Source of the DNA: Nitrospirota bacterium | GTDB lineage: Bacteria > Nitrospinota > Nitrospinia > SZUA-224 | Assembly: GCA_003229375.1 (NCBI GenBank) | Contig: QIDP01000059.1 | Span: 1-43,242 of the forward strand | Direction of reading: 5' to 3' | DNA: 43,242 nt | Shown: in pieces, positions 1 to 43,242 of the stretch | How positions within the stretch are numbered: the first letter of the stretch is position 1 | Layout: the number at the start of each line of letters is the position of its first letter | The notes under the pieces: generated by a model | Told to the model about the DNA's origin: nothing | Seen by the model: the letters and a program-made list of their open reading frames with translations, nothing else | Database searches by the model: none | Position numbers and translations under genes: made by a program

Positions 1-24
1 CAGAATGCCGATAATTACTTCCAT
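1..24 (-). CDS. Start of a divergent gene cut by the window edge (unidentified)
   Basis: Eight codons are visible on the minus strand, beginning with ATG at 24-22 (MEVIIGIL). A good Shine-Dalgarno sequence, AAAGGAG, lies about 7 nt upstream. This is too short to identify, and the call rests only on the start codon and ribosome binding site. It would be transcribed divergently from the ZIP transporter gene across roughly 160 bp of very AT-rich DNA. Confidence 0.35.
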
Positions 25-183
25 TAACTATCTCCTTTGATCATTTAATTATATTATACTATATTTTATTATATCTTGATTATATATAAAAAATGACTGA
101 AAAGATAGCATACTGTTGACTTTAGCATGAATCCTTATGATATTAAATCTTTAGTAGTTCTAAACATGGGGGTAATATCAATA

Positions 184-945
184 ATGGAAAAAAATGTCAT
201 AACAGCCCTTATTCTCACAACAGCCGCGGGTCTTTCTACTACCATTGGCAGTATCCTCGGACTGTTCTTACGAAAACCGGGGCCACGATTCATGAGTGCC
301 ACCCTGGGGTTTTCTGCCGGTATAATGCTCATGGTCTCCTTTGCCGAGCTTTTGCAAGAAGGCATAAAAGCAATCGGTTTTTTGTCTGCCCATATAGGAT
401 TTTTTGCCGGAATATTAGGTATGTTTTTAATAGATGTATCAGTGCCCCATGATTATATAGGGCAGCATGATCGATCAGGGACCAAAGACCAGCAAAGGCT
501 TATCAAGACAGGACTCTTTCTTGCCCTGGGGATAGGGATACACAACTTTCCCGAAGGCATGGTCACATTTGCGGGGGCCATGGAAGACCTGAATCTGGGA
601 ACAGCTATTGCATTTGCGATTGCAATTCACAATATTCCGGAGGGACTTGCTATCTCTATACCTGTCTATGCTGCTACCGGCAGCCGGCAAAAGGCCTTTT
701 TATGGTCATTTCTATCAGGGATCGCAGAACCTATCGGGGCAATCATTGCTGCGGCCTTTCTGGTCCCAATACTAACTCAAAGCCTTTTGGGCTGGATGCT
801 TGCAATAGTCGCAGGAATAATGGTCTTTATATCCCTCGACGAACTTCTTCCCGTCTCCAGATCATTCGGAATAGACCATCTGCCAATCCTGGGTGCAATA
901 GCAGGCATGGCAGTCATGACCCTAAGCATCTGGATATTAAGATAG
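184..945 (+). CDS. zupT: ZIP-family divalent metal transporter (ZupT-like)
   Basis: A 253-residue inner-membrane protein made almost entirely of hydrophobic helices. It carries the two paired ZIP metal-site motifs, HNFPEG and HNIPEG, on helices 4 and 5, followed by the usual 'SGIAEPIGA' segment. ZupT proteins import zinc and other divalent metals such as iron and manganese. I chose ATG 184 because GGGGG lies about 11 nt upstream and because ZupT proteins start just before the first helix; the frame is open from 127 but the upstream ATGs lack a ribosome binding site. The stop is 8 bp from the stop of the convergent ferredoxin gene. The symbol reflects the family only; the substrate is not proven. 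Confidence 0.85.
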   Translation: MEKNVITALILTTAAGLSTTIGSILGLFLRKPGPRFMSATLGFSAGIMLMVSFAELLQEGIKAIGFLSAHIGFFAGILGMFLIDVSVPHDYIGQHDRSGTKDQQRLIKTGLFLALGIGIHNFPEGMVTFAGAMEDLNLGTAIAFAIAIHNIPEGLAISIPVYAATGSRQKAFLWSFLSGIAEPIGAIIAAAFLVPILTQSLLGWMLAIVAGIMVFISLDELLPVSRSFGIDHLPILGAIAGMAVMTLSIWILR

Positions 946-952
946 AACCTTA

Positions 953-1198
953 TTATTTATGTAGTTTATTATATTTTTCCATTAATTGTTCGCGGGATTC
1001 AATCCTGTCTTCATCCTTAACACAACAATCAACCGGACAGACACTGGCACACTGCGGTTCGTCATATGCCCCTACGCATTCAGTGCAGAGAGCCGGGTCT
1101 ATTATATAGATATCGTCTCCTGAACTGATAGCCTCGTTCGGACACTCAGGCTCACACACACCGCAGTTTACACATTCCTCATTAATTATTAAAGCCAT
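953..1198 (-). CDS. Small 2[4Fe-4S] ferredoxin (YfhL-like)
   Basis: An 81-residue cytoplasmic electron carrier. Cluster I ligands are in CVNCGVCEPECP, and cluster II has the expanded pattern CTECVG...CASVCPVDCC. The wider spacing between the second and third cysteines of cluster II is typical of YfhL/Alvin-type ferredoxins rather than clostridial ones. ATG 1198 is preferred over the in-frame TTG at 1201 because GGGGGTGA precedes it at proper spacing. It is convergent with the ZIP transporter. A strong promoter at 1333-1361 reads toward it through a MITE copy, so its leader is about 130 nt longer than it was before the insertion. The partner redox enzyme is unknown. Confidence 0.9.
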   Translation of the reverse strand: MALIINEECVNCGVCEPECPNEAISSGDDIYIIDPALCTECVGAYDEPQCASVCPVDCCVKDEDRIESREQLMEKYNKLHK

Positions 1199-1230
1199 CA
1201 ACTCACCCCCTCTCTTTTTGTACTTTATAA

Positions 1231-1331
1231 GTAACTACTCAGGTTGTTTAGACTGCAGTCTGTCAGGAGCGCGCATATTTCTTCCTCACTATTCAGCTAA
1301 ATACCTATAGACTATCCACCTGAGTAGTTAC
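1231..1331 (-). mobile_element. MITE family A, copy 1 (101 bp, 8-bp target duplication)
   Basis: Terminal inverted repeats GTAACTACTCAGGT and ACCTGAGTAGTTAC bound the element. It is flanked by the perfect direct repeat CTTTATAA (1223-1230 and 1332-1339). Relative to copies at 4611, 6780 and 18675 it is inverted and internally deleted, keeping the end segments with 'GTCTATAGGTATTTAGCTGAA' split across the left part and an AGACTGCAGTCT palindrome near the other end. It has no coding capacity. Confidence 0.85.
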
Positions 1332-1332
1332 C

Positions 1333-1361
1333 TTTATAATATATATATGTAACCATGTCAA
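1333..1361 (-). promoter_or_regulatory. Sigma-70-type promoter for the ferredoxin gene
   Basis: On the minus strand TTGACA (1361-1356), a 17-bp spacer and TATAAA (1338-1333) form a near-consensus promoter. The -10 box overlaps the upstream copy of the target duplication CTTTATAA (1332-1339) of the adjacent MITE, so the element landed at the -10/start-site position and now forms part of the transcript. Confidence 0.65.
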
Positions 1362-1395
1362 GAATATCTTGAATATCTTTCGGGTGGCAGGTGAC

Positions 1396-1425
1396 TTGAC
1401 AAATTAAGTCCTAAAAATATATAAT
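1396..1425 (+). promoter_or_regulatory. Sigma-70-type promoter for pstB
   Basis: TTGACA (1396-1401), an 18-bp spacer and a perfect TATAAT (1420-1425) sit 40 bp upstream of the pstB start. It is divergent from the ferredoxin promoter, with 34 bp between the two -35 boxes. No Pho-box pattern was recognised. Confidence 0.65.
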
Positions 1426-1464
1426 TATGTCATCTGTAAAAAGATGATATTCCGGTAAAATAAG

Positions 1465-2253
1465 ATGTCAGAAAAAAACTTAGACTTAAAACAGATTATA
1501 AATATAACCGATTTAAACATATGGCTTAATTCATCCCATATTTTAAAGGATATATATCTTTCATTTAAAGAAAAGATGGTTACAGGGATGATAGGTCCAT
1601 CCGGCAGCGGAAAGACAACCCTGTTGAGAAGTATTAATCGTCTTAATGATACCACAACAGGTTTTAAGATTAAAGGAAGTATATTATTTGAGGGTAAAGA
1701 TATATATTCGCCCATGATAATACTACATCAATTGAGACAGCACATAGGGATGATATTTCAGAAACCCTGTGTATTCCCGAGATCGATATATGAAAATGTA
1801 ATCTTTGGTCTTAAGATTACCAAGAGAAAAAAGAAAAAGAGACTGAAGATGATAGTAGAAGAAAAATTAAGGGATGCAAATCTCTGGGATGAGGTGAAAG
1901 ACAGGTTGCCCCAGTCAGCACTCGGACTATCGCTCGGACAGCAACAGAGATTATGCATAGCCCGCGCTTTAGCAGTAGAACCCACGGTTATTCTGATGGA
2001 CGAGCCTACATCTTCTCTTGATCCAAGATCTTCCCTTGCAATTGAAGAGCTAATTTTCAAATTAAAGGAAAAATATACAGTAATTATAATAACACACAAC
2101 CTGAATCAGGCACGTAAGATATCAGACCATGTAGTATTTATAAGTGACGGGAAGATCATCGAACATGGTATAAAGGAAGAGTTCTTCAATAATCCGAAAG
2201 AAGAGGCAACACAAAAATATATATGTTGTGATCCCAATAATTATTGGATATAG
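1465..2253 (+). CDS. pstB: Phosphate ABC transporter ATP-binding protein PstB
   Basis: A 262-residue ATPase that powers phosphate uptake with PstC/PstA. The Walker A GPSGSGKTT is at residues 44-52, the Q-loop in 'MIFQKP' near 97-101, the signature LSLGQQQR at 155-162, Walker B VILMDEP at 175-181 and the H-switch in 'IIITHNL'. The signature reads LSLGQ instead of LSGGQ, an uncommon change of a conserved glycine. The region 119-127 is unusually basic (KRKKKKRLK). It is the first gene of the locus here, although pstB normally follows pstA. The ribosome binding site is weak. PstB is preferred over other phosphonate or sulfate ATPases because pstS, pstC and pstA follow. Confidence 0.88.
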   Translation: MSEKNLDLKQIINITDLNIWLNSSHILKDIYLSFKEKMVTGMIGPSGSGKTTLLRSINRLNDTTTGFKIKGSILFEGKDIYSPMIILHQLRQHIGMIFQKPCVFPRSIYENVIFGLKITKRKKKKRLKMIVEEKLRDANLWDEVKDRLPQSALGLSLGQQQRLCIARALAVEPTVILMDEPTSSLDPRSSLAIEELIFKLKEKYTVIIITHNLNQARKISDHVVFISDGKIIEHGIKEEFFNNPKEEATQKYICCDPNNYWI

Positions 2254-2275
2254 GTGGGAGGTGAATGAAAATTCA

Positions 2276-2299
2276 GTGCTGCGGTGCTGCGGTTTGGGG
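2276..2299 (+). repeat. Short octanucleotide array (GTGCTGCG x2 + GTTTGGGG)
   Basis: Two exact GTGCTGCG units and one diverged unit lie directly upstream of the hairpin repeat at 2297-2356. The unit resembles the GTGCWGRG octamers at 30583-30644, which flank the four-helix-bundle gene. It is a small vestige, and the relationship to the larger arrays is inferred from unit similarity. Confidence 0.45.
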
Positions 2300-2356
2300 A
2301 ATAGCTGAAATGAATCTCTATGGGTGGGTGGCATGGACAAACTTGTTTGTCCGTGG
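2297..2356 (+). repeat. Hairpin leader repeat, copy 1 (upstream of pstS)
   Basis: A roughly 60-bp repeat starting GGGAATAG.TGAAATGA and ending GGGTGGCATGGACAAAC-TT-GTTTGTCCGTG. The perfect 8-bp stem GGACAAAC/GTTTGTCC (2335-2352) has a 2-nt loop. Two further copies occur at 12046-12105 (minus) and 15255-15313. In each case the repeat is co-oriented with, and 20-50 nt upstream of, a start codon; here pstS begins at 2400. Confidence 0.75.
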
Positions 2357-2399
2357 AGGAATTTTTCAGGGAAAAGGTGGAAGGGAGTGATTAACTATT

Positions 2400-3239
2400 A
2401 TGAAAAAAGTTATTTATAGTTTATTAATAGGTTTGTTTTTGATATCTGCTTGCAGCAAAGGTGGAACAGAGAGGAAAACAATAAAAATAGTCGGTTCAAC
2501 AACTGTGTTACCTGTGGCAACCAAGGGCGCTGAGAAGTTTAAAAAGAGACATCCGGAGGTAAACATATTGATTTCAGCCGGGGGTTCAGGGGCTGGCGCA
2601 AGATTTGCTGCGACAAAAATGGCAGATATCGGAATGATGTCACGCGATATATCTAAAGAAGAAAGGAAGAAATTCTCTGATGTAGATTTTAATGTTATCC
2701 CTATAGCTAGAGATGGGGTGGCATGCGTGATCTCATCAGAGATATACAATGCCGGGGTAAAGAGACTTTCTTTCAATGATATAAGATCTATTTACAGCGG
2801 TGAGGTTACTACATGGAAGACCTTTGGCGGACCTGACAAGACTATCCTCGTTGTAGATAAAGAGAGTCAGCGCGGCACCAGACATGTATTTATGAAGGCA
2901 GTATTTGGTGACCCGATGGCAGCAGCCAAAGGGGCTTCGATCGTTTTAGGATCAAACAATGAAGAACAGACAGCAATAGCACAGAGTGACTGCGCTATTG
3001 GTATGCTTTCAATTCCATGGATCAATGACGATGTAAAAGGTGCCGGGATAAAGATGGATGGCAGGACAATCGAGCCTACGATTGAAAATGTAAAAAAGGG
3101 GATATATCCCATAGCCCGTGATCTGAACTTTGTCACAAACGGGAAGCCAGCGGGTCAGGTAAAGGAGTTCATTGATTTTATGCTCGGTCCGGAGGGACAA
3201 AAAAGTGCTGCAGAGTGTGATTATGTACCGATTAAATAA
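2400..3239 (+). CDS. pstS: Phosphate-binding lipoprotein PstS
   Basis: A 279-residue periplasmic binding protein anchored as a lipoprotein: a signal peptide with lipobox LISAC (Cys18). The mature part begins with the phosphate-loop motif GSTTVLP (residues 32-38) and contains the second ligand motif 'AGGSGAGARFAA' and 'QRGTRHVF', all characteristic of the PstS-like PBP family. It captures phosphate and delivers it to PstC/PstA. GGGAGTG about 12 nt upstream supports ATG 2400. It lies between pstB and a phosphate-porin gene, with the hairpin leader repeat just upstream. Lipidated PstS is common in delta-proteobacteria-like and Nitrospirota-type genomes. Confidence 0.92.
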   Translation: MKKVIYSLLIGLFLISACSKGGTERKTIKIVGSTTVLPVATKGAEKFKKRHPEVNILISAGGSGAGARFAATKMADIGMMSRDISKEERKKFSDVDFNVIPIARDGVACVISSEIYNAGVKRLSFNDIRSIYSGEVTTWKTFGGPDKTILVVDKESQRGTRHVFMKAVFGDPMAAAKGASIVLGSNNEEQTAIAQSDCAIGMLSIPWINDDVKGAGIKMDGRTIEPTIENVKKGIYPIARDLNFVTNGKPAGQVKEFIDFMLGPEGQKSAAECDYVPIK

Positions 3240-3351
3240 ATCTTGTAACAGAAGTGTATTCAAACAGATGAGGATTACAAAATTCTCATGTAACGCATTA
3301 GATGTGTAGTTTTCGTTTAAACACTAAATAAAAAAGGAGAATTATTAAAGT

Positions 3352-4587
3352 ATGAAAAGAGCAATTCAAAAACTGGCGTCAAGGATGAATTATTCAAGTA
3401 TTTGCTGTATGTTTTTAACTGTAGTCTTTGGACTGTTAGCAATGCCGGCCTATCCTGCAGGGACGAACGATCCGCTATTGAAAAAATTGATAGATAAAGG
3501 GATCATCACTCCCTATGAAGCAGAAGAGATTGAATCAAAGGGAGAGATCAAACTACCAAAAGGACTCAGAGGAATAACCATAGGGGCAAAGGGTTATCTG
3601 GACTATTCTGTCGGGACCGACACAAATGGTGATCATAACAGGTTTACAATTACACGGGGCTACCTGACTGTGAAAAAAACCATTACCCCATGGTTCAAGG
3701 CAAGGATTACCTCGGATATTACACAGGATAAGACGGGTGATATGAAACTCAGGATGAAATATTACTATGCAGATTTGCTCCCGCCGGATATGGTCTTCTT
3801 TACCAATAACATCCTAAGAGTGGGTTTGGGACATATACCGTGGCTTGACTTTGAGGAGCATATCAATCTTTACAGGCTGCAGGGGACTATGTTCCAGGAA
3901 CGAAATCATATGTTTAACTCCGCAGACTTCGGTATAAGCCTGATCGGAAATCTGGGAGGAAAATTGAGTCATGAACAGCAAGGAAAAGTCGGTTACCATA
4001 CCCCATATAACGGGAGGTTTGGAAGTTACCATATAGGGGTTTATAATGGCGGGGGATATCATGCAGCAGAAGAAAACCGCAATAAGGTGTTCGAGGCCAG
4101 GCTTACTATTCGTCCCCTTCCTGACATGATCCCGGGTCTTCAGTTCACATACTTTGGCATAACAGGCAAAGGCAACATAGATGGGACACCGGATCCTGAT
4201 TACTACGTAAATACAGCATTTCTGAGTTTTCAAAACAGATTAGTTGTCCTGACCTGTGAATATGCAAAGAACAAAGGAAACCAAAAGGGTACTTACAAAC
4301 AAAATAACGTTGATGTTTCTGACGAAAGGCACAAGGAAGGATTTTCAGTATTTGGAAATCTGAGGATACCGGGAATAATGAAGAATAAGCTGGCACTGAT
4401 GGCCAGATACGACATATGGAATCCTGATCTCAGCGCAGGTAATGATAAAAAATTAAGGACTATAGCCGGTGTCAGTTATGACCTGAGCAGGAAGAGTAAG
4501 ATTCTTGTCGTTTATGATGGCTTTGATGACAAATCAGAACCAAAATATGAAAAAAAGGCTCAGGTAATATTAGAGGTAACTTACTAA
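3352..4587 (+). CDS. Phosphate-selective outer-membrane porin (OprO/OprP family)
   Basis: A 411-residue precursor with a signal peptide ending near residue 36 (AYPA). A short N-terminal helix-rich segment, LLKKLIDKGIITPYEAEEI, is of the type that precedes many OprP-like barrels. It is followed by alternating beta-strands and a C-terminal VILEVTY ending in an aromatic residue, as outer-membrane barrels do. OprO/P porins form anion-selective trimers that let phosphate cross the outer membrane. Placement between pstS and pstC supports that role. AAGGAG about 10 nt upstream fixes the start. Phosphate selectivity is inferred from family and context. Confidence 0.85.
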   Translation: MKRAIQKLASRMNYSSICCMFLTVVFGLLAMPAYPAGTNDPLLKKLIDKGIITPYEAEEIESKGEIKLPKGLRGITIGAKGYLDYSVGTDTNGDHNRFTITRGYLTVKKTITPWFKARITSDITQDKTGDMKLRMKYYYADLLPPDMVFFTNNILRVGLGHIPWLDFEEHINLYRLQGTMFQERNHMFNSADFGISLIGNLGGKLSHEQQGKVGYHTPYNGRFGSYHIGVYNGGGYHAAEENRNKVFEARLTIRPLPDMIPGLQFTYFGITGKGNIDGTPDPDYYVNTAFLSFQNRLVVLTCEYAKNKGNQKGTYKQNNVDVSDERHKEGFSVFGNLRIPGIMKNKLALMARYDIWNPDLSAGNDKKLRTIAGVSYDLSRKSKILVVYDGFDDKSEPKYEKKAQVILEVTY

Positions 4588-4610
4588 CACCTTATAAATA
4601 ACGATTAAAA

Positions 4611-4841
4611 GTAACTACTCAGGTGGATAGTCTATAGGTATTTAGCTGAATAGTGAGGAAGAAATATGCGAGATCATACAAATAAGGGAATTGCATTATC
4701 AAAGCGTTTAGGATACTTGCATGAAAACAATTTTGCCGGCTGTGAGTTAATAACTTGCAGAGTCTGAAAAGGTGTTGGGAGCCTTGATTCGTTCTTTGCT
4801 CAGTCCTAACAGACTACAGTCTAAACAACCTGAGTAGTTAC
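4611..4841 (+). mobile_element. MITE family A, copy 2 (231 bp)
   Basis: Ends GTAACTACTCAGGT (4611-4624) and ACCTGAGTAGTTAC (4828-4841). This is the longest copy, containing both the internal block shared with copy 3 (around 'GATCATACAAATAAGGGAAT') and the block shared with copy 4 ('GGGAGCCTTGATTCGTTCTT'). It sits between the porin and pstC, 19 bp before the pstC start. I could not recognise a target duplication at its borders. Confidence 0.85.
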
Positions 4842-4860
4842 TTTTTAATTTGGTGTAGTT

Positions 4861-5751
4861 ATGTCCCGATTAAGTAATATCAGCTTCCCCCGTATATTAG
4901 TAACATTAACAGCCCTCATCTCAATGACTATGGTTCTGATGATCTTCCTTTTCCTTGCCAAGGATAGTCTGAAAATATTTATGACATCAGGGATTAATTT
5001 TATAAGAGGTACTGTATGGAATACAGGAGAAAATGTTTATGGCGCACTGCCGATGATAATCGGATCAACACTTGTCACCACTATAGCAATGCTAATTGCC
5101 GTCCCCATAGGAATAGGAAGCGCAATATTTACATCTGAAATACTCCCTGCAAGATTAAGGATAATCGCAAAATCGCTTATGGAACTCCTTGCCGGTATCC
5201 CATCAATCGTTTATGGCCTGATAGGGATAGCTATTCTTGTACCATTTATCCATGATACATTCTCATTGTTAACAGGACGGACGGTTCTGACAGCGGGTAT
5301 TCTATTGGGCATAATGGTACTTCCAACAATAATGACTATCTCTGAAGATGCCCTGAAGGCGGTCCCGACAGAATACAGGGATGCAGCCCTGGGACTGGGA
5401 CTTACCCGTATGGAGATGATAGAACATTGTGTTCTGCCTCAGGCCTTCCCCGGTATTATCGGTGCCGTACTATTAGGAATAGGTCGGGCCTTCGGAGAAA
5501 CAATGGCAGTAATGCTGGTAATAGGGGGGATTGACAGATTACCCTTTTCTTTAGTTTCTCAGATACTTCTACCCTCACAGACAATGACATCGAAACTCGG
5601 AAGGGAGGTAGCTGAGGCATCTTACGGATCCCTGCAGTGGAGTGCACTAATAGGGCTTGGATTAATATTGTTTATTATGGTTATTGGAATAACATTTGCC
5701 GCAGATATAATATTGATAGGGGAAAGCAACAAAGATGCTAAGAATAATTAA
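4861..5751 (+). CDS. pstC: Phosphate ABC transporter permease PstC
   Basis: A 296-residue inner-membrane permease with six predicted helices. The EAA-type cytoplasmic loop 'AALGLGLTRMEMIEHCVLPQ' and the following 'GRAFGETMAVMLVIGG' are diagnostic of PstC. It pairs with PstA to form the phosphate channel driven by PstB. The upstream ribosome binding site is poor, and the MITE copy 2 ends 19 bp before the ATG, so expression may depend on sequences carried by that element. It overlaps pstA by 17 bp. Confidence 0.92.
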   Translation: MSRLSNISFPRILVTLTALISMTMVLMIFLFLAKDSLKIFMTSGINFIRGTVWNTGENVYGALPMIIGSTLVTTIAMLIAVPIGIGSAIFTSEILPARLRIIAKSLMELLAGIPSIVYGLIGIAILVPFIHDTFSLLTGRTVLTAGILLGIMVLPTIMTISEDALKAVPTEYRDAALGLGLTRMEMIEHCVLPQAFPGIIGAVLLGIGRAFGETMAVMLVIGGIDRLPFSLVSQILLPSQTMTSKLGREVAEASYGSLQWSALIGLGLILFIMVIGITFAADIILIGESNKDAKNN

Positions 5752-6580
5752 GGATAAACTATTTATACTATTATTGGCATTCATAGCACTTACAGGTATC
5801 CTGACTTTAGCTACGATATTTATATTCATATTTATAAAGGGATTGCCGGCAATAAACATAGAGTTTCTGACAACGCAATCGAAAAATTTCGGCGCAGAAG
5901 GGGGAATCCTATACCAACTTTTAGGTTCTATAATTATTATTTCAGGGGCAGGGGTTGTGTCTTTGCCTATAGCCCTTGGCACGGCTGTTTATCAATATGA
6001 ATATATAAATCCAAATCTTAAGAGAATAAGCAATCTAATGATATATGCATTGAATGGGGTCCCATCCATTATCTTTGGACTCTTTGGATTGGTATTTTTT
6101 GTCTATCACCTGGGATTAGGAATCTCATGGGTGAGCGGCTCTCTTATCTTAGGGACAATGATCCTTCCCACAATCATTGTGAGCATAAAAGAGTCTTTTG
6201 ACAGCCTCCCGATAATTTACAAAGAATCTGCATGCGCACTCGGATTATCCAAATGGCAGGTTATAAGATCGGTTTTAATTCCACAGAGCATATCAGGGAT
6301 AATAACAGGACTTTTATTGGGATTGGCACGTGCCGCAGGTGAAACAGCGCCAATAATGTTCACTGCTACATGTTTTTCAGGGATATTACTCCCGCATTCT
6401 TTCTCCGAACCTGTCACTACCTTACCAACGCATATCCTGTATCTCGCTCAGGAGGCAAGCAATCCGGATACACTTGCTAATGCATGGGGAGCATCGTTTA
6501 TATTGATTATACTTATATGTATAATTAGTATATGTTCTATGATTATCAGGACAAGATTCAGAACTATAGTGACCAGATAG
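5735..6580 (+). CDS. pstA: Phosphate ABC transporter permease PstA
   Basis: A 281-residue permease with N-terminal helix, 'ALNGVPSIIFGLFGL', the EAA loop 'ACALGLSKWQVIRSVLIPQ' and 'LARAAGETAPIMFTA', which together identify PstA. It starts inside the end of pstC (17-bp overlap), indicating coupled translation. It is the last gene of the phosphate locus; no phoU or phoB/phoR follows within the window, and a MITE-containing gap comes next. Confidence 0.93.
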   Translation: MLRIIKDKLFILLLAFIALTGILTLATIFIFIFIKGLPAINIEFLTTQSKNFGAEGGILYQLLGSIIIISGAGVVSLPIALGTAVYQYEYINPNLKRISNLMIYALNGVPSIIFGLFGLVFFVYHLGLGISWVSGSLILGTMILPTIIVSIKESFDSLPIIYKESACALGLSKWQVIRSVLIPQSISGIITGLLLGLARAAGETAPIMFTATCFSGILLPHSFSEPVTTLPTHILYLAQEASNPDTLANAWGASFILIILICIISICSMIIRTRFRTIVTR

Positions 6581-7188
6581 ATAGTGTCTGAACTAAAATC
6601 CCCCTTAATCCCCCTTTTCCAAAGGGGGAGACCTGAATAGTTACGTTTATATTTTTATTCATCTCAGCGTGCTCTGCGATAAAATTACTAAAAAAAAACT
6701 TGACATCCAGGATTGATTGTATTACCTTGCAATTTCAAATTGAGGTATTATTACAGCTTATTTATTTTGCTTTAATTTTCTACTCAGGTGGATAGTCTGT
6801 AGGTATTTAGCTGAATAGTGAGGAAAAAATATGCGGGATCATACAAATAAGGGAATCGCATTATCAATTCGGCCTGTCGAAGCGTTTAGAATACTTGCAT
6901 GAAAACAATTTTGCCGGCTGTGAACAGACTACAGTCTAAACAACCTGAGTAGTTACTAAAGTAGTTACTAATTTTATTATTATGTTATTAAATCTCCTAC
7001 CATGAAAATCTCAAAAGAGTTGATAGCTGAGGAGGTGGTGCTATATATAGAGTAACTGAGCGGTAGGTATTCTCGTGAAAAAAAATAATTTGTTAAAAAA
7101 AGGAACTGTTCATCACAGAAAATGAGAGAATCAGTGTGATTCTGTGAATATCCGTGGTGAAATTACAAAAAAAGAAGGGGGTAGTATT
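6581..7188. other. Gene-free interval between pstA and the cytochrome-porin
   Basis: No convincing ORF. It holds a CCCCCTTT-TCC-AAAGGGGG hairpin at 6610-6628 with no T-tract (REP-like rather than a classical terminator), the third MITE of family A (6780-6956) with a partial repeat of its end (GTAGTTAC near 6962-6969), and a short dyad TCACAGAA/TTCTGTGA around 7112-7147 just before the next gene. Confidence 0.6.
6780..6956 (+). mobile_element. MITE family A, copy 3 (about 177 bp, left end truncated)
   Basis: The left end reads CTACTCAGGT and lacks the outer GTAA. The right end is an intact ACCTGAGTAGTTAC (6943-6956). The interior matches copy 2 but lacks the 'GGGAGCCTTGATTCG' block and has an extra 'TTCGGCCTGTCGAAG'-like insert. 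TAATTTT occurs on both sides (6773-6779 and after 6969), a possible target duplication if the extra GTAGTTAC belongs to the element. Confidence 0.75.
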
Positions 7189-8424
7189 ATGATCTTAAAT
7201 TATCGCAGGATAGCAGGTATTGGAGGATTGGTCTTTGCACTAATCTTCATCCTGAGCAGCCAGGTATTGGCGACTTCGCAGTGGGCCCGGAAGTATGATA
7301 TGGGATGTACCTCATGTCATACAGCCTTTCCGAGACTCAACTATTTTGGTGAACAATTCAAGCGTAATGGTTATCAGATGCCGGGGACACAGGATGGGGA
7401 TGAAAATAAACAGGCAATAGGAGAACACCTGTTCCTGGATAAGCTGCAAAACTTCTTTGGTATCAGGCTCAATCTTACACCTTTAGAGATAAAAGACGCA
7501 GCAGGTAAAAAGAGTGAGGTCAATATCGGCAATGCGAACTGGGTACAACTGTTCACGGCAGGGAGCATCTTCAAAGATGTCTCTATCTTTATTGAGACCG
7601 AGCTGGAAAAAGAAGGAACACATACCAGTTGGTTTAACCTCGGATTTCACAATCTCTTTGGTCAGTCTCTTGCCAATGTCAGGATAGGGAGACTCTCTCC
7701 AATGGATTGGCATGCTATAGCTGGACGTCTGCGCATGATCCCGAACATAAAGATCCAGGCTATCTCATATGTTAAGAGTTCAAATGGAATTGCAACCGCA
7801 GCCGATACTGTGCCTCTTGCAAGTGCTGTCCCTGCTATAGAGCTCTATGGATACAAGGGTCCGCTTACCTATTCTGTGGGTATCTCCAATGGGAAGGAAG
7901 CCAGCGACCCTAACAAATATAAGAATGGCTTTGGCACTATCAAACTGGAGATGACCTCCGGCGCCATAGCAGGAAGCTCTTTCTCATTATGGGGAATGAG
8001 TGGTGTGGATACTAATACGGCTGCTACGGCTAAGAATGACTTCTGGAGAACCTCTATAGCAGGCAATCTGCGATGGAAGGATCTTGACGTGATAGTTGCA
8101 GGCTTTTACGGAGAGGATGACAACTGGAACCTGACTGCTGCCAACCCGCAGAAAAATGTCTTCCGGGCCGGGGTGGCTCAGATAGGATATAATTTTATGC
8201 CCTCTCTCTATGGGGCACTGCAATACGATATTGTTGGATCAGATGACATATCTAAGTCTAGTCTGGAGTTCAATAAGATTACACCTTCTATATGGTACAT
8301 TCCACGTGAAAATATGCGTATTGGCCTCACAGGACGATTGGATATTCAACCGACTACAGATAATCCAAATGGACATCCTGACAAGCAACATGAACTTACA
8401 GCTACCTTCAGGATGATGCTATAG
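7189..8424 (+). CDS. Monoheme cytochrome-porin (Cyc2-like architecture)
   Basis: A 411-residue precursor: signal peptide (cleavage probably after VLA, residue 28), then a single heme-binding CTSCH at residues 40-44 followed by 'FPRLNYFGEQFKRNGY', then about 350 residues of beta-strand-rich sequence ending in 'ELTATFRMML'. One c-type heme at the N-terminus of an outer-membrane barrel is the plan of Cyc2, the fused cytochrome-porin implicated in extracellular Fe(II) oxidation. Whether this is a true Cyc2 orthologue or another cytochrome-porin family is not decided. ATG 7189 is chosen over the upstream in-frame GTG at 7144 because AAGGGGG precedes it and the signal peptide then starts correctly. 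It stands alone between MITE-rich and REP-like DNA. Confidence 0.75.
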   Translation: MILNYRRIAGIGGLVFALIFILSSQVLATSQWARKYDMGCTSCHTAFPRLNYFGEQFKRNGYQMPGTQDGDENKQAIGEHLFLDKLQNFFGIRLNLTPLEIKDAAGKKSEVNIGNANWVQLFTAGSIFKDVSIFIETELEKEGTHTSWFNLGFHNLFGQSLANVRIGRLSPMDWHAIAGRLRMIPNIKIQAISYVKSSNGIATAADTVPLASAVPAIELYGYKGPLTYSVGISNGKEASDPNKYKNGFGTIKLEMTSGAIAGSSFSLWGMSGVDTNTAATAKNDFWRTSIAGNLRWKDLDVIVAGFYGEDDNWNLTAANPQKNVFRAGVAQIGYNFMPSLYGALQYDIVGSDDISKSSLEFNKITPSIWYIPRENMRIGLTGRLDIQPTTDNPNGHPDKQHELTATFRMML

Positions 8425-8462
8425 GATGGCATAGTCAAAACATATTGGGATAATTGGAAATG

Positions 8463-8535
8463 TGCCTCCGCAGAGGCGCTGAGACGCTGAGTAAAAAATA
8501 TTACTCCTGTGTATCTGCGTCTCTGCGGTAAAAAT
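8463..8535. repeat. Imperfect inverted repeat (CCGCAGAG...CTCTGCGG type)
   Basis: A dyad of GCAGAGGCGCTGAGACGC-like sequence against GCGTCTCTGCGG, with an AT-rich loop. This is a common low-complexity REP-like element in many bacterial genomes. It lies between the convergent ends of the cytochrome-porin and the YgiT-type gene and may serve as a bidirectional terminator. Confidence 0.5.
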
Positions 8536-8556
8536 CTATATCAATTTTTCTCAATT

Positions 8557-8811
8557 TTATGCAGCTTCGTAGTGGACAACCGACATTTCAGAATGTAGTT
8601 CCTCTAATCTATCAAGAAGAGATTCAACCTTGTCCACTACACTGCTTTTCATATATGCCTCACCACAGTCTGAACAAATTTCAGCAGGCACATCTTTAAT
8701 AACAGTAACTTTCTCACCAATAAGAAACGGTATTGTAGTGATTCCCTCACGCATCTCTCCACCACATAAAGGACACCTCTTAACCTTGTCTTTTCCTTTT
8801 TTTCCAGCCAT
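8557..8811 (-). CDS. YgiT-type zinc-finger antitoxin-like protein
   Basis: 84 residues with two CXXC pairs, CPLC (13-16) and CSDC (46-49), the YgiT/MqsA N-terminal zinc-finger pattern, including 'P.E.C..CGE.Y'. It lacks the C-terminal HTH of MqsA. It overlaps the end of the DUF4258 gene by 32 bp, and the pair (toxin first, zinc-finger second) is the recurrent DUF4258/YgiT toxin-antitoxin arrangement. Predicted role: neutralise the adjacent protein. It is the last gene of a minus-strand run that starts in LPS core genes. Confidence 0.8.
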   Translation of the reverse strand: MAGKKGKDKVKRCPLCGGEMREGITTIPFLIGEKVTVIKDVPAEICSDCGEAYMKSSVVDKVESLLDRLEELHSEMSVVHYEAA

Positions 8812-9133
8812 CTTCCCACCTCTCAGTAGACGGTCTGTAGACCGTCACTATTAATATCCTATCAAAATCTTTGTCAATCGCTATAACCGAATGTACAGGA
8901 TCAGCACCAATAAAACCAAGAACCAGACAGTCCGGAAGTGATCTGCCTTTCTCATGGTAATTTTCAATTATTATACATTTTTTTAGAAAAATTTCAACCT
9001 CCGTTTTTCTCAGTCTCTCAATCCTTAGTTTCTTAACACCGTGTAAAGACCATAAAATCTTCTCATTGGCAATAGGAACATGTTCACTTGCCTTTTCTCT
9101 TATAAATTGTTCTTTTTCTTCTTCAGAGATCAT
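8780..9133 (-). CDS. DUF4258 protein, putative RelE/BrnT-like toxin
   Basis: 117 residues with the DUF4258 pattern: SLHGVKKLRIERLRKTEVE near 28-47, 'LPDCLVLGFIG', 'HSVIAID' and a C-terminal 'ILIVTVYRPSTERWEDGWKKRKR'. DUF4258 proteins resemble RelE/BrnT-type small nucleases and are typically paired with YgiT-type antitoxins, as here. The start lies 1 bp after the heptosyltransferase stop, so the toxin-antitoxin pair is transcribed with the LPS genes unless it has its own promoter. Toxin activity is inferred from family and pairing. Confidence 0.75.
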   Translation of the reverse strand: MISEEEKEQFIREKASEHVPIANEKILWSLHGVKKLRIERLRKTEVEIFLKKCIIIENYHEKGRSLPDCLVLGFIGADPVHSVIAIDKDFDRILIVTVYRPSTERWEDGWKKRKRQG

Positions 9134-9134
9134 A

Positions 9135-10208
9135 TCAATACCTCACAACTCCTCTCTCAATCAACCTCTCTATTCCTCTCATTACATCTGCTACCTCGAT
9201 ATCCTCTATACATGGTGGTTTGTTGTTTATGGAGGGTTTGCATTCCTTAAAAAATCTTTGTCTGCATGGAGAGCATGGATAGTCTTTTGAGACTATCTCT
9301 ATCTTTTCTCTGCTACAGAACGGACATGTTTTCTCAGGGATCCCCGGACCGAATATAGCAACTACAGGGGTCTTTACCATTGCTGCGATGTGCATTATAC
9401 CGCTATCATTACCAACAAATATATGGCATCTCTCGATCAATGCCGCCATCTGCATGAGGTCTGTATCTCCAACTGCTGTTATTAGTCTCTCTTTTGTATT
9501 GGCCTCTATCCCGGATACTGTCCCTTTATCATCAGACCCTCCAAAAAGGATGATCTTTGCATTAAACTCTCTGTATAACCTTTGGCATAACCTCCCGAAT
9601 CTTTCGGATGACCACGCCCTTGGAGGTTTAGATGCACCGGGGTGTATCCCTATAAGTAAATCTCTATCACTTACTCCACTTTCATGGAGATAATTAAGAG
9701 CAAATCTCCTTTTCTCAGGATGGAGCCGGAGGAAAGGCCTCTTATGGGGTGTCTTGCATCCAATAGCACGGACAATATCAAGGAAATACTCAACCCTGTG
9801 TTTGTTCCTTTCATAATCGGTCACCTTTATACCTGTAGTCAGAAATACCCCTCTCCCATCTGTAACATGTCCAATACGGTATCTTGCCCCTATCATTAAT
9901 ACCATCAATGCAGACCTGAAGGAATTTGGAAATACCACAGCCACATCTATATCCTTTTTTCTGAGGTATCGTATAATCCTTATGCTATCTATCAGACGGT
10001 TATACCTGTCTCTTCTGTCCTGATACGGGATGACCTCATTCACCACAGGATTTCCCTTCAGTATCTCATTTCCGGGTACTTTTACGACCGCTGTTATATG
10101 TGCCCCGGGATACCTCTTCCTTAAGGCAGTCATAGCAGGGATACCCATAATTACATCCCCGATCCAGTTGGGACACCATACTAGAATATTTTGAAACTGT
10201 TTAGCCAT
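9135..10208 (-). CDS. waaF: Lipopolysaccharide heptosyltransferase II-type GT9 enzyme
   Basis: 357 residues. The N-terminal 'ILVWCPNWIGDVIMGIPA' matches the GT9 GD motif region, and the C-terminal 'IGIHPGASKPPRAW', 'FGGSDDKG' and 'FVGNDSGIMHIAAMVKTPVVAIFGP' form the ADP-heptose-binding half. A cysteine-rich CPFCSREK...CSPCRQR segment near 300-325 is typical of the heptosyltransferase II group. It transfers heptose to the LPS inner core at the cytoplasmic face. It begins about 90 bp downstream of msbA on the same strand. The symbol is by family; exact acceptor is unknown. Confidence 0.85.
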   Translation of the reverse strand: MAKQFQNILVWCPNWIGDVIMGIPAMTALRKRYPGAHITAVVKVPGNEILKGNPVVNEVIPYQDRRDRYNRLIDSIRIIRYLRKKDIDVAVVFPNSFRSALMVLMIGARYRIGHVTDGRGVFLTTGIKVTDYERNKHRVEYFLDIVRAIGCKTPHKRPFLRLHPEKRRFALNYLHESGVSDRDLLIGIHPGASKPPRAWSSERFGRLCQRLYREFNAKIILFGGSDDKGTVSGIEANTKERLITAVGDTDLMQMAALIERCHIFVGNDSGIMHIAAMVKTPVVAIFGPGIPEKTCPFCSREKIEIVSKDYPCSPCRQRFFKECKPSINNKPPCIEDIEVADVMRGIERLIERGVVRY

Positions 10209-10296
10209 AATTAAGAAGTTTTGTAACCATTCACAGTTATCAGTTTACAGTTTTTTCAATTTACTTTTAAAATGTATGTTTTGATATTTGATATTT

Positions 10297-12027
10297 TTAC
10301 TCCATGAACTGCATATCATAATATCTTTTGTATAGCCCGTTATTATTTATTAGATAATCATGCTCCCCATATTCTACTATCTCACCTTTGTTGAGGACCA
10401 CAATCTTATCTGCGTGTTTAATAGTAGAAAGGCGGTGGGCAATAACAAATGTAGTACGATTTGCCATCAGGTTTAGGAGTGCATTCTGGACCAGTCTCTC
10501 AGACTCTGAATCGAGGGCAGATGTAGCCTCATCCAGGATCAGGACCGGCGCATCTTTCAATATAGCCCTTGCAATGGCGATCCTCTGTCTCTGCCCCCCG
10601 GAGAGTTTTACCCCCCTTTCCCCTATGATACTATCAAAACCATCCTCCATCTCTGCCACAAAGCTACTCACATAGGCAGATTCAGCCGCCTTGATAATAT
10701 CATCATCTGATGCATCAGAATTTCCGTATCTGATATTATTCCTTATTGTATCATTGAATAGAAATATATCCTGGGTGACCAGCGCTATCTGCCCCCTCAA
10801 TGTTTTTAGGGAGACATCACGGATATCTATACCATCTATAAGAATCCTCCCTTCAGAGGGGTCATAAAATCTCATAAGGAGATCCACCATTGTTGTCTTT
10901 CCTTCACCGCTTGCCCCGACTATAGCCAGTACCTCTCCCTTTTTAACCGTGAGATTGATTCCCTTAAGGACCATCTCATCTCTTGAGGGGTATCTAAAAG
11001 AGACATCTTTATATTCGATCCTATCAGAAAAGGGAGGAAGTATATTGGATACTCTGTCCTTTCCTGTCCCGGCCCCGGCCTCTATATCAAGGATTGAGAA
11101 GACCCTCTCTGCTGCGGCAAGGGAGGTCTGGATCTTTGTATAGGTCTTCACTAATAGCCTTGCAGGATTATACATCAAGAGGAGAGCAGTAATAAATGCG
11201 AAGAACGTTCCGGAGGATATTACACCATTCAGAACCTGATTCCCCCCATACCAGAGTATAAGTGATACCCCTATAATGGCAAGAAACTCCATAAGCGGGG
11301 AAGTTATCTCATTATACTTGACACTCTTCATCTGCACCCTGAAGAAATCGTCATTCTTATCAGAAAACCTCTTGATCTCATTCTCCTCCATTCCAAAGGC
11401 CCTGACAATCTTTATCCCGGAAAACGACTCCTGGATAATATTACTGATCTCACCCATCTTCTCCTGGCCATGGTGACCAAGTCTTCTGAGTTTCTTTGAG
11501 ATGTTGGAGACAGGAAAGGCTGCTATAGGAAATGCAATCAATGATATGAGCGCCCAATCCCACTTGTAATAAAATATCCATATAAGCAGCCCTAATAACA
11601 TGATGGAATTCTGAACAAACTCACGGGCCAGATTCGAGATAGAGCTCTGCATGATTGCGACATCATAGGTGATCCTTGACATCAATTCCCCTGTAGAATC
11701 ATCCTCAATAAATGTCATTGGCAGGTAATGCATATGGGAATAGAGCTCCTTTCTGATCCATACAATCAGACTCCATAGTATGTCCTGTATTAATAAATTC
11801 TGGATATAGTTCAGGCTCCCTTTCACAAGATAAAGTAAGATGACAACCAGAGGGATGATGGTGAGCATGGTTTTGTCCTTCTCTATAAAGACATTATCAA
11901 AGGTCTTCTGTATTAACGGGACAGGAGAGGTAGCAAGGGAACCTACTATTACAGAAAATATGAATGTCAGGATAAGCTTTCCTTTATGCGGTCTGATATA
12001 TTTCAGCAGCCTAAGATAAAGTTTCAT
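10297..12027 (-). CDS. msbA: MsbA-like lipid A/glycolipid ABC exporter
   Basis: A 576-residue half-transporter: six N-terminal transmembrane helices (about 15-310) fused to an ATPase with Walker A GASGEGKTT, signature LSGGQRQR, Walker B VLILDEATSALD and the H-loop 'FVIAHRLST'. MsbA flips core-lipid A across the inner membrane. I chose ATG 12027 (MKLYLRLLKYIRPHK), the usual MsbA start; upstream codons to the TTG at 12054 come from the hairpin leader repeat. It sits between a WaaE-like transferase and waaF, which supports a role in LPS export. Confidence 0.87.
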   Translation of the reverse strand: MKLYLRLLKYIRPHKGKLILTFIFSVIVGSLATSPVPLIQKTFDNVFIEKDKTMLTIIPLVVILLYLVKGSLNYIQNLLIQDILWSLIVWIRKELYSHMHYLPMTFIEDDSTGELMSRITYDVAIMQSSISNLAREFVQNSIMLLGLLIWIFYYKWDWALISLIAFPIAAFPVSNISKKLRRLGHHGQEKMGEISNIIQESFSGIKIVRAFGMEENEIKRFSDKNDDFFRVQMKSVKYNEITSPLMEFLAIIGVSLILWYGGNQVLNGVISSGTFFAFITALLLMYNPARLLVKTYTKIQTSLAAAERVFSILDIEAGAGTGKDRVSNILPPFSDRIEYKDVSFRYPSRDEMVLKGINLTVKKGEVLAIVGASGEGKTTMVDLLMRFYDPSEGRILIDGIDIRDVSLKTLRGQIALVTQDIFLFNDTIRNNIRYGNSDASDDDIIKAAESAYVSSFVAEMEDGFDSIIGERGVKLSGGQRQRIAIARAILKDAPVLILDEATSALDSESERLVQNALLNLMANRTTFVIAHRLSTIKHADKIVVLNKGEIVEYGEHDYLINNNGLYKRYYDMQFME

Positions 12028-12045
12028 TTCCTCTAAAATCCCCCC

Positions 12046-12105
12046 CACGGACAAACAAGTTTGTCCATGCCACCCAACACATAAAGACTCATTTCATCTA
12101 TTTCC
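12046..12105 (-). repeat. Hairpin leader repeat, copy 2 (upstream of msbA)
   Basis: Reverse-strand copy of the roughly 60-bp repeat: GGGAAATAGATGAAATGA ... GGGTGGCATGGACAAAC-TT-GTTTGTCCGTGG. The stem is at 12049-12066, 21 nt from the msbA ATG. The other end encodes the last residues and TGA stop of the upstream WaaE-like gene, so the repeat has replaced that gene's natural end. Confidence 0.75.
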
Positions 12106-12849
12106 CGCCCTCTTTATCTCCCACAATTTTACATACTTTAAAAAAGTGTAAAATGAATGGCCGACAGATAATATAAACCCGAGCCCCCCTTCACGAAATC
12201 CCATCCTTAGAACATATACCTTAATAAATGCAAAGATCGGCCTAAGAGATAAATCATACCAGCGGACCACTCTTCCCTCCCCCGCCATACCCTGTGCTGC
12301 CAATGATGAGTATCTGTTCTGGCGTGAGATATAGTCACTCAGGTTATTATAAGTATAGTGCTTTATAGGACCTCTAAGCATACCGGGACGGCCATCCACC
12401 TGCACAGATTCGTGTACATCTGAAGGAAGAAAACTTGCTCTCTTCTTGTTATAAAGTCTTACAATGTAATCAGGATACCATCCACAATATCTGATCCACC
12501 TTTCCCCAAAATAATTCTTTCTAGGTACAAGATAGGCACTGAGAGGAGGGGTGGATGATAAAAGCTCCATAAGCCCGGCCTTCAGCTCAGGTGTAACAAC
12601 CTCATCAGCATCCAGATTAAATATCCAGTCATTCTCTGCCCTTTCCGCACACAAATTCTTCTGCCTTCCATATCCTAACCATTCATTCTGAAATAGCTTG
12701 TCTGTATACTCCCTGCATATCCTCTCTGTATTGTCCGTGCTGCAGGAATCCAATACAACTATCTCATCCGCCCATCTTACACTATCAAGACACTCCCTTA
12801 TGTTCTTCTCCTCATTGTACGTAATAATCGTTACAGATAACTTGTTCAT
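12094..12849 (-). CDS. GT2 glycosyltransferase, WaaE/KdtX type (LPS core)
   Basis: 251 residues. 'LSVTIITYNEEKNIRECLDSV' at the N-terminus, 'VVLDSCSTDNT' and the DXD-type 'FNLDADE' near 80, then 'YLVPRKNYFGERWIRYCGWYPDYIVRLY', a signature of WaaE-like LPS core beta-glucosyltransferases. The C-terminal part carries a short hydrophobic segment. Its final residues (GNR) and stop are supplied by the hairpin repeat. Sugar specificity is not determinable. Confidence 0.8.
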   Translation of the reverse strand: MNKLSVTIITYNEEKNIRECLDSVRWADEIVVLDSCSTDNTERICREYTDKLFQNEWLGYGRQKNLCAERAENDWIFNLDADEVVTPELKAGLMELLSSTPPLSAYLVPRKNYFGERWIRYCGWYPDYIVRLYNKKRASFLPSDVHESVQVDGRPGMLRGPIKHYTYNNLSDYISRQNRYSSLAAQGMAGEGRVVRWYDLSLRPIFAFIKVYVLRMGFREGGLGFILSVGHSFYTFLKYVKLWEIKRAGNR

Positions 12850-13042
12850 AGCAATTTTCGATTGTTGATTTAGGATTGGTTCTTCCTCTTACCCCCCCAC
12901 CCTAACCCTCCCCCACAAGGGGGGAGGGGACTGACTTTCATGGAAAAAGGAGACTTTCTCATCTCTTGATGGGAGGGGAGATAACATCCCATCATCTTCT
13001 TTCCCCCTCCCCTGGTAAAAACACCTCATCTTCTCCTCTCTC
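12850..13042. other. Intergenic, C/G-skewed REP-like sequence
   Basis: No gene. It contains CACCCTAACCCTCCCCCACAAG at 12898-12919 followed by GGGGGGAGGGG, and further 'TCTTGATGGGAGGGGA' palindromic pieces. A close match to the first string (CCCTCTAACCCTCCCGCACAAG) lies at 13684-13705, on the other side of the DUF559 gene in the same orientation. Confidence 0.6.
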
Positions 13043-13273
13043 TTGATGGAAACACTATTTCTTCTCTTTACTCCCTTGATGGAAACACTATTTCTTCTCT
13101 TTACTCCCTTGATGGAAACACTCTCTCTTCTCTTTACTCCCTTGATGGAAACACTCTCTCTTCTCTTTACTCCCTTGATGGAAACACTCTCTCTTCTCTT
13201 TACTCCCTTGATGGGAATACTCTCTCTTCTCTTTACTCCCTTGATGGGAATACTCTCTTTTCTCTTTACTCCC
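13043..13273 (+). repeat. Seven tandem 33-bp repeats
   Basis: Seven consecutive units beginning TTGATGG.AA.ACT and ending CTTTACTCCC, each exactly 33 bp, with three sequence sub-types in order 2+3+2 (ATTTCTTCT, CTCTCTTCT, GGGAATACT). A diverged eighth unit follows at 13274. The repeat length is a multiple of three, so both strands stay open; on the minus strand each unit encodes an 11-residue HQGSKEKRE-- repeat at the end of the DUF559 protein. There are no spacers, so this is not a CRISPR array. Confidence 0.92.
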
Positions 13274-13672
13274 TTGATGGGACTTCTTTCCTCTTCTTCT
13301 CCCCTCCCTTGATGGGAGGGGATTAAGGGGAGGGTGATTTAAACAATTTACCCCTATCACCTCTAATACACCATTTATATTTTTCAAGACATCATTATTC
13401 CAAAACCTCAAAACAATAAAACCTTGTCCTTTAAGCCACCTATCTCTTTCATTGTCTCTCTCTTTTTCTATTGTATGTTGTCCACCGTCTACCTCTATCA
13501 CTACACGTTTTTCAAAACAAACAAAATCCACTATATAATTACCAATTGGCTGTTGTCTCCTAAATTTAAGCCCTTCTAATTGCTTTACTCGTAAATGTCT
13601 CCATAATAAATTCTCCGCATCAGTAGACCTCTTTCTAAGATTTTTAGCAATATTGACGAGCTTACCACTCAC
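13088..13672 (-). CDS. DUF559 (Vsr-like endonuclease fold) protein with repeat-encoded tail
   Basis: 194 residues. Residues 1-113 are a standard DUF559 domain: 'RKRSTDAENLLWRHLR', 'GLKFRRQQPIGNYIVDFVCFEKRVVIEVDGGQH' and 'DRWLKGQGFIVLRFWNNDV', with the D...E.D nuclease-type residues of the Vsr/PD-(D/E)XK fold. The next part, 'HPPLNPLPSREGRRRG', is a translated REP-like palindrome, and the rest is six 11-residue repeats from the 33-bp array. Its GTG start overlaps the stop of the upstream GT9 gene (GTGA). The function of DUF559 proteins is unproven; the tail is probably a by-product of repeat DNA. Confidence 0.8.
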   Translation of the reverse strand: MSGKLVNIAKNLRKRSTDAENLLWRHLRVKQLEGLKFRRQQPIGNYIVDFVCFEKRVVIEVDGGQHTIEKERDNERDRWLKGQGFIVLRFWNNDVLKNINGVLEVIGVNCLNHPPLNPLPSREGRRRGKKSHQGSKEKREYSHQGSKEKREYSHQGSKEKRECFHQGSKEKRECFHQGSKEKRECFHQGSKEKK

Positions 13673-14781
13673 CTCTTAATCCCCCCTCTAACCCTCCCGC
13701 ACAAGAATGAAACTATCTCATTATAAACCCTCTCACTACTCAATGGCCTGTCATCTCTTTCCTCCAGTATCCTGTTCGGCACATCGAACGGTCCCCACCT
13801 CTCAGGCTGTCCATGTTTGAATATGGCTATAACCGGCGTCTTAACCGCGGAGGCAATATGCATTATTCCGGTATGATTACATATAAGCAGATCAGATCGA
13901 TCTGTCACCACTGTCAATTCCCTGATCGAGAATTGTGACGCCACAATAGGTCTCTGTTTCACCAACCTCATCATATGGTCATGCAGATCATCCTCTCCTG
14001 GGCCAAATATCAATATAACCTCCCCTACCCTCTTGTCAGTTAATCTATTACATATCTCTACATAATTAGAGAGAGCCCATCCCAGCGCCCTCACCCTTGA
14101 ACCAGGATTGATGGATATCAGAGGAAGCTCAGGGGACCTCCTGTTTTTCGTGAGAAACCCCTTAATCCTCGATTCCTCAGAGGCGGATACAAAGATATCA
14201 GGTTTCTTTATAACATCCCTGATCCCTAAAGACTCTATGAGAAATAAATTATTCTCTATCTCATGCCGCAATATACCATCCTTAGGGATCTCTACATCAT
14301 AAAAGATGGCGCTGTATCTGTCCCTGTATCCAACCCGATACCTTGCCCTGCTTAATAATGAGATCAGAGAACCTGTTACTGTAAAGGAATGAGACAGGGT
14401 GAGAGATAAATCGATTTTCTCTCGCCTTAATCCTGTGATAAAACTGAAGAGCTTTCCGGGAGAACTGATAAATCCCTTTTTGTCATATATAAACGTCCTT
14501 TTTATATATGGGTTTTCCTTGACCACCTTATATCCACCCGGACCTACTACTATAAATAACTCTGCATCAGGAAGGGATTTCTTTAGGCTTGTTATCACCG
14601 GGGTGGCTAAGATGGTATCCCCTATCCTGTCGTGTCTGATGATAAGGATCTTTTTTATCTTTCTCAGGTCTATATCCTCTGTTCCATCTAAAAGATCCCT
14701 TTTTCGGGAAATACCTTTTCTTAACCTGTGTATTAAAAGGACTCCCTCCCACATTAGATTCTTGAGCCCTCTAAAATTCAT
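13669..14781 (-). CDS. GT9 heptosyltransferase-family protein
   Basis: 370 residues. 'KILIIRHDRIGDTILATPVITSLKKSLP' (about 44-71) and the C-terminal 'ISINPGSRVRALGWA', 'ILIFGPGEDD' and 'LICNHTGIMHIASAVKTPVIAIF' define glycosyltransferase family 9. It is likely an LPS core heptosyltransferase or a related sugar transferase. The last seven residues (GRVRGGIKR region) are encoded by REP-like DNA preceding the DUF559 gene, so the native C-terminus may be altered. It follows the Trm112-like gene by 2 bp. Confidence 0.82.
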   Translation of the reverse strand: MNFRGLKNLMWEGVLLIHRLRKGISRKRDLLDGTEDIDLRKIKKILIIRHDRIGDTILATPVITSLKKSLPDAELFIVVGPGGYKVVKENPYIKRTFIYDKKGFISSPGKLFSFITGLRREKIDLSLTLSHSFTVTGSLISLLSRARYRVGYRDRYSAIFYDVEIPKDGILRHEIENNLFLIESLGIRDVIKKPDIFVSASEESRIKGFLTKNRRSPELPLISINPGSRVRALGWALSNYVEICNRLTDKRVGEVILIFGPGEDDLHDHMMRLVKQRPIVASQFSIRELTVVTDRSDLLICNHTGIMHIASAVKTPVIAIFKHGQPERWGPFDVPNRILEERDDRPLSSERVYNEIVSFLCGRVRGGIKR

Positions 14782-14783
14782 AC

Positions 14784-14954
14784 TTACTCTATCTTTTTTG
14801 CCTCATCAATGAGCATTATAGGGATATCATCCTTGATCTCATACATAAATCTGCATGCATCACAAATAATCCCATCCCCTTCCTTGTTCAGATATACATC
14901 TCCCTTGCACTTAGGACATGCAAGAATATCCAATAACTCCTTAGACAGCCCCAT
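14784..14954 (-). CDS. Trm112-family small zinc-ribbon protein
   Basis: 56 residues: 'LLDILACPKCKGDVYL' and 'IICDACRFMYEIKDDIPIMLIDEA', the standard Trm112/YcaR pattern with two CXXC pairs. In bacteria these small proteins often sit beside LPS (lpxK/kdsB) genes, consistent with the GT9 gene 2 bp downstream. ATG 14954 is preferred over the more upstream TTG since GGAGGG is located at proper spacing. Confidence 0.85.
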   Translation of the reverse strand: MGLSKELLDILACPKCKGDVYLNKEGDGIICDACRFMYEIKDDIPIMLIDEAKKIE

Positions 14955-15119
14955 ACCCTTGCCCTCCTTTTCTTTAAAAAACAAATATCAACTATTTAAA
15001 ATATTACCCTGTATAATGGGCATTTGTCAATAAAATGCTGATTATAATCAACAATAATAATGTCGTCTATGGTCAACAAAAGTCTCCAACCCACATCGGA
15101 TTTTGGGCTCCAAGTTAGA

Positions 15120-15201
15120 AAAAAAATTTGCTTGCCACCTATTAAAACTTTAAGTAAACTATTCATAGGAAACCCTCATGCCGACGAGTCGGCGCAAAAG
15201 G
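15120..15201 (+). repeat. 82-bp direct repeat, copy 1
   Basis: Identical over 82 bp to 17342-17423, same orientation, 2222 bp apart. Two potential hairpins: CCTAT...ATAGG (15138-15170) and GCCGA-CGAG-TCGGC (15180-15193). Sequences on both sides diverge immediately. The structure could be a small IS200/IS605-derived element or an RNA motif; neither is proven. Confidence 0.8.
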
Positions 15202-15254
15202 AGATGAAAAGCTAATCTCCCCTTCCCCCCCTTTAAATAAAGGGGAGATTCTCA

Positions 15255-15313
15255 GGGAATAGATGAAATAGAGTCTCCAGGGTGGGTGGCATGGACAAAC
15301 TTGTTTGTCCGTG
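15255..15313 (+). repeat. Hairpin leader repeat, copy 3
   Basis: GGGAATAGATGAAATAGAG ... GGGTGGCATGGACAAAC-TT-GTTTGTCCGTG, with the stem at 15293-15310. It ends 22 nt before the ATG at 15336. Here the ATG inside the repeat (MDKLVCP) is in frame with the downstream gene and could extend it. Confidence 0.75.
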
Positions 15314-15335
15314 CGAGAGGGTGAAGAGAAATCTA

Positions 15336-15551
15336 ATGGTAACTTATAAAGATATTAAAAAGAGAGATAAAGAAAGTTTCTTAAAAATCTCTCCAGTAGA
15401 AAGGTTAGATGCAATGGATCATCTTTTTGAAGAGATGCTTGAATTGCAAGCTCTATACTTAGGAATAACCAAGGATGACTCCCCTGTAGAAACCCCTAAA
15501 TTGGTAGCCGCAGGCTTTAGCCTGCGAAAAAGCTTGCAAAGCTTGCTATAA
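15336..15551 (+). CDS. Small unidentified protein, C-terminus replaced by a repeat element
   Basis: 71 residues. The first ~46 (MVTYKDIKKRDKESFLKI ... LYLGITKDD) are a charged helical protein of a kind I have seen encoded near nucleotidyltransferase-type genes, but I cannot name a family with confidence. From about residue 48 on, the frame reads through the inverted-repeat end of the GGTAGCCGCA element (SPVETPKLVAAG...), so the natural C-terminus is lost. GAGGGTGAAGAG precedes ATG 15336; the frame is also open upstream through the hairpin repeat. Probably a decaying gene. Confidence 0.5.
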   Translation: MVTYKDIKKRDKESFLKISPVERLDAMDHLFEEMLELQALYLGITKDDSPVETPKLVAAGFSLRKSLQSLL

Positions 15552-15609
15552 ATCAGCCACTTACGCAACCTAAAGGTTGCGGCTACCATGTTTTTTAGGT
15601 TTCTGCAGG
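15483..15609. mobile_element. MITE family B, copy 1 (GGTAGCCGCA ends)
   Basis: Imperfect terminal inverted repeats: CCTGTAGAAACCCCTAAATT-GGTAGCCGCA on the left and TGCGGCTACC...GGTTTCTGCAGG on the right, enclosing GCAGGCTTTAGCCTGC and GCAACCTAAAGGTTGC palindromes. The other copy is at 32355-32471. This copy has an extra 9-bp AAAGCTTGC duplication. Confidence 0.75.
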
Positions 15610-15704
15610 AGAATCAATCATGAATCCTGTAAATTTTATTAGCAGAGCCTGTCTAAAACCCCTAAAAATTGCCGTCCTTAAAACTATAATTTATCAAAAA
15701 AAAA

Positions 15705-16202
15705 TCATTCCGAATCAGAAAACATCTTCTTATAAAGTTTATTGCTTATTCTGAACCCCAAATCTATTAGCTGGTCAACAACTTTCTTTTTATCAATGTA
15801 GAATCCCCTTTCAATTGCTAAATCTATAAGCCCTAAGACTCCCATTGTATTTACACCCATTAGTTCTGCCATAACTCTTGCTGTCCTTTCATCTATCAAA
15901 GCATAATCAAACCCTAGTTCTTTACAAAGGATTATAACTTCTGATTCCCCTTTACCTAATACTGTTGTCAAAGCACTAACAGCTACTTCATCATCAACAG
16001 CCTTCTTTAATATCCAACCATCTTTTATAGCAGATTCCGTCTCCTCAGAACCTGCCTCACCTTCTCCTTTAACCACAACCTCATTATATACAGCATGTGG
16101 AATGTATACCTTTAAAAACAACTCTCTTAATAATTTGAACTGTTCTGCTTGTGCCAGTCCAATAAGAGAACTGCTATCTGCTATAACCCTAAATGCCTTC
16201 AT
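15705..16202 (-). CDS. DUF3368 PIN-like toxin
   Basis: 165 residues with the DUF3368 pattern: N-terminal 'VIADSSSLIGLAQ' (first acidic residue of the PIN-like site), 'VYIPHAVYNEVV', 'LGKGESEVIILCKE' with the conserved GEGE-like acidic pair, and 'DYALIDERTARVMAE'. PIN-domain proteins are usually Mg-dependent RNases. It overlaps the UPF0175 gene by 4 bp (ATGA), the classical UPF0175-DUF3368 toxin-antitoxin organisation. Toxicity is inferred. Confidence 0.85.
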   Translation of the reverse strand: MKAFRVIADSSSLIGLAQAEQFKLLRELFLKVYIPHAVYNEVVVKGEGEAGSEETESAIKDGWILKKAVDDEVAVSALTTVLGKGESEVIILCKELGFDYALIDERTARVMAELMGVNTMGVLGLIDLAIERGFYIDKKKVVDQLIDLGFRISNKLYKKMFSDSE

Positions 16203-16498
16203 CTTTCAATTGCTTTACGGTATTTAGCTATCGCTTGCTGGTCACTTTCAAAATCCTTTTCGCCATATTCATAGACAGGTATGCCATGTTCTTTCACAGC
16301 TTCCATAAATCTAACTCTGCTCATGTCTGCCAACTCTGTTGCCTTTCCAAGTGATATAGACCTTTCCTGAAATAAGAGGATAGCCAGTGCTATTTTCAAC
16401 TTTTTTTTCACTTCCTCTGGTTTATCTAATCCCTTCATAGCAAAGATTATATCTTGAGGCAGATATATCTCTATCTTTTCCATTTTCATTTTCACCAT
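16199..16498 (-). CDS. UPF0175 antitoxin
   Basis: 99 residues: 'IEIYLPQDIIFAMKGLDKPEE', 'LKIALAILLFQERSISLGKATELADMSRVRFMEAVKEHGIPVYEY', characteristic of the UPF0175 (MerR-like/HTH) antitoxin family. AGGAGGTG 5 nt before ATG 16498 decides the start. It precedes and overlaps the DUF3368 toxin gene. Expected to bind its promoter and the toxin. Confidence 0.87.
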   Translation of the reverse strand: MVKMKMEKIEIYLPQDIIFAMKGLDKPEEVKKKLKIALAILLFQERSISLGKATELADMSRVRFMEAVKEHGIPVYEYGEKDFESDQQAIAKYRKAIER

Positions 16499-16715
16499 TA
16501 TCACCTCCTACTTTTTACTTAATTCTACCATACCCATCCGCTATTCAAAAATGGCAAGGTCAAAACATAGGCTAATTTTAGATATTTAAACTCAAAATCT
16601 CTATTATCTGCCTGTTGAGGGCGGTTCTTTAAAGTTCATGGTATAGGAAGGAGTTTCCATTTTTAGTCTTTAAAAATCAGGGTGATATGAATAATTTTTA
16701 ACTTTTAAATTAACT

Positions 16716-17064
16716 CAGCGTTGTCCGGTTAGGTTTTTGCATAAGAATAATTTTTCTACATGTACAGCCAAAATGTATTATCAGACCGAATATAGTTTAT
16801 AGGCCCGAAGGGCTGAAAGTATATAGCCGAGGGTGAAGCCCTCGGATGAAGAAATAATAACAGATATAGCCCCGAAGGGGTGAAAGAAATCAACGGCTTT
16901 TTCTTTCGCCCCTTCGGGGCTATATGATCCTTTTTATCTCTCTTCAGGGGGCGGATTGCCCGCTGCTATATGCTTTCAGCCCTTTGGGCTTTAAAAAATA
17001 TTATTTTGATTGTACAGATCGAAATTATTCTTAACTTATGCAAAAACCTAACCGGACAACGCTG
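16716..17064. mobile_element. MITE family C (349 bp, 9-bp target duplication)
   Basis: Terminal inverted repeats begin CAGCGTTGTCCGGTTAGG and run ~30 bp (left 16716-16745; right 17035-17064). The flanks are perfect 9-bp direct repeats AAATTAACT (16707-16715, 17065-17073). The interior has nested palindromes: GGCCCGAAGGGCT, CCGAGGGTGAAGCCCTCGG and a long 24-bp stem at 16864-16887/16902-16925. No transposase is encoded. Confidence 0.9.
16864..16925. repeat. Long hairpin inside MITE C (24-bp arms, one mismatch)
   Basis: ATATAGCCCCGAAGGGG at 16864-16880 pairs with CCCCTTCGGGGCTATAT at 16909-16925, extended by GAAAGA/TCTTTC. The loop is about 14 nt. The motif is of a type seen as dispersed repeats in many environmental genomes. 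Confidence 0.85.
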
Positions 17065-17341
17065 AAATTAACTATATTTTCTGTGTCTTCAGTGTTTTCA
17101 GTGGTTTAATATTTAACCACAGAAGCCAACTGAGTAAATCTCTGTGTTCTCTGTAGTTTTAATTGAAGTTCTCTCATACATAAATTTTTCCACAAAACAA
17201 GATAGAAAAATCGAAATTTCAAGTCCTTATAGTAACTGCATAAAAGGGGATAGTCAAGACTAAAAATGCAAAAATTTCCAACTTTTTTAAAAATATAGAG
17301 TAACAGCGATTATGCTGTCAAAAATGATCTGTAAATAGCGG

Positions 17342-17423
17342 AAAAAAATTTGCTTGCCACCTATTAAAACTTTAAGTAAACTATTCATAGGAAACCCTCA
17401 TGCCGACGAGTCGGCGCAAAAGG
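17342..17423 (+). repeat. 82-bp direct repeat, copy 2
   Basis: Exact copy of 15120-15201. The interval between the two copies contains the small truncated gene, the UPF0175/DUF3368 pair and MITE C. Confidence 0.8.
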
Positions 17424-17490
17424 GGATTGCAAATACAGAGATGTGTGGGCTGATGCCCTTATCGTCTATTAATTTTGTTTTTAGCCTCTC

Positions 17491-17595
17491 GTTGCTAAGC
17501 TCCTGCTTAGCAACGCGCTTGAACAAGAAGCTCTGCTTCTATAATCAAAGCAGGAGCTTTTGCGACATAAACGTTCCCAAGCAGAGCCCGGGAAC
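17491..17595. repeat. Cluster of REP-like palindromes
   Basis: GTTGCTAAG-CTCCTG-CTTAGCAAC (17491-17514), GAAGCTCTGCTTC nearby, and GTTCCC-AAGCAGAGCCC-GGGAAC (17573-17595). The 'CGTTCCCAAGC...GGGAACG' unit is widely dispersed in several phyla. No coding sequence. Confidence 0.7.
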
Positions 17596-17914
17596 GAGAA
17601 AGAATGTAGGTCTTACTGATATAAACTGCGATGCTTTCTCTGTGAACTCTGTGGTAAATTAACCGGATGTTCCCCTGACAAAAATTGTCATTGAGGATTA
17701 AACAAAAAGATACAATAGAGATAATGCCTTTATAATCCATATTTTACATGACATTTTATAATTTATATGTTATTATACATAAAATAAACTGACAATATTT
17801 GGCACCTCTGTGAAAAACCGGGCAAGACAATTTTCCATAACTAATATTGACCGACAGAGAAAATAGCTTTAATTATCAAATAGATAGATACTGCCAACTA
17901 TCAATACACCAATA

Positions 17915-17930
17915 TGGTACATATCTTGCT
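17915..17930 (+). promoter_or_regulatory. Sigma-54 promoter motif for the pilin gene
   Basis: TGGTACATATCTTGCT has the invariant GG (17916-17917) and GC (17928-17929) separated by exactly 10 nt, close to the TGGCAC-N5-TTGC consensus. It lies about 90 bp upstream of the pilin start. Sigma-54 control of pilA is well known in Pseudomonas, Geobacter and others. Confidence 0.65.
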
Positions 17931-18019
17931 TTCATAACAAAGTCAAGAATAAAGATACATGTAGAAAGGAGGATAAGCAGAGGTATTAAATTTAATTCTA
18001 TGAGAGGAGGTGAAGTATT

Positions 18020-18544
18020 ATGTTGATCAAGATGAGAAAAGCGATGTCCGGAGAAAAGGGTTTTACATTAATCGAATTGATGATAGTTGTAGCTATCATA
18101 GGTATACTGGCAGCAATAGCCATACCGAACTTCCTGCGGTACCAGTTGAAGTCCAAGACAGCAGAGGCAAAGACCAATATGGGAGGCATAAAGGTCTCTG
18201 AGGAGTCATATAGGGCTGAATATGATGCTTATTTGCAATGTTTGCAATCTCCTGCTATAGCTCCTACTTCAAGAAAAGCGGGTTGGGTACCTAGTGCTGG
18301 TTTTAATGCGATCGGTTTTGCACCTGCTGGTGATGTCTATTACAGGTATGAAGTTGCTGTAGTAGCAGATGGTACCGGTGTTAACACTATTATGGCAATT
18401 GGTGCCTTTGCTGATCTCGATGGTGATGCAACAAATGGCGAATTCGTATACGCTACAGATGTAGGCAGCCTTACTAACACTCCTGGTGCTGGTCCTGCAA
18501 CAACAAACCGTATGATTCAAGACACAGCTATAGGAGCGTTTTAA
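18020..18544 (+). CDS. pilA: Type IV pilin (major pilin-like)
   Basis: 174-residue prepilin: short basic leader, cleavage site G14-F15 in [26 protein letters not shown], with the mature Glu5 that methylation and assembly need. After the long N-terminal helix, '[27 protein letters not shown]' is followed by a glycine/alanine-rich globular domain ending in '[11 protein letters not shown]'. GGAGGTGA lies 6 nt before ATG 18020. It stands alone between a sigma-54 motif and a strong terminator, consistent with high monocistronic expression. Being a major pilin is an inference. Confidence 0.88.
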
Positions 18545-18571
18545 CCCTTACTTAAGGTTATTCAAGTCTAA

Positions 18572-18608
18572 CCGCCCGGCCAGATGGCCGGGTGGTTTTG
18601 TTTTATTT
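18572..18608 (+). terminator. Rho-independent terminator of the pilin gene
   Basis: A 10-bp stem CCGCCCGGCC/GGCCGGGTGG (one G-U pair) with an AGAT loop, followed by TTTTGTTTTATTT. It starts 28 bp after the pilin stop. Confidence 0.92.
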
Positions 18609-18674
18609 AATTCTATCCCTTGACTGGTTCTGGTCACTAAATTATAATCTTTCTATCTCTATCAATAATAATAA

Positions 18675-18789
18675 GTAACTACTCAGGTGGATAGTCTATA
18701 GGTATTTAGCTGAGCTCAGAGTGGTTGGGAGCCTTGATTCGTTCTTTGCGCAGTCCTAACAGACTACAGTCTAAACAACCTGAGTAGCT
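18675..18789 (+). mobile_element. MITE family A, copy 4 (about 115 bp)
   Basis: Left end GTAACTACTCAGGT is intact; the right end reads ACCTGAGTAGCTA with a change in the outer bases. The interior keeps only the 'GGGAGCCTTGATTCGTTCTT' block. AATAATAA flanks it on both sides (18667-18674, 18790-18797), a possible 8-bp duplication in low-complexity sequence. It is 24 bp upstream of the next gene. Confidence 0.8.
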
Positions 18790-18813
18790 AATAATAATTA
18801 ACAGGAAAACAGA

Positions 18814-19683
18814 ATGCTAAATAACAAAAAGATCCTGATTATGTTTGGGATTATATTACCATTATTATACAGCCTTCAGAAACAAATTGATCTATCCCCT
18901 GAAAGGAGGGGGAGAATAGAGGATATGAAATATCTCCCTTCAGGGAGATTTCTTAAGGGGGCTGCCCTGGCATATGATGAAATCCTGGGTGATCTGCTCT
19001 GGATAAAAACCGTAATCTACTTTGGCGAACATTATCTGAGCAATAAACAATACGAATGGCTCTCACACATGCTTGATGTGTCTACAGACCTTAATCCTTA
19101 TTTTGAATATCCCTATGAGGCCGGAGGGGTGATGCTGGCAATGGAGACAAAGGAGATCGACAGGAGTATTGCATTGTTTAAAAAGGGGATGAAAAATGTC
19201 CCGCAAACAGATAAGAGATACTGGTATCTGCCATTCTTTCTGGGCTTTGACTACATGTATTTTAAAAAAGATTTTGCCGCTGCTGCCAGATATATGGAAC
19301 AGGCAGCAAGGCTGCCAGGCCATCCCGAATACCTCCCCATGCTTGTAACCAGACTCTATGCCAATGCCAATGATCCTGAGGTGGCTATTGCCTTTCTGAA
19401 GGAGATATACGAAAATACGGAAAACGAGGATATGAAGCGGGATATCGATAAAAGGATAAAAGAGATCATAGTAGAAAGGGATATCCGGTTGTTAGAAAAG
19501 GCAAGGAATATATTCAGGGATAGATATGGACAATATCCGGATACCTTGCAGGAGCTGTTCAAAAGTGGAATAATAAACATGATTCCTTATGAGCCATTTG
19601 GGGGGAAATACTATATTGATCAAAAAGACGGTTCTATTCACAGCACAATGGTGGAGGAGAGGCTGGGGGTCTATATAGATTAG
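18814..19683 (+). CDS. TPR-like exported/membrane-anchored protein
   Basis: 289 residues. An N-terminal hydrophobic segment (6-22) is followed by helical repeats resembling TPRs: 'YEWLSHMLDVSTDLNPYFEYPYEAGGVML', 'FKKGMKNVPQ', 'AAARYMEQAARLPGHPEYL'. The C-terminal 'FRDRYGQYPDTLQELFKSGIINMIPYEPFGGKYYID' resembles the C-terminal segment of some type II secretion/pilin-associated proteins. It is placed first in an operon with an ABC exporter and membrane glycosyltransferases. Function unknown; a scaffold role is plausible. Confidence 0.65.
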   Translation: MLNNKKILIMFGIILPLLYSLQKQIDLSPERRGRIEDMKYLPSGRFLKGAALAYDEILGDLLWIKTVIYFGEHYLSNKQYEWLSHMLDVSTDLNPYFEYPYEAGGVMLAMETKEIDRSIALFKKGMKNVPQTDKRYWYLPFFLGFDYMYFKKDFAAAARYMEQAARLPGHPEYLPMLVTRLYANANDPEVAIAFLKEIYENTENEDMKRDIDKRIKEIIVERDIRLLEKARNIFRDRYGQYPDTLQELFKSGIINMIPYEPFGGKYYIDQKDGSIHSTMVEERLGVYID

Positions 19684-19698
19684 CGGGAGAAACAGAGA

Positions 19699-20622
19699 TT
19701 GAATATCATAGAGATTAAAAATCTGTCCAAGGAATTCAGGGTAGGATTTATTATGAAAAAGATCGCTGCCCTTACTGATTTGAACCTATCTGTAGAAGAG
19801 GGGGAGATATTTGGGTTTATTGGACCGAATGGTGCAGGAAAGACCACCACTGTCAAGATACTTACAGGTCTGATATATCCTACATCAGGGAAGGCATGGA
19901 TATTTGGAAGAGATATCAGGGACGTAAATATCAAGAGGGATATCGGCTTTCTCCCGGAGAATCCATATTTCTATGACTATCTTACTGCCAGGGAGTTCCT
20001 TAATTTTTATGCCAGGTTGTTCAGCATAAATAAGAGGGAGATTATAGCCAGGATTGACACCCTGTTAGATATGGTAGATCTCCTTAAGTACAAGAATGTT
20101 CAACTGAGAAGGTTTTCAAAGGGGATGCTTCAGAGGATAGGGATTGCTCAGGCATTGATAAACGATCCCAAACTTGTGATTCTGGATGAACCGATGTCAG
20201 GACTGGACCCTATAGGGAGGACAATGATAAGGGATATTATACTCCGTATGAAAGATCAGGGAAAGACCGTCTTCTTTTCTTCTCATATCCTCTCAGATGT
20301 GGAGATGATCTGTGACAGGGTTGGTATGCTGTTTAATGGGAGGCTGAAGGATATAGGAAAACTGGATACCCTGCTATCCACAAGGGTAAAATCTATTGAG
20401 ATCTCTGCCTCTCTTATGGATGATATCTATATGGAATCTATTAAAAGGTTGGCAGCAAATTGTATTCTTATGGATGAAAAACTATTTGTCGTTGTAAATA
20501 ATGAAACTCAAAAGGATGAGGTACTAAAGATAATTGAAAAAGGGAATGGACAACTGATCTCTCTGATTCCAAGGAGGGAGACATTGGAGGATTTATTCTT
20601 AAAGGAGATAAATTACAGGTGA
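19699..20622 (+). CDS. ABC transporter ATP-binding protein (ABC-2 type)
   Basis: 307 residues. Walker A GPNGAGKTT at 42-50, 'FLPENPYFYDYLTAREFL', signature 'FSKGMLQRIGIAQAL', Walker B LVILDEPMSGLDP and the H-loop 'FFSSHILSD', then a C-terminal regulatory extension of about 90 residues typical of DrrA/CcmA-type ATPases. The start is TTG 19699, 16 bp after the previous stop, with GGGAGA upstream. Partner permease follows 4 bp downstream. Substrate unknown. Confidence 0.87.
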   Translation: MNIIEIKNLSKEFRVGFIMKKIAALTDLNLSVEEGEIFGFIGPNGAGKTTTVKILTGLIYPTSGKAWIFGRDIRDVNIKRDIGFLPENPYFYDYLTAREFLNFYARLFSINKREIIARIDTLLDMVDLLKYKNVQLRRFSKGMLQRIGIAQALINDPKLVILDEPMSGLDPIGRTMIRDIILRMKDQGKTVFFSSHILSDVEMICDRVGMLFNGRLKDIGKLDTLLSTRVKSIEISASLMDDIYMESIKRLAANCILMDEKLFVVVNNETQKDEVLKIIEKGNGQLISLIPRRETLEDLFLKEINYR

Positions 20623-20626
20623 GTTT

Positions 20627-21391
20627 ATGAAGATAGCTGCGATCGCAATAAATACATTTCGGGAGGCAGTTAGAGATAAAATACTCTATACCCTTTTGTT
20701 CTTTGCCATTGCAATGATAGCAAGCTCTATCCTCTTAGGAAAGCTGGTAATAGGGGATCAGACTAAGATTATAAAGGATATGGGACTGGCAAGCATCTCT
20801 CTCTTTGGCGTCCTTATTGCAATCTTTGTTGGAATCGGTCTGGTCTTTAAAGAGATCGAAAGGAAAACAATATACACAATTATTGCAAAACCTATCCAAA
20901 GATATCAATTCTTACTTGGGAAATACCTCGGGTTGATATTAACATTAGTGGTTGAGGTAGTTATTATGTCCACAGGTTTTATCTTGCTCCTCTTTTATTA
21001 CGAACCTTCTCCTGACATGGACATCTTAAAGGCGATCTTACTTATATTCTTTGAGTTGATGCTAATTACCTCAATTGCCCTGCTATTTTCTTCCTTTTCC
21101 ACACCTATTATGAGTGGTGTATTTACCCTGTCAATGTATGTGATAGGCCACCTCACAGGAGACTTAAAGATGTTAGGCTCCAAATCAGAGAGTGCTGCGG
21201 TAAAGCACATAACAGAATTCATGTACTATCTTTTACCGAACCTTGAAAATTTCAATATAAAGGCAAAGGTGGTTCATAATATCCCTGTAAGCTGGGGGTA
21301 CATTCTTTATGCTATGTCATACGGAATATTATATATAGCTATTATTCTTCTTATCTCAGCAATTATATTTCAGAGACGAGACTTTAAATGA
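20627..21391 (+). CDS. ABC-2 type permease
   Basis: 254 residues, six hydrophobic helices; 'NTFREAVRDKILYTLLFFAIAMI' at the N-terminus and 'GLVFKEIERKTIYTIIAKPI.R..FLLGKYLGL' are hallmarks of ABC-2 exporters of the NosY/GldF class. It forms an exporter with the upstream ATPase and overlaps the next gene by ATGA. Cargo unknown. Confidence 0.85.
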   Translation: MKIAAIAINTFREAVRDKILYTLLFFAIAMIASSILLGKLVIGDQTKIIKDMGLASISLFGVLIAIFVGIGLVFKEIERKTIYTIIAKPIQRYQFLLGKYLGLILTLVVEVVIMSTGFILLLFYYEPSPDMDILKAILLIFFELMLITSIALLFSSFSTPIMSGVFTLSMYVIGHLTGDLKMLGSKSESAAVKHITEFMYYLLPNLENFNIKAKVVHNIPVSWGYILYAMSYGILYIAIILLISAIIFQRRDFK

Positions 21392-23007
21392 AAGTAATAT
21401 TTAATTCAAGACATCTACAGATCCTGCTGCTCTTCATAATCTCTGCCCTGACAGGGATTGAAATATTAATGAATCTGACGCCTCCTACAACAAGGGATGT
21501 CCTGATTCATCATCTTGCAATACCTAAACTATATATAAAGAATGGGGGACTCTATGATATCCCTTTTGCAACCTTTTCATATTATCCAATGAACCTGAGT
21601 CTACTCTATACTATTCCCCTTCTCTTTAATAATGACATAATCCCAAAATATATACACATGTCCTTCGGATTATTGACTGCCCTGATCATATTTCTATATA
21701 TCAAAAAAAAGGTAAATACAACTTACGCCCTCACGGGAAGTCTCATATTCCTCTCAATCCCCATAATAATCAAACTATCAACCTCAGCCATGGTCGATCT
21801 GGGGCTTACATTTTTTTCTACCTTTGCCCTCCTCTTAATAATTAAATGGATAGATAGCGATTTTGATTTAAAGTGGCTGATTGCCTCTGCGGTGTCGTGT
21901 GGCCTGGCTCTGGGGACAAAATATAATGCCCTGATTCTCTTTCTCATTTTATCATTCATGGTCACCTTCCTCAACCAGAGATATCAAAGAAAGGGTACGA
22001 GGTCGCTTCTCTATGGGATATTTTTCATATTCATTAGTCTCTTAATCTACGCTCCCTGGGGGATTAAAAATATTATTCAAAAAGGAAATCCTGTCTATCC
22101 TCTTTATAATAACTATCTTAATATCCACCATAATTCACACAGCTCTAAAGATGACAAATATTATAGTCTCCCTGCCCTAGGGGGACCTTTTGGCAGAAGA
22201 AAGTTACTGTATGGGGAAAACGGGCTTGATATTATCTTGATTCCTTTCAGGATATTTTTTCAGGGGAGGGACAATTCAGGACAATATTTTGATGGTGTCC
22301 TCAATCCAATCCTCCTCATCTTTATACCCTTTGCCCTATTTCGTCATCCATACAGGAGGGATATGATCATTCTTATGACCTTTTCTATCCTTTATCTTCT
22401 CTTTGCATTCTCTTCGCATGGAATGCGCATCAGATATATACTCCCTATAATACCCCCTATGACTATAATGACTACATTCGGGATCAAAAGATTGAGTGAG
22501 ATACGATCTTTCAGATATCCTGTACTAATAATTACAGTCCTGCTATTGTCTTATAATACACTCTATCTCAACAGATATTTCAGAAAGACTGACCCTATAC
22601 CTTATATTACAGGCAAGGAGACAAGGGATGAATATTTGTTAAAACACCGTCCGGATTATGGTATCTTTAAGTACATCAATGATAATTTACCTGCTGATTC
22701 AAAGATAATGTTCCTGTTTATGGGAAACAGGGGATACTATTGCGATAGAGAATATATATATGATACACGTTATAGTGGGGTTACGCTGATGAATCAAATA
22801 AGGGGGTCGACTTATGGAGATGATATCTACCATAAGCAAAAGAAGATGGGCATAACCCATATCTTAATGGATAAAAGATTGCTGCTAAAATTTTTTAGAA
22901 GTGAACTTAAGGGAGAGGAAGAGATAAAACGCTTTCAGGACTATGCAAAAGATCATCTAAAAAAGGTCTACAGCTATAATAGTTTTTATCTCTATAAACT
23001 AAAATGA
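21388..23007 (+). CDS. Polytopic membrane glycosyltransferase (GT39/ArnT-like)
   Basis: 539 residues with about ten hydrophobic helices. The first periplasmic loop, 'PPTTRDVLIHHLAIPKLYIKNGGLYDI', has the acidic/aromatic character of GT-C enzymes of the GT39/GT83 type, and a soluble C-terminal domain follows (about 400-539). Such enzymes use polyprenyl-phosphate sugars as donors. The next gene encodes a Dpm1-like polyprenyl-phosphate sugar synthase, joined by ATGA overlap, giving a donor-maker plus user pair. Acceptor unknown. Confidence 0.72.
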   Translation: MKVIFNSRHLQILLLFIISALTGIEILMNLTPPTTRDVLIHHLAIPKLYIKNGGLYDIPFATFSYYPMNLSLLYTIPLLFNNDIIPKYIHMSFGLLTALIIFLYIKKKVNTTYALTGSLIFLSIPIIIKLSTSAMVDLGLTFFSTFALLLIIKWIDSDFDLKWLIASAVSCGLALGTKYNALILFLILSFMVTFLNQRYQRKGTRSLLYGIFFIFISLLIYAPWGIKNIIQKGNPVYPLYNNYLNIHHNSHSSKDDKYYSLPALGGPFGRRKLLYGENGLDIILIPFRIFFQGRDNSGQYFDGVLNPILLIFIPFALFRHPYRRDMIILMTFSILYLLFAFSSHGMRIRYILPIIPPMTIMTTFGIKRLSEIRSFRYPVLIITVLLLSYNTLYLNRYFRKTDPIPYITGKETRDEYLLKHRPDYGIFKYINDNLPADSKIMFLFMGNRGYYCDREYIYDTRYSGVTLMNQIRGSTYGDDIYHKQKKMGITHILMDKRLLLKFFRSELKGEEEIKRFQDYAKDHLKKVYSYNSFYLYKLK

Positions 23008-23858
23008 ATATAACCATTATCATCCCTGTTTATAATGAAGAGAGATCTATCGAAGATGTTATAAAGAAGATAAAGGAGCTCTATCCTGATTATGAGATAC
23101 TGGTTGTGAACGATGGCTCAACCGATAATACAGCGGATATCATAAAAAAGATGGGGGTAAGACTGGTCAATCATCCTTATAACATAGGTAATGGGGCCGC
23201 TGTAAAGACAGGGATAAGAAATGCAAGAGGAGAACGGATAGTACTGATGGATGGGGATGGACAACACAATCCAGAGGATATAGGGAGATTAATGAAATAT
23301 ATCCCTGAATATGATATGGTGATCGGGGCGAGAAAAAGAGGATCTATAAACAACTTGCACAGAGATATAGCAAATAAGATCTATAACAGATTTGCAAGTT
23401 ATATCGCACGATTCAGGATAGAGGATTTGACATCTGGTTTTAGGATAGTTAAAAGGAAGGAAATCTTAAGAATACTCTATTTATTACCCAATGGCTTCTC
23501 CTATCCTACTACCAGTACCCTTGCCTTTTTAAAGACAGGAAAGACGATTAAATATGTACCTGTTAAGGTAGAATCGAGAAGAGGAAAGAGTAAAATCAGA
23601 CTCTGTTCAGATGGACCAAGATTCCTGCTGACCATCATGAAGATAGCAACCCTTTTTTCCCCCTTCCGGGTCTTTATCCCGGTAAGTATTCTATCCTTTT
23701 TACTAGGATTAGGTCATTATTCTTATACCTTTTTAACACAACACAGGTTTACTAATATGTCAGCCTTGTTATTCACTACCAGTGTAATCATCTTTATGCT
23801 CGGATTGATCTCAGAACAGATTTCACAATTGAAATACAGCAGAATACATGAAGAATAA
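23004..23858 (+). CDS. Dpm1-like GT2, polyprenyl-phosphate glycosyltransferase
   Basis: 284 residues. 'TIIIPVYNEERSIEDVIKKI', 'VVNDGSTDNTADI', 'NIGNGAAVKTGIRNARGERIVLMDGDGQHNPEDI' (DXD region near 90-95) and 'EDLTSGFRIVKR' are characteristic of dolichol/undecaprenyl-phosphate mannosyl- or glucosyltransferases. Two C-terminal transmembrane helices (about 220-270) anchor it. Linked by ATGA to the GT39-like gene. Its end is 3 bp from the end of the convergent GT4 gene. Confidence 0.87.
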   Translation: MNITIIIPVYNEERSIEDVIKKIKELYPDYEILVVNDGSTDNTADIIKKMGVRLVNHPYNIGNGAAVKTGIRNARGERIVLMDGDGQHNPEDIGRLMKYIPEYDMVIGARKRGSINNLHRDIANKIYNRFASYIARFRIEDLTSGFRIVKRKEILRILYLLPNGFSYPTTSTLAFLKTGKTIKYVPVKVESRRGKSKIRLCSDGPRFLLTIMKIATLFSPFRVFIPVSILSFLLGLGHYSYTFLTQHRFTNMSALLFTTSVIIFMLGLISEQISQLKYSRIHEE

Positions 23859-23860
23859 AA

Positions 23861-25039
23861 TTACAACTCCTTATAATCTCTTGGCTGATTAACCTTCTCA
23901 TAAAGCTCTACTGTCTCTTCTGCCATCCTTTTAACTGAAAACCTTTTAACTGTCTCATAGCCATTTTCTATAAATTTCTCCCTGTATCTATTATCCTCTA
24001 CAAGGGTCTGAATCTTTTTTGATAGATCCTGGTGATCACCGGGTTTAACAAGAAATCCATTGAAGCCATCCTTTATGAATTCCCTGGTACCCCCTACATC
24101 ACCCCCTATCACTGGAATACCTGATGCCATAGATTCTAAAAAAACCAGTCCAAAACCTTCTATAAGGGACGGCATAACAAATATATCTACCTTTTTATAA
24201 AATCTCCTCACTTCTTTATTATCTTTTAATCCTAAAAAAAAGAAATTATCTGCTACATCCATCTCTTTACAAAACCTTTTTATCTTCTCCTCATTTGCAT
24301 CCTTTCCTATCACATAAACCGAAATATTTGAAAAAAGGTCTTTTATCTCTCTAATGGCTTTAATTAATACTGTTAAACCCTTTCTCTGAAAATTGCCTCC
24401 CACAAAAAGGATGGAGGGGCTGCCATCCAATCTCCTTAAATCTTCTTCATTATTTATAGTATAGTCAAAACTGATACCATAATTAATGACCTCAACATTT
24501 GAGAGATTATATACCCTTTGAAGGGATTCCTCTACATAAAAAGAATTTGCAATAATACAGGTCAACCTTTTCAGGGCCCTCTTCTCCATTACCTTTGTAA
24601 AATTATAAAATAACCACCTCTTAAACCAGTCTCTGTAATATTTCTTATAGGAAAGAGGATTCCACAAGGCCTCTATGGCATAATAGTCATGCATGGTTCC
24701 TATTACTGGAATATTTTGTAACTTACAAAACAGTGAGTTCCTGGCATCTGAAAAGTGGATAACATGAAAGGTCTCCTCTCTGACCAGTTCCTGCATCTTT
24801 TTATTAAAATAATAGGCTGTTAAAAACCAGTTTCCCAAGATAGGTTTGAACTTCATCTCAGGTATTTCAATAATCCTTACCAGGGGATGTATCTTTTCCT
24901 TAATAACCTTTGGGCACACCACTGTCACTTCATGGTTATTTTCAGCCAATGAATTGATAAGATTGGTAGCATATGTTCCAAGGCCACTCCAGAGATGACC
25001 ATATTGGGAAGTAATAATACATATCTTTATTAATTGCAT
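23861..25039 (-). CDS. GT4 glycosyltransferase
   Basis: 392 residues with two Rossmann-like domains of GT-B fold: N-terminal 'ITSQYGHLWSGLGTYATNLINSLAE', C-terminal 'SILFVGGNFQRKGLTVLIKAI' and the donor-site 'DIFVMPSLIEGFGLVFLESMASGIPVIGGDVGG' with the EX7E motif. Likely adds a sugar during O-antigen assembly. It is the last gene of the long minus-strand cluster. Confidence 0.87.
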   Translation of the reverse strand: MQLIKICIITSQYGHLWSGLGTYATNLINSLAENNHEVTVVCPKVIKEKIHPLVRIIEIPEMKFKPILGNWFLTAYYFNKKMQELVREETFHVIHFSDARNSLFCKLQNIPVIGTMHDYYAIEALWNPLSYKKYYRDWFKRWLFYNFTKVMEKRALKRLTCIIANSFYVEESLQRVYNLSNVEVINYGISFDYTINNEEDLRRLDGSPSILFVGGNFQRKGLTVLIKAIREIKDLFSNISVYVIGKDANEEKIKRFCKEMDVADNFFFLGLKDNKEVRRFYKKVDIFVMPSLIEGFGLVFLESMASGIPVIGGDVGGTREFIKDGFNGFLVKPGDHQDLSKKIQTLVEDNRYREKFIENGYETVKRFSVKRMAEETVELYEKVNQPRDYKEL

Positions 25040-25101
25040 AGATATAACAACCTAATTAGTGTCTGACCAAAAACTACCCATCTACTGCGTTGGTTCCTAT
25101 T

Positions 25102-26202
25102 CTAAGGGCTCTTAGATATTTTGGTTTTTGCGCTCAATTTGTGATTTAGTTTCTGATATAGTCCATAGCCCAAAATTCTTTTCAAAAGGGAAGGAAAACC
25201 ATAGAAATAGGTGGGAATACTAAAGACTGTGGGGGTAAAAAATATAGAACATTTTGAACAAAGAGGGAGGTCTACCACTTCTTTCTTTATATTCTTTGTT
25301 CTCAACAACTGTATTGGCTCATCATTCCAGATTTCAAGGATAGACTTTTCATTTATATTGCCAAGTTTGTATTCTCCATAAAAATCTTGACAGCATGGAA
25401 CCACCGTGCCATCCCATAAAATACTCATGGTAGTCCAAAGCCTTTGACAAGGATGATAAAATCTTTCATTCTTTTCATTTATCTCTATCTTCTTTACCTT
25501 TCCTAAACTATAAACCTTACTGGCAGCAACCTTCTCGTTACCCCAATTAAAGGCTTCGGTAATATCAAACTCATCAACTGGCAAGCCTCCAAATCTCTGC
25601 ATAAACTTTTTCTTTTTATCTTCAGAGAATCTCTTATCCTTTTGGACTATAGATTTGATTCTTACATAAGGATTTTTTCTCTTGAGCCTCTTTTTGGCCT
25701 CCAAAAAAACTAATATATTCTCAATAGTCTTGTCAAAAACTGCCTTTATTCTTATACTCTCATATGTCTCTTTATCATATCCATCAAAGGAAAAGGAAAT
25801 AAAATCCAAACCAGCTTCTATTAGGTTTCGTGCTAATTTTTCAGTCAAAAGGGTACCATTTGAATCGATTTCTGTCCGGACACCCTTTAACTTCATGTAT
25901 TCGACCATCTCAGCTATCTGAGGATGGAGTAAAGGCTCTCCCCCTTGAAGCAACTTACTTTCAAGCACAAAATCGCTAATCTCATCGATTATTTTCTTAA
26001 ATAACTCAAAGGATATAAAACCTTTCTTTGTATCCGGAGAAGCATAAGTAGTAGGACACATAGGACATATTAAATTACAGGCATTAGTAGGTTCAATCCA
26101 AAAGATACTCGGCGTGGATTTACAGATTACCCTTTTCCTAAGGTAATTGTAGTAGGAGTTAAGAACGTTTACGAAAAATGTAGTGTCTTTCTGCATTCCC
26201 AT
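25102..26202 (-). CDS. Radical SAM protein with SPASM-like C-terminus
   Basis: 366 residues. CNLICPMC (Cys42, 46, 49) binds the 4Fe-4S-SAM cluster; 'LLQGGEPLLHPQIAEMV' and 'ISFSFDGYDKETYESIR' complete the core. The C-terminal 'GTVVPCCQDFYGEYKLGNINEKSILEIWN' plus 'LPLCSKCS' is the SPASM/twitch auxiliary cluster region. Such enzymes in polysaccharide clusters may modify sugars, lipids or act on peptides. Substrate unknown. Confidence 0.87.
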   Translation of the reverse strand: MGMQKDTTFFVNVLNSYYNYLRKRVICKSTPSIFWIEPTNACNLICPMCPTTYASPDTKKGFISFELFKKIIDEISDFVLESKLLQGGEPLLHPQIAEMVEYMKLKGVRTEIDSNGTLLTEKLARNLIEAGLDFISFSFDGYDKETYESIRIKAVFDKTIENILVFLEAKKRLKRKNPYVRIKSIVQKDKRFSEDKKKKFMQRFGGLPVDEFDITEAFNWGNEKVAASKVYSLGKVKKIEINEKNERFYHPCQRLWTTMSILWDGTVVPCCQDFYGEYKLGNINEKSILEIWNDEPIQLLRTKNIKKEVVDLPLCSKCSIFFTPTVFSIPTYFYGFPSLLKRILGYGLYQKLNHKLSAKTKISKSP

Positions 26203-26516
26203 AAAATTATTCTATTATCTACTCTGTTACTTTGTTTCACTTTACACTTAGGGATAGGTCAGAGATAACTTGGCATTTTCGCATCTCATCTTCAAGGCCA
26301 TCTTTGGCCGATCCTCAATCACAAAATCCTCGATATAGCACTGCTATTACTGCAGTTTTGCTCAATCAGATCGACCAAATCTAACCTAAATCTGAGCGCG
26401 AAAAATGCCAAGTTATTTCTGACCCAGCCCTTACTCTCAACCTCCAAGAATTCAGAAGCCCAATTTTAAGCCTTTCTATGGATACTTTTCCCAACCCATT
26501 GAAACACCAAACTAAA
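26203..26516. other. Intergenic region with a MITE
   Basis: No gene. Most of the space is a roughly 180-bp inverted-repeat element (26251-26430). Confidence 0.7.
26251..26430. mobile_element. MITE family D (about 180 bp)
   Basis: Terminal inverted repeats of about 32 bp: left GGGATAGGTCAGAGATAACT-TGGCATTTTCGC, right GCGAAAAATGCCAAGTTATT-TCTGACCCAGCCC. The interior has no ORF. TTA flanks both ends but is too short to count as a target duplication. Confidence 0.8.
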
Positions 26517-27473
26517 TCATCTATTACGATAAGGGTTTTTTTGTCCAAACATGAATTCTATAAAGGTATTTATTTTTTGTAGAAGAACTACATTGTGGAT
26601 AGAGGTGAGTAAAATCGCGATCCATTTCTGTAGAATTTGCTTTGCCTCCATAGGGACGGCCATTCTTATCTCTTCCCTACCTTCGTCCCTGTAGCCATGC
26701 AGGGTTAGATACCACCCTAATGAGAGATGTCGTTTTGCAAGGGTTCTTTTTATCAGATAATCCTTCTTAAGACTTTTCCCATGCATATTTTCAAACTTCT
26801 CTATAACCTTCAATGCCCCCCTTTTCAACCTTAATAACTGCGAACTCATGTTGGCATCATGAACCCTTATAAGAGCCAATGGCTCGTCTATGAACTCAAA
26901 CTTAAAACCCGCAAAGGCTATCCTTAATAACAAATCCCAATCCCTATACCCCGGTAAAGTCTCATCAAAGCATCCTACTTTTTCAATACATACTCTCTTC
27001 ACCAAAACTGTATTTACCGGGATAAAATTATTCTGTAAGAGCTTCTCAAATATGTCCCCTGAATAATGTTTCATCTCTTTATCAATGAGTTTGTTTTTAT
27101 CGGAGTCTTTGAAATATCTACAATCTACATAGGTAGCACCTACGTCTTCTCTCGTCTTCTCCAGTGTTTCGACAGTTCTCTGCAGCATACTCTCTTTCCA
27201 GATGTCATCATCATCCAGAAAGGCTATATATGCTCCTTTAGAGCTCTCTATGCCTGTATTTAAGGCAGATGGAAGGCCGGAGTTTTTTTGGTAAATATAC
27301 CTGACTTTTTCCTTATACTTTTTCGCTGCATCCCTTGTGTCATCTGTAGAACCATCATCAACCACTATTATCTCAAAATCCTTATATGTCTGATTAAGAA
27401 CACTCTCTATGGCCTCAGGAAGGTAGTGGCTCCTGTTGTAGGTGGGGATTATAACGCTAACTAAGTTATCCAT
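26517..27473 (-). CDS. GT2 glycosyltransferase
   Basis: 318 residues, GT-A fold: 'VSVIIPTYNRSHYLPEAIESVL', 'IVVDDGSTDDTR', 'GAYIAFLDDDDIW' (DXD near 89-92), then 'PGYRDWDLLLRIA' acceptor-side region. The C-terminal 80 residues are helical and basic. Likely adds one sugar of the O-unit; sugar not identifiable. Confidence 0.85.
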   Translation of the reverse strand: MDNLVSVIIPTYNRSHYLPEAIESVLNQTYKDFEIIVVDDGSTDDTRDAAKKYKEKVRYIYQKNSGLPSALNTGIESSKGAYIAFLDDDDIWKESMLQRTVETLEKTREDVGATYVDCRYFKDSDKNKLIDKEMKHYSGDIFEKLLQNNFIPVNTVLVKRVCIEKVGCFDETLPGYRDWDLLLRIAFAGFKFEFIDEPLALIRVHDANMSSQLLRLKRGALKVIEKFENMHGKSLKKDYLIKRTLAKRHLSLGWYLTLHGYRDEGREEIRMAVPMEAKQILQKWIAILLTSIHNVVLLQKINTFIEFMFGQKNPYRNR

Positions 27474-27666
27474 ATTTTCTTTATTGATTGATACCTGGCG
27501 ATGAATCGCCGGTCTATTATCGAATGTTCCTATGGAACATTAAATTTTGGTTCTTCTCCCAATTTACCATAGAAACTGGGAGAAGAGCCAAAGTTTTATC
27601 TATTTTGCTAACGGGAGTGTTTTGCCTATTGACAAACGGAGGCCTTATAGGTGTTAGGCTTTTTTC
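27474..27666. other. Intergenic palindromes
   Basis: Contains GGCGATGAATCGCC (27498-27511), AATGTTCC-TAT-GGAACATT near 27525-27541 and a stem CTTCTCCCA...TGGGAGAAG near 27554-27586, all REP-like. No T-tract typical of a terminator. Confidence 0.5.
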
Positions 27667-28662
27667 TTACTTAATGTTTGCAACCGATAACCCAGCTTTG
27701 CAGATACCAACTTGTAATACTTTTTTTCCATAACCATAGACTCTGTTAGTTGCGTCATGCCACCGCGTTTCGATTTCGTCGAAACCTGCTTCTCGTATCA
27801 TTCGGTAGAGAGCTGATGGAGAGGGAATAAACCAGTTCCATCCTGAACGGTTCAACCTTTCCCTTGTCCCAGAGCCATATATTAGGCTTCCGTTGAATCT
27901 ACAAAATGGCTCTTCTCGGTTAATTCCTGCAGACTCAATAAGAATTATTCCACCAACTCTAAGCGAATTTAAAAGTATCCTCAAAGCTATAAGCGGATCG
28001 GACAAGTGATAAACTACCCCCGGAAAATATACGATATCGAATCGGTCATAGAATTCTTCTGAATTACAATCATAAATTGACATAGATTTAACGGTAACTT
28101 GATCTTCAATACCGAAGGATTTCGCCAGGAAGGATGACATTTCGGCATATTTTTTGACTTCTTCGATTGCAAACACCTTGCAGCCAAGTGAAGCCAAAAG
28201 CAAAGTCGTTCCCCCTGTCCAACAGCCGATATCAAAAACATCCTTGCTCTTAAAATCTTCGAGAGAAACAGGAAAGAGAGTAACAAAGTTCTCTATAAGG
28301 TTGATATGTCTATCACCCATTCTGCCTTCCAGTTTAAAGTCTCCAAAGTCGTGGTTGTGCCCCCAATGAAATTTGATTGTTAAGTCTCTCTGTCGATCTA
28401 ATTCGTGGTTTGAATAACCCTCAGATTGAGCATCTATTTCTCCAATCTTGAGGTGTATGTATTGAGTGAATTCTTTAGTGCTAATAGATTTCAAATTAGA
28501 TGTCTGAAAAATCATAAACCGTTTTCGCAGTTCGTCAGATATTTCCTTTACTTCATCTTCATTGGCGAGATGAGTTTTTGGGGATTGTAATCTTGCCCTG
28601 ACTTGATGCAATAGCTCTATAGGAGATGAGTTATAGAATTTGGAAATAATACGCTTTATCAT
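27667..28662 (-). CDS. Class I SAM-dependent methyltransferase (DUF1698/CmoB-like)
   Basis: 331 residues. SAM-binding motif I DIGCWTGG (144-151), 'VFAIEEV' acidic loop, 'DIVYFPGVVYHLSDPLIALRIL' and 'LIESAG' follow, resembling the DUF1698 / tRNA cmo5U family. In a polysaccharide cluster it more likely methylates a sugar or related group than tRNA. GGAGGC precedes ATG 28662. Substrate unknown. Confidence 0.8.
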   Translation of the reverse strand: MIKRIISKFYNSSPIELLHQVRARLQSPKTHLANEDEVKEISDELRKRFMIFQTSNLKSISTKEFTQYIHLKIGEIDAQSEGYSNHELDRQRDLTIKFHWGHNHDFGDFKLEGRMGDRHINLIENFVTLFPVSLEDFKSKDVFDIGCWTGGTTLLLASLGCKVFAIEEVKKYAEMSSFLAKSFGIEDQVTVKSMSIYDCNSEEFYDRFDIVYFPGVVYHLSDPLIALRILLNSLRVGGIILIESAGINREEPFCRFNGSLIYGSGTRERLNRSGWNWFIPSPSALYRMIREAGFDEIETRWHDATNRVYGYGKKVLQVGICKAGLSVANIK

Positions 28663-28717
28663 ATTCAGCCTCCGTTTTTATCTGCCTATCATAGAATAGA
28701 CTCTGCGTTGATCCTTT

Positions 28718-29518
28718 TTAGGTACATTGGTTTTTTGTCATAGAATACTGCATCTTTCTTTTTAATTTAATAAAGGGAAATATATACCTTTTTCTTAGGT
28801 AACCGGCATAATTCATTGCTTTAAAAAGTATAGAACTGTCAATATTGTTCCGTATTTCATATCCTTCCTTCAATGCATTGATAGCCTCTACAGAAGAAAT
28901 GCCAGTCTCCCTGAAATTAACTAAAACATCATAAATTTGAAGCGGTTCATACCTTGCACCGATCCTCAACCACATATCATAATCCATAGCATATTTATAC
29001 TTTAAGTCAAAAAGCCCTACTTCATCGAAAACCTCTCTCTTCACAAAGACTGCCGGATGGGGTATGATATTGACTTTCTTCAACAATCTATAATCATAAT
29101 TATATCTCTTTGGAAAGATAAGCCTTTTTCTAATCCTACCTTCTTCATCTACAAAATTAATATCCCCATAAAGCCATTTCTTATCAGGATTATCCTTAAA
29201 AAATCTGACAACCCTGGAAATAACCTCTGGCATATATGTATCATTAGAATGAAGATGGGCTATTATTTCTCCTTTCGATAGTCTAATCCCCTTATTCATT
29301 GCATCTGAAATTCCATGGTCAGGTGCAGAAATACATTTGAGCCTTTTCTCATACCTTCTAATTATTTCTAAAGTATCATCGGTAGACCCCCCATCAATAA
29401 CCGAGTATTCTATATTAGGATAATCTTGAGAGAACACGCTCTTGATCGTCTCCTCTATGTACCTTCCGCTATTAAAGGAGATAGTGATAATGGAAACCAA
29501 TGGCTGATTCTGCTGCAT
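28718..29518 (-). CDS. GT2 glycosyltransferase (WcaA/PssE-like)
   Basis: 266 residues. 'VSIITISFNSGRYIEETIKSVFSQDY', 'VIDGGSTDDTLEII', 'IAHLHSNDTY' (DXD equivalent SND) and 'PHPAVFVKREVFDEVGLFD' are characteristic of a GT2 subgroup common in O-antigen clusters. ATG 29518 has GGAGGT upstream, preferred to the in-frame ATG 29542. Confidence 0.85.
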   Translation of the reverse strand: MQQNQPLVSIITISFNSGRYIEETIKSVFSQDYPNIEYSVIDGGSTDDTLEIIRRYEKRLKCISAPDHGISDAMNKGIRLSKGEIIAHLHSNDTYMPEVISRVVRFFKDNPDKKWLYGDINFVDEEGRIRKRLIFPKRYNYDYRLLKKVNIIPHPAVFVKREVFDEVGLFDLKYKYAMDYDMWLRIGARYEPLQIYDVLVNFRETGISSVEAINALKEGYEIRNNIDSSILFKAMNYAGYLRKRYIFPFIKLKRKMQYSMTKNQCT

Positions 29519-29583
29519 TCTACCTCCAAACTTTAAAGACATCTCTTTAAAACTTGTCTAACTTATATTAAAAGGACGTACTA

Positions 29584-30648
29584 TCAACTCAACTCAAAAT
29601 ACTCAAATGTCTCCCTTAACCCTGCCAATAAGTTATACCTTGGTTCAAATCCTAATATCTTCCTTGCCTTGGAGATGTCTGAAAAGTTCCTTTTAACATC
29701 ACCGGGTCGAGGGCTTTCATATACGATATTTACTCTTTTACCTGTTTCTCTTTCAACCAGTTCTTTTACAACTTCTGCTATCTCATTGATAGAGGTTTCT
29801 CTATGTGTTGCAATCTGGAAGACTTCTCCACCTGTGTCAACCTTAATAGCAAGTACGATAGCATTTATGAGATCGCTGATGTAAAGAAAGTCACGGGTCT
29901 GTCTGCCATCTCCATATATCTGAAGGGTCTCTTCAGCGAGGGCCTGTTTAAGAAATTTTGCCACCACACTGTTTTTATGTTTTGACCTTAGCCCATAGAC
30001 ATTACCAAACCTGAGAGATACGGTTTTCAGGCCAAAGGTCCTGTAATACGCTGAACAGTAAGCTTCTCCTGCCAGTTTGCTGGCACCGTAAGGTGAAACC
30101 GGTCTTGGAACCTTCCCCTCATGTATAGGAGGCTCAACCTCACCTAAAGGTGCACCTGAGGAGGCAAAAATGAATTTTTGGACATTGTTTTGCCTTGAAG
30201 CCTCAAGCATGTTGAAGGTCCCGATGACATTTACCTCCATATCAAGTCTTGGGGTCTCTACTGATGGAGCAACTCCTGTGTTTGCTGCAAGGTGAACTAC
30301 AACTTTTACCCCTCTTGTTGCTTTCTCCGCAAATCCAGCATTGCGGATATCTTCAATTAGAAGCTCAACAGATGGGTGACTATTACTCTTAAAAATATAG
30401 TTAATCCTTTTGTCACAACATCTCTTTCTAAAATCGCCAAACTCAGATAAAACCAATTCTAACTCTTCTTTTGTCCCTACACTTAAGTCATCCATTATGC
30501 GAATTGTTTTGACCAATCTATTTCTAATTAAAGTTTCGACAAGGTTAACACCTATAAAACCACAACCTCCGGTTATCAATACGTGCTGAGGTGCTGGGGT
30601 GCTGAGGTGCAGGGGTGCAGGGGTGCAGGGGTGCTGAGGTGCAGTCAT
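29584..30648 (-). CDS. NAD-dependent sugar epimerase/dehydratase (extended SDR) with repeat-encoded N-terminus
   Basis: 354 residues. The Rossmann motif GGCGFIG begins near residue 27, 'HLAANTG' and the catalytic YGASK (Tyr-X3-Lys) follow, and the C-terminal 'RPGDVKRNFSDISKARKILGF' is typical of UDP-sugar 4-epimerases/dehydratases. Residues 2-22 (TAPQHPCTPAPLHLSTPAPQ) are a translation of the GTGCWGRG octamer array and not part of the SDR fold. The ATG at 30648 overlaps the stop of the four-helix-bundle gene (ATGA) and has GGGAG upstream, so this is the working start even though the native start seems lost. Product sugar unknown. Confidence 0.82.
   Translation of the reverse strand: MTAPQHPCTPAPLHLSTPAPQHVLITGGCGFIGVNLVETLIRNRLVKTIRIMDDLSVGTKEELELVLSEFGDFRKRCCDKRINYIFKSNSHPSVELLIEDIRNAGFAEKATRGVKVVVHLAANTGVAPSVETPRLDMEVNVIGTFNMLEASRQNNVQKFIFASSGAPLGEVEPPIHEGKVPRPVSPYGASKLAGEAYCSAYYRTFGLKTVSLRFGNVYGLRSKHKNSVVAKFLKQALAEETLQIYGDGRQTRDFLYISDLINAIVLAIKVDTGGEVFQIATHRETSINEIAEVVKELVERETGKRVNIVYESPRPGDVKRNFSDISKARKILGFEPRYNLLAGLRETFEYFELS
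30583..30644 (+). repeat. Octanucleotide array, downstream side of the four-helix-bundle gene
   Basis: Seven full 8-bp units of GTGCWGRG (GTGCTGAG, GTGCTGGG, GTGCAGGG variants) and a partial eighth. It encodes the N-terminal extension of the downstream epimerase and stops 1 bp before the ATGA junction. Its consensus on the plus strand matches the minus-strand consensus of the array at 31029-31100, so the two arrays are inverted. Confidence 0.9.
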
Positions 30649-31028
30649 TGGCGACTCCCTGGCATAAGCCATGGATCCGGATGGATGATCATGTTGACCA
30701 ACTTGCCGATGATGTGGTCATAAGTCTTGTACAATTCCTGGCCCGACTTCTTTGACAAATAGCTGCATTCAACCGAAAAGCGTATCCAAACTTGTGTCTC
30801 GGCCGCCTCGGCCTCAGCATCGTTCAATTTACTCACAAAAGCTGCCTTGTAGCGCCGTTTGCGCCATGCTTCGGAAATGTTTGAACAGACCGACCTCGAC
30901 GAGCGCCGCATCTGATCGGTGAGTGAGAAAGTCTCCTCCCGAGGAAATCCCCTCGAAATTTTAAAGATCCGCATCGCTGCTTTGAAGGCCAGTTGGTACA
31001 CATCCAGCTCTTCGTGACTTTGTATCAC
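30645..31028 (-). CDS. Four-helix-bundle protein (23S rRNA IVP / bAvd family)
   Basis: 127 residues, mostly amphipathic helix: 'HEELDVYQLAFKAAMRIFKISRGFPREETFSLTDQMRRSSRSVCSNISEAWRKRRY' is the family core, then two more helices. This family includes proteins encoded in 23S rRNA intervening sequences and the Avd accessory protein of diversity-generating retroelements; it is a pentameric barrel that may bind nucleic acid. No reverse transcriptase or variable-repeat pair is present. The GTG start (31028-31026) overlaps the upstream stop (GTGA) and the stop overlaps the next ATG (ATGA). Both flanks are octamer arrays. Cellular role unknown. Confidence 0.85.
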   Translation of the reverse strand: MIQSHEELDVYQLAFKAAMRIFKISRGFPREETFSLTDQMRRSSRSVCSNISEAWRKRRYKAAFVSKLNDAEAEAAETQVWIRFSVECSYLSKKSGQELYKTYDHIIGKLVNMIIHPDPWLMPGSRQ

Positions 31029-32278
31029 CCCTGCTCCTCCGCTCCCTTACTCCCCTGCTCCTCCGCTCCCTTACTCCCCTGCTCCTCTGCTCCTCTGCTC
31101 AGAAATCGCACCTTCTTCCTCGTTCCATCCCAGCGGATATCAGGATTTAATGCCTCTTTTCTAACTTCAATCCTGGAGCGGTATTTCATCAGATCATTCA
31201 GCATAATCCGCAATTCCTGTTCCATATCATGGGTAGGTTTGTAACCAAGGTCAGGGAGGTGTTGATGATCGGGGTTATAGTAATGTTCCTCCATCTCTTT
31301 TCTGGGGTTTTCCAGGTTCCGTATGTTAACCTTCAAACCCAGTTCTTCACCGACTTTCTTAACCTTTTGGGCCAACTCTGTAATACTGTAAATCTCCTCA
31401 AATTGGTTGAAGACCCTGTATTCCCCTGGCTTCGGGGGATTTGTGATGGTTAAAGTCAAACATTGCACAGAGTCCCGCAGCGGCAAAAATCCCCTCTTCT
31501 GCCCCCCTCTTCCAAAAGGGGTAAGAGGATGTCCAATAACGGCCTGAGCACAGTAACGGTTTACAGCGGTTCCAAAGCACTGATCGAAATCAAATCTGGT
31601 GACAAGCCGTTCATCATCCTTCATCTCATCTATCCTGGTCCCGAAAACAACACCCTGCATTATATCTGTAGAACGTAAACCCCAAATCTTACATGCAAAC
31701 ATAATATTATGGGAATCATGTACCTTGGTCTGATGATACCAACTACCAGCCTGTCTGGGAAAAGGCAGGGTATCTTTCCTTTCCCGGTATTCTATCGTAA
31801 AAAACCCTTCAGGGATATCAATATTAGGGGTCCCATATTCTCCCATTGTTCCAAGTTTGACCAGATGGGCATCAGGACATGCCTCTTTCATAGCATAGAG
31901 TATGTGTAAAGTCCCGATGAGATTGTTCATCTGTGTAAACACTGCATGATTAACATCCACCATGCTATAGGGAGCGGATGGCATCTCACCAAGATGAACA
32001 ATGGCCTCAGGATCGAAGGATCGAAAACAGTTCAAAACAAAGTTATAATCCCTCAAGTCTCCTTTCCTGAATTGTAAATTCGTGCCAAAATGATCCCTGA
32101 AAGTCTCAAGTCTCTCGGTCATCCTTCTTATCGGTGTGACTGACTGAGACCCCATCTCAGCCACCCATTCCCTCCTAAGGAAGAGGTCACACCCGCTAAT
32201 CTCATGGCCCCTGGCAGCTAAATAAAGGGCTAATGACCAGCCCAGGTACCCATCAACACCGGCAATAAATACTCTCAT
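31025..32278 (-). CDS. sqdB: UDP-sulfoquinovose synthase-like SDR (SQD1/SqdB)
   Basis: 417 residues. Matches the SQD1 plan throughout: 'MRVFIAGVDGYLGWSLALYL', 'KLGTMGEYGTPNIDIPEG' with Thr144, 'YHQTKVHDSHN' with Tyr181/Lys185, equivalent to the catalytic T145/Y182/K186 known for Arabidopsis SQD1, and 'VFNQFEE', 'NPRKEMEEHYYNPDHQHL'. The enzyme makes UDP-sulfoquinovose from UDP-glucose and sulfite. The C-terminal ~22 residues are octamer-array translation. AGGAGG 8 nt before ATG 32278 fixes the start over the upstream frame extension to 32308. In this cluster it could supply a sulfonated sugar for the polysaccharide rather than a membrane lipid; no SqdX is seen. Confidence 0.85.
   Translation of the reverse strand: MRVFIAGVDGYLGWSLALYLAARGHEISGCDLFLRREWVAEMGSQSVTPIRRMTERLETFRDHFGTNLQFRKGDLRDYNFVLNCFRSFDPEAIVHLGEMPSAPYSMVDVNHAVFTQMNNLIGTLHILYAMKEACPDAHLVKLGTMGEYGTPNIDIPEGFFTIEYRERKDTLPFPRQAGSWYHQTKVHDSHNIMFACKIWGLRSTDIMQGVVFGTRIDEMKDDERLVTRFDFDQCFGTAVNRYCAQAVIGHPLTPFGRGGQKRGFLPLRDSVQCLTLTITNPPKPGEYRVFNQFEEIYSITELAQKVKKVGEELGLKVNIRNLENPRKEMEEHYYNPDHQHLPDLGYKPTHDMEQELRIMLNDLMKYRSRIEVRKEALNPDIRWDGTRKKVRFLSRGAEEQGSKGAEEQGSKGAEEQG
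31029..31100 (-). repeat. Octanucleotide array, upstream side of the four-helix-bundle gene
   Basis: Nine 8-bp units read on the minus strand: GAGCAGAG x2, GAGCAGGG, GAGTAAGG, GAGCGGAG, GAGCAGGG, GAGTAAGG, GAGCGGAG, GAGCAGGG, ending directly in GTGA. It encodes the repetitive tail GAEEQGSK... of the UDP-sulfoquinovose synthase-like protein. Confidence 0.92.
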
Positions 32279-32354
32279 GGTAACTACCTCCTGAGTTTTA
32301 ATACTCAACTATTTATCTATATGCATATCTTTCCTCTTTTCAAGTATTGACTCC

Positions 32355-32471
32355 ACTGCAAAAACCCCGAAATTGGTAGCCGCAGGCTTTAGCCTGCGAA
32401 AAAGCTTGCTATAAATCAGCCACTTACGCAACTAAAGGTTGCGGCTACCCTGTTTTTGAGGTTTTTGCAGT
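32355..32471. mobile_element. MITE family B, copy 2 (GGTAGCCGCA ends)
   Basis: ACTGCAAAAACC ... GGTAGCCGCA on the left, TGCGGCTACC ... GGTTTTTGCAGT on the right, with the same internal palindromes as copy 1 at 15483-15609. On the minus strand its end supplies the last ~8 codons and the TAG stop of the GT4 gene. Confidence 0.8.
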
Positions 32472-33716
32472 AAAACCAAGTATCTCTTCGTACAAATCAC
32501 GATACCGCCTAGCCTGCACTTCTATTGCATACTCTCGAACGGTCTTTTCCCGTGCTGCTTTAGCCAGCCGAGCATAACGCTCAGGGTCTGTTAGTATCCA
32601 ATGAATTCCACGAGCTAAGTCGTCTGAATCCATAGGCCTGACCAGATAACCGTTTATTTGATGGTCTACCATATCAGAAATTCCACCAACATTAAAAGCA
32701 GCTACAGGTGTCCCGCAGGCAAGGGACTCCATAACAGTGTTTGGAAGGTTATCCTGAATCGATGGCAGCACAAATACATCCGCTGCAGCATAGAGTATAG
32801 CCAGACTGATATCGTCATGTAAACGTCCCATATACCGAGCTTTCAATCCAAAGTTAGAAGGATTAGGAGGCTCTGATGAGCCGAATACCACCAGTTCAGC
32901 CCGGTCAGACCACCCTTTTGAGGCGAGTTCATGCAAGGTAGAAAGAAAAAATTGAAAACCTTTACGTTTATCACTGAAGGCATTTACGGCCCCGAAGAGA
33001 ATCAGCTTCTTATCTTGCGGCAGGCCAAAGATATGTCTGGCAAATTTTTTATCTATCGGCTTGTAGCGATCGGTATTCAGGCCATATGGGATAACCTCTA
33101 CACGGCAATTCCGAAACAGTGAACTCGTTCTTGCACGCCCTGCGAGCCATAGGCTCGGCGAAACTATGGTTATATCAAGGTCTTGCCAAGACTTTTTTTT
33201 ACGTTTCCACACCCAATGGGAAAGGTCATTTTGCCTTTTACTGTTCAATTGTGGACAAGCACCGCATGCATCATTATATCTATCACAATATTCATCATAA
33301 TGACACCCACCAGTAAATGCCCACATGTCATGGAGTGTCCAGATTACAGGCTTACTAAACCTTTGCAAGTTCTCTATACGCAAAAAACCTTCACATACCC
33401 AGTGTAGATGAATAATATCCGGGTCGTAAGGAACAACTCTTTTGGTCAACCTCTCATGCAGATACGCTGTAGAAAATATGGTATGATTTCTGTTCCTATA
33501 AAACTGCAATGGCAAGACATCCAGACCCGGTCGTAGCAATCCTATTCCTTTGCCCAATTTGGAGTTTGGGCCGATCACGCTAGCGTCATCGCCTACCTTT
33601 CGTCCCACCATCATCATGGAATTTATACCAATGCGTTTCAAACCATTATGCAGACGATAGACGGCCAGAGCTGCTCCGCCCTCAATATCCGTAGTATTGA
33701 GAAGAAGGGGTCTCAT
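32445..33716 (-). CDS. GT4 glycosyltransferase (WcaC-like)
   Basis: 423 residues. 'GGAALAVYRLHNGLKRIG' at the N-terminus, 'IIHLHWVCEGFL', 'WTLHDMWAFTGGCHY' with a Cys-rich C..YC....ACG.CP motif near 137-154, common in this GT4 subfamily, and donor-site 'DVFVLPSIQDNLPNTVMESLACGTPVAAFNVGG'. The last residues (TAKTSKTG) and the stop are provided by MITE B copy 2. It overlaps the upstream methyltransferase gene by ATGA. Confidence 0.87.
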   Translation of the reverse strand: MRPLLLNTTDIEGGAALAVYRLHNGLKRIGINSMMMVGRKVGDDASVIGPNSKLGKGIGLLRPGLDVLPLQFYRNRNHTIFSTAYLHERLTKRVVPYDPDIIHLHWVCEGFLRIENLQRFSKPVIWTLHDMWAFTGGCHYDEYCDRYNDACGACPQLNSKRQNDLSHWVWKRKKKSWQDLDITIVSPSLWLAGRARTSSLFRNCRVEVIPYGLNTDRYKPIDKKFARHIFGLPQDKKLILFGAVNAFSDKRKGFQFFLSTLHELASKGWSDRAELVVFGSSEPPNPSNFGLKARYMGRLHDDISLAILYAAADVFVLPSIQDNLPNTVMESLACGTPVAAFNVGGISDMVDHQINGYLVRPMDSDDLARGIHWILTDPERYARLAKAAREKTVREYAIEVQARRYRDLYEEILGFTAKTSKTG

Positions 33717-34543
33717 CTTAAGACCTTTTTAAATGCTTTACTAAATATCCTGTAAGGGAAATGAGCAATTTTGAGAAATAGGAATAACACCCGTGAAACT
33801 CGTTCATAAATTCTAATTCTCCACCAGTTAAAGGGAACAGCTTTTCTCTTCCGATAGATGGTCGCATGGCTCCCCTCGCATGGTCCGATCAATTCCAGTC
33901 CCATCAACCGGGTAAATTTGTTGAAGGTATATCTTAAATGAAATGTGTAAGGCAAATGGCACTTGATCACAGGATAAAAATTATTTGCAATAATAAGATA
34001 TCCATTCTCTTTAACTAGCCTAACCATTTTAGAAAACAACTTCAATGGGTCAGGTACATGCTCAAGAACATCAATACCGACAAGGCAGTCATATTGTTTA
34101 TCAAACGAACTTACAAAATGGATATTTGAATAATCCTTAAACCTTGAAATAACATATTTGCTTGGATAAGGCTCATAAATATCCACTGAAATAGTCATGT
34201 CTTTCTTAGCAATTAATCGGGCAAGAGTTCCAAATCCACTTCCATAATCTAAAACCAATTTTAGATTTTTTTTGAATAACCAGCCGGAGATAGCATTGCG
34301 ATGCTGCATAGAAAGGTCGTGTTGTTCAATGAAAAAGCCGTTTAATAACCATACAGGATGTCTGTAAAATTTTTCGATCTTATCGTAATCAAGTTTCTTA
34401 TTATCGCAGCCGATTTCATCCCACACAAAATCCATAATCGCCCAAATGTCTTCAACTTCATGAGGGAGCTTCTTGGACTTTGAGAGTAACTGTTTCAATT
34501 CCTGCTCTTCTGAGAGTGATAAACCTATATCTTCTATTTTCAT
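33713..34543 (-). CDS. Class I SAM-dependent methyltransferase
   Basis: 276 residues. N-terminal helical part; SAM motif 'LVLDYGSGFGTLARLIAK' near 92-109, 'DIYEPYPSKY', 'YDCLVGIDVLEHVPDPLKLFSKM' and 'YLIIANNF' (Methyltransf_23-like). A C-terminal basic, hydrophobic tail could contact membrane lipid carriers. Presumably methylates a sugar or caps the chain; substrate unknown. Confidence 0.82.
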   Translation of the reverse strand: MKIEDIGLSLSEEQELKQLLSKSKKLPHEVEDIWAIMDFVWDEIGCDNKKLDYDKIEKFYRHPVWLLNGFFIEQHDLSMQHRNAISGWLFKKNLKLVLDYGSGFGTLARLIAKKDMTISVDIYEPYPSKYVISRFKDYSNIHFVSSFDKQYDCLVGIDVLEHVPDPLKLFSKMVRLVKENGYLIIANNFYPVIKCHLPYTFHLRYTFNKFTRLMGLELIGPCEGSHATIYRKRKAVPFNWWRIRIYERVSRVLFLFLKIAHFPYRIFSKAFKKVLR

Positions 34544-34549
34544 CAGAAC

Positions 34550-35482
34550 TCACTTTTTGAAATATTTCTTCCCTTTCATCAATTTTTTTTTTATCACCCT
34601 GAAAAAAGTATTTGAAACATCAAAATGATTTTTTTGGACAAAGTCGTCAGCCCTGGCATCTCTGATCACAAAAGGAGGGTGCTTCAAGGGAAAATCCATA
34701 GCTTCTACAGCCATACTGGCAAACAGAGAACTACCTTTGGTATGTGTTGACTCAGACCCAAAGCCTATATTAGAGACTAAGTTAACATTGGGGAGGATAC
34801 TCAGACCGTTTTGTATCCAGCAAGAAAAAGTCCACGGGTAAGCCCAACTATCAATTTTATCTACATAAGCGAGCTGAAATATGTTGAACCAATATCTTAC
34901 GATGTCTGAACCCCCTAAGATATCTTTAAGCCAATCTCCATCTTTAATTTCTGGCCAAATCCTTATCTCTCCATCATAGTTAAGCCAGGCTCGTCTCCAG
35001 GTTGCCCAGCCCCAACAATGATTGTAGCGGGAAAAATAATAACTATAATTTGCTCTCTTACGGCCAAACAGAAAATTATCCCCTGAAATAACCATCACCC
35101 TTTTATCTTCTCGATACCGCTCCAACAATTCCTCACAGAAACGAAAAAAAATCGGATGAGGTAAGCAATCGTCTTCCAGTATGATTCCTTCCTCTACATT
35201 TTCGAAAAACCAATCTATTGCAGAACTGATCGCTTTTTTTAGGCCCAGGTTCTGTTCGCGAAAGTTCGTAAACACTTCGCATTCCCAGTCAACCTGCTTG
35301 ACAATTTCCCTTACGGCCTGACACTTCTCCATCTCGCCCTTTCTATCTTCCCTTGGACCATCTGCCGCAACAAAAAATTTTAAAGGTTTTACTTTCCTTA
35401 TCTCATTAAAAACCCTCCGGGCTGTTTCAGGGCGATTGAATATAGTAAATAAAACAGGTGTTGTTAGTGTTTTGTTTGTCAT
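34550..35482 (-). CDS. GNT-I-like glycosyltransferase
   Basis: 310 residues. 'TPVLFTIFNRPETARRVFNEI', 'KFFVAADGPREDRKGE', the DXD-type 'EEGIILEDDCLPHP' and 'SRYNHCWGWATWRRAW' are characteristic of a bacterial family similar to N-acetylglucosaminyltransferase I, sometimes annotated as hemolytic protein HlpA-like. Its stop is 6 bp before the methyltransferase start. Sugar unknown. Confidence 0.8.
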   Translation of the reverse strand: MTNKTLTTPVLFTIFNRPETARRVFNEIRKVKPLKFFVAADGPREDRKGEMEKCQAVREIVKQVDWECEVFTNFREQNLGLKKAISSAIDWFFENVEEGIILEDDCLPHPIFFRFCEELLERYREDKRVMVISGDNFLFGRKRANYSYYFSRYNHCWGWATWRRAWLNYDGEIRIWPEIKDGDWLKDILGGSDIVRYWFNIFQLAYVDKIDSWAYPWTFSCWIQNGLSILPNVNLVSNIGFGSESTHTKGSSLFASMAVEAMDFPLKHPPFVIRDARADDFVQKNHFDVSNTFFRVIKKKLMKGKKYFKK

Positions 35483-35592
35483 TTTATTCTACTTCTTGCG
35501 AATAAACCTCAGCACTCGCACAGCACGATAGAGATTCAAGAACCTGTTTCGTATGTTCAGGACGTCTGTATATAAAAAAGGCTATAAGAGCC

Positions 35593-36522
35593 TTAGACAT
35601 TTTTTTTGCATTTTTTTCCCGATAAAAGCACCTTCAGAAAAGCCAAACAATCCACTATGGGCTGAGCATGTTTTAAAAAACTAATCTGCCAATATTTTTG
35701 CCACCAACGTACACGAAACAACAGAATGCAGCATTTAAATATTAGGAACAGTACCGTTTTAATTACTGCAGATACTAAATATTTTCCCTGAATAGAGGTG
35801 GCAGAAATACCACCATGGTAGTAACCTCTTTTCAAACGGTACCATACACTCATGTTTCTAACCGGCACCCAATGCTCTACTCTTATGGCCGGGTCGTACC
35901 AGAATAGGGGGTTATCCTTATAGATGCGAATAAATAATTCTGTCTCTACGCCGAGCCGCATTTTATCGCCTATCCTGCCGTAATCATTAGAAAAGCCTCC
36001 ATACGCAGCAAGAGTTGACTTTTTAAAAGCCATATTCGATCCTGAAAAACCATACTGCGCTCGGGGAGGCTTCAGAAAACATTTTTTATCTCCCTTGCTT
36101 CTAAATTCAAATTTGTCTTTGAACCACCCGGGAGGAGTTTGCTCATACCAAGGACGGATCTCTCCACCAACGGCTGCCGGAGCCGGCCTTACAGTCTCAA
36201 AAGCGTTTAAAATGCGCTCAACCCAATCAGGAAGAGCCCTCGCATCATCGTCGATAAAGGCCACGCACTCGCCATGTGCCTCCTTCCAGCCGCGGTTATA
36301 GACATGGCTTACACCCTGCCTGGGTTCTTTGACATAGCGGAAGGTTGGATGACGCTCAATGAAAGACCGTGCAACCGCTTCGGTATGGTCAGTTGAATTA
36401 TTATCGACAATAATGACTTCGTAATCAGCGGCTTCGACTGACTGTATAGAAAGACTTCCGAGACAGCCCTTTAAAAGATTCGCCCTGTTATATGCGGGAA
36501 CAACAACAGAAATACGAATCAT
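35593..36522 (-). CDS. GT2 glycosyltransferase
   Basis: 309 residues. 'ISVVVPAYNRANLLKGCLGSLSIQ', 'VIIVDNNSTDHTEAV', 'GECVAFIDDDARALPDWV' (DDD near 93-95) and 'VGGEIRPWYEQTPPGWF' indicate a GT2 enzyme with a hydrophobic segment near 245-265 that may associate with membrane. AAGGAA precedes ATG 36522. Confidence 0.85.
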   Translation of the reverse strand: MIRISVVVPAYNRANLLKGCLGSLSIQSVEAADYEVIIVDNNSTDHTEAVARSFIERHPTFRYVKEPRQGVSHVYNRGWKEAHGECVAFIDDDARALPDWVERILNAFETVRPAPAAVGGEIRPWYEQTPPGWFKDKFEFRSKGDKKCFLKPPRAQYGFSGSNMAFKKSTLAAYGGFSNDYGRIGDKMRLGVETELFIRIYKDNPLFWYDPAIRVEHWVPVRNMSVWYRLKRGYYHGGISATSIQGKYLVSAVIKTVLFLIFKCCILLFRVRWWQKYWQISFLKHAQPIVDCLAFLKVLLSGKKCKKNV

Positions 36523-36534
36523 AAGTCTTTTCCT

Positions 36535-37524
36535 TCATATAAATCTTCTTTTCAGGGAAGGCTGAAGAATGGCCCCCAAAATAGATACAGCTTTAGGGAA
36601 TAAACGTATATGCATGGACATATCAACAATAGCCAGAAATGAAAGAAAGGTTTTCAGAGAGAATGGTTCAAGTCTCATGTTCTTAACAAACCCCTTCCGT
36701 GCCGCGTCGAATTCCTTCCTTGCATATAACTGTTCGCCTGCATGATAGTAATGCCATGCAAATACACGTTTTTTCCACTGTTTAATAGTATCTTCGGCAT
36801 ATGTGCTGAAAAATGTCTCAAGAACCCTTTCCCGTTCCTGCACAAAAGGGACCCTGCTCTGACTCGACTTGTTATCCCCTGCTATGCGGAATATAGCCAG
36901 CTCACCAGGGACATATGCAAAGTTCGCATGGACTGCTGCCCGATACCAGTAATCAATGTCCATTGTGTAGTGCAGCCCTTCATTAAAATATCCTATCCTG
37001 TCCAAGACTTTACGCCTCATAAACACTGTTGGCTGATAGATGAAATTCCTGCAAAGCTCACTGAAAAGGTCAAACTCACGGCTCCTCCAGATGGAGATGG
37101 TATGACCGCCACCATCCACGACCTTACAGTCCCCGTAAATAATGTCAATATCCTTGTTCTCAGTAAAGTACTCGACCACTCGCTGCATAGTTCCGTTAAG
37201 GTAGATGTCATCAGAATTAAGGTAGGCTACTATTTCGCCATGGCTCTTTTTCAGGCCTTTGTTGATGGCGTCTGTCTGGCCTTTGTCCTTTTCGCTTACC
37301 CAGCGGTATTGGATTCCTCTACACCTGACGGGCCACTTTCCCTCTTTGAGTAATCGGTCATACTTCTTTATAATCTCAATAGAGTTATCCGTGGAGCCGC
37401 CATCCATGACAACGTAATCAATATAGAAGTCTCCTTCCTGACTGAGAATACTTTTAATAGTATCTTCTATAAATTGTTCCTGATTATATGAAGGTGTTAC
37501 TATAGAAACAGTAAAAACTTGCAT
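36535..37524 (-). CDS. GT2 glycosyltransferase
   Basis: 329 residues. 'VSIVTPSYNQEQFIEDTIKSIL', 'YVVMDGGSTDNSIEII', 'IVAYLNSDDIYLNGTM' (DXD equivalent NSDD) and 'FIYQPTVFMRRKVLDRIGYFNEGLHYTMDIDYWYRAA', a subgroup typical of O-antigen and capsule clusters. It lies 12 bp upstream of the next GT2 gene. Confidence 0.87.
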   Translation of the reverse strand: MQVFTVSIVTPSYNQEQFIEDTIKSILSQEGDFYIDYVVMDGGSTDNSIEIIKKYDRLLKEGKWPVRCRGIQYRWVSEKDKGQTDAINKGLKKSHGEIVAYLNSDDIYLNGTMQRVVEYFTENKDIDIIYGDCKVVDGGGHTISIWRSREFDLFSELCRNFIYQPTVFMRRKVLDRIGYFNEGLHYTMDIDYWYRAAVHANFAYVPGELAIFRIAGDNKSSQSRVPFVQERERVLETFFSTYAEDTIKQWKKRVFAWHYYHAGEQLYARKEFDAARKGFVKNMRLEPFSLKTFLSFLAIVDMSMHIRLFPKAVSILGAILQPSLKRRFI

Positions 37525-37591
37525 GTCTATAGGTTACCAATCACTCTTTTTATAAAACACGTTGATTAAAAATGGAAAATGTTATATTGTG

Positions 37592-38755
37592 TCATTTTTT
37601 AAATAATTTCACAATTAACCTTGCAGGGGCAGTCACCTTCCAGAAAAGGCTATTACGGAGGGCTTCTCTTTCCGCCATCAATGACTTGATTTTTGCATCC
37701 TTAAACCTCTTTGCAGCGTATTTAATAATTTCTCTCCACTCGGAATTTTCGTTACTCTTGTCTGACTCACTCGTATCTTCATTCCAAAAATTTTCGTCTG
37801 ATAATATTCGATGGATCATTTCTCTAACCTGTTTGGTTTTTGAAAACCCTTCAATATCGCTCATTATAGTTGACCATGAGATTAATCCCTTTAAGTCAGT
37901 AGGGACCTCAATAGAGGATTCTATTTCATCATAGTTGTACCCCATCTCTTTAATCAGGTTCGGTCCAAGGGATTTTAGATATGACATGGCAAAAAGCCTT
38001 TCTTGGGGCAATATAAAGTCCTTTTTCCAGTTCTCCAACGACTCTACGGTCGGACGGCTCGCCTTATGAACTCCAACCCGGTCCCCAAATTTCCATTCTG
38101 AATAGCGACTATTAGAATAATTGAGCATATTGTCGAAATATAAGATACCCAGAAAACGGCAGATATCCTTTAAAACTGTCTCCGGTCTTGCTACAAGTTC
38201 TTCATATTTAACCTTAAAACACTGGTCAGGATGATGCTTTGCGAAATCTAAAAGGCTTTGCGGTGCAGCGATTAAATCATAATTATAGTTCCCAAGGAGC
38301 GATGGGTCATCTTTGACCCAGGTCTTTAGAATAGAGTTCAAGACCGCAAGCGGATTTCTAAAAAGAATGATAAATTTTGCCTCTGGAAAAAGATCTATAA
38401 GTTCCTGGACAATTTGGTAATAACGGGGCGTTTTATCAAGAAAAAATTTCTTCTTTTGGTATTCGGTCGCCTGCTTATAAAAAGAAAGTAGAAACGATGC
38501 AACCTGCCTTTTATAAAAACTTTCATCAACCCCGCTTTGTTTAAGAAAATCTAACAAAGCATATCGAGCAAGTTTGGAATCATATACGCCATCTACCCCG
38601 CTATTACGTAAGGCATAAACAGGATGAAGGGCAACCCATGGCTCTGAAGTTGTAGCTATGTCAGAATGGCCTGATAGTATCAACTGAAGAAGGGTTGACC
38701 CGGCCCTCGGTTGCGAAATGAGAAATATCAGATTTTTTTCCTGTGAAGCGGCCAT
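37592..38755 (-). CDS. PAPS-dependent sulfotransferase-family protein
   Basis: 387 residues. 'SQPRAGSTLLQLILSGH' has the 5'-phosphosulfate-binding PRAGST (16-21); 'KFIILFRNPLAVLNSIL' is the 3'-phosphate-binding region with its serine. These motifs define Sulfotransfer_1/3-family proteins, which move sulfate from PAPS to hydroxyls. The C-terminal 'REALRNSLFWKVTAPARLIVKLFKK' is a tail shared with many O-antigen glycosyltransferases and methyltransferases. Sits next to wzt, suggesting sulfation of the O-chain. Acceptor not known. Confidence 0.83.
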   Translation of the reverse strand: MAASQEKNLIFLISQPRAGSTLLQLILSGHSDIATTSEPWVALHPVYALRNSGVDGVYDSKLARYALLDFLKQSGVDESFYKRQVASFLLSFYKQATEYQKKKFFLDKTPRYYQIVQELIDLFPEAKFIILFRNPLAVLNSILKTWVKDDPSLLGNYNYDLIAAPQSLLDFAKHHPDQCFKVKYEELVARPETVLKDICRFLGILYFDNMLNYSNSRYSEWKFGDRVGVHKASRPTVESLENWKKDFILPQERLFAMSYLKSLGPNLIKEMGYNYDEIESSIEVPTDLKGLISWSTIMSDIEGFSKTKQVREMIHRILSDENFWNEDTSESDKSNENSEWREIIKYAAKRFKDAKIKSLMAEREALRNSLFWKVTAPARLIVKLFKK

Positions 38756-38782
38756 AACAGTACCTTCTTTTTTGAAAATTTT

Positions 38783-39985
38783 TTAGACCTTAACATCCCA
38801 TTCACCCATAAGCTGGACAGGCGCAAAAGAAACAAATTCACCAAGAACTTTCAGCTCCTTAATAGCGTAATGTTGTGTAAGTATTTCCCATTGGTTCTCA
38901 TCTAATACTGAAGATGACAGCAAATAAACACCGGGATTGAAATTCACCGCTGGAAATTTTACTGTGATATGCATTTGTCCCCCAGTATTTTTAAGTTTTA
39001 CTTTATTATACAGTGAACTGCACTGTGCAATAATCTGCAACTCCTTGCTCAGAAAGCCTATGAAAACAACAGGCTGTTTAATTTCCGGGGCGACCGTTAA
39101 ATACAAATGAACACATAAATCATCCAAGTAATTAATCTGCTGGATATCTTTTTTCCCCTTGCTTTCAAGCTCTATTTTATGGATGGTAGCCCTGCCGCTT
39201 CCTGTAACAACACCTTTCTGAGACTCAAAATGAGAATAGTAATGCTCGATCCCTTTCGGCACGTCCTTTCCTGTATATGTTGCCTTTCCATGATTCAACA
39301 CAACAATATTGGAGCATACCCTTGCAACCTGAGGCATTGTATGAGATACTAAAATAATAGCAGCATTCTTGGATATCCTGCTGATCGCATTAAAACACTT
39401 GGCTCTGAACCCCACATCCCCCACAGCCAGAACTTCATCAATTAATAGTATATCTGGTTCTATCTGAGCGGCTATAGCGAACCCCAGTCGTACTTTCATT
39501 CCTGAACTGTAACTCTGTACAGGTGTATCTATAAACTCTCCAATTTCTGCAAAGTCCACAATATCTTGAAATTTTTTATCAATCTCTCTTTTGGTCATCC
39601 CCAATATAGAGGCATTAATATATACATTTTCCCTGCCAGTCAGAATAGGATTAAAGCCTGTTCCCAACCCAATCAAGGCCCCTATTCTACCACGACAAGT
39701 AATCTTGCCTTTATCTGGCTTTATCAAACCATGAAGCATCTTTAATATTGTGCTCTTCCCTGCACCATTACAGCCTGTCAACCCCAAACATTCTCCCCTT
39801 TTAAGTTCAAAGGAAACCTCTCTGACTGCCCAGAATTCATCCTTTCGTAAATCTTTGTGAGAATTACTACGTCCAAGAAGCTCTGCGGTTAAATCTTGCA
39901 CACCATACCAGAGACTACGTTTCAGCCTGCGGCAGAATTTCTTAGAAACGTTCTCGACTTTGATTAGAACTTCGCTATCGCTCAC
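38783..39985 (-). CDS. wzt: O-antigen exporter ATPase Wzt with C-terminal domain
   Basis: 400 residues. Walker A GCNGAGKST (71-79), 'FNPILTGRENVYINASILGM', signature YSSGMKVRLGFAIA, Walker B 'PDILLIDEVLAVGD' and the H-switch 'ILVSHTM'. Residues ~250-400 form a beta-rich Wzt-type domain, which in characterised systems recognises the modified non-reducing end of the O-chain. GTG start overlaps the wzm stop (GTGA). A terminal modification such as methyl or sulfate would match the methyl- and sulfotransferases in this cluster. Confidence 0.9.
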   Translation of the reverse strand: MSDSEVLIKVENVSKKFCRRLKRSLWYGVQDLTAELLGRSNSHKDLRKDEFWAVREVSFELKRGECLGLTGCNGAGKSTILKMLHGLIKPDKGKITCRGRIGALIGLGTGFNPILTGRENVYINASILGMTKREIDKKFQDIVDFAEIGEFIDTPVQSYSSGMKVRLGFAIAAQIEPDILLIDEVLAVGDVGFRAKCFNAISRISKNAAIILVSHTMPQVARVCSNIVVLNHGKATYTGKDVPKGIEHYYSHFESQKGVVTGSGRATIHKIELESKGKKDIQQINYLDDLCVHLYLTVAPEIKQPVVFIGFLSKELQIIAQCSSLYNKVKLKNTGGQMHITVKFPAVNFNPGVYLLSSSVLDENQWEILTQHYAIKELKVLGEFVSFAPVQLMGEWDVKV

Positions 39986-40854
39986 GCACTCATCCTCTCA
40001 ACCAAAATCGGTATGGCCAATCGATAAATGATCCAGGTGACGAGAAGAACTAGTATTGTAATAGCTGCAACCACAAAAAATGGTATGGGGTTGTGGAGAA
40101 CCCCTTCTGTAGCCAGGTCTCTGGCACCTACGAGAATAGGACTGACTGGATTCAAGATAGCCAATAAGGAAAAGGGGAAACTTGTAGGCGGTGGATAAAC
40201 CACTGGAGTTATGAAAAACCAGAGACCTGTTATGATGGCAATGCCCTGAACAGCATCAGTATAAAGCACACCAATAGGTGTCAAAAATAGACCAAAGGTT
40301 GTCCCCAATAGAACCAGTATCAGAATGGCCGGCAGGGAGAGCGGGGTCCCCCAGGTTATAGGTATTTTGAAAATAATAAAAACAACAATCAAGATCAGTA
40401 ATTTAATGCCCAAATTAAACAATGTCTGTCCCAGCCCAGACAAGATCAATGCTTCCTTAGGAAAATTAATCTTGGTAAGCATAGCCTTTGATGCAGTAAC
40501 AACCTTTAATGGCGCATTAAGACTATCCACAAATACCTGCCACAATACAGTACCAACCATAACAAAAGCAGGATAGGGGATATTGGTCTCACCTATATTT
40601 ATTACCTTTCGGTTATTAAGAACCACAAAAACCAAAGCCGTGGCAATAGGTGGTAAGAATGCCCACAAGATTCCCAGAAAGGATTGCCTGTATTGGGCAC
40701 TTATATCCCTGACCATTAATCTCCAGGCCAGCCCACGAGAGGCAAGCAGGTCTCTCCACATTTCCTTAGCCATGACAATTGGCAAACCGAGTTTGGATTC
40801 AGGGGTATAGACAACAATTGGAAGGTCTTTGTTTTGCTCCAGTTTATCAGTCAT
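39982..40854 (-). CDS. wzm: O-antigen exporter permease Wzm
   Basis: 290 residues. N-terminal amphipathic 'LASRGLAWRLMVRDISAQYRQSFLG' then six transmembrane helices with 'TPVVYPP' and 'LNPVSPILVGARDL', the standard Wzm/TagG ABC-2 pattern. With Wzt it moves the undecaprenyl-linked polymer to the periplasm. Located directly downstream of the GDP-fucose genes. Confidence 0.9.
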   Translation of the reverse strand: MTDKLEQNKDLPIVVYTPESKLGLPIVMAKEMWRDLLASRGLAWRLMVRDISAQYRQSFLGILWAFLPPIATALVFVVLNNRKVINIGETNIPYPAFVMVGTVLWQVFVDSLNAPLKVVTASKAMLTKINFPKEALILSGLGQTLFNLGIKLLILIVVFIIFKIPITWGTPLSLPAILILVLLGTTFGLFLTPIGVLYTDAVQGIAIITGLWFFITPVVYPPPTSFPFSLLAILNPVSPILVGARDLATEGVLHNPIPFFVVAAITILVLLVTWIIYRLAIPILVERMSA

Positions 40855-40885
40855 TTTTAGGTCACGTTCCTATGAGGTTAAAGAA

Positions 40886-41827
40886 TTATCTAAGGGTTCG
40901 GGAAGAAATAGTCTTTAAATACCACCTGTATGTCTCTTCTATCCCTTCTCTTAATCCTATTCTTGCCTTCCAGCCAAGGGTCTGAAGACGACTCACGTTT
41001 AAAAGCTTTCTCGGTGGCCCATCTGGTTTGCTGCTATCAAAAACAATTTTACCTTCAAAACCCACGACCTCACTTATAAGTTCAGCCAGTTCCCGAATAC
41101 TTATATCTTTTCCTACTCCAATATTTATGATCTCGCTATCATTATAATTATTCATCAAAAATACACAGGCATGAGCCAGGTCATCTACATGGAGAAATTC
41201 CCGGAGAGGGGTGCCTGTGCCCCATATGGTCACTGAATGATCACAGAGCTTGGCTTCGTGAAATTTTCTTATAATCGCTGGCAATACATGAGATGTCTTA
41301 AGGTCAAAGTTGTCCCCCGGGCCATAGAGGTTAGTCGGCATAACTGATATAAAATTGGTTCCATGCTGCCTGTTGTATGCCTGGCACATCTTGATACCCG
41401 CTATCTTTGCAATAGAATACGCTTCGTTTGTAGGCTCTAGAGGCCATGTCAAGAGGTATTCCTCTTTCATTGGCTGGGGACAGTCCCTCGGATATATACA
41501 GGAACTGCCTAAAAATAGAAGTTTTTTTACGCTATATGTATAAGAATTGTGAATAACGTTAATCTGAACAGCCAGATTACTGTATATAAACTCAGCGGGA
41601 TAGGTGCTGTTGGCCCAGATGCCTCCTACTTTAGCTGCGGCCAGAAAGACGTACTCAGGCCTCTCACTTTTAAAGAATGACTCGACCTCAGGTTGATTGC
41701 AGAGGTCCAGTTCCTTATGAGTTCTATAGACAAGATTGTTATACCCTTCTGACTGTAATCTCCGAAGAATTGAAGATCCTACCAACCCCCTATGGCCAGC
41801 AATATAGATTTTCGAATCCTTGTTCAT
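40886..41827 (-). CDS. fcl: GDP-L-fucose synthase
   Basis: 313 residues. The Rossmann '[12 protein letters not shown]', '[19 protein letters not shown]', the catalytic GSSCIYP (Ser ~109) and YSIAK (Tyr137, Lys141), and '[26 protein letters not shown]' match GDP-fucose synthase (WcaG) closely. It epimerises and reduces GDP-4-keto-6-deoxy-mannose to GDP-L-fucose with NADPH. ATG 41827 is preferred to the upstream TTG 41839, which is too close to the GAGGG. It follows gmd by about 15 bp. Confidence 0.93.
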
Positions 41828-41842
41828 AAAAATTATCAACCC

Positions 41843-42997
41843 TCACCCAACCGTCAGCTTATTTTTTGTCCAGGCAATGTTCTTTTCCTGGAGCGCCTTC
41901 TTCCCTTCTCCTTTGGACGGCAGACCAATATGCTCTAACTCATAATCTACCATTATCTTTACCAATTCTTTAAAGGTTATCTTCGGCTCCCAACATAGTC
42001 TTTCCCTTGCCTTTGATATATCAGCCATTAGAAAGTTTACCTCTGTGGGCCTGAAGTATTTAGGATCAATCTCGATCAAAACATCTCCGGCTTTGAGGTT
42101 AGAGGGTTGAGGGTTGGGGTTCGAAGTTGAGTACGGGGTCAAGGAACCAATAATACCTCTTTCATTCGCTCCAGAACCAGTCCAGGCCAATTCAATACCC
42201 GCGTAACTGAAGGCAAGCTCAAGGAATTCTCTAACCGAATGACTTTCACCGGTGCCCAGCACATAATCATCTGGTTTATCTTGCTGTAGCATAAGCCACA
42301 TACATTCCACATATTCAGGGGCGAATCCCCAATCCCTCTTTGCATCAAGGTTGCCAAGGTAGACTTTCTTTTGTTCACCCGCCAGTATGTTAGCAAGGGC
42401 TCTGGTTATCTTTCTGGTTACAAAAGTCTCTCCCCTGCGTGGGGATTCATGGTTAAAGAGTATACCATTGCAGGCAAAGAGATTATATCCTTCTCTATAG
42501 TTAATGATCATCCAATAGGCATAAACCTTTGCCGCAGCATAGGGACTGCGTGGATAGAAAGGTGTTTCCTCATTCTGTGGTGGTGGTGAAGCTCCGAACA
42601 TCTCAGAAGATGATGCCTGATAAAATTTTGCCTTTATACCACTCCTCCTTATAGCCTCAAGCAACCTCACCGTTCCAAGGGCTGTTATGTCACCAGTATA
42701 CTCGGGTATCTCAAAGCTGACCCTCACATGGCTCTGGGCACCAACATGATAAATCTCATCAGGTCTTACATTATATATTATCTCTGTCAATTGGCTGGCA
42801 TCAGAAAGATCACCATAGTGCAAAAAAAACTTAGCACCTACCTCATGGGGATCTACATATATATGGTCAATCCTACCTGTGTTAAAGGTACTTGCCCTCC
42901 TTATTATCCCGTGCACCTCATAATCTTTGGAAAGCAACAGTTCAGCAAGGTATGAACCATCCTGCCCTGTAATACCTGTGATCAAAGCTTTCTTCAT
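41843..42997 (-). CDS. gmd: GDP-mannose 4,6-dehydratase
   Basis: 384 residues. '[19 protein letters not shown]', '[15 protein letters not shown]', 'QASSSEMFG' and the catalytic YAAAK (Tyr153, Lys157), '[19 protein letters not shown]' and '[18 protein letters not shown]' define Gmd. First step of GDP-fucose synthesis. Compared with my memory of E. coli Gmd, the loop near 284-303 is about 7 residues longer ([14 protein letters not shown]), encoded by a degenerate GGGTTGA-like tandem repeat at 42095-42131. AAAGGGG precedes ATG 42997. Probably the first gene of the minus-strand cluster. Confidence 0.94.
42095..42131 (-). repeat. Degenerate heptamer tandem repeat inside gmd
   Basis: Plus-strand sequence GAGGTTAGA-GGGTTGA-GGGTTGG-GGTTCGA-AGTTGAG: four or five imperfect 7-bp units, in frame within gmd and apparently encoding a surface-loop insertion. 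Confidence 0.6.
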
Positions 42998-43111
42998 AGG
43001 CCCCTTTTGGAGATGATCGAGTAGGCATAGGAATTACTCCTTATGCCCCTCACAAATTAGTATTTTTCTTCATAAATTTCTAATTTCCACATCATATTTG
43101 AATATGTTGAG

Positions 43112-43242
43112 TCAGTCTTCTCCACTTGATAACAGATGATATAGCTCCGCCCTCTCAGTTACAAGGGGAAAGCTTTGGCCAAAGAAGTACACTCTTTCAT
43201 TTAATATTAGAGATTCATCTTTGATAACAGATAAAAAACCTC
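43112..43242 (-). CDS. C-terminal end of an unidentified gene entering from the right edge
   Basis: An open frame of 42 codons runs from the window edge to a TGA at 43114-43112. The translation ends 'FGQSFPLVTERAELYHLL SSGED'. Its mix of residues and codon use look protein-like, but the piece is too short to identify. It would be upstream of gmd on the same strand, with about 115 bp between. Low confidence. Confidence 0.35.
   Translation of the reverse strand, partial: GFLSVIKDESLILNERVYFFGQSFPLVTERAELYHLLSSGED

Follow-up and report, generated by a model that had tools for sequence, protein, structure and literature searches.

Within the window, i.e. the whole stretch of 43,242 nucleotides that was analysed, a DUF559 gene is placed in an LPS operon between a heptosyltransferase-like glycosyltransferase family 9 (GT9) gene (13669..14781, minus strand) and a WaaE-like glycosyltransferase family 2 (GT2) gene (12094..12849, minus strand). 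The DUF559 ORF (13088..13672, minus strand) has a GTG start, encodes 194 aa and reaches 144 bits with the PF04480 (DUF559) profile, above the curated cut-off of 20.6. Its nuclease domain occupies 13352-13657 (minus strand), and the C-terminal tail of the protein is the translation of a repeat and an array. An earlier note on this DNA had described a GTGA overlap between the start of the gene and the GT9 stop, repeat-encoded last residues in GT9 and a DUF559 frame that continues through HPPLNPLPSREGR and a 33-bp array. Each of these features is seen in the window, the GT9 residues being RVRGGIKR and the array comprising about eight copies.

Read in gene sense, the unit consists of a degenerate repeat end, the DUF559 domain, an inverted repeat end, the 33-bp array and an outward-facing repeat copy. 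The start-side end (around 13677..13704, minus strand) retains half a stem and a tail, TTGTGCGGGAGGGTTAGAGGGGGGATTA, which directly precedes the DUF559 start and doubles as coding sequence for the end of GT9. The stop-side end (13301..13337, minus strand; TCACCCTCCCCTTAATCCCCTCCCATCAAGGGAGGGG) is inverted and perfect, with the stem CCCCTCCC/GGGAGGGG and the perfect mirror tail GGGGAGGG. It lies directly after the nuclease domain and overlaps the region 3' of it. The tandem array (13019..13317, no strand assigned) is made of copies that are 93-94% identical, each of which contains half of the palindrome (CCCTTGATGG). A third full stem-tail copy (12892..12929, minus strand; CCCCTCCCCCCTTGTGGGGGAGGGTTAGGGTGGGGG in gene sense) faces outward and differs by one change from the published TM/BoxC consensus. 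Arrays of half-palindrome plus spacer also lie beside DUF559 ends in unrelated genomes (L037, L040, L055, L073 and L099).

The matching strings at 12898 and 13684, which the earlier note took for direct repeats bracketing the unit, are present and identical at 19/22 positions; as a bracket, however, they are two of the three copies of one repeat end, and the copy at 12898 faces outward. When DUF559 loci are compared, the basic bracket in most of them is inverted with the tails facing the gene, and direct repeats were therefore replaced by inverted ends as the basic bracket. In a general inverted-repeat test the window alone scores 13, a value reached by 37/150 random positions and thus not significant, because half of the stem is missing from the start-side end. 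Likewise, the exact core CCCTAACCCTCCC with its variants occurs about 4 times in the window versus 1.1 expected, which is weak alone. The significance of the locus thus comes from the pattern of the DUF559 family, and not from the window's own score.

A degenerate version of the end motif has 24 matches in the window's own genome versus 0 for the reversed control. Only one of them is near a DUF559 gene, and so the question whether copies elsewhere lack the gene can be answered with mostly yes; gene-free copies of the repeat outnumber gene-bearing ones. The solo repeats in this genome form inverted pairs with the tails outward in 7/8 cases, much like REPINs. The GT9-GT2 pair is also present in a sister species (G001), whose GT2 is 86% identical, without the DUF559 unit. 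At the nucleotide level we did not accept this junction as an undisturbed empty counterpart of the window's site, since it carries a fragment of a different dispersed repeat, TTTTCAGATAATAAATTACAC (L136:2240-2290, L026:150-260). In two species, then, the GT9-GT2 junction has received repeats of different kinds.

The AlphaFold2 model of the window protein (pLDDT 89) matches the DUF559 structure 3HRL (Z 16.1), I-Bth0305I, a homing endonuclease (3R3P, Z 12.1), and Vsr (1CW0, Z 10.0), and at the sequence level the profile also finds 3R3P (E 0.0012). Among 40 sequences there is little or no variation at E20, D49, E60, D62 and H66. The predicted fold and the active-site residues place the window protein in the Vsr/EDxHD branch of the PD-(D/E)XK nucleases. 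In Caulobacter, the DUF559 protein VsrA induces the SOS response of cells without a methyltransferase (PMC12907096), and this genotoxicity is indirect support for DNA cleavage as the putative activity of DUF559. In Legionella, DUF559-bearing segments are recombination hotspots (PMC12308824). A role in anti-phage defence was considered and dropped, PADLOC having given a single weak match (DpdF, E 4e-4).

Inverted repeats bracket DUF559 genes in many phyla

We collected 80 DUF559 relatives from public genomes with a query taken from this window, and distant DUF559 subfamilies are therefore under-sampled in this cross-phylum set. As a blind bracketing score we took the best local match between the 200 bp on the 5' side of a gene and the 250 bp on its 3' side, the latter reverse-complemented. 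A score of at least 20 is found for 55/79 DUF559 loci versus 19/620 other ORFs on the same contigs (Fisher p 5e-46), and in 47/58 loci no other gene is bracketed as well as DUF559. Most loci have a common anatomy, with CCCTCCCCCTTGAYGGGGGAGGGTTAGGGTGGGGGTGA immediately 5' of the gene's start codon and AATCACCCTCCCCTAACCCCTCCCATCAAGGGAGGGG immediately 3' of the domain, and it recurs in Sumerlaeota, Brocadia, Desulfobacterota, Spirochaetota, Nitrospirota and candidate phyla.

The window's order holds only 3 genomes, and the survey was therefore widened to the phylum (77 genomes). Within the phylum the same score is at least 20 for 18/28 DUF559 genes versus 0/26 ParE toxin genes. Moreover, 9/150 end-motif matches in the 77 genomes lie at most 500 bp from a DUF559 gene, with 0.13 expected, whereas the reversed motif gives one match. 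DUF559 and the motif also co-occur in the same genomes (odds ratio 5.9, p 0.0005, uncorrected for phylogeny). Repeats are found in genomes with no detected DUF559 gene as well (e.g. G050, G073 and G075). The earlier note had staked its reading on repeats being enriched near DUF559 genes, and in both comparisons the enrichment is very strong. It is near certain that DUF559 genes are specifically associated with bracketing inverted repeats in a fixed orientation, and the window unit is one case of this general DUF559 pattern, which extends over many bacterial phyla.

Where the tails are callable, both point toward the gene in 45 loci and both away from it in 4. Each tail mirrors the purine arm of its stem, G being matched by G and A by either A or T. 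Such mirror pairing is the rule for purine-motif intrastrand triplexes. A perfect mirror tail is found for 124/190 stems, compared to 28 (maximum 44) after permutation of the tails. Of 104 loci, 79 follow the rule on one or both sides and 43 of these on both, compared to 0/27 ParE loci. The stem-tail pairs differ by subfamily (GGGGAAAGG with GGATAGGGG, AAAGGGGG with GGGGGATTT, GGGGGAAGA with AGATGGGGG), and some lineages have a second loop that is formed by a hairpin. The left and right ends of one locus have a similarity of 24.5, versus 14.9 (sd 0.41) for permuted ends, and protein identity correlates with end similarity (Mantel 0.45; highest of 1000 permutations 0.25). Stems and tails thus covary by the triplex rule, and the sequence of the repeat tracks the nuclease subfamily. 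By the same rule, the repeats flanking DUF559 are predicted to be able to fold into triple-stranded DNA. The window's own genome has a second DUF559 gene (L002, contig C131), near genes resembling a type I restriction locus; its palindrome differs (CCCCTCCTTTGGAGGGG, with a hairpin loop and a GGGGTGG tail) and obeys the same mirror rule.

The presence of the unit varies between relatives. In one Gastranaerophilales family priA was found in 116/117 genomes, and 6/116 priA genes carry an in-frame palindrome-DUF559-palindrome in the linker that precedes Walker A. One further priA has a repeat-only remnant at the cassette site, and most have a plain linker. The cassette is thus polymorphic, with empty, repeat-only and cassette-bearing priA genes. 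In-frame cassettes were also found in genes for a UvrD-like helicase, a radical SAM protein, an M14 peptidase, a class I tRNA synthetase, HydF and a GHMP kinase. At these sites the repeats are translated, which excludes a role as terminators there.

The four-helix-bundle (23S_rRNA_IVP) unit of the window, which the earlier note regarded as of the same design, provides a further comparison. Its gene (30699-31013, minus strand; further loci L161-L177 and L181-L186) is flanked by arrays at 30583-30644 and 31028-31100, the family has 10 matches in the window's own genome, and 23S_rRNA_IVP genes are bracketed by inverted repeats in 15/20 cases versus 0/26 for ParE. The shared design thus holds for the bracket, but not for the type of repeat: the units are short and iterated, vary by locus (e.g. 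TAGGGTC, GATGAGTT, CCACGAATCACGAT) and are without stem and mirror tail, so that the comparison is only loosely right. It also follows that bracketing is not unique to nucleases.

ycjD and the BoxC repeats of E. coli

The consensus ends of the DUF559 loci match the published consensus of the E. coli TM motif, CCCTCNCCC-N3-6-GGGNGAGGG-N3-GGGNGAGGG (PMC4666352). BoxC, PIT and TM are names for the same intrastrand-triplex repeats (Holder et al. 2015, PMC4666352). They occur in more than 260 genomes, where they are dispersed, often as inverted pairs, at genetically unstable loci; that study reports no mobility gene near them and mentions neither DUF559 nor ycjD (PMC4666352). The E. coli motif forms a triplex in vitro, footprinting gave no support for it in vivo, and BoxC/PIT elements are cited as having no promoter or terminator activity (PMC4666352). 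The window repeats share with BoxC/PIT/TM the stem, the 3-nt loop, the mirror purine tail (perfect at 13301-13337), the inverted pairing and the dispersal in many genomic copies, as seen in the 24 motif matches against none for the reversed control. They differ in being tied to DUF559, and the DUF559 loci add other stems (e.g. AAAGGGGG/GGGGGATTT) and loops with nested hairpins.

The E. coli DUF559 gene is ycjD (NC_000913.3 1351407-1351760; L155). Its last codons and its stop lie inside TCACCCTCTCCCTGA..., a degenerate BoxC-like end, and a full outward-facing BoxC copy follows about 160 bp downstream; the window has this stop-side order, too. The DUF559 family of the window protein also includes YcjD and NGO0050 of N. 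gonorrhoeae (PDB 3HRL). Both have been catalogued only as putative PD-(D/E)XK nucleases (PMC1189080). Like the window gene, ycjD adjoins copies of the repeat, in its case BoxC. In the freely accessible journal papers naming DUF559 that were covered, no link to repeats is described.

ycjD is carried by 3365/5426 complete E. coli genomes (62%), and BoxC-like sites are present in nearly all of them (median 19). In a spread sample of E. coli the BoxC counts are 3-5 in some genomes and 14-33 in others. One O157:H7 strain is without ycjD, and other O157:H7 genomes have about 15 BoxC copies, which points in the same direction as the repeats in genomes with no detected DUF559 gene. We make no claim on copy number in relation to ycjD, since lineage confounds the comparison and ycjD status is unpaired genome by genome. 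The fabI-sapF interval was likewise rejected as a clean empty ycjD site: UTI89 has an efflux operon there, and the O157:H7 strain has the same first genes as this operon.

A nuclease that may act on its own repeats

In our judgement a somewhat better than even case can be made that the window cassette, E. coli ycjD and BoxC/PIT belong to one widespread repeat-plus-nuclease system, which resembles REP/RAYT and uses a Vsr-fold nuclease in place of the transposase. The earlier note had drawn a parallel to the RAYT-REP relationship, and the analogy is sound for anatomy and copy numbers; mobility caused by the nuclease is what we infer. In REPtrons and REPINs (Di Nocera et al., 2013, PMC3733652), as at DUF559 loci, palindromes flank an enzyme gene and many copies are gene-free, often in inverted pairs and sometimes inside genes. 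RAYT, however, is a HUH tyrosine transposase and not a Vsr-fold PD-(D/E)XK nuclease, and REPs carry GTAG, whereas DUF559 ends read stem-YYR-purine tail, are of the mirror type and have no GTAG. Because both enzyme and tag differ, the DUF559 system is not a member of the REP/RAYT family.

The EDxHD/Vsr-like homing endonucleases such as I-Bth0305I have the same fold and are likewise encoded by mobile genes at sites that are empty in relatives. Polymorphic sites including empty ones, as for a homing gene, were found here for priA (6/116) and for ycjD (62% of E. coli). Homing endonucleases differ from the DUF559 system in that they recognise a non-repetitive host target and are not known to have dispersed gene-free repeats. 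The Rickettsia palindromic elements (RPE) and the CGTC REPs, which are discussed in PMC3733652, are also in-frame palindromes in protein genes, often ones for replication or repair, and have no dedicated transposase known. They have a CGTC tag and a different sequence, and a linked DUF559 gene is unreported.

The window would then contain a small mobile cassette or its remnant, a DUF559 gene between two inverted, potentially triplex-forming repeats. The nuclease may recognise its own repeat, probably in the folded state of single-stranded or extruded DNA, and may nick or cut it. Host repair would subsequently copy the repeats, and occasionally the gene, to new sites, comparable to what RAYT does for REPs or what happens with homing endonucleases. 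In the LPS operon, the cassette would have inserted between GT9 and GT2 and would later have gained the tandem array by expansion of its stop-side flank. That the nuclease acts on the repeats in such a way appears reasonably probable. The repeats in genomes with no detected DUF559 gene, the degenerate start-side end of the window and the footprinting that gave no in vivo support for a triplex (PMC4666352) count against the cassette model, and no target-site duplication was identified. Moreover, a PD-(D/E)XK nuclease alone is not known to have strand-transfer activity, which speaks against mobility.

It may also be that the repeats spread or arise by other routes, for instance by a RAYT-like transposase or by replication slippage and template switching at hairpins, and that DUF559 is carried along or gathers at unstable sites without acting. 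The repeats that exist without DUF559, the instability of BoxC loci by themselves (PMC4666352) and the bracketing of 15/20 23S_rRNA_IVP genes by other inverted repeats in the same phylum would all fit such a passenger. ParE genes, however, are also small, mobile and orphan, but none of 26 is bracketed, and a pure passenger predicts neither fixed orientation nor subfamily-cognate ends nor invariant catalytic residues. We therefore consider this explanation unlikely, if worth keeping in mind. We judge it more doubtful still that DUF559 is a Vsr-like nuclease which benefits the cell through mismatch or structure repair, flanked by palindromes whose sole function is that of terminators, insulators or autoregulatory elements for its transcript. 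This would agree with the Vsr fold of the model, with the fixed position of ycjD in those E. coli that carry it, and with Caulobacter VsrA, which is tied to a solitary cytosine methyltransferase and is a proposed mismatch repair enzyme (PMC12907096). It is at odds with the many copies of the same repeats far from DUF559 genes, with cassettes that sit in frame inside other genes and whose repeats are translated, with the cited inactivity of BoxC/PIT as promoter or terminator (PMC4666352), and with a gene that comes and goes, as ycjD does in E. coli and the cassette in priA. Finally, G+C-rich palindromes are common between genes, and DUF559 might merely lie in a repetitive intergenic stretch. 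The window's own bracket, which is non-significant, and its weak count of the core motif leave room for this, but it is refuted by enrichment, orientation and covariation, and with every family-level test against it we regard it as scarcely credible.

The repeat-plus-nuclease reading suggests DUF559 as the partner that BoxC-type repeats have so far lacked and by which they are spread or maintained. A more specific version, which we put forward tentatively and hold at somewhat less than even odds, is that DUF559 is a structure-specific nuclease for triplex or hairpin DNA that drives the spread of BoxC/PIT, and hence a second REP-like system in many phyla, represented in K-12 by ycjD and about 20 BoxC copies. 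Knowledge of BoxC/PIT elements in E. coli goes back to the 1990s, and they were later found in hundreds of genomes, without an enzyme that explains their spread or the instability around them; DUF559 is a common family of 'unknown function'. A link between BoxC/PIT and DUF559 would provide each with a role that can be tested in a model organism. Should it be true, a Vsr-fold nuclease and triplex-forming DNA would do in this system what a tyrosine transposase does with REPs, and in-frame insertions of palindromes into essential genes would, as a class, have an explanation.

An outer inverted repeat, TTTCTCATnnnGAGTGGGTAA ... TTACCCACTTGAAATGAGAAAGAGCC, surrounds some DUF559 units and some solo repeats (L028, L041 and L005) and is possibly the end of a larger element. 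Elsewhere in the window, a DUF4258 gene and an adjoining MqsA-like antitoxin gene (8557-9133, minus strand), the latter just below the cut-off, form a probable toxin-antitoxin pair.

Follow-up and report, generated by a model that had tools for sequence, protein, structure and literature searches.

A probable mobile DNA element at an operon junction: an IVP gene between inverted arrays of a variable short repeat

How a gene of the 23S rRNA IVP family, bordered on each side by an array of short tandem repeats, came to lie between two genes of an operon, and what it does there, are the questions raised by the window, by which we mean the whole 43,242-nucleotide stretch of Nitrospirota bacterium DNA under analysis (Table 1). 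On the available sequence evidence we consider it probable, if some way from assured, that the gene and its two arrays are a full-length copy of a mobile DNA element which inserts between operon genes without damaging them, the role of the IVP protein itself being an inference.

Table 1. Features of the IVP locus, in coordinates of the window.
Feature	Coordinates	Strand	Description	Basis
Upstream neighbour	31025..32308	-	sqdB-like (UDP-sulfoquinovose synthase)	NCBIfam NF041015, 572.6 bits
Upstream arm	31028..31100	-	9 GAGCAGRG-type octamers, gene-sense reading	Tandem Repeats Finder, inverted match
GTGA overlap	31025..31028	-	sqdB-like stop and IVP GTG start	sequence, frames
IVP gene, sole gene of the putative element	30645..31028	-	GTG start, 127 codons	Pfam, NCBIfam, AlphaFold2/Foldseek
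ATGA overlap	30645..30648	-	IVP TGA stop and possible ATG start of epimerase frame	sequence, frames
Downstream arm	30583..30644	-	7.5 units, GTGCWGRG on plus strand, inverted relative to upstream arm	Tandem Repeats Finder
Downstream neighbour	29584..30672 (longest start)	-	NAD-dependent epimerase/dehydratase	Pfam PF16363, E 1.6e-51

Tandem Repeats Finder reports the downstream array as an 8-bp unit reading GTGCTGAG/GTGCAGGG on the plus strand, and the upstream array as 9.1 repeats of an 8-bp unit or 2.8 of a 24-bp one, in which GAGCAGRG is joined on the minus strand by the variants GAGTAAGG and GAGCGGAG. Aligned locally, the two arms score 25 in inverted and 5 in direct orientation. An initial annotation of this DNA, which had described octamer arrays inverted about the gene with consensuses agreeing at nearly every position, was fair on both counts, the only consistent difference falling at unit position 2 (GAG versus GTG); the GTGA and ATGA junctions that it described also read as claimed. 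The sqdB-like frame, whose profile score lies just under the cut-off of 575, crosses the upstream array before ending at GTGA, while the epimerase frame has an ATG at 30648, the junction start, and then crosses the downstream arm. The sqdB profile covers its protein only up to residue 393 of 427 and alignment with the sole close relative from the phylum extends to residue 394, from which we conclude that the final ~33 residues are encoded by the repeats of the upstream arm. Such reading of neighbouring frames through the arrays, as the initial annotation had it, holds for this locus and a few others; as a general feature it is ruled out, since gaps separate most elements from the genes on either side, which stop before or start after the arms. 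The co-location of arrays and IVP frames is not attributable to chance, arrays within 150 bp of such frames being enriched between 7-fold (weak arrays) and 93-fold (strong arrays) in 1.12 Mb of the same genome. Elsewhere in the window, positions 13019-13317 hold a tandem array of a 33-bp unit in about 8 copies with 94% matches (AAACACTCTCTCTTCTCTTTACTCCCTTGATGG).

The window protein is a full member of the 23S_rRNA_IVP/TIGR02436 family (Pfam E 8e-31; NCBIfam E 2e-28), passing the cut-offs of both PF05635 (106.8 bits against 33.8) and TIGR02436 (98.8 bits against 24). AlphaFold2 models it as a four-helix bundle with a pLDDT of 96.2, and Foldseek matches this model to 2gsc and 2rld (E about 1e-4, TM 0.8) and then to Avd, 4dwl (TM-score about 0.7). 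The corresponding match to Avd in sequence is weak (NCBIfam DivGenRetAVD, E 3.8e-7, 30 bits, under the cut-off of 80). No transposase family or catalytic motif was matched by the only gene of the unit in searches of Pfam and NCBIfam profiles or with Foldseek. The ratio dN/dS is 0.07-0.08 for IVP copies at different loci and 0.04-0.09 for orthologous Nostoc copies, values which indicate that the protein is maintained under strong purifying selection. Whether the element is non-autonomous, as had been suggested, we leave undecided: the unit contains no transposase-like gene, yet its one protein is strongly conserved by selection.

The architecture of the window locus recurs widely. Its own genome (G000) contains ten matches to TIGR02436, of which five are full-length or almost full-length, and the other full copies have repeats on both sides, inverted, with a unit that differs from copy to copy. 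A phylum-wide set comprised 58 unique full-length IVP genes. For each of these, the sequence upstream of the gene was scored against the downstream flank in reverse complement, with swapped pairs as the control; the inverted score averaged 25.9 against 12.7, and 48 of the 58 loci exceeded the 95th and 26 the 99th percentile. A subfamily set of 82 loci in 13 phyla was obtained by scanning named genomes with the window protein (56-76% identity), its nearest relatives being found in Scalindua, Bipolaricaulota and Thermoflexus, and others on Nostoc-type plasmids. Here the mean was 31.8 against 13.3 at control positions, with 46 of the 82 above the 99th percentile of the control. Flanks were periodic in 59-63% of cases and in 7% of controls, and the periods were equal in 52 of the 58 cases with both arms periodic. 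Each arm repeats in tandem a unit of 7-10 bp which varies between elements and matches within one, and a fixed octamer can be dismissed as their signature; the octamer of the initial annotation is one case among elements that each have their own unit, and only the period and the relatedness of the units track the protein. Two further loci deserve mention in their own right: L032 (1441-2283, G007 contig 203), where two different IVP genes stand in tandem with arrays around them, and L008 (1430-2100, G000 contig 25), where an extended IVP/Avd-like open frame of 193 aa directly precedes a frame that is Cas4-like by eye only.

It could be objected that no mobile unit exists, and that replication slippage has raised arrays around a gene which happens to sit at operon junctions, their inverted match being due to chance or low complexity. 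Low-complexity alignments of arms do occur in the phylum set, and short arrays are common in the genome, mostly away from IVP genes. Both the swapped-pair and the position controls contradict this account, as do the deleted derivatives, target duplications and empty sites described below, and we find it scarcely tenable. The initial annotation had itself named arrays away from IVP genes as a potential refutation of a mobile unit. That objection holds in part, most arrays of the genome lying elsewhere, but a good many of them are hairpins without a gene, derived either from IVP elements or from elements with a second carrier protein, GxxExxY.

Comparison across loci, genomes and phyla establishes inverted arms as the rule, with unit and period inherited together with the protein. 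Pairs of proteins more than 85% identical at different loci have a common unit, examples being a copy between hisB and hisH and one before csrA, a copy before proS and one at another site, and copies at two sites within one genome (gene names assigned by eye). Units of the GAGCAGRG type number 2.7 per locus where the protein is at least 66% identical to that of the window and 0.3 otherwise (p=5e-5), while changes of period on the protein tree number 6, against 14.2 after shuffling.

The sites occupied are of a particular kind. Of 51 cases in the phylum set, 44 have both flanking genes co-oriented with the element and one has both opposed; the bias is weaker in the subfamily set (37 versus 11). 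The gaps to the flanking genes in the phylum set are short, with medians of 74 and 43 nt, arms included, and the intergenic space is therefore filled by the arms. Two sites in the Nostocaceae can be compared between species. The first is occupied in three, whose arrays differ; in a fourth the element is missing, although the junction contains other short sequence. The second carries an element in one species and is short in a different one. The clearest empty site is the junction of hisB and hisH, where only 0-2 nt separate stop from start in seven relatives. Six genomes have this junction filled by different elements with both genes intact: G011 has an IVP element, and inverted arrays without a gene, of four different kinds, are present in G019/G017, G001, G004 and the window's own G000. 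An empty counterpart of the window's own site was not found, near relatives being without sqdB.

Gene-less copies of this sort are abundant. Array pairs at most 400 bp apart in the 1.12 Mb of G000 comprise 49 inverted and only 4 direct, a further point against slippage, and two IVP elements of this genome have many hairpin derivatives without the gene. About 23 G000 hairpins use the unit of one of its IVP elements (L004). Several of their loops consist of its end sequences, two of them containing its ORF start; one, L239, retains the start and the end of the ORF with the middle gone; and 14 of the 23 loops match the interior of the element beyond shuffled sequences. The GTTAAC-type family, which an exact pattern failed to match and a profile search of the examined portion of G000 recovered, is represented by about 24 copies or fragments, in some of which remnants of IVP persist. 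In 6 of 13 cases its ends, GTAACCG...CGGWTAC, are bordered by perfect 8-bp direct repeats, the mark of DNA insertion at a staggered cut, and duplications of at least 6 bp accompany 8 of 13, against a null of 1.3% from swapped flanks. Such duplications cannot serve as a universal mark, being clear in this one hairpin family and rare in full-length elements (3 of 48 and 3 of 63). They were seen in none of 20 AAAGTGCC hairpins and in 2 of 10 CACAGAG hairpins; age, fuzzy ends or another mode of insertion may account for their absence. Hairpin derivatives of the window's own element were not found in the 1.12 Mb (44%) of its genome examined.

Three observations may be added on the hairpins of this genome and their surroundings. 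The window contains, at 10223-10269, a fragment of a GTTAAC-type hairpin, relatives of which in the same genome bear 8-bp target duplications. GTTAAC-type hairpins are also found nested within a CACAGAG hairpin and within a AAAGTGCC hairpin (L235, 16342-16517; L099, 77-248). Finally, the idea of a transposase hidden between distant arms was rejected, the frames at L246, L221 and L256 in G000 being ordinary genes.

Empty and filled sites, deleted derivatives, purifying selection and, in one hairpin family, 8-bp duplications are all established, as far as comparison of sequences alone can establish them. With the same arms recurring at different loci, they sustain the central proposal of the initial annotation, that a gene with inverted arrays forms a mobile unit which enters operons and leaves them intact.

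Does the presence of such hairpins depend on the protein? We found no inverted array pairs in 400 kb drawn from two complete genomes that belong to the same class and lack both IVP and GxxExxY genes, where about 16 would be expected at the G000 rate. Among carriers, inverted pairs occur at 39 per Mb on G000 contigs without IVP genes, 51 in G003 and 300 in G015, with direct pairs at 0-2. The control consists of two genomes only, and there is a counter-case, G017 (73% complete), which has a hairpin and no IVP match. The density in G015 is itself striking, contigs 1-10 (L336-L345) carrying array hairpins of many different units at about 300 per Mb.

Genes for GxxExxY proteins (TIGR04256) in relatives are likewise flanked by inverted arms, with a period of about 9 and CACAGAGG-like units. 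Their arms score a mean of 25.1 against 13.5 when swapped; the position control is heavy-tailed here, and it is the sequences rather than the percentile that carry the point. The loci concerned (L260-L289) show inverted arrays mostly of period about 9 (CGCAAAGGA, CACAGATGA, CACGAAGAC), an equal architecture around an unrelated protein. This suggests that the CACAGAG hairpins derive from GxxExxY as a second carrier, even though G000, where CACAGAG hairpins occur, yielded no GxxExxY gene.

The mechanism we propose is conditional throughout. Inverted arrays of a 7-10 bp unit would serve as variable terminal inverted repeats, and insertion would be into intergenic space, typically at a co-directional operon junction and in the sense of both genes, with the neighbours left intact. 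Internal deletion would give rise to hairpin copies that keep the arms and lose the gene, presumably spreading in trans. IVP, probably as a multimer, is envisaged as recognising the tandem units and as necessary for movement, by inference only; cutting and joining might be performed by IVP through an unknown chemistry or by a partner enzyme, again by inference. That IVP drives or mobilises the element has not been demonstrated, and is inferred from its co-inheritance with the arms, the selection acting on it, and the dependence of hairpins on its presence.

The role of IVP is also where a competing account finds most room. A resident IS or other host transposase could move the units in trans by way of their inverted arms, leaving IVP as a passenger or regulator. 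IVP has no recognisable catalytic domain, inverted ends with 8-bp duplications are typical of ordinary transposases, and the gene-less hairpins do spread without a gene of their own. However, such a transposase would not explain why unit and period track the IVP protein tree across phyla, and the purifying selection on IVP, the absence of hairpins from the sampled genomes without the carrier proteins and the ordinary nature of the genes examined between distant G000 array pairs all weigh against it. We judge it unlikely, though it cannot be set aside.

Less likely again, to our minds, is an element acting at the level of RNA, in which the arms would pair in the transcript, RNase III would cut the stem, the IVP part would be freed from the operon mRNA and spread would proceed via RNA. 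The precedent is the Coxiella 23S rRNA intervening sequence, in which tandem heptamers and a terminal stem accompany a gene of the same protein family and which is excised by RNase III (PMC4990558). The elements moreover lie in sense orientation within operons, and the window transcript folds with its arms paired (z -3.0), which leaves room for a function of the stem in RNA. Selection for an RNA stem was nevertheless not supported by a test of G.U asymmetry between arms, which gave 271 wobble-compatible against 267 mirror-type differences and no trend per element, and the 8-bp duplications point to insertion of DNA in at least one family. RNA processing may occur as a side effect.

Movement as DNA remains the reading we prefer, and several known systems can be set beside it. 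Intervening sequences in 23S rRNA with an S23p/IVP ORF occur in Coxiella burnetii and also in Leptospira, Xanthomonas and Brucella; in Coxiella, GACAGAT heptamers stand in tandem just upstream of the ORF in strain-variable number (PMC4990558). They have been known for more than 25 years, yet their origin and function are unclear and transposition has been merely suggested (PMC4990558). They share with the window element the protein family, complementary ends, sense orientation in the host transcript and similar size (PMC4990558). By location the window element is no intervening sequence, since it lies between protein genes of an operon and not in a helix of 23S rRNA; there is no Rfam match in the window. 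A placement in rRNA was likewise ruled out for 20 odd loci, none of which lay there. To the extent that the literature on intervening sequences was available to us, we found no description in it of gene-less hairpin derivatives, target duplications or dispersed copies. The intervening sequences of 23S rRNA look like a special case of the mobile family, being, by inference, copies that landed in rRNA.

With DNA transposable elements in general the window element shares inverted ends and copies at different sites, but it has no transposase gene of its own. Its relatives resemble the MITEs of ordinary IS in having internally deleted copies with inverted-repeat ends and, in one hairpin family, target duplications; they differ in that no recognisable transposase is encoded by the full-length partner, and in that their termini are built of tandem repeats with a freely varying unit. 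A fold in common (4dwl) and a weak match in sequence connect the protein with Avd of diversity-generating retroelements, but the unit has neither reverse transcriptase nor template and variable repeats, and the Avd match is below cut-off. There is no second gene in the unit, and both neighbours encode sugar-nucleotide enzymes. RAYT is a recognisable IS200/IS605-type transposase. In the REPIN/REP-RAYT system (PMC3116915) a gene-bearing element is likewise accompanied by many gene-less palindromic derivatives in extragenic space. The window element differs in that its gene encodes the IVP four-helix bundle and no Y1-type (HUH) transposase, its ends are element-specific tandem arrays, and 8-bp duplications occur in one family. 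Lastly, the TAACTGA repeats of marine Beggiatoaceae (PMC4679880) and the heptanucleotide repeats of cyanobacteria are similar in that they too are short heptamers in tandem, placed between genes and close to start codons. They are described in that source as direct repeats with possible regulatory roles, and the portion of that source available to us makes no link to IVP (PMC4679880). Within open-licence literature we found no mention of TIGR02436, nothing relevant that ties IVP or GxxExxY proteins to repeats, and no publication describing the dispersed element, its array arms or its derivatives.

A broader generalisation is possible, and we hold it with slightly less than even confidence: that there is a separate class of mobile DNA in which a small helix-bundle protein without the look of an enzyme and, in parallel, the nuclease-like GxxExxY recognise and move segments ended by inverted arrays of a near-arbitrary short unit, that unit and protein co-evolve, and that in bacteria at large this class explains the intervening sequences of rRNA, hairpins at operon junctions and many short tandem repeats that so far lack an explanation. 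Our reading of the window locus would place the 23S rRNA intervening sequences in a broad mobile family with testable ends and derivatives and, in one hairpin family, testable duplications. It would give a role to protein families known at present simply as "four helix bundle protein" and "GxxExxY protein", and offers a possible source for many short tandem arrays, for repeat peptides at protein ends and for intergenic hairpins. Harmless entry into operon junctions without a recognised transposase would, if true, be mechanistically new.
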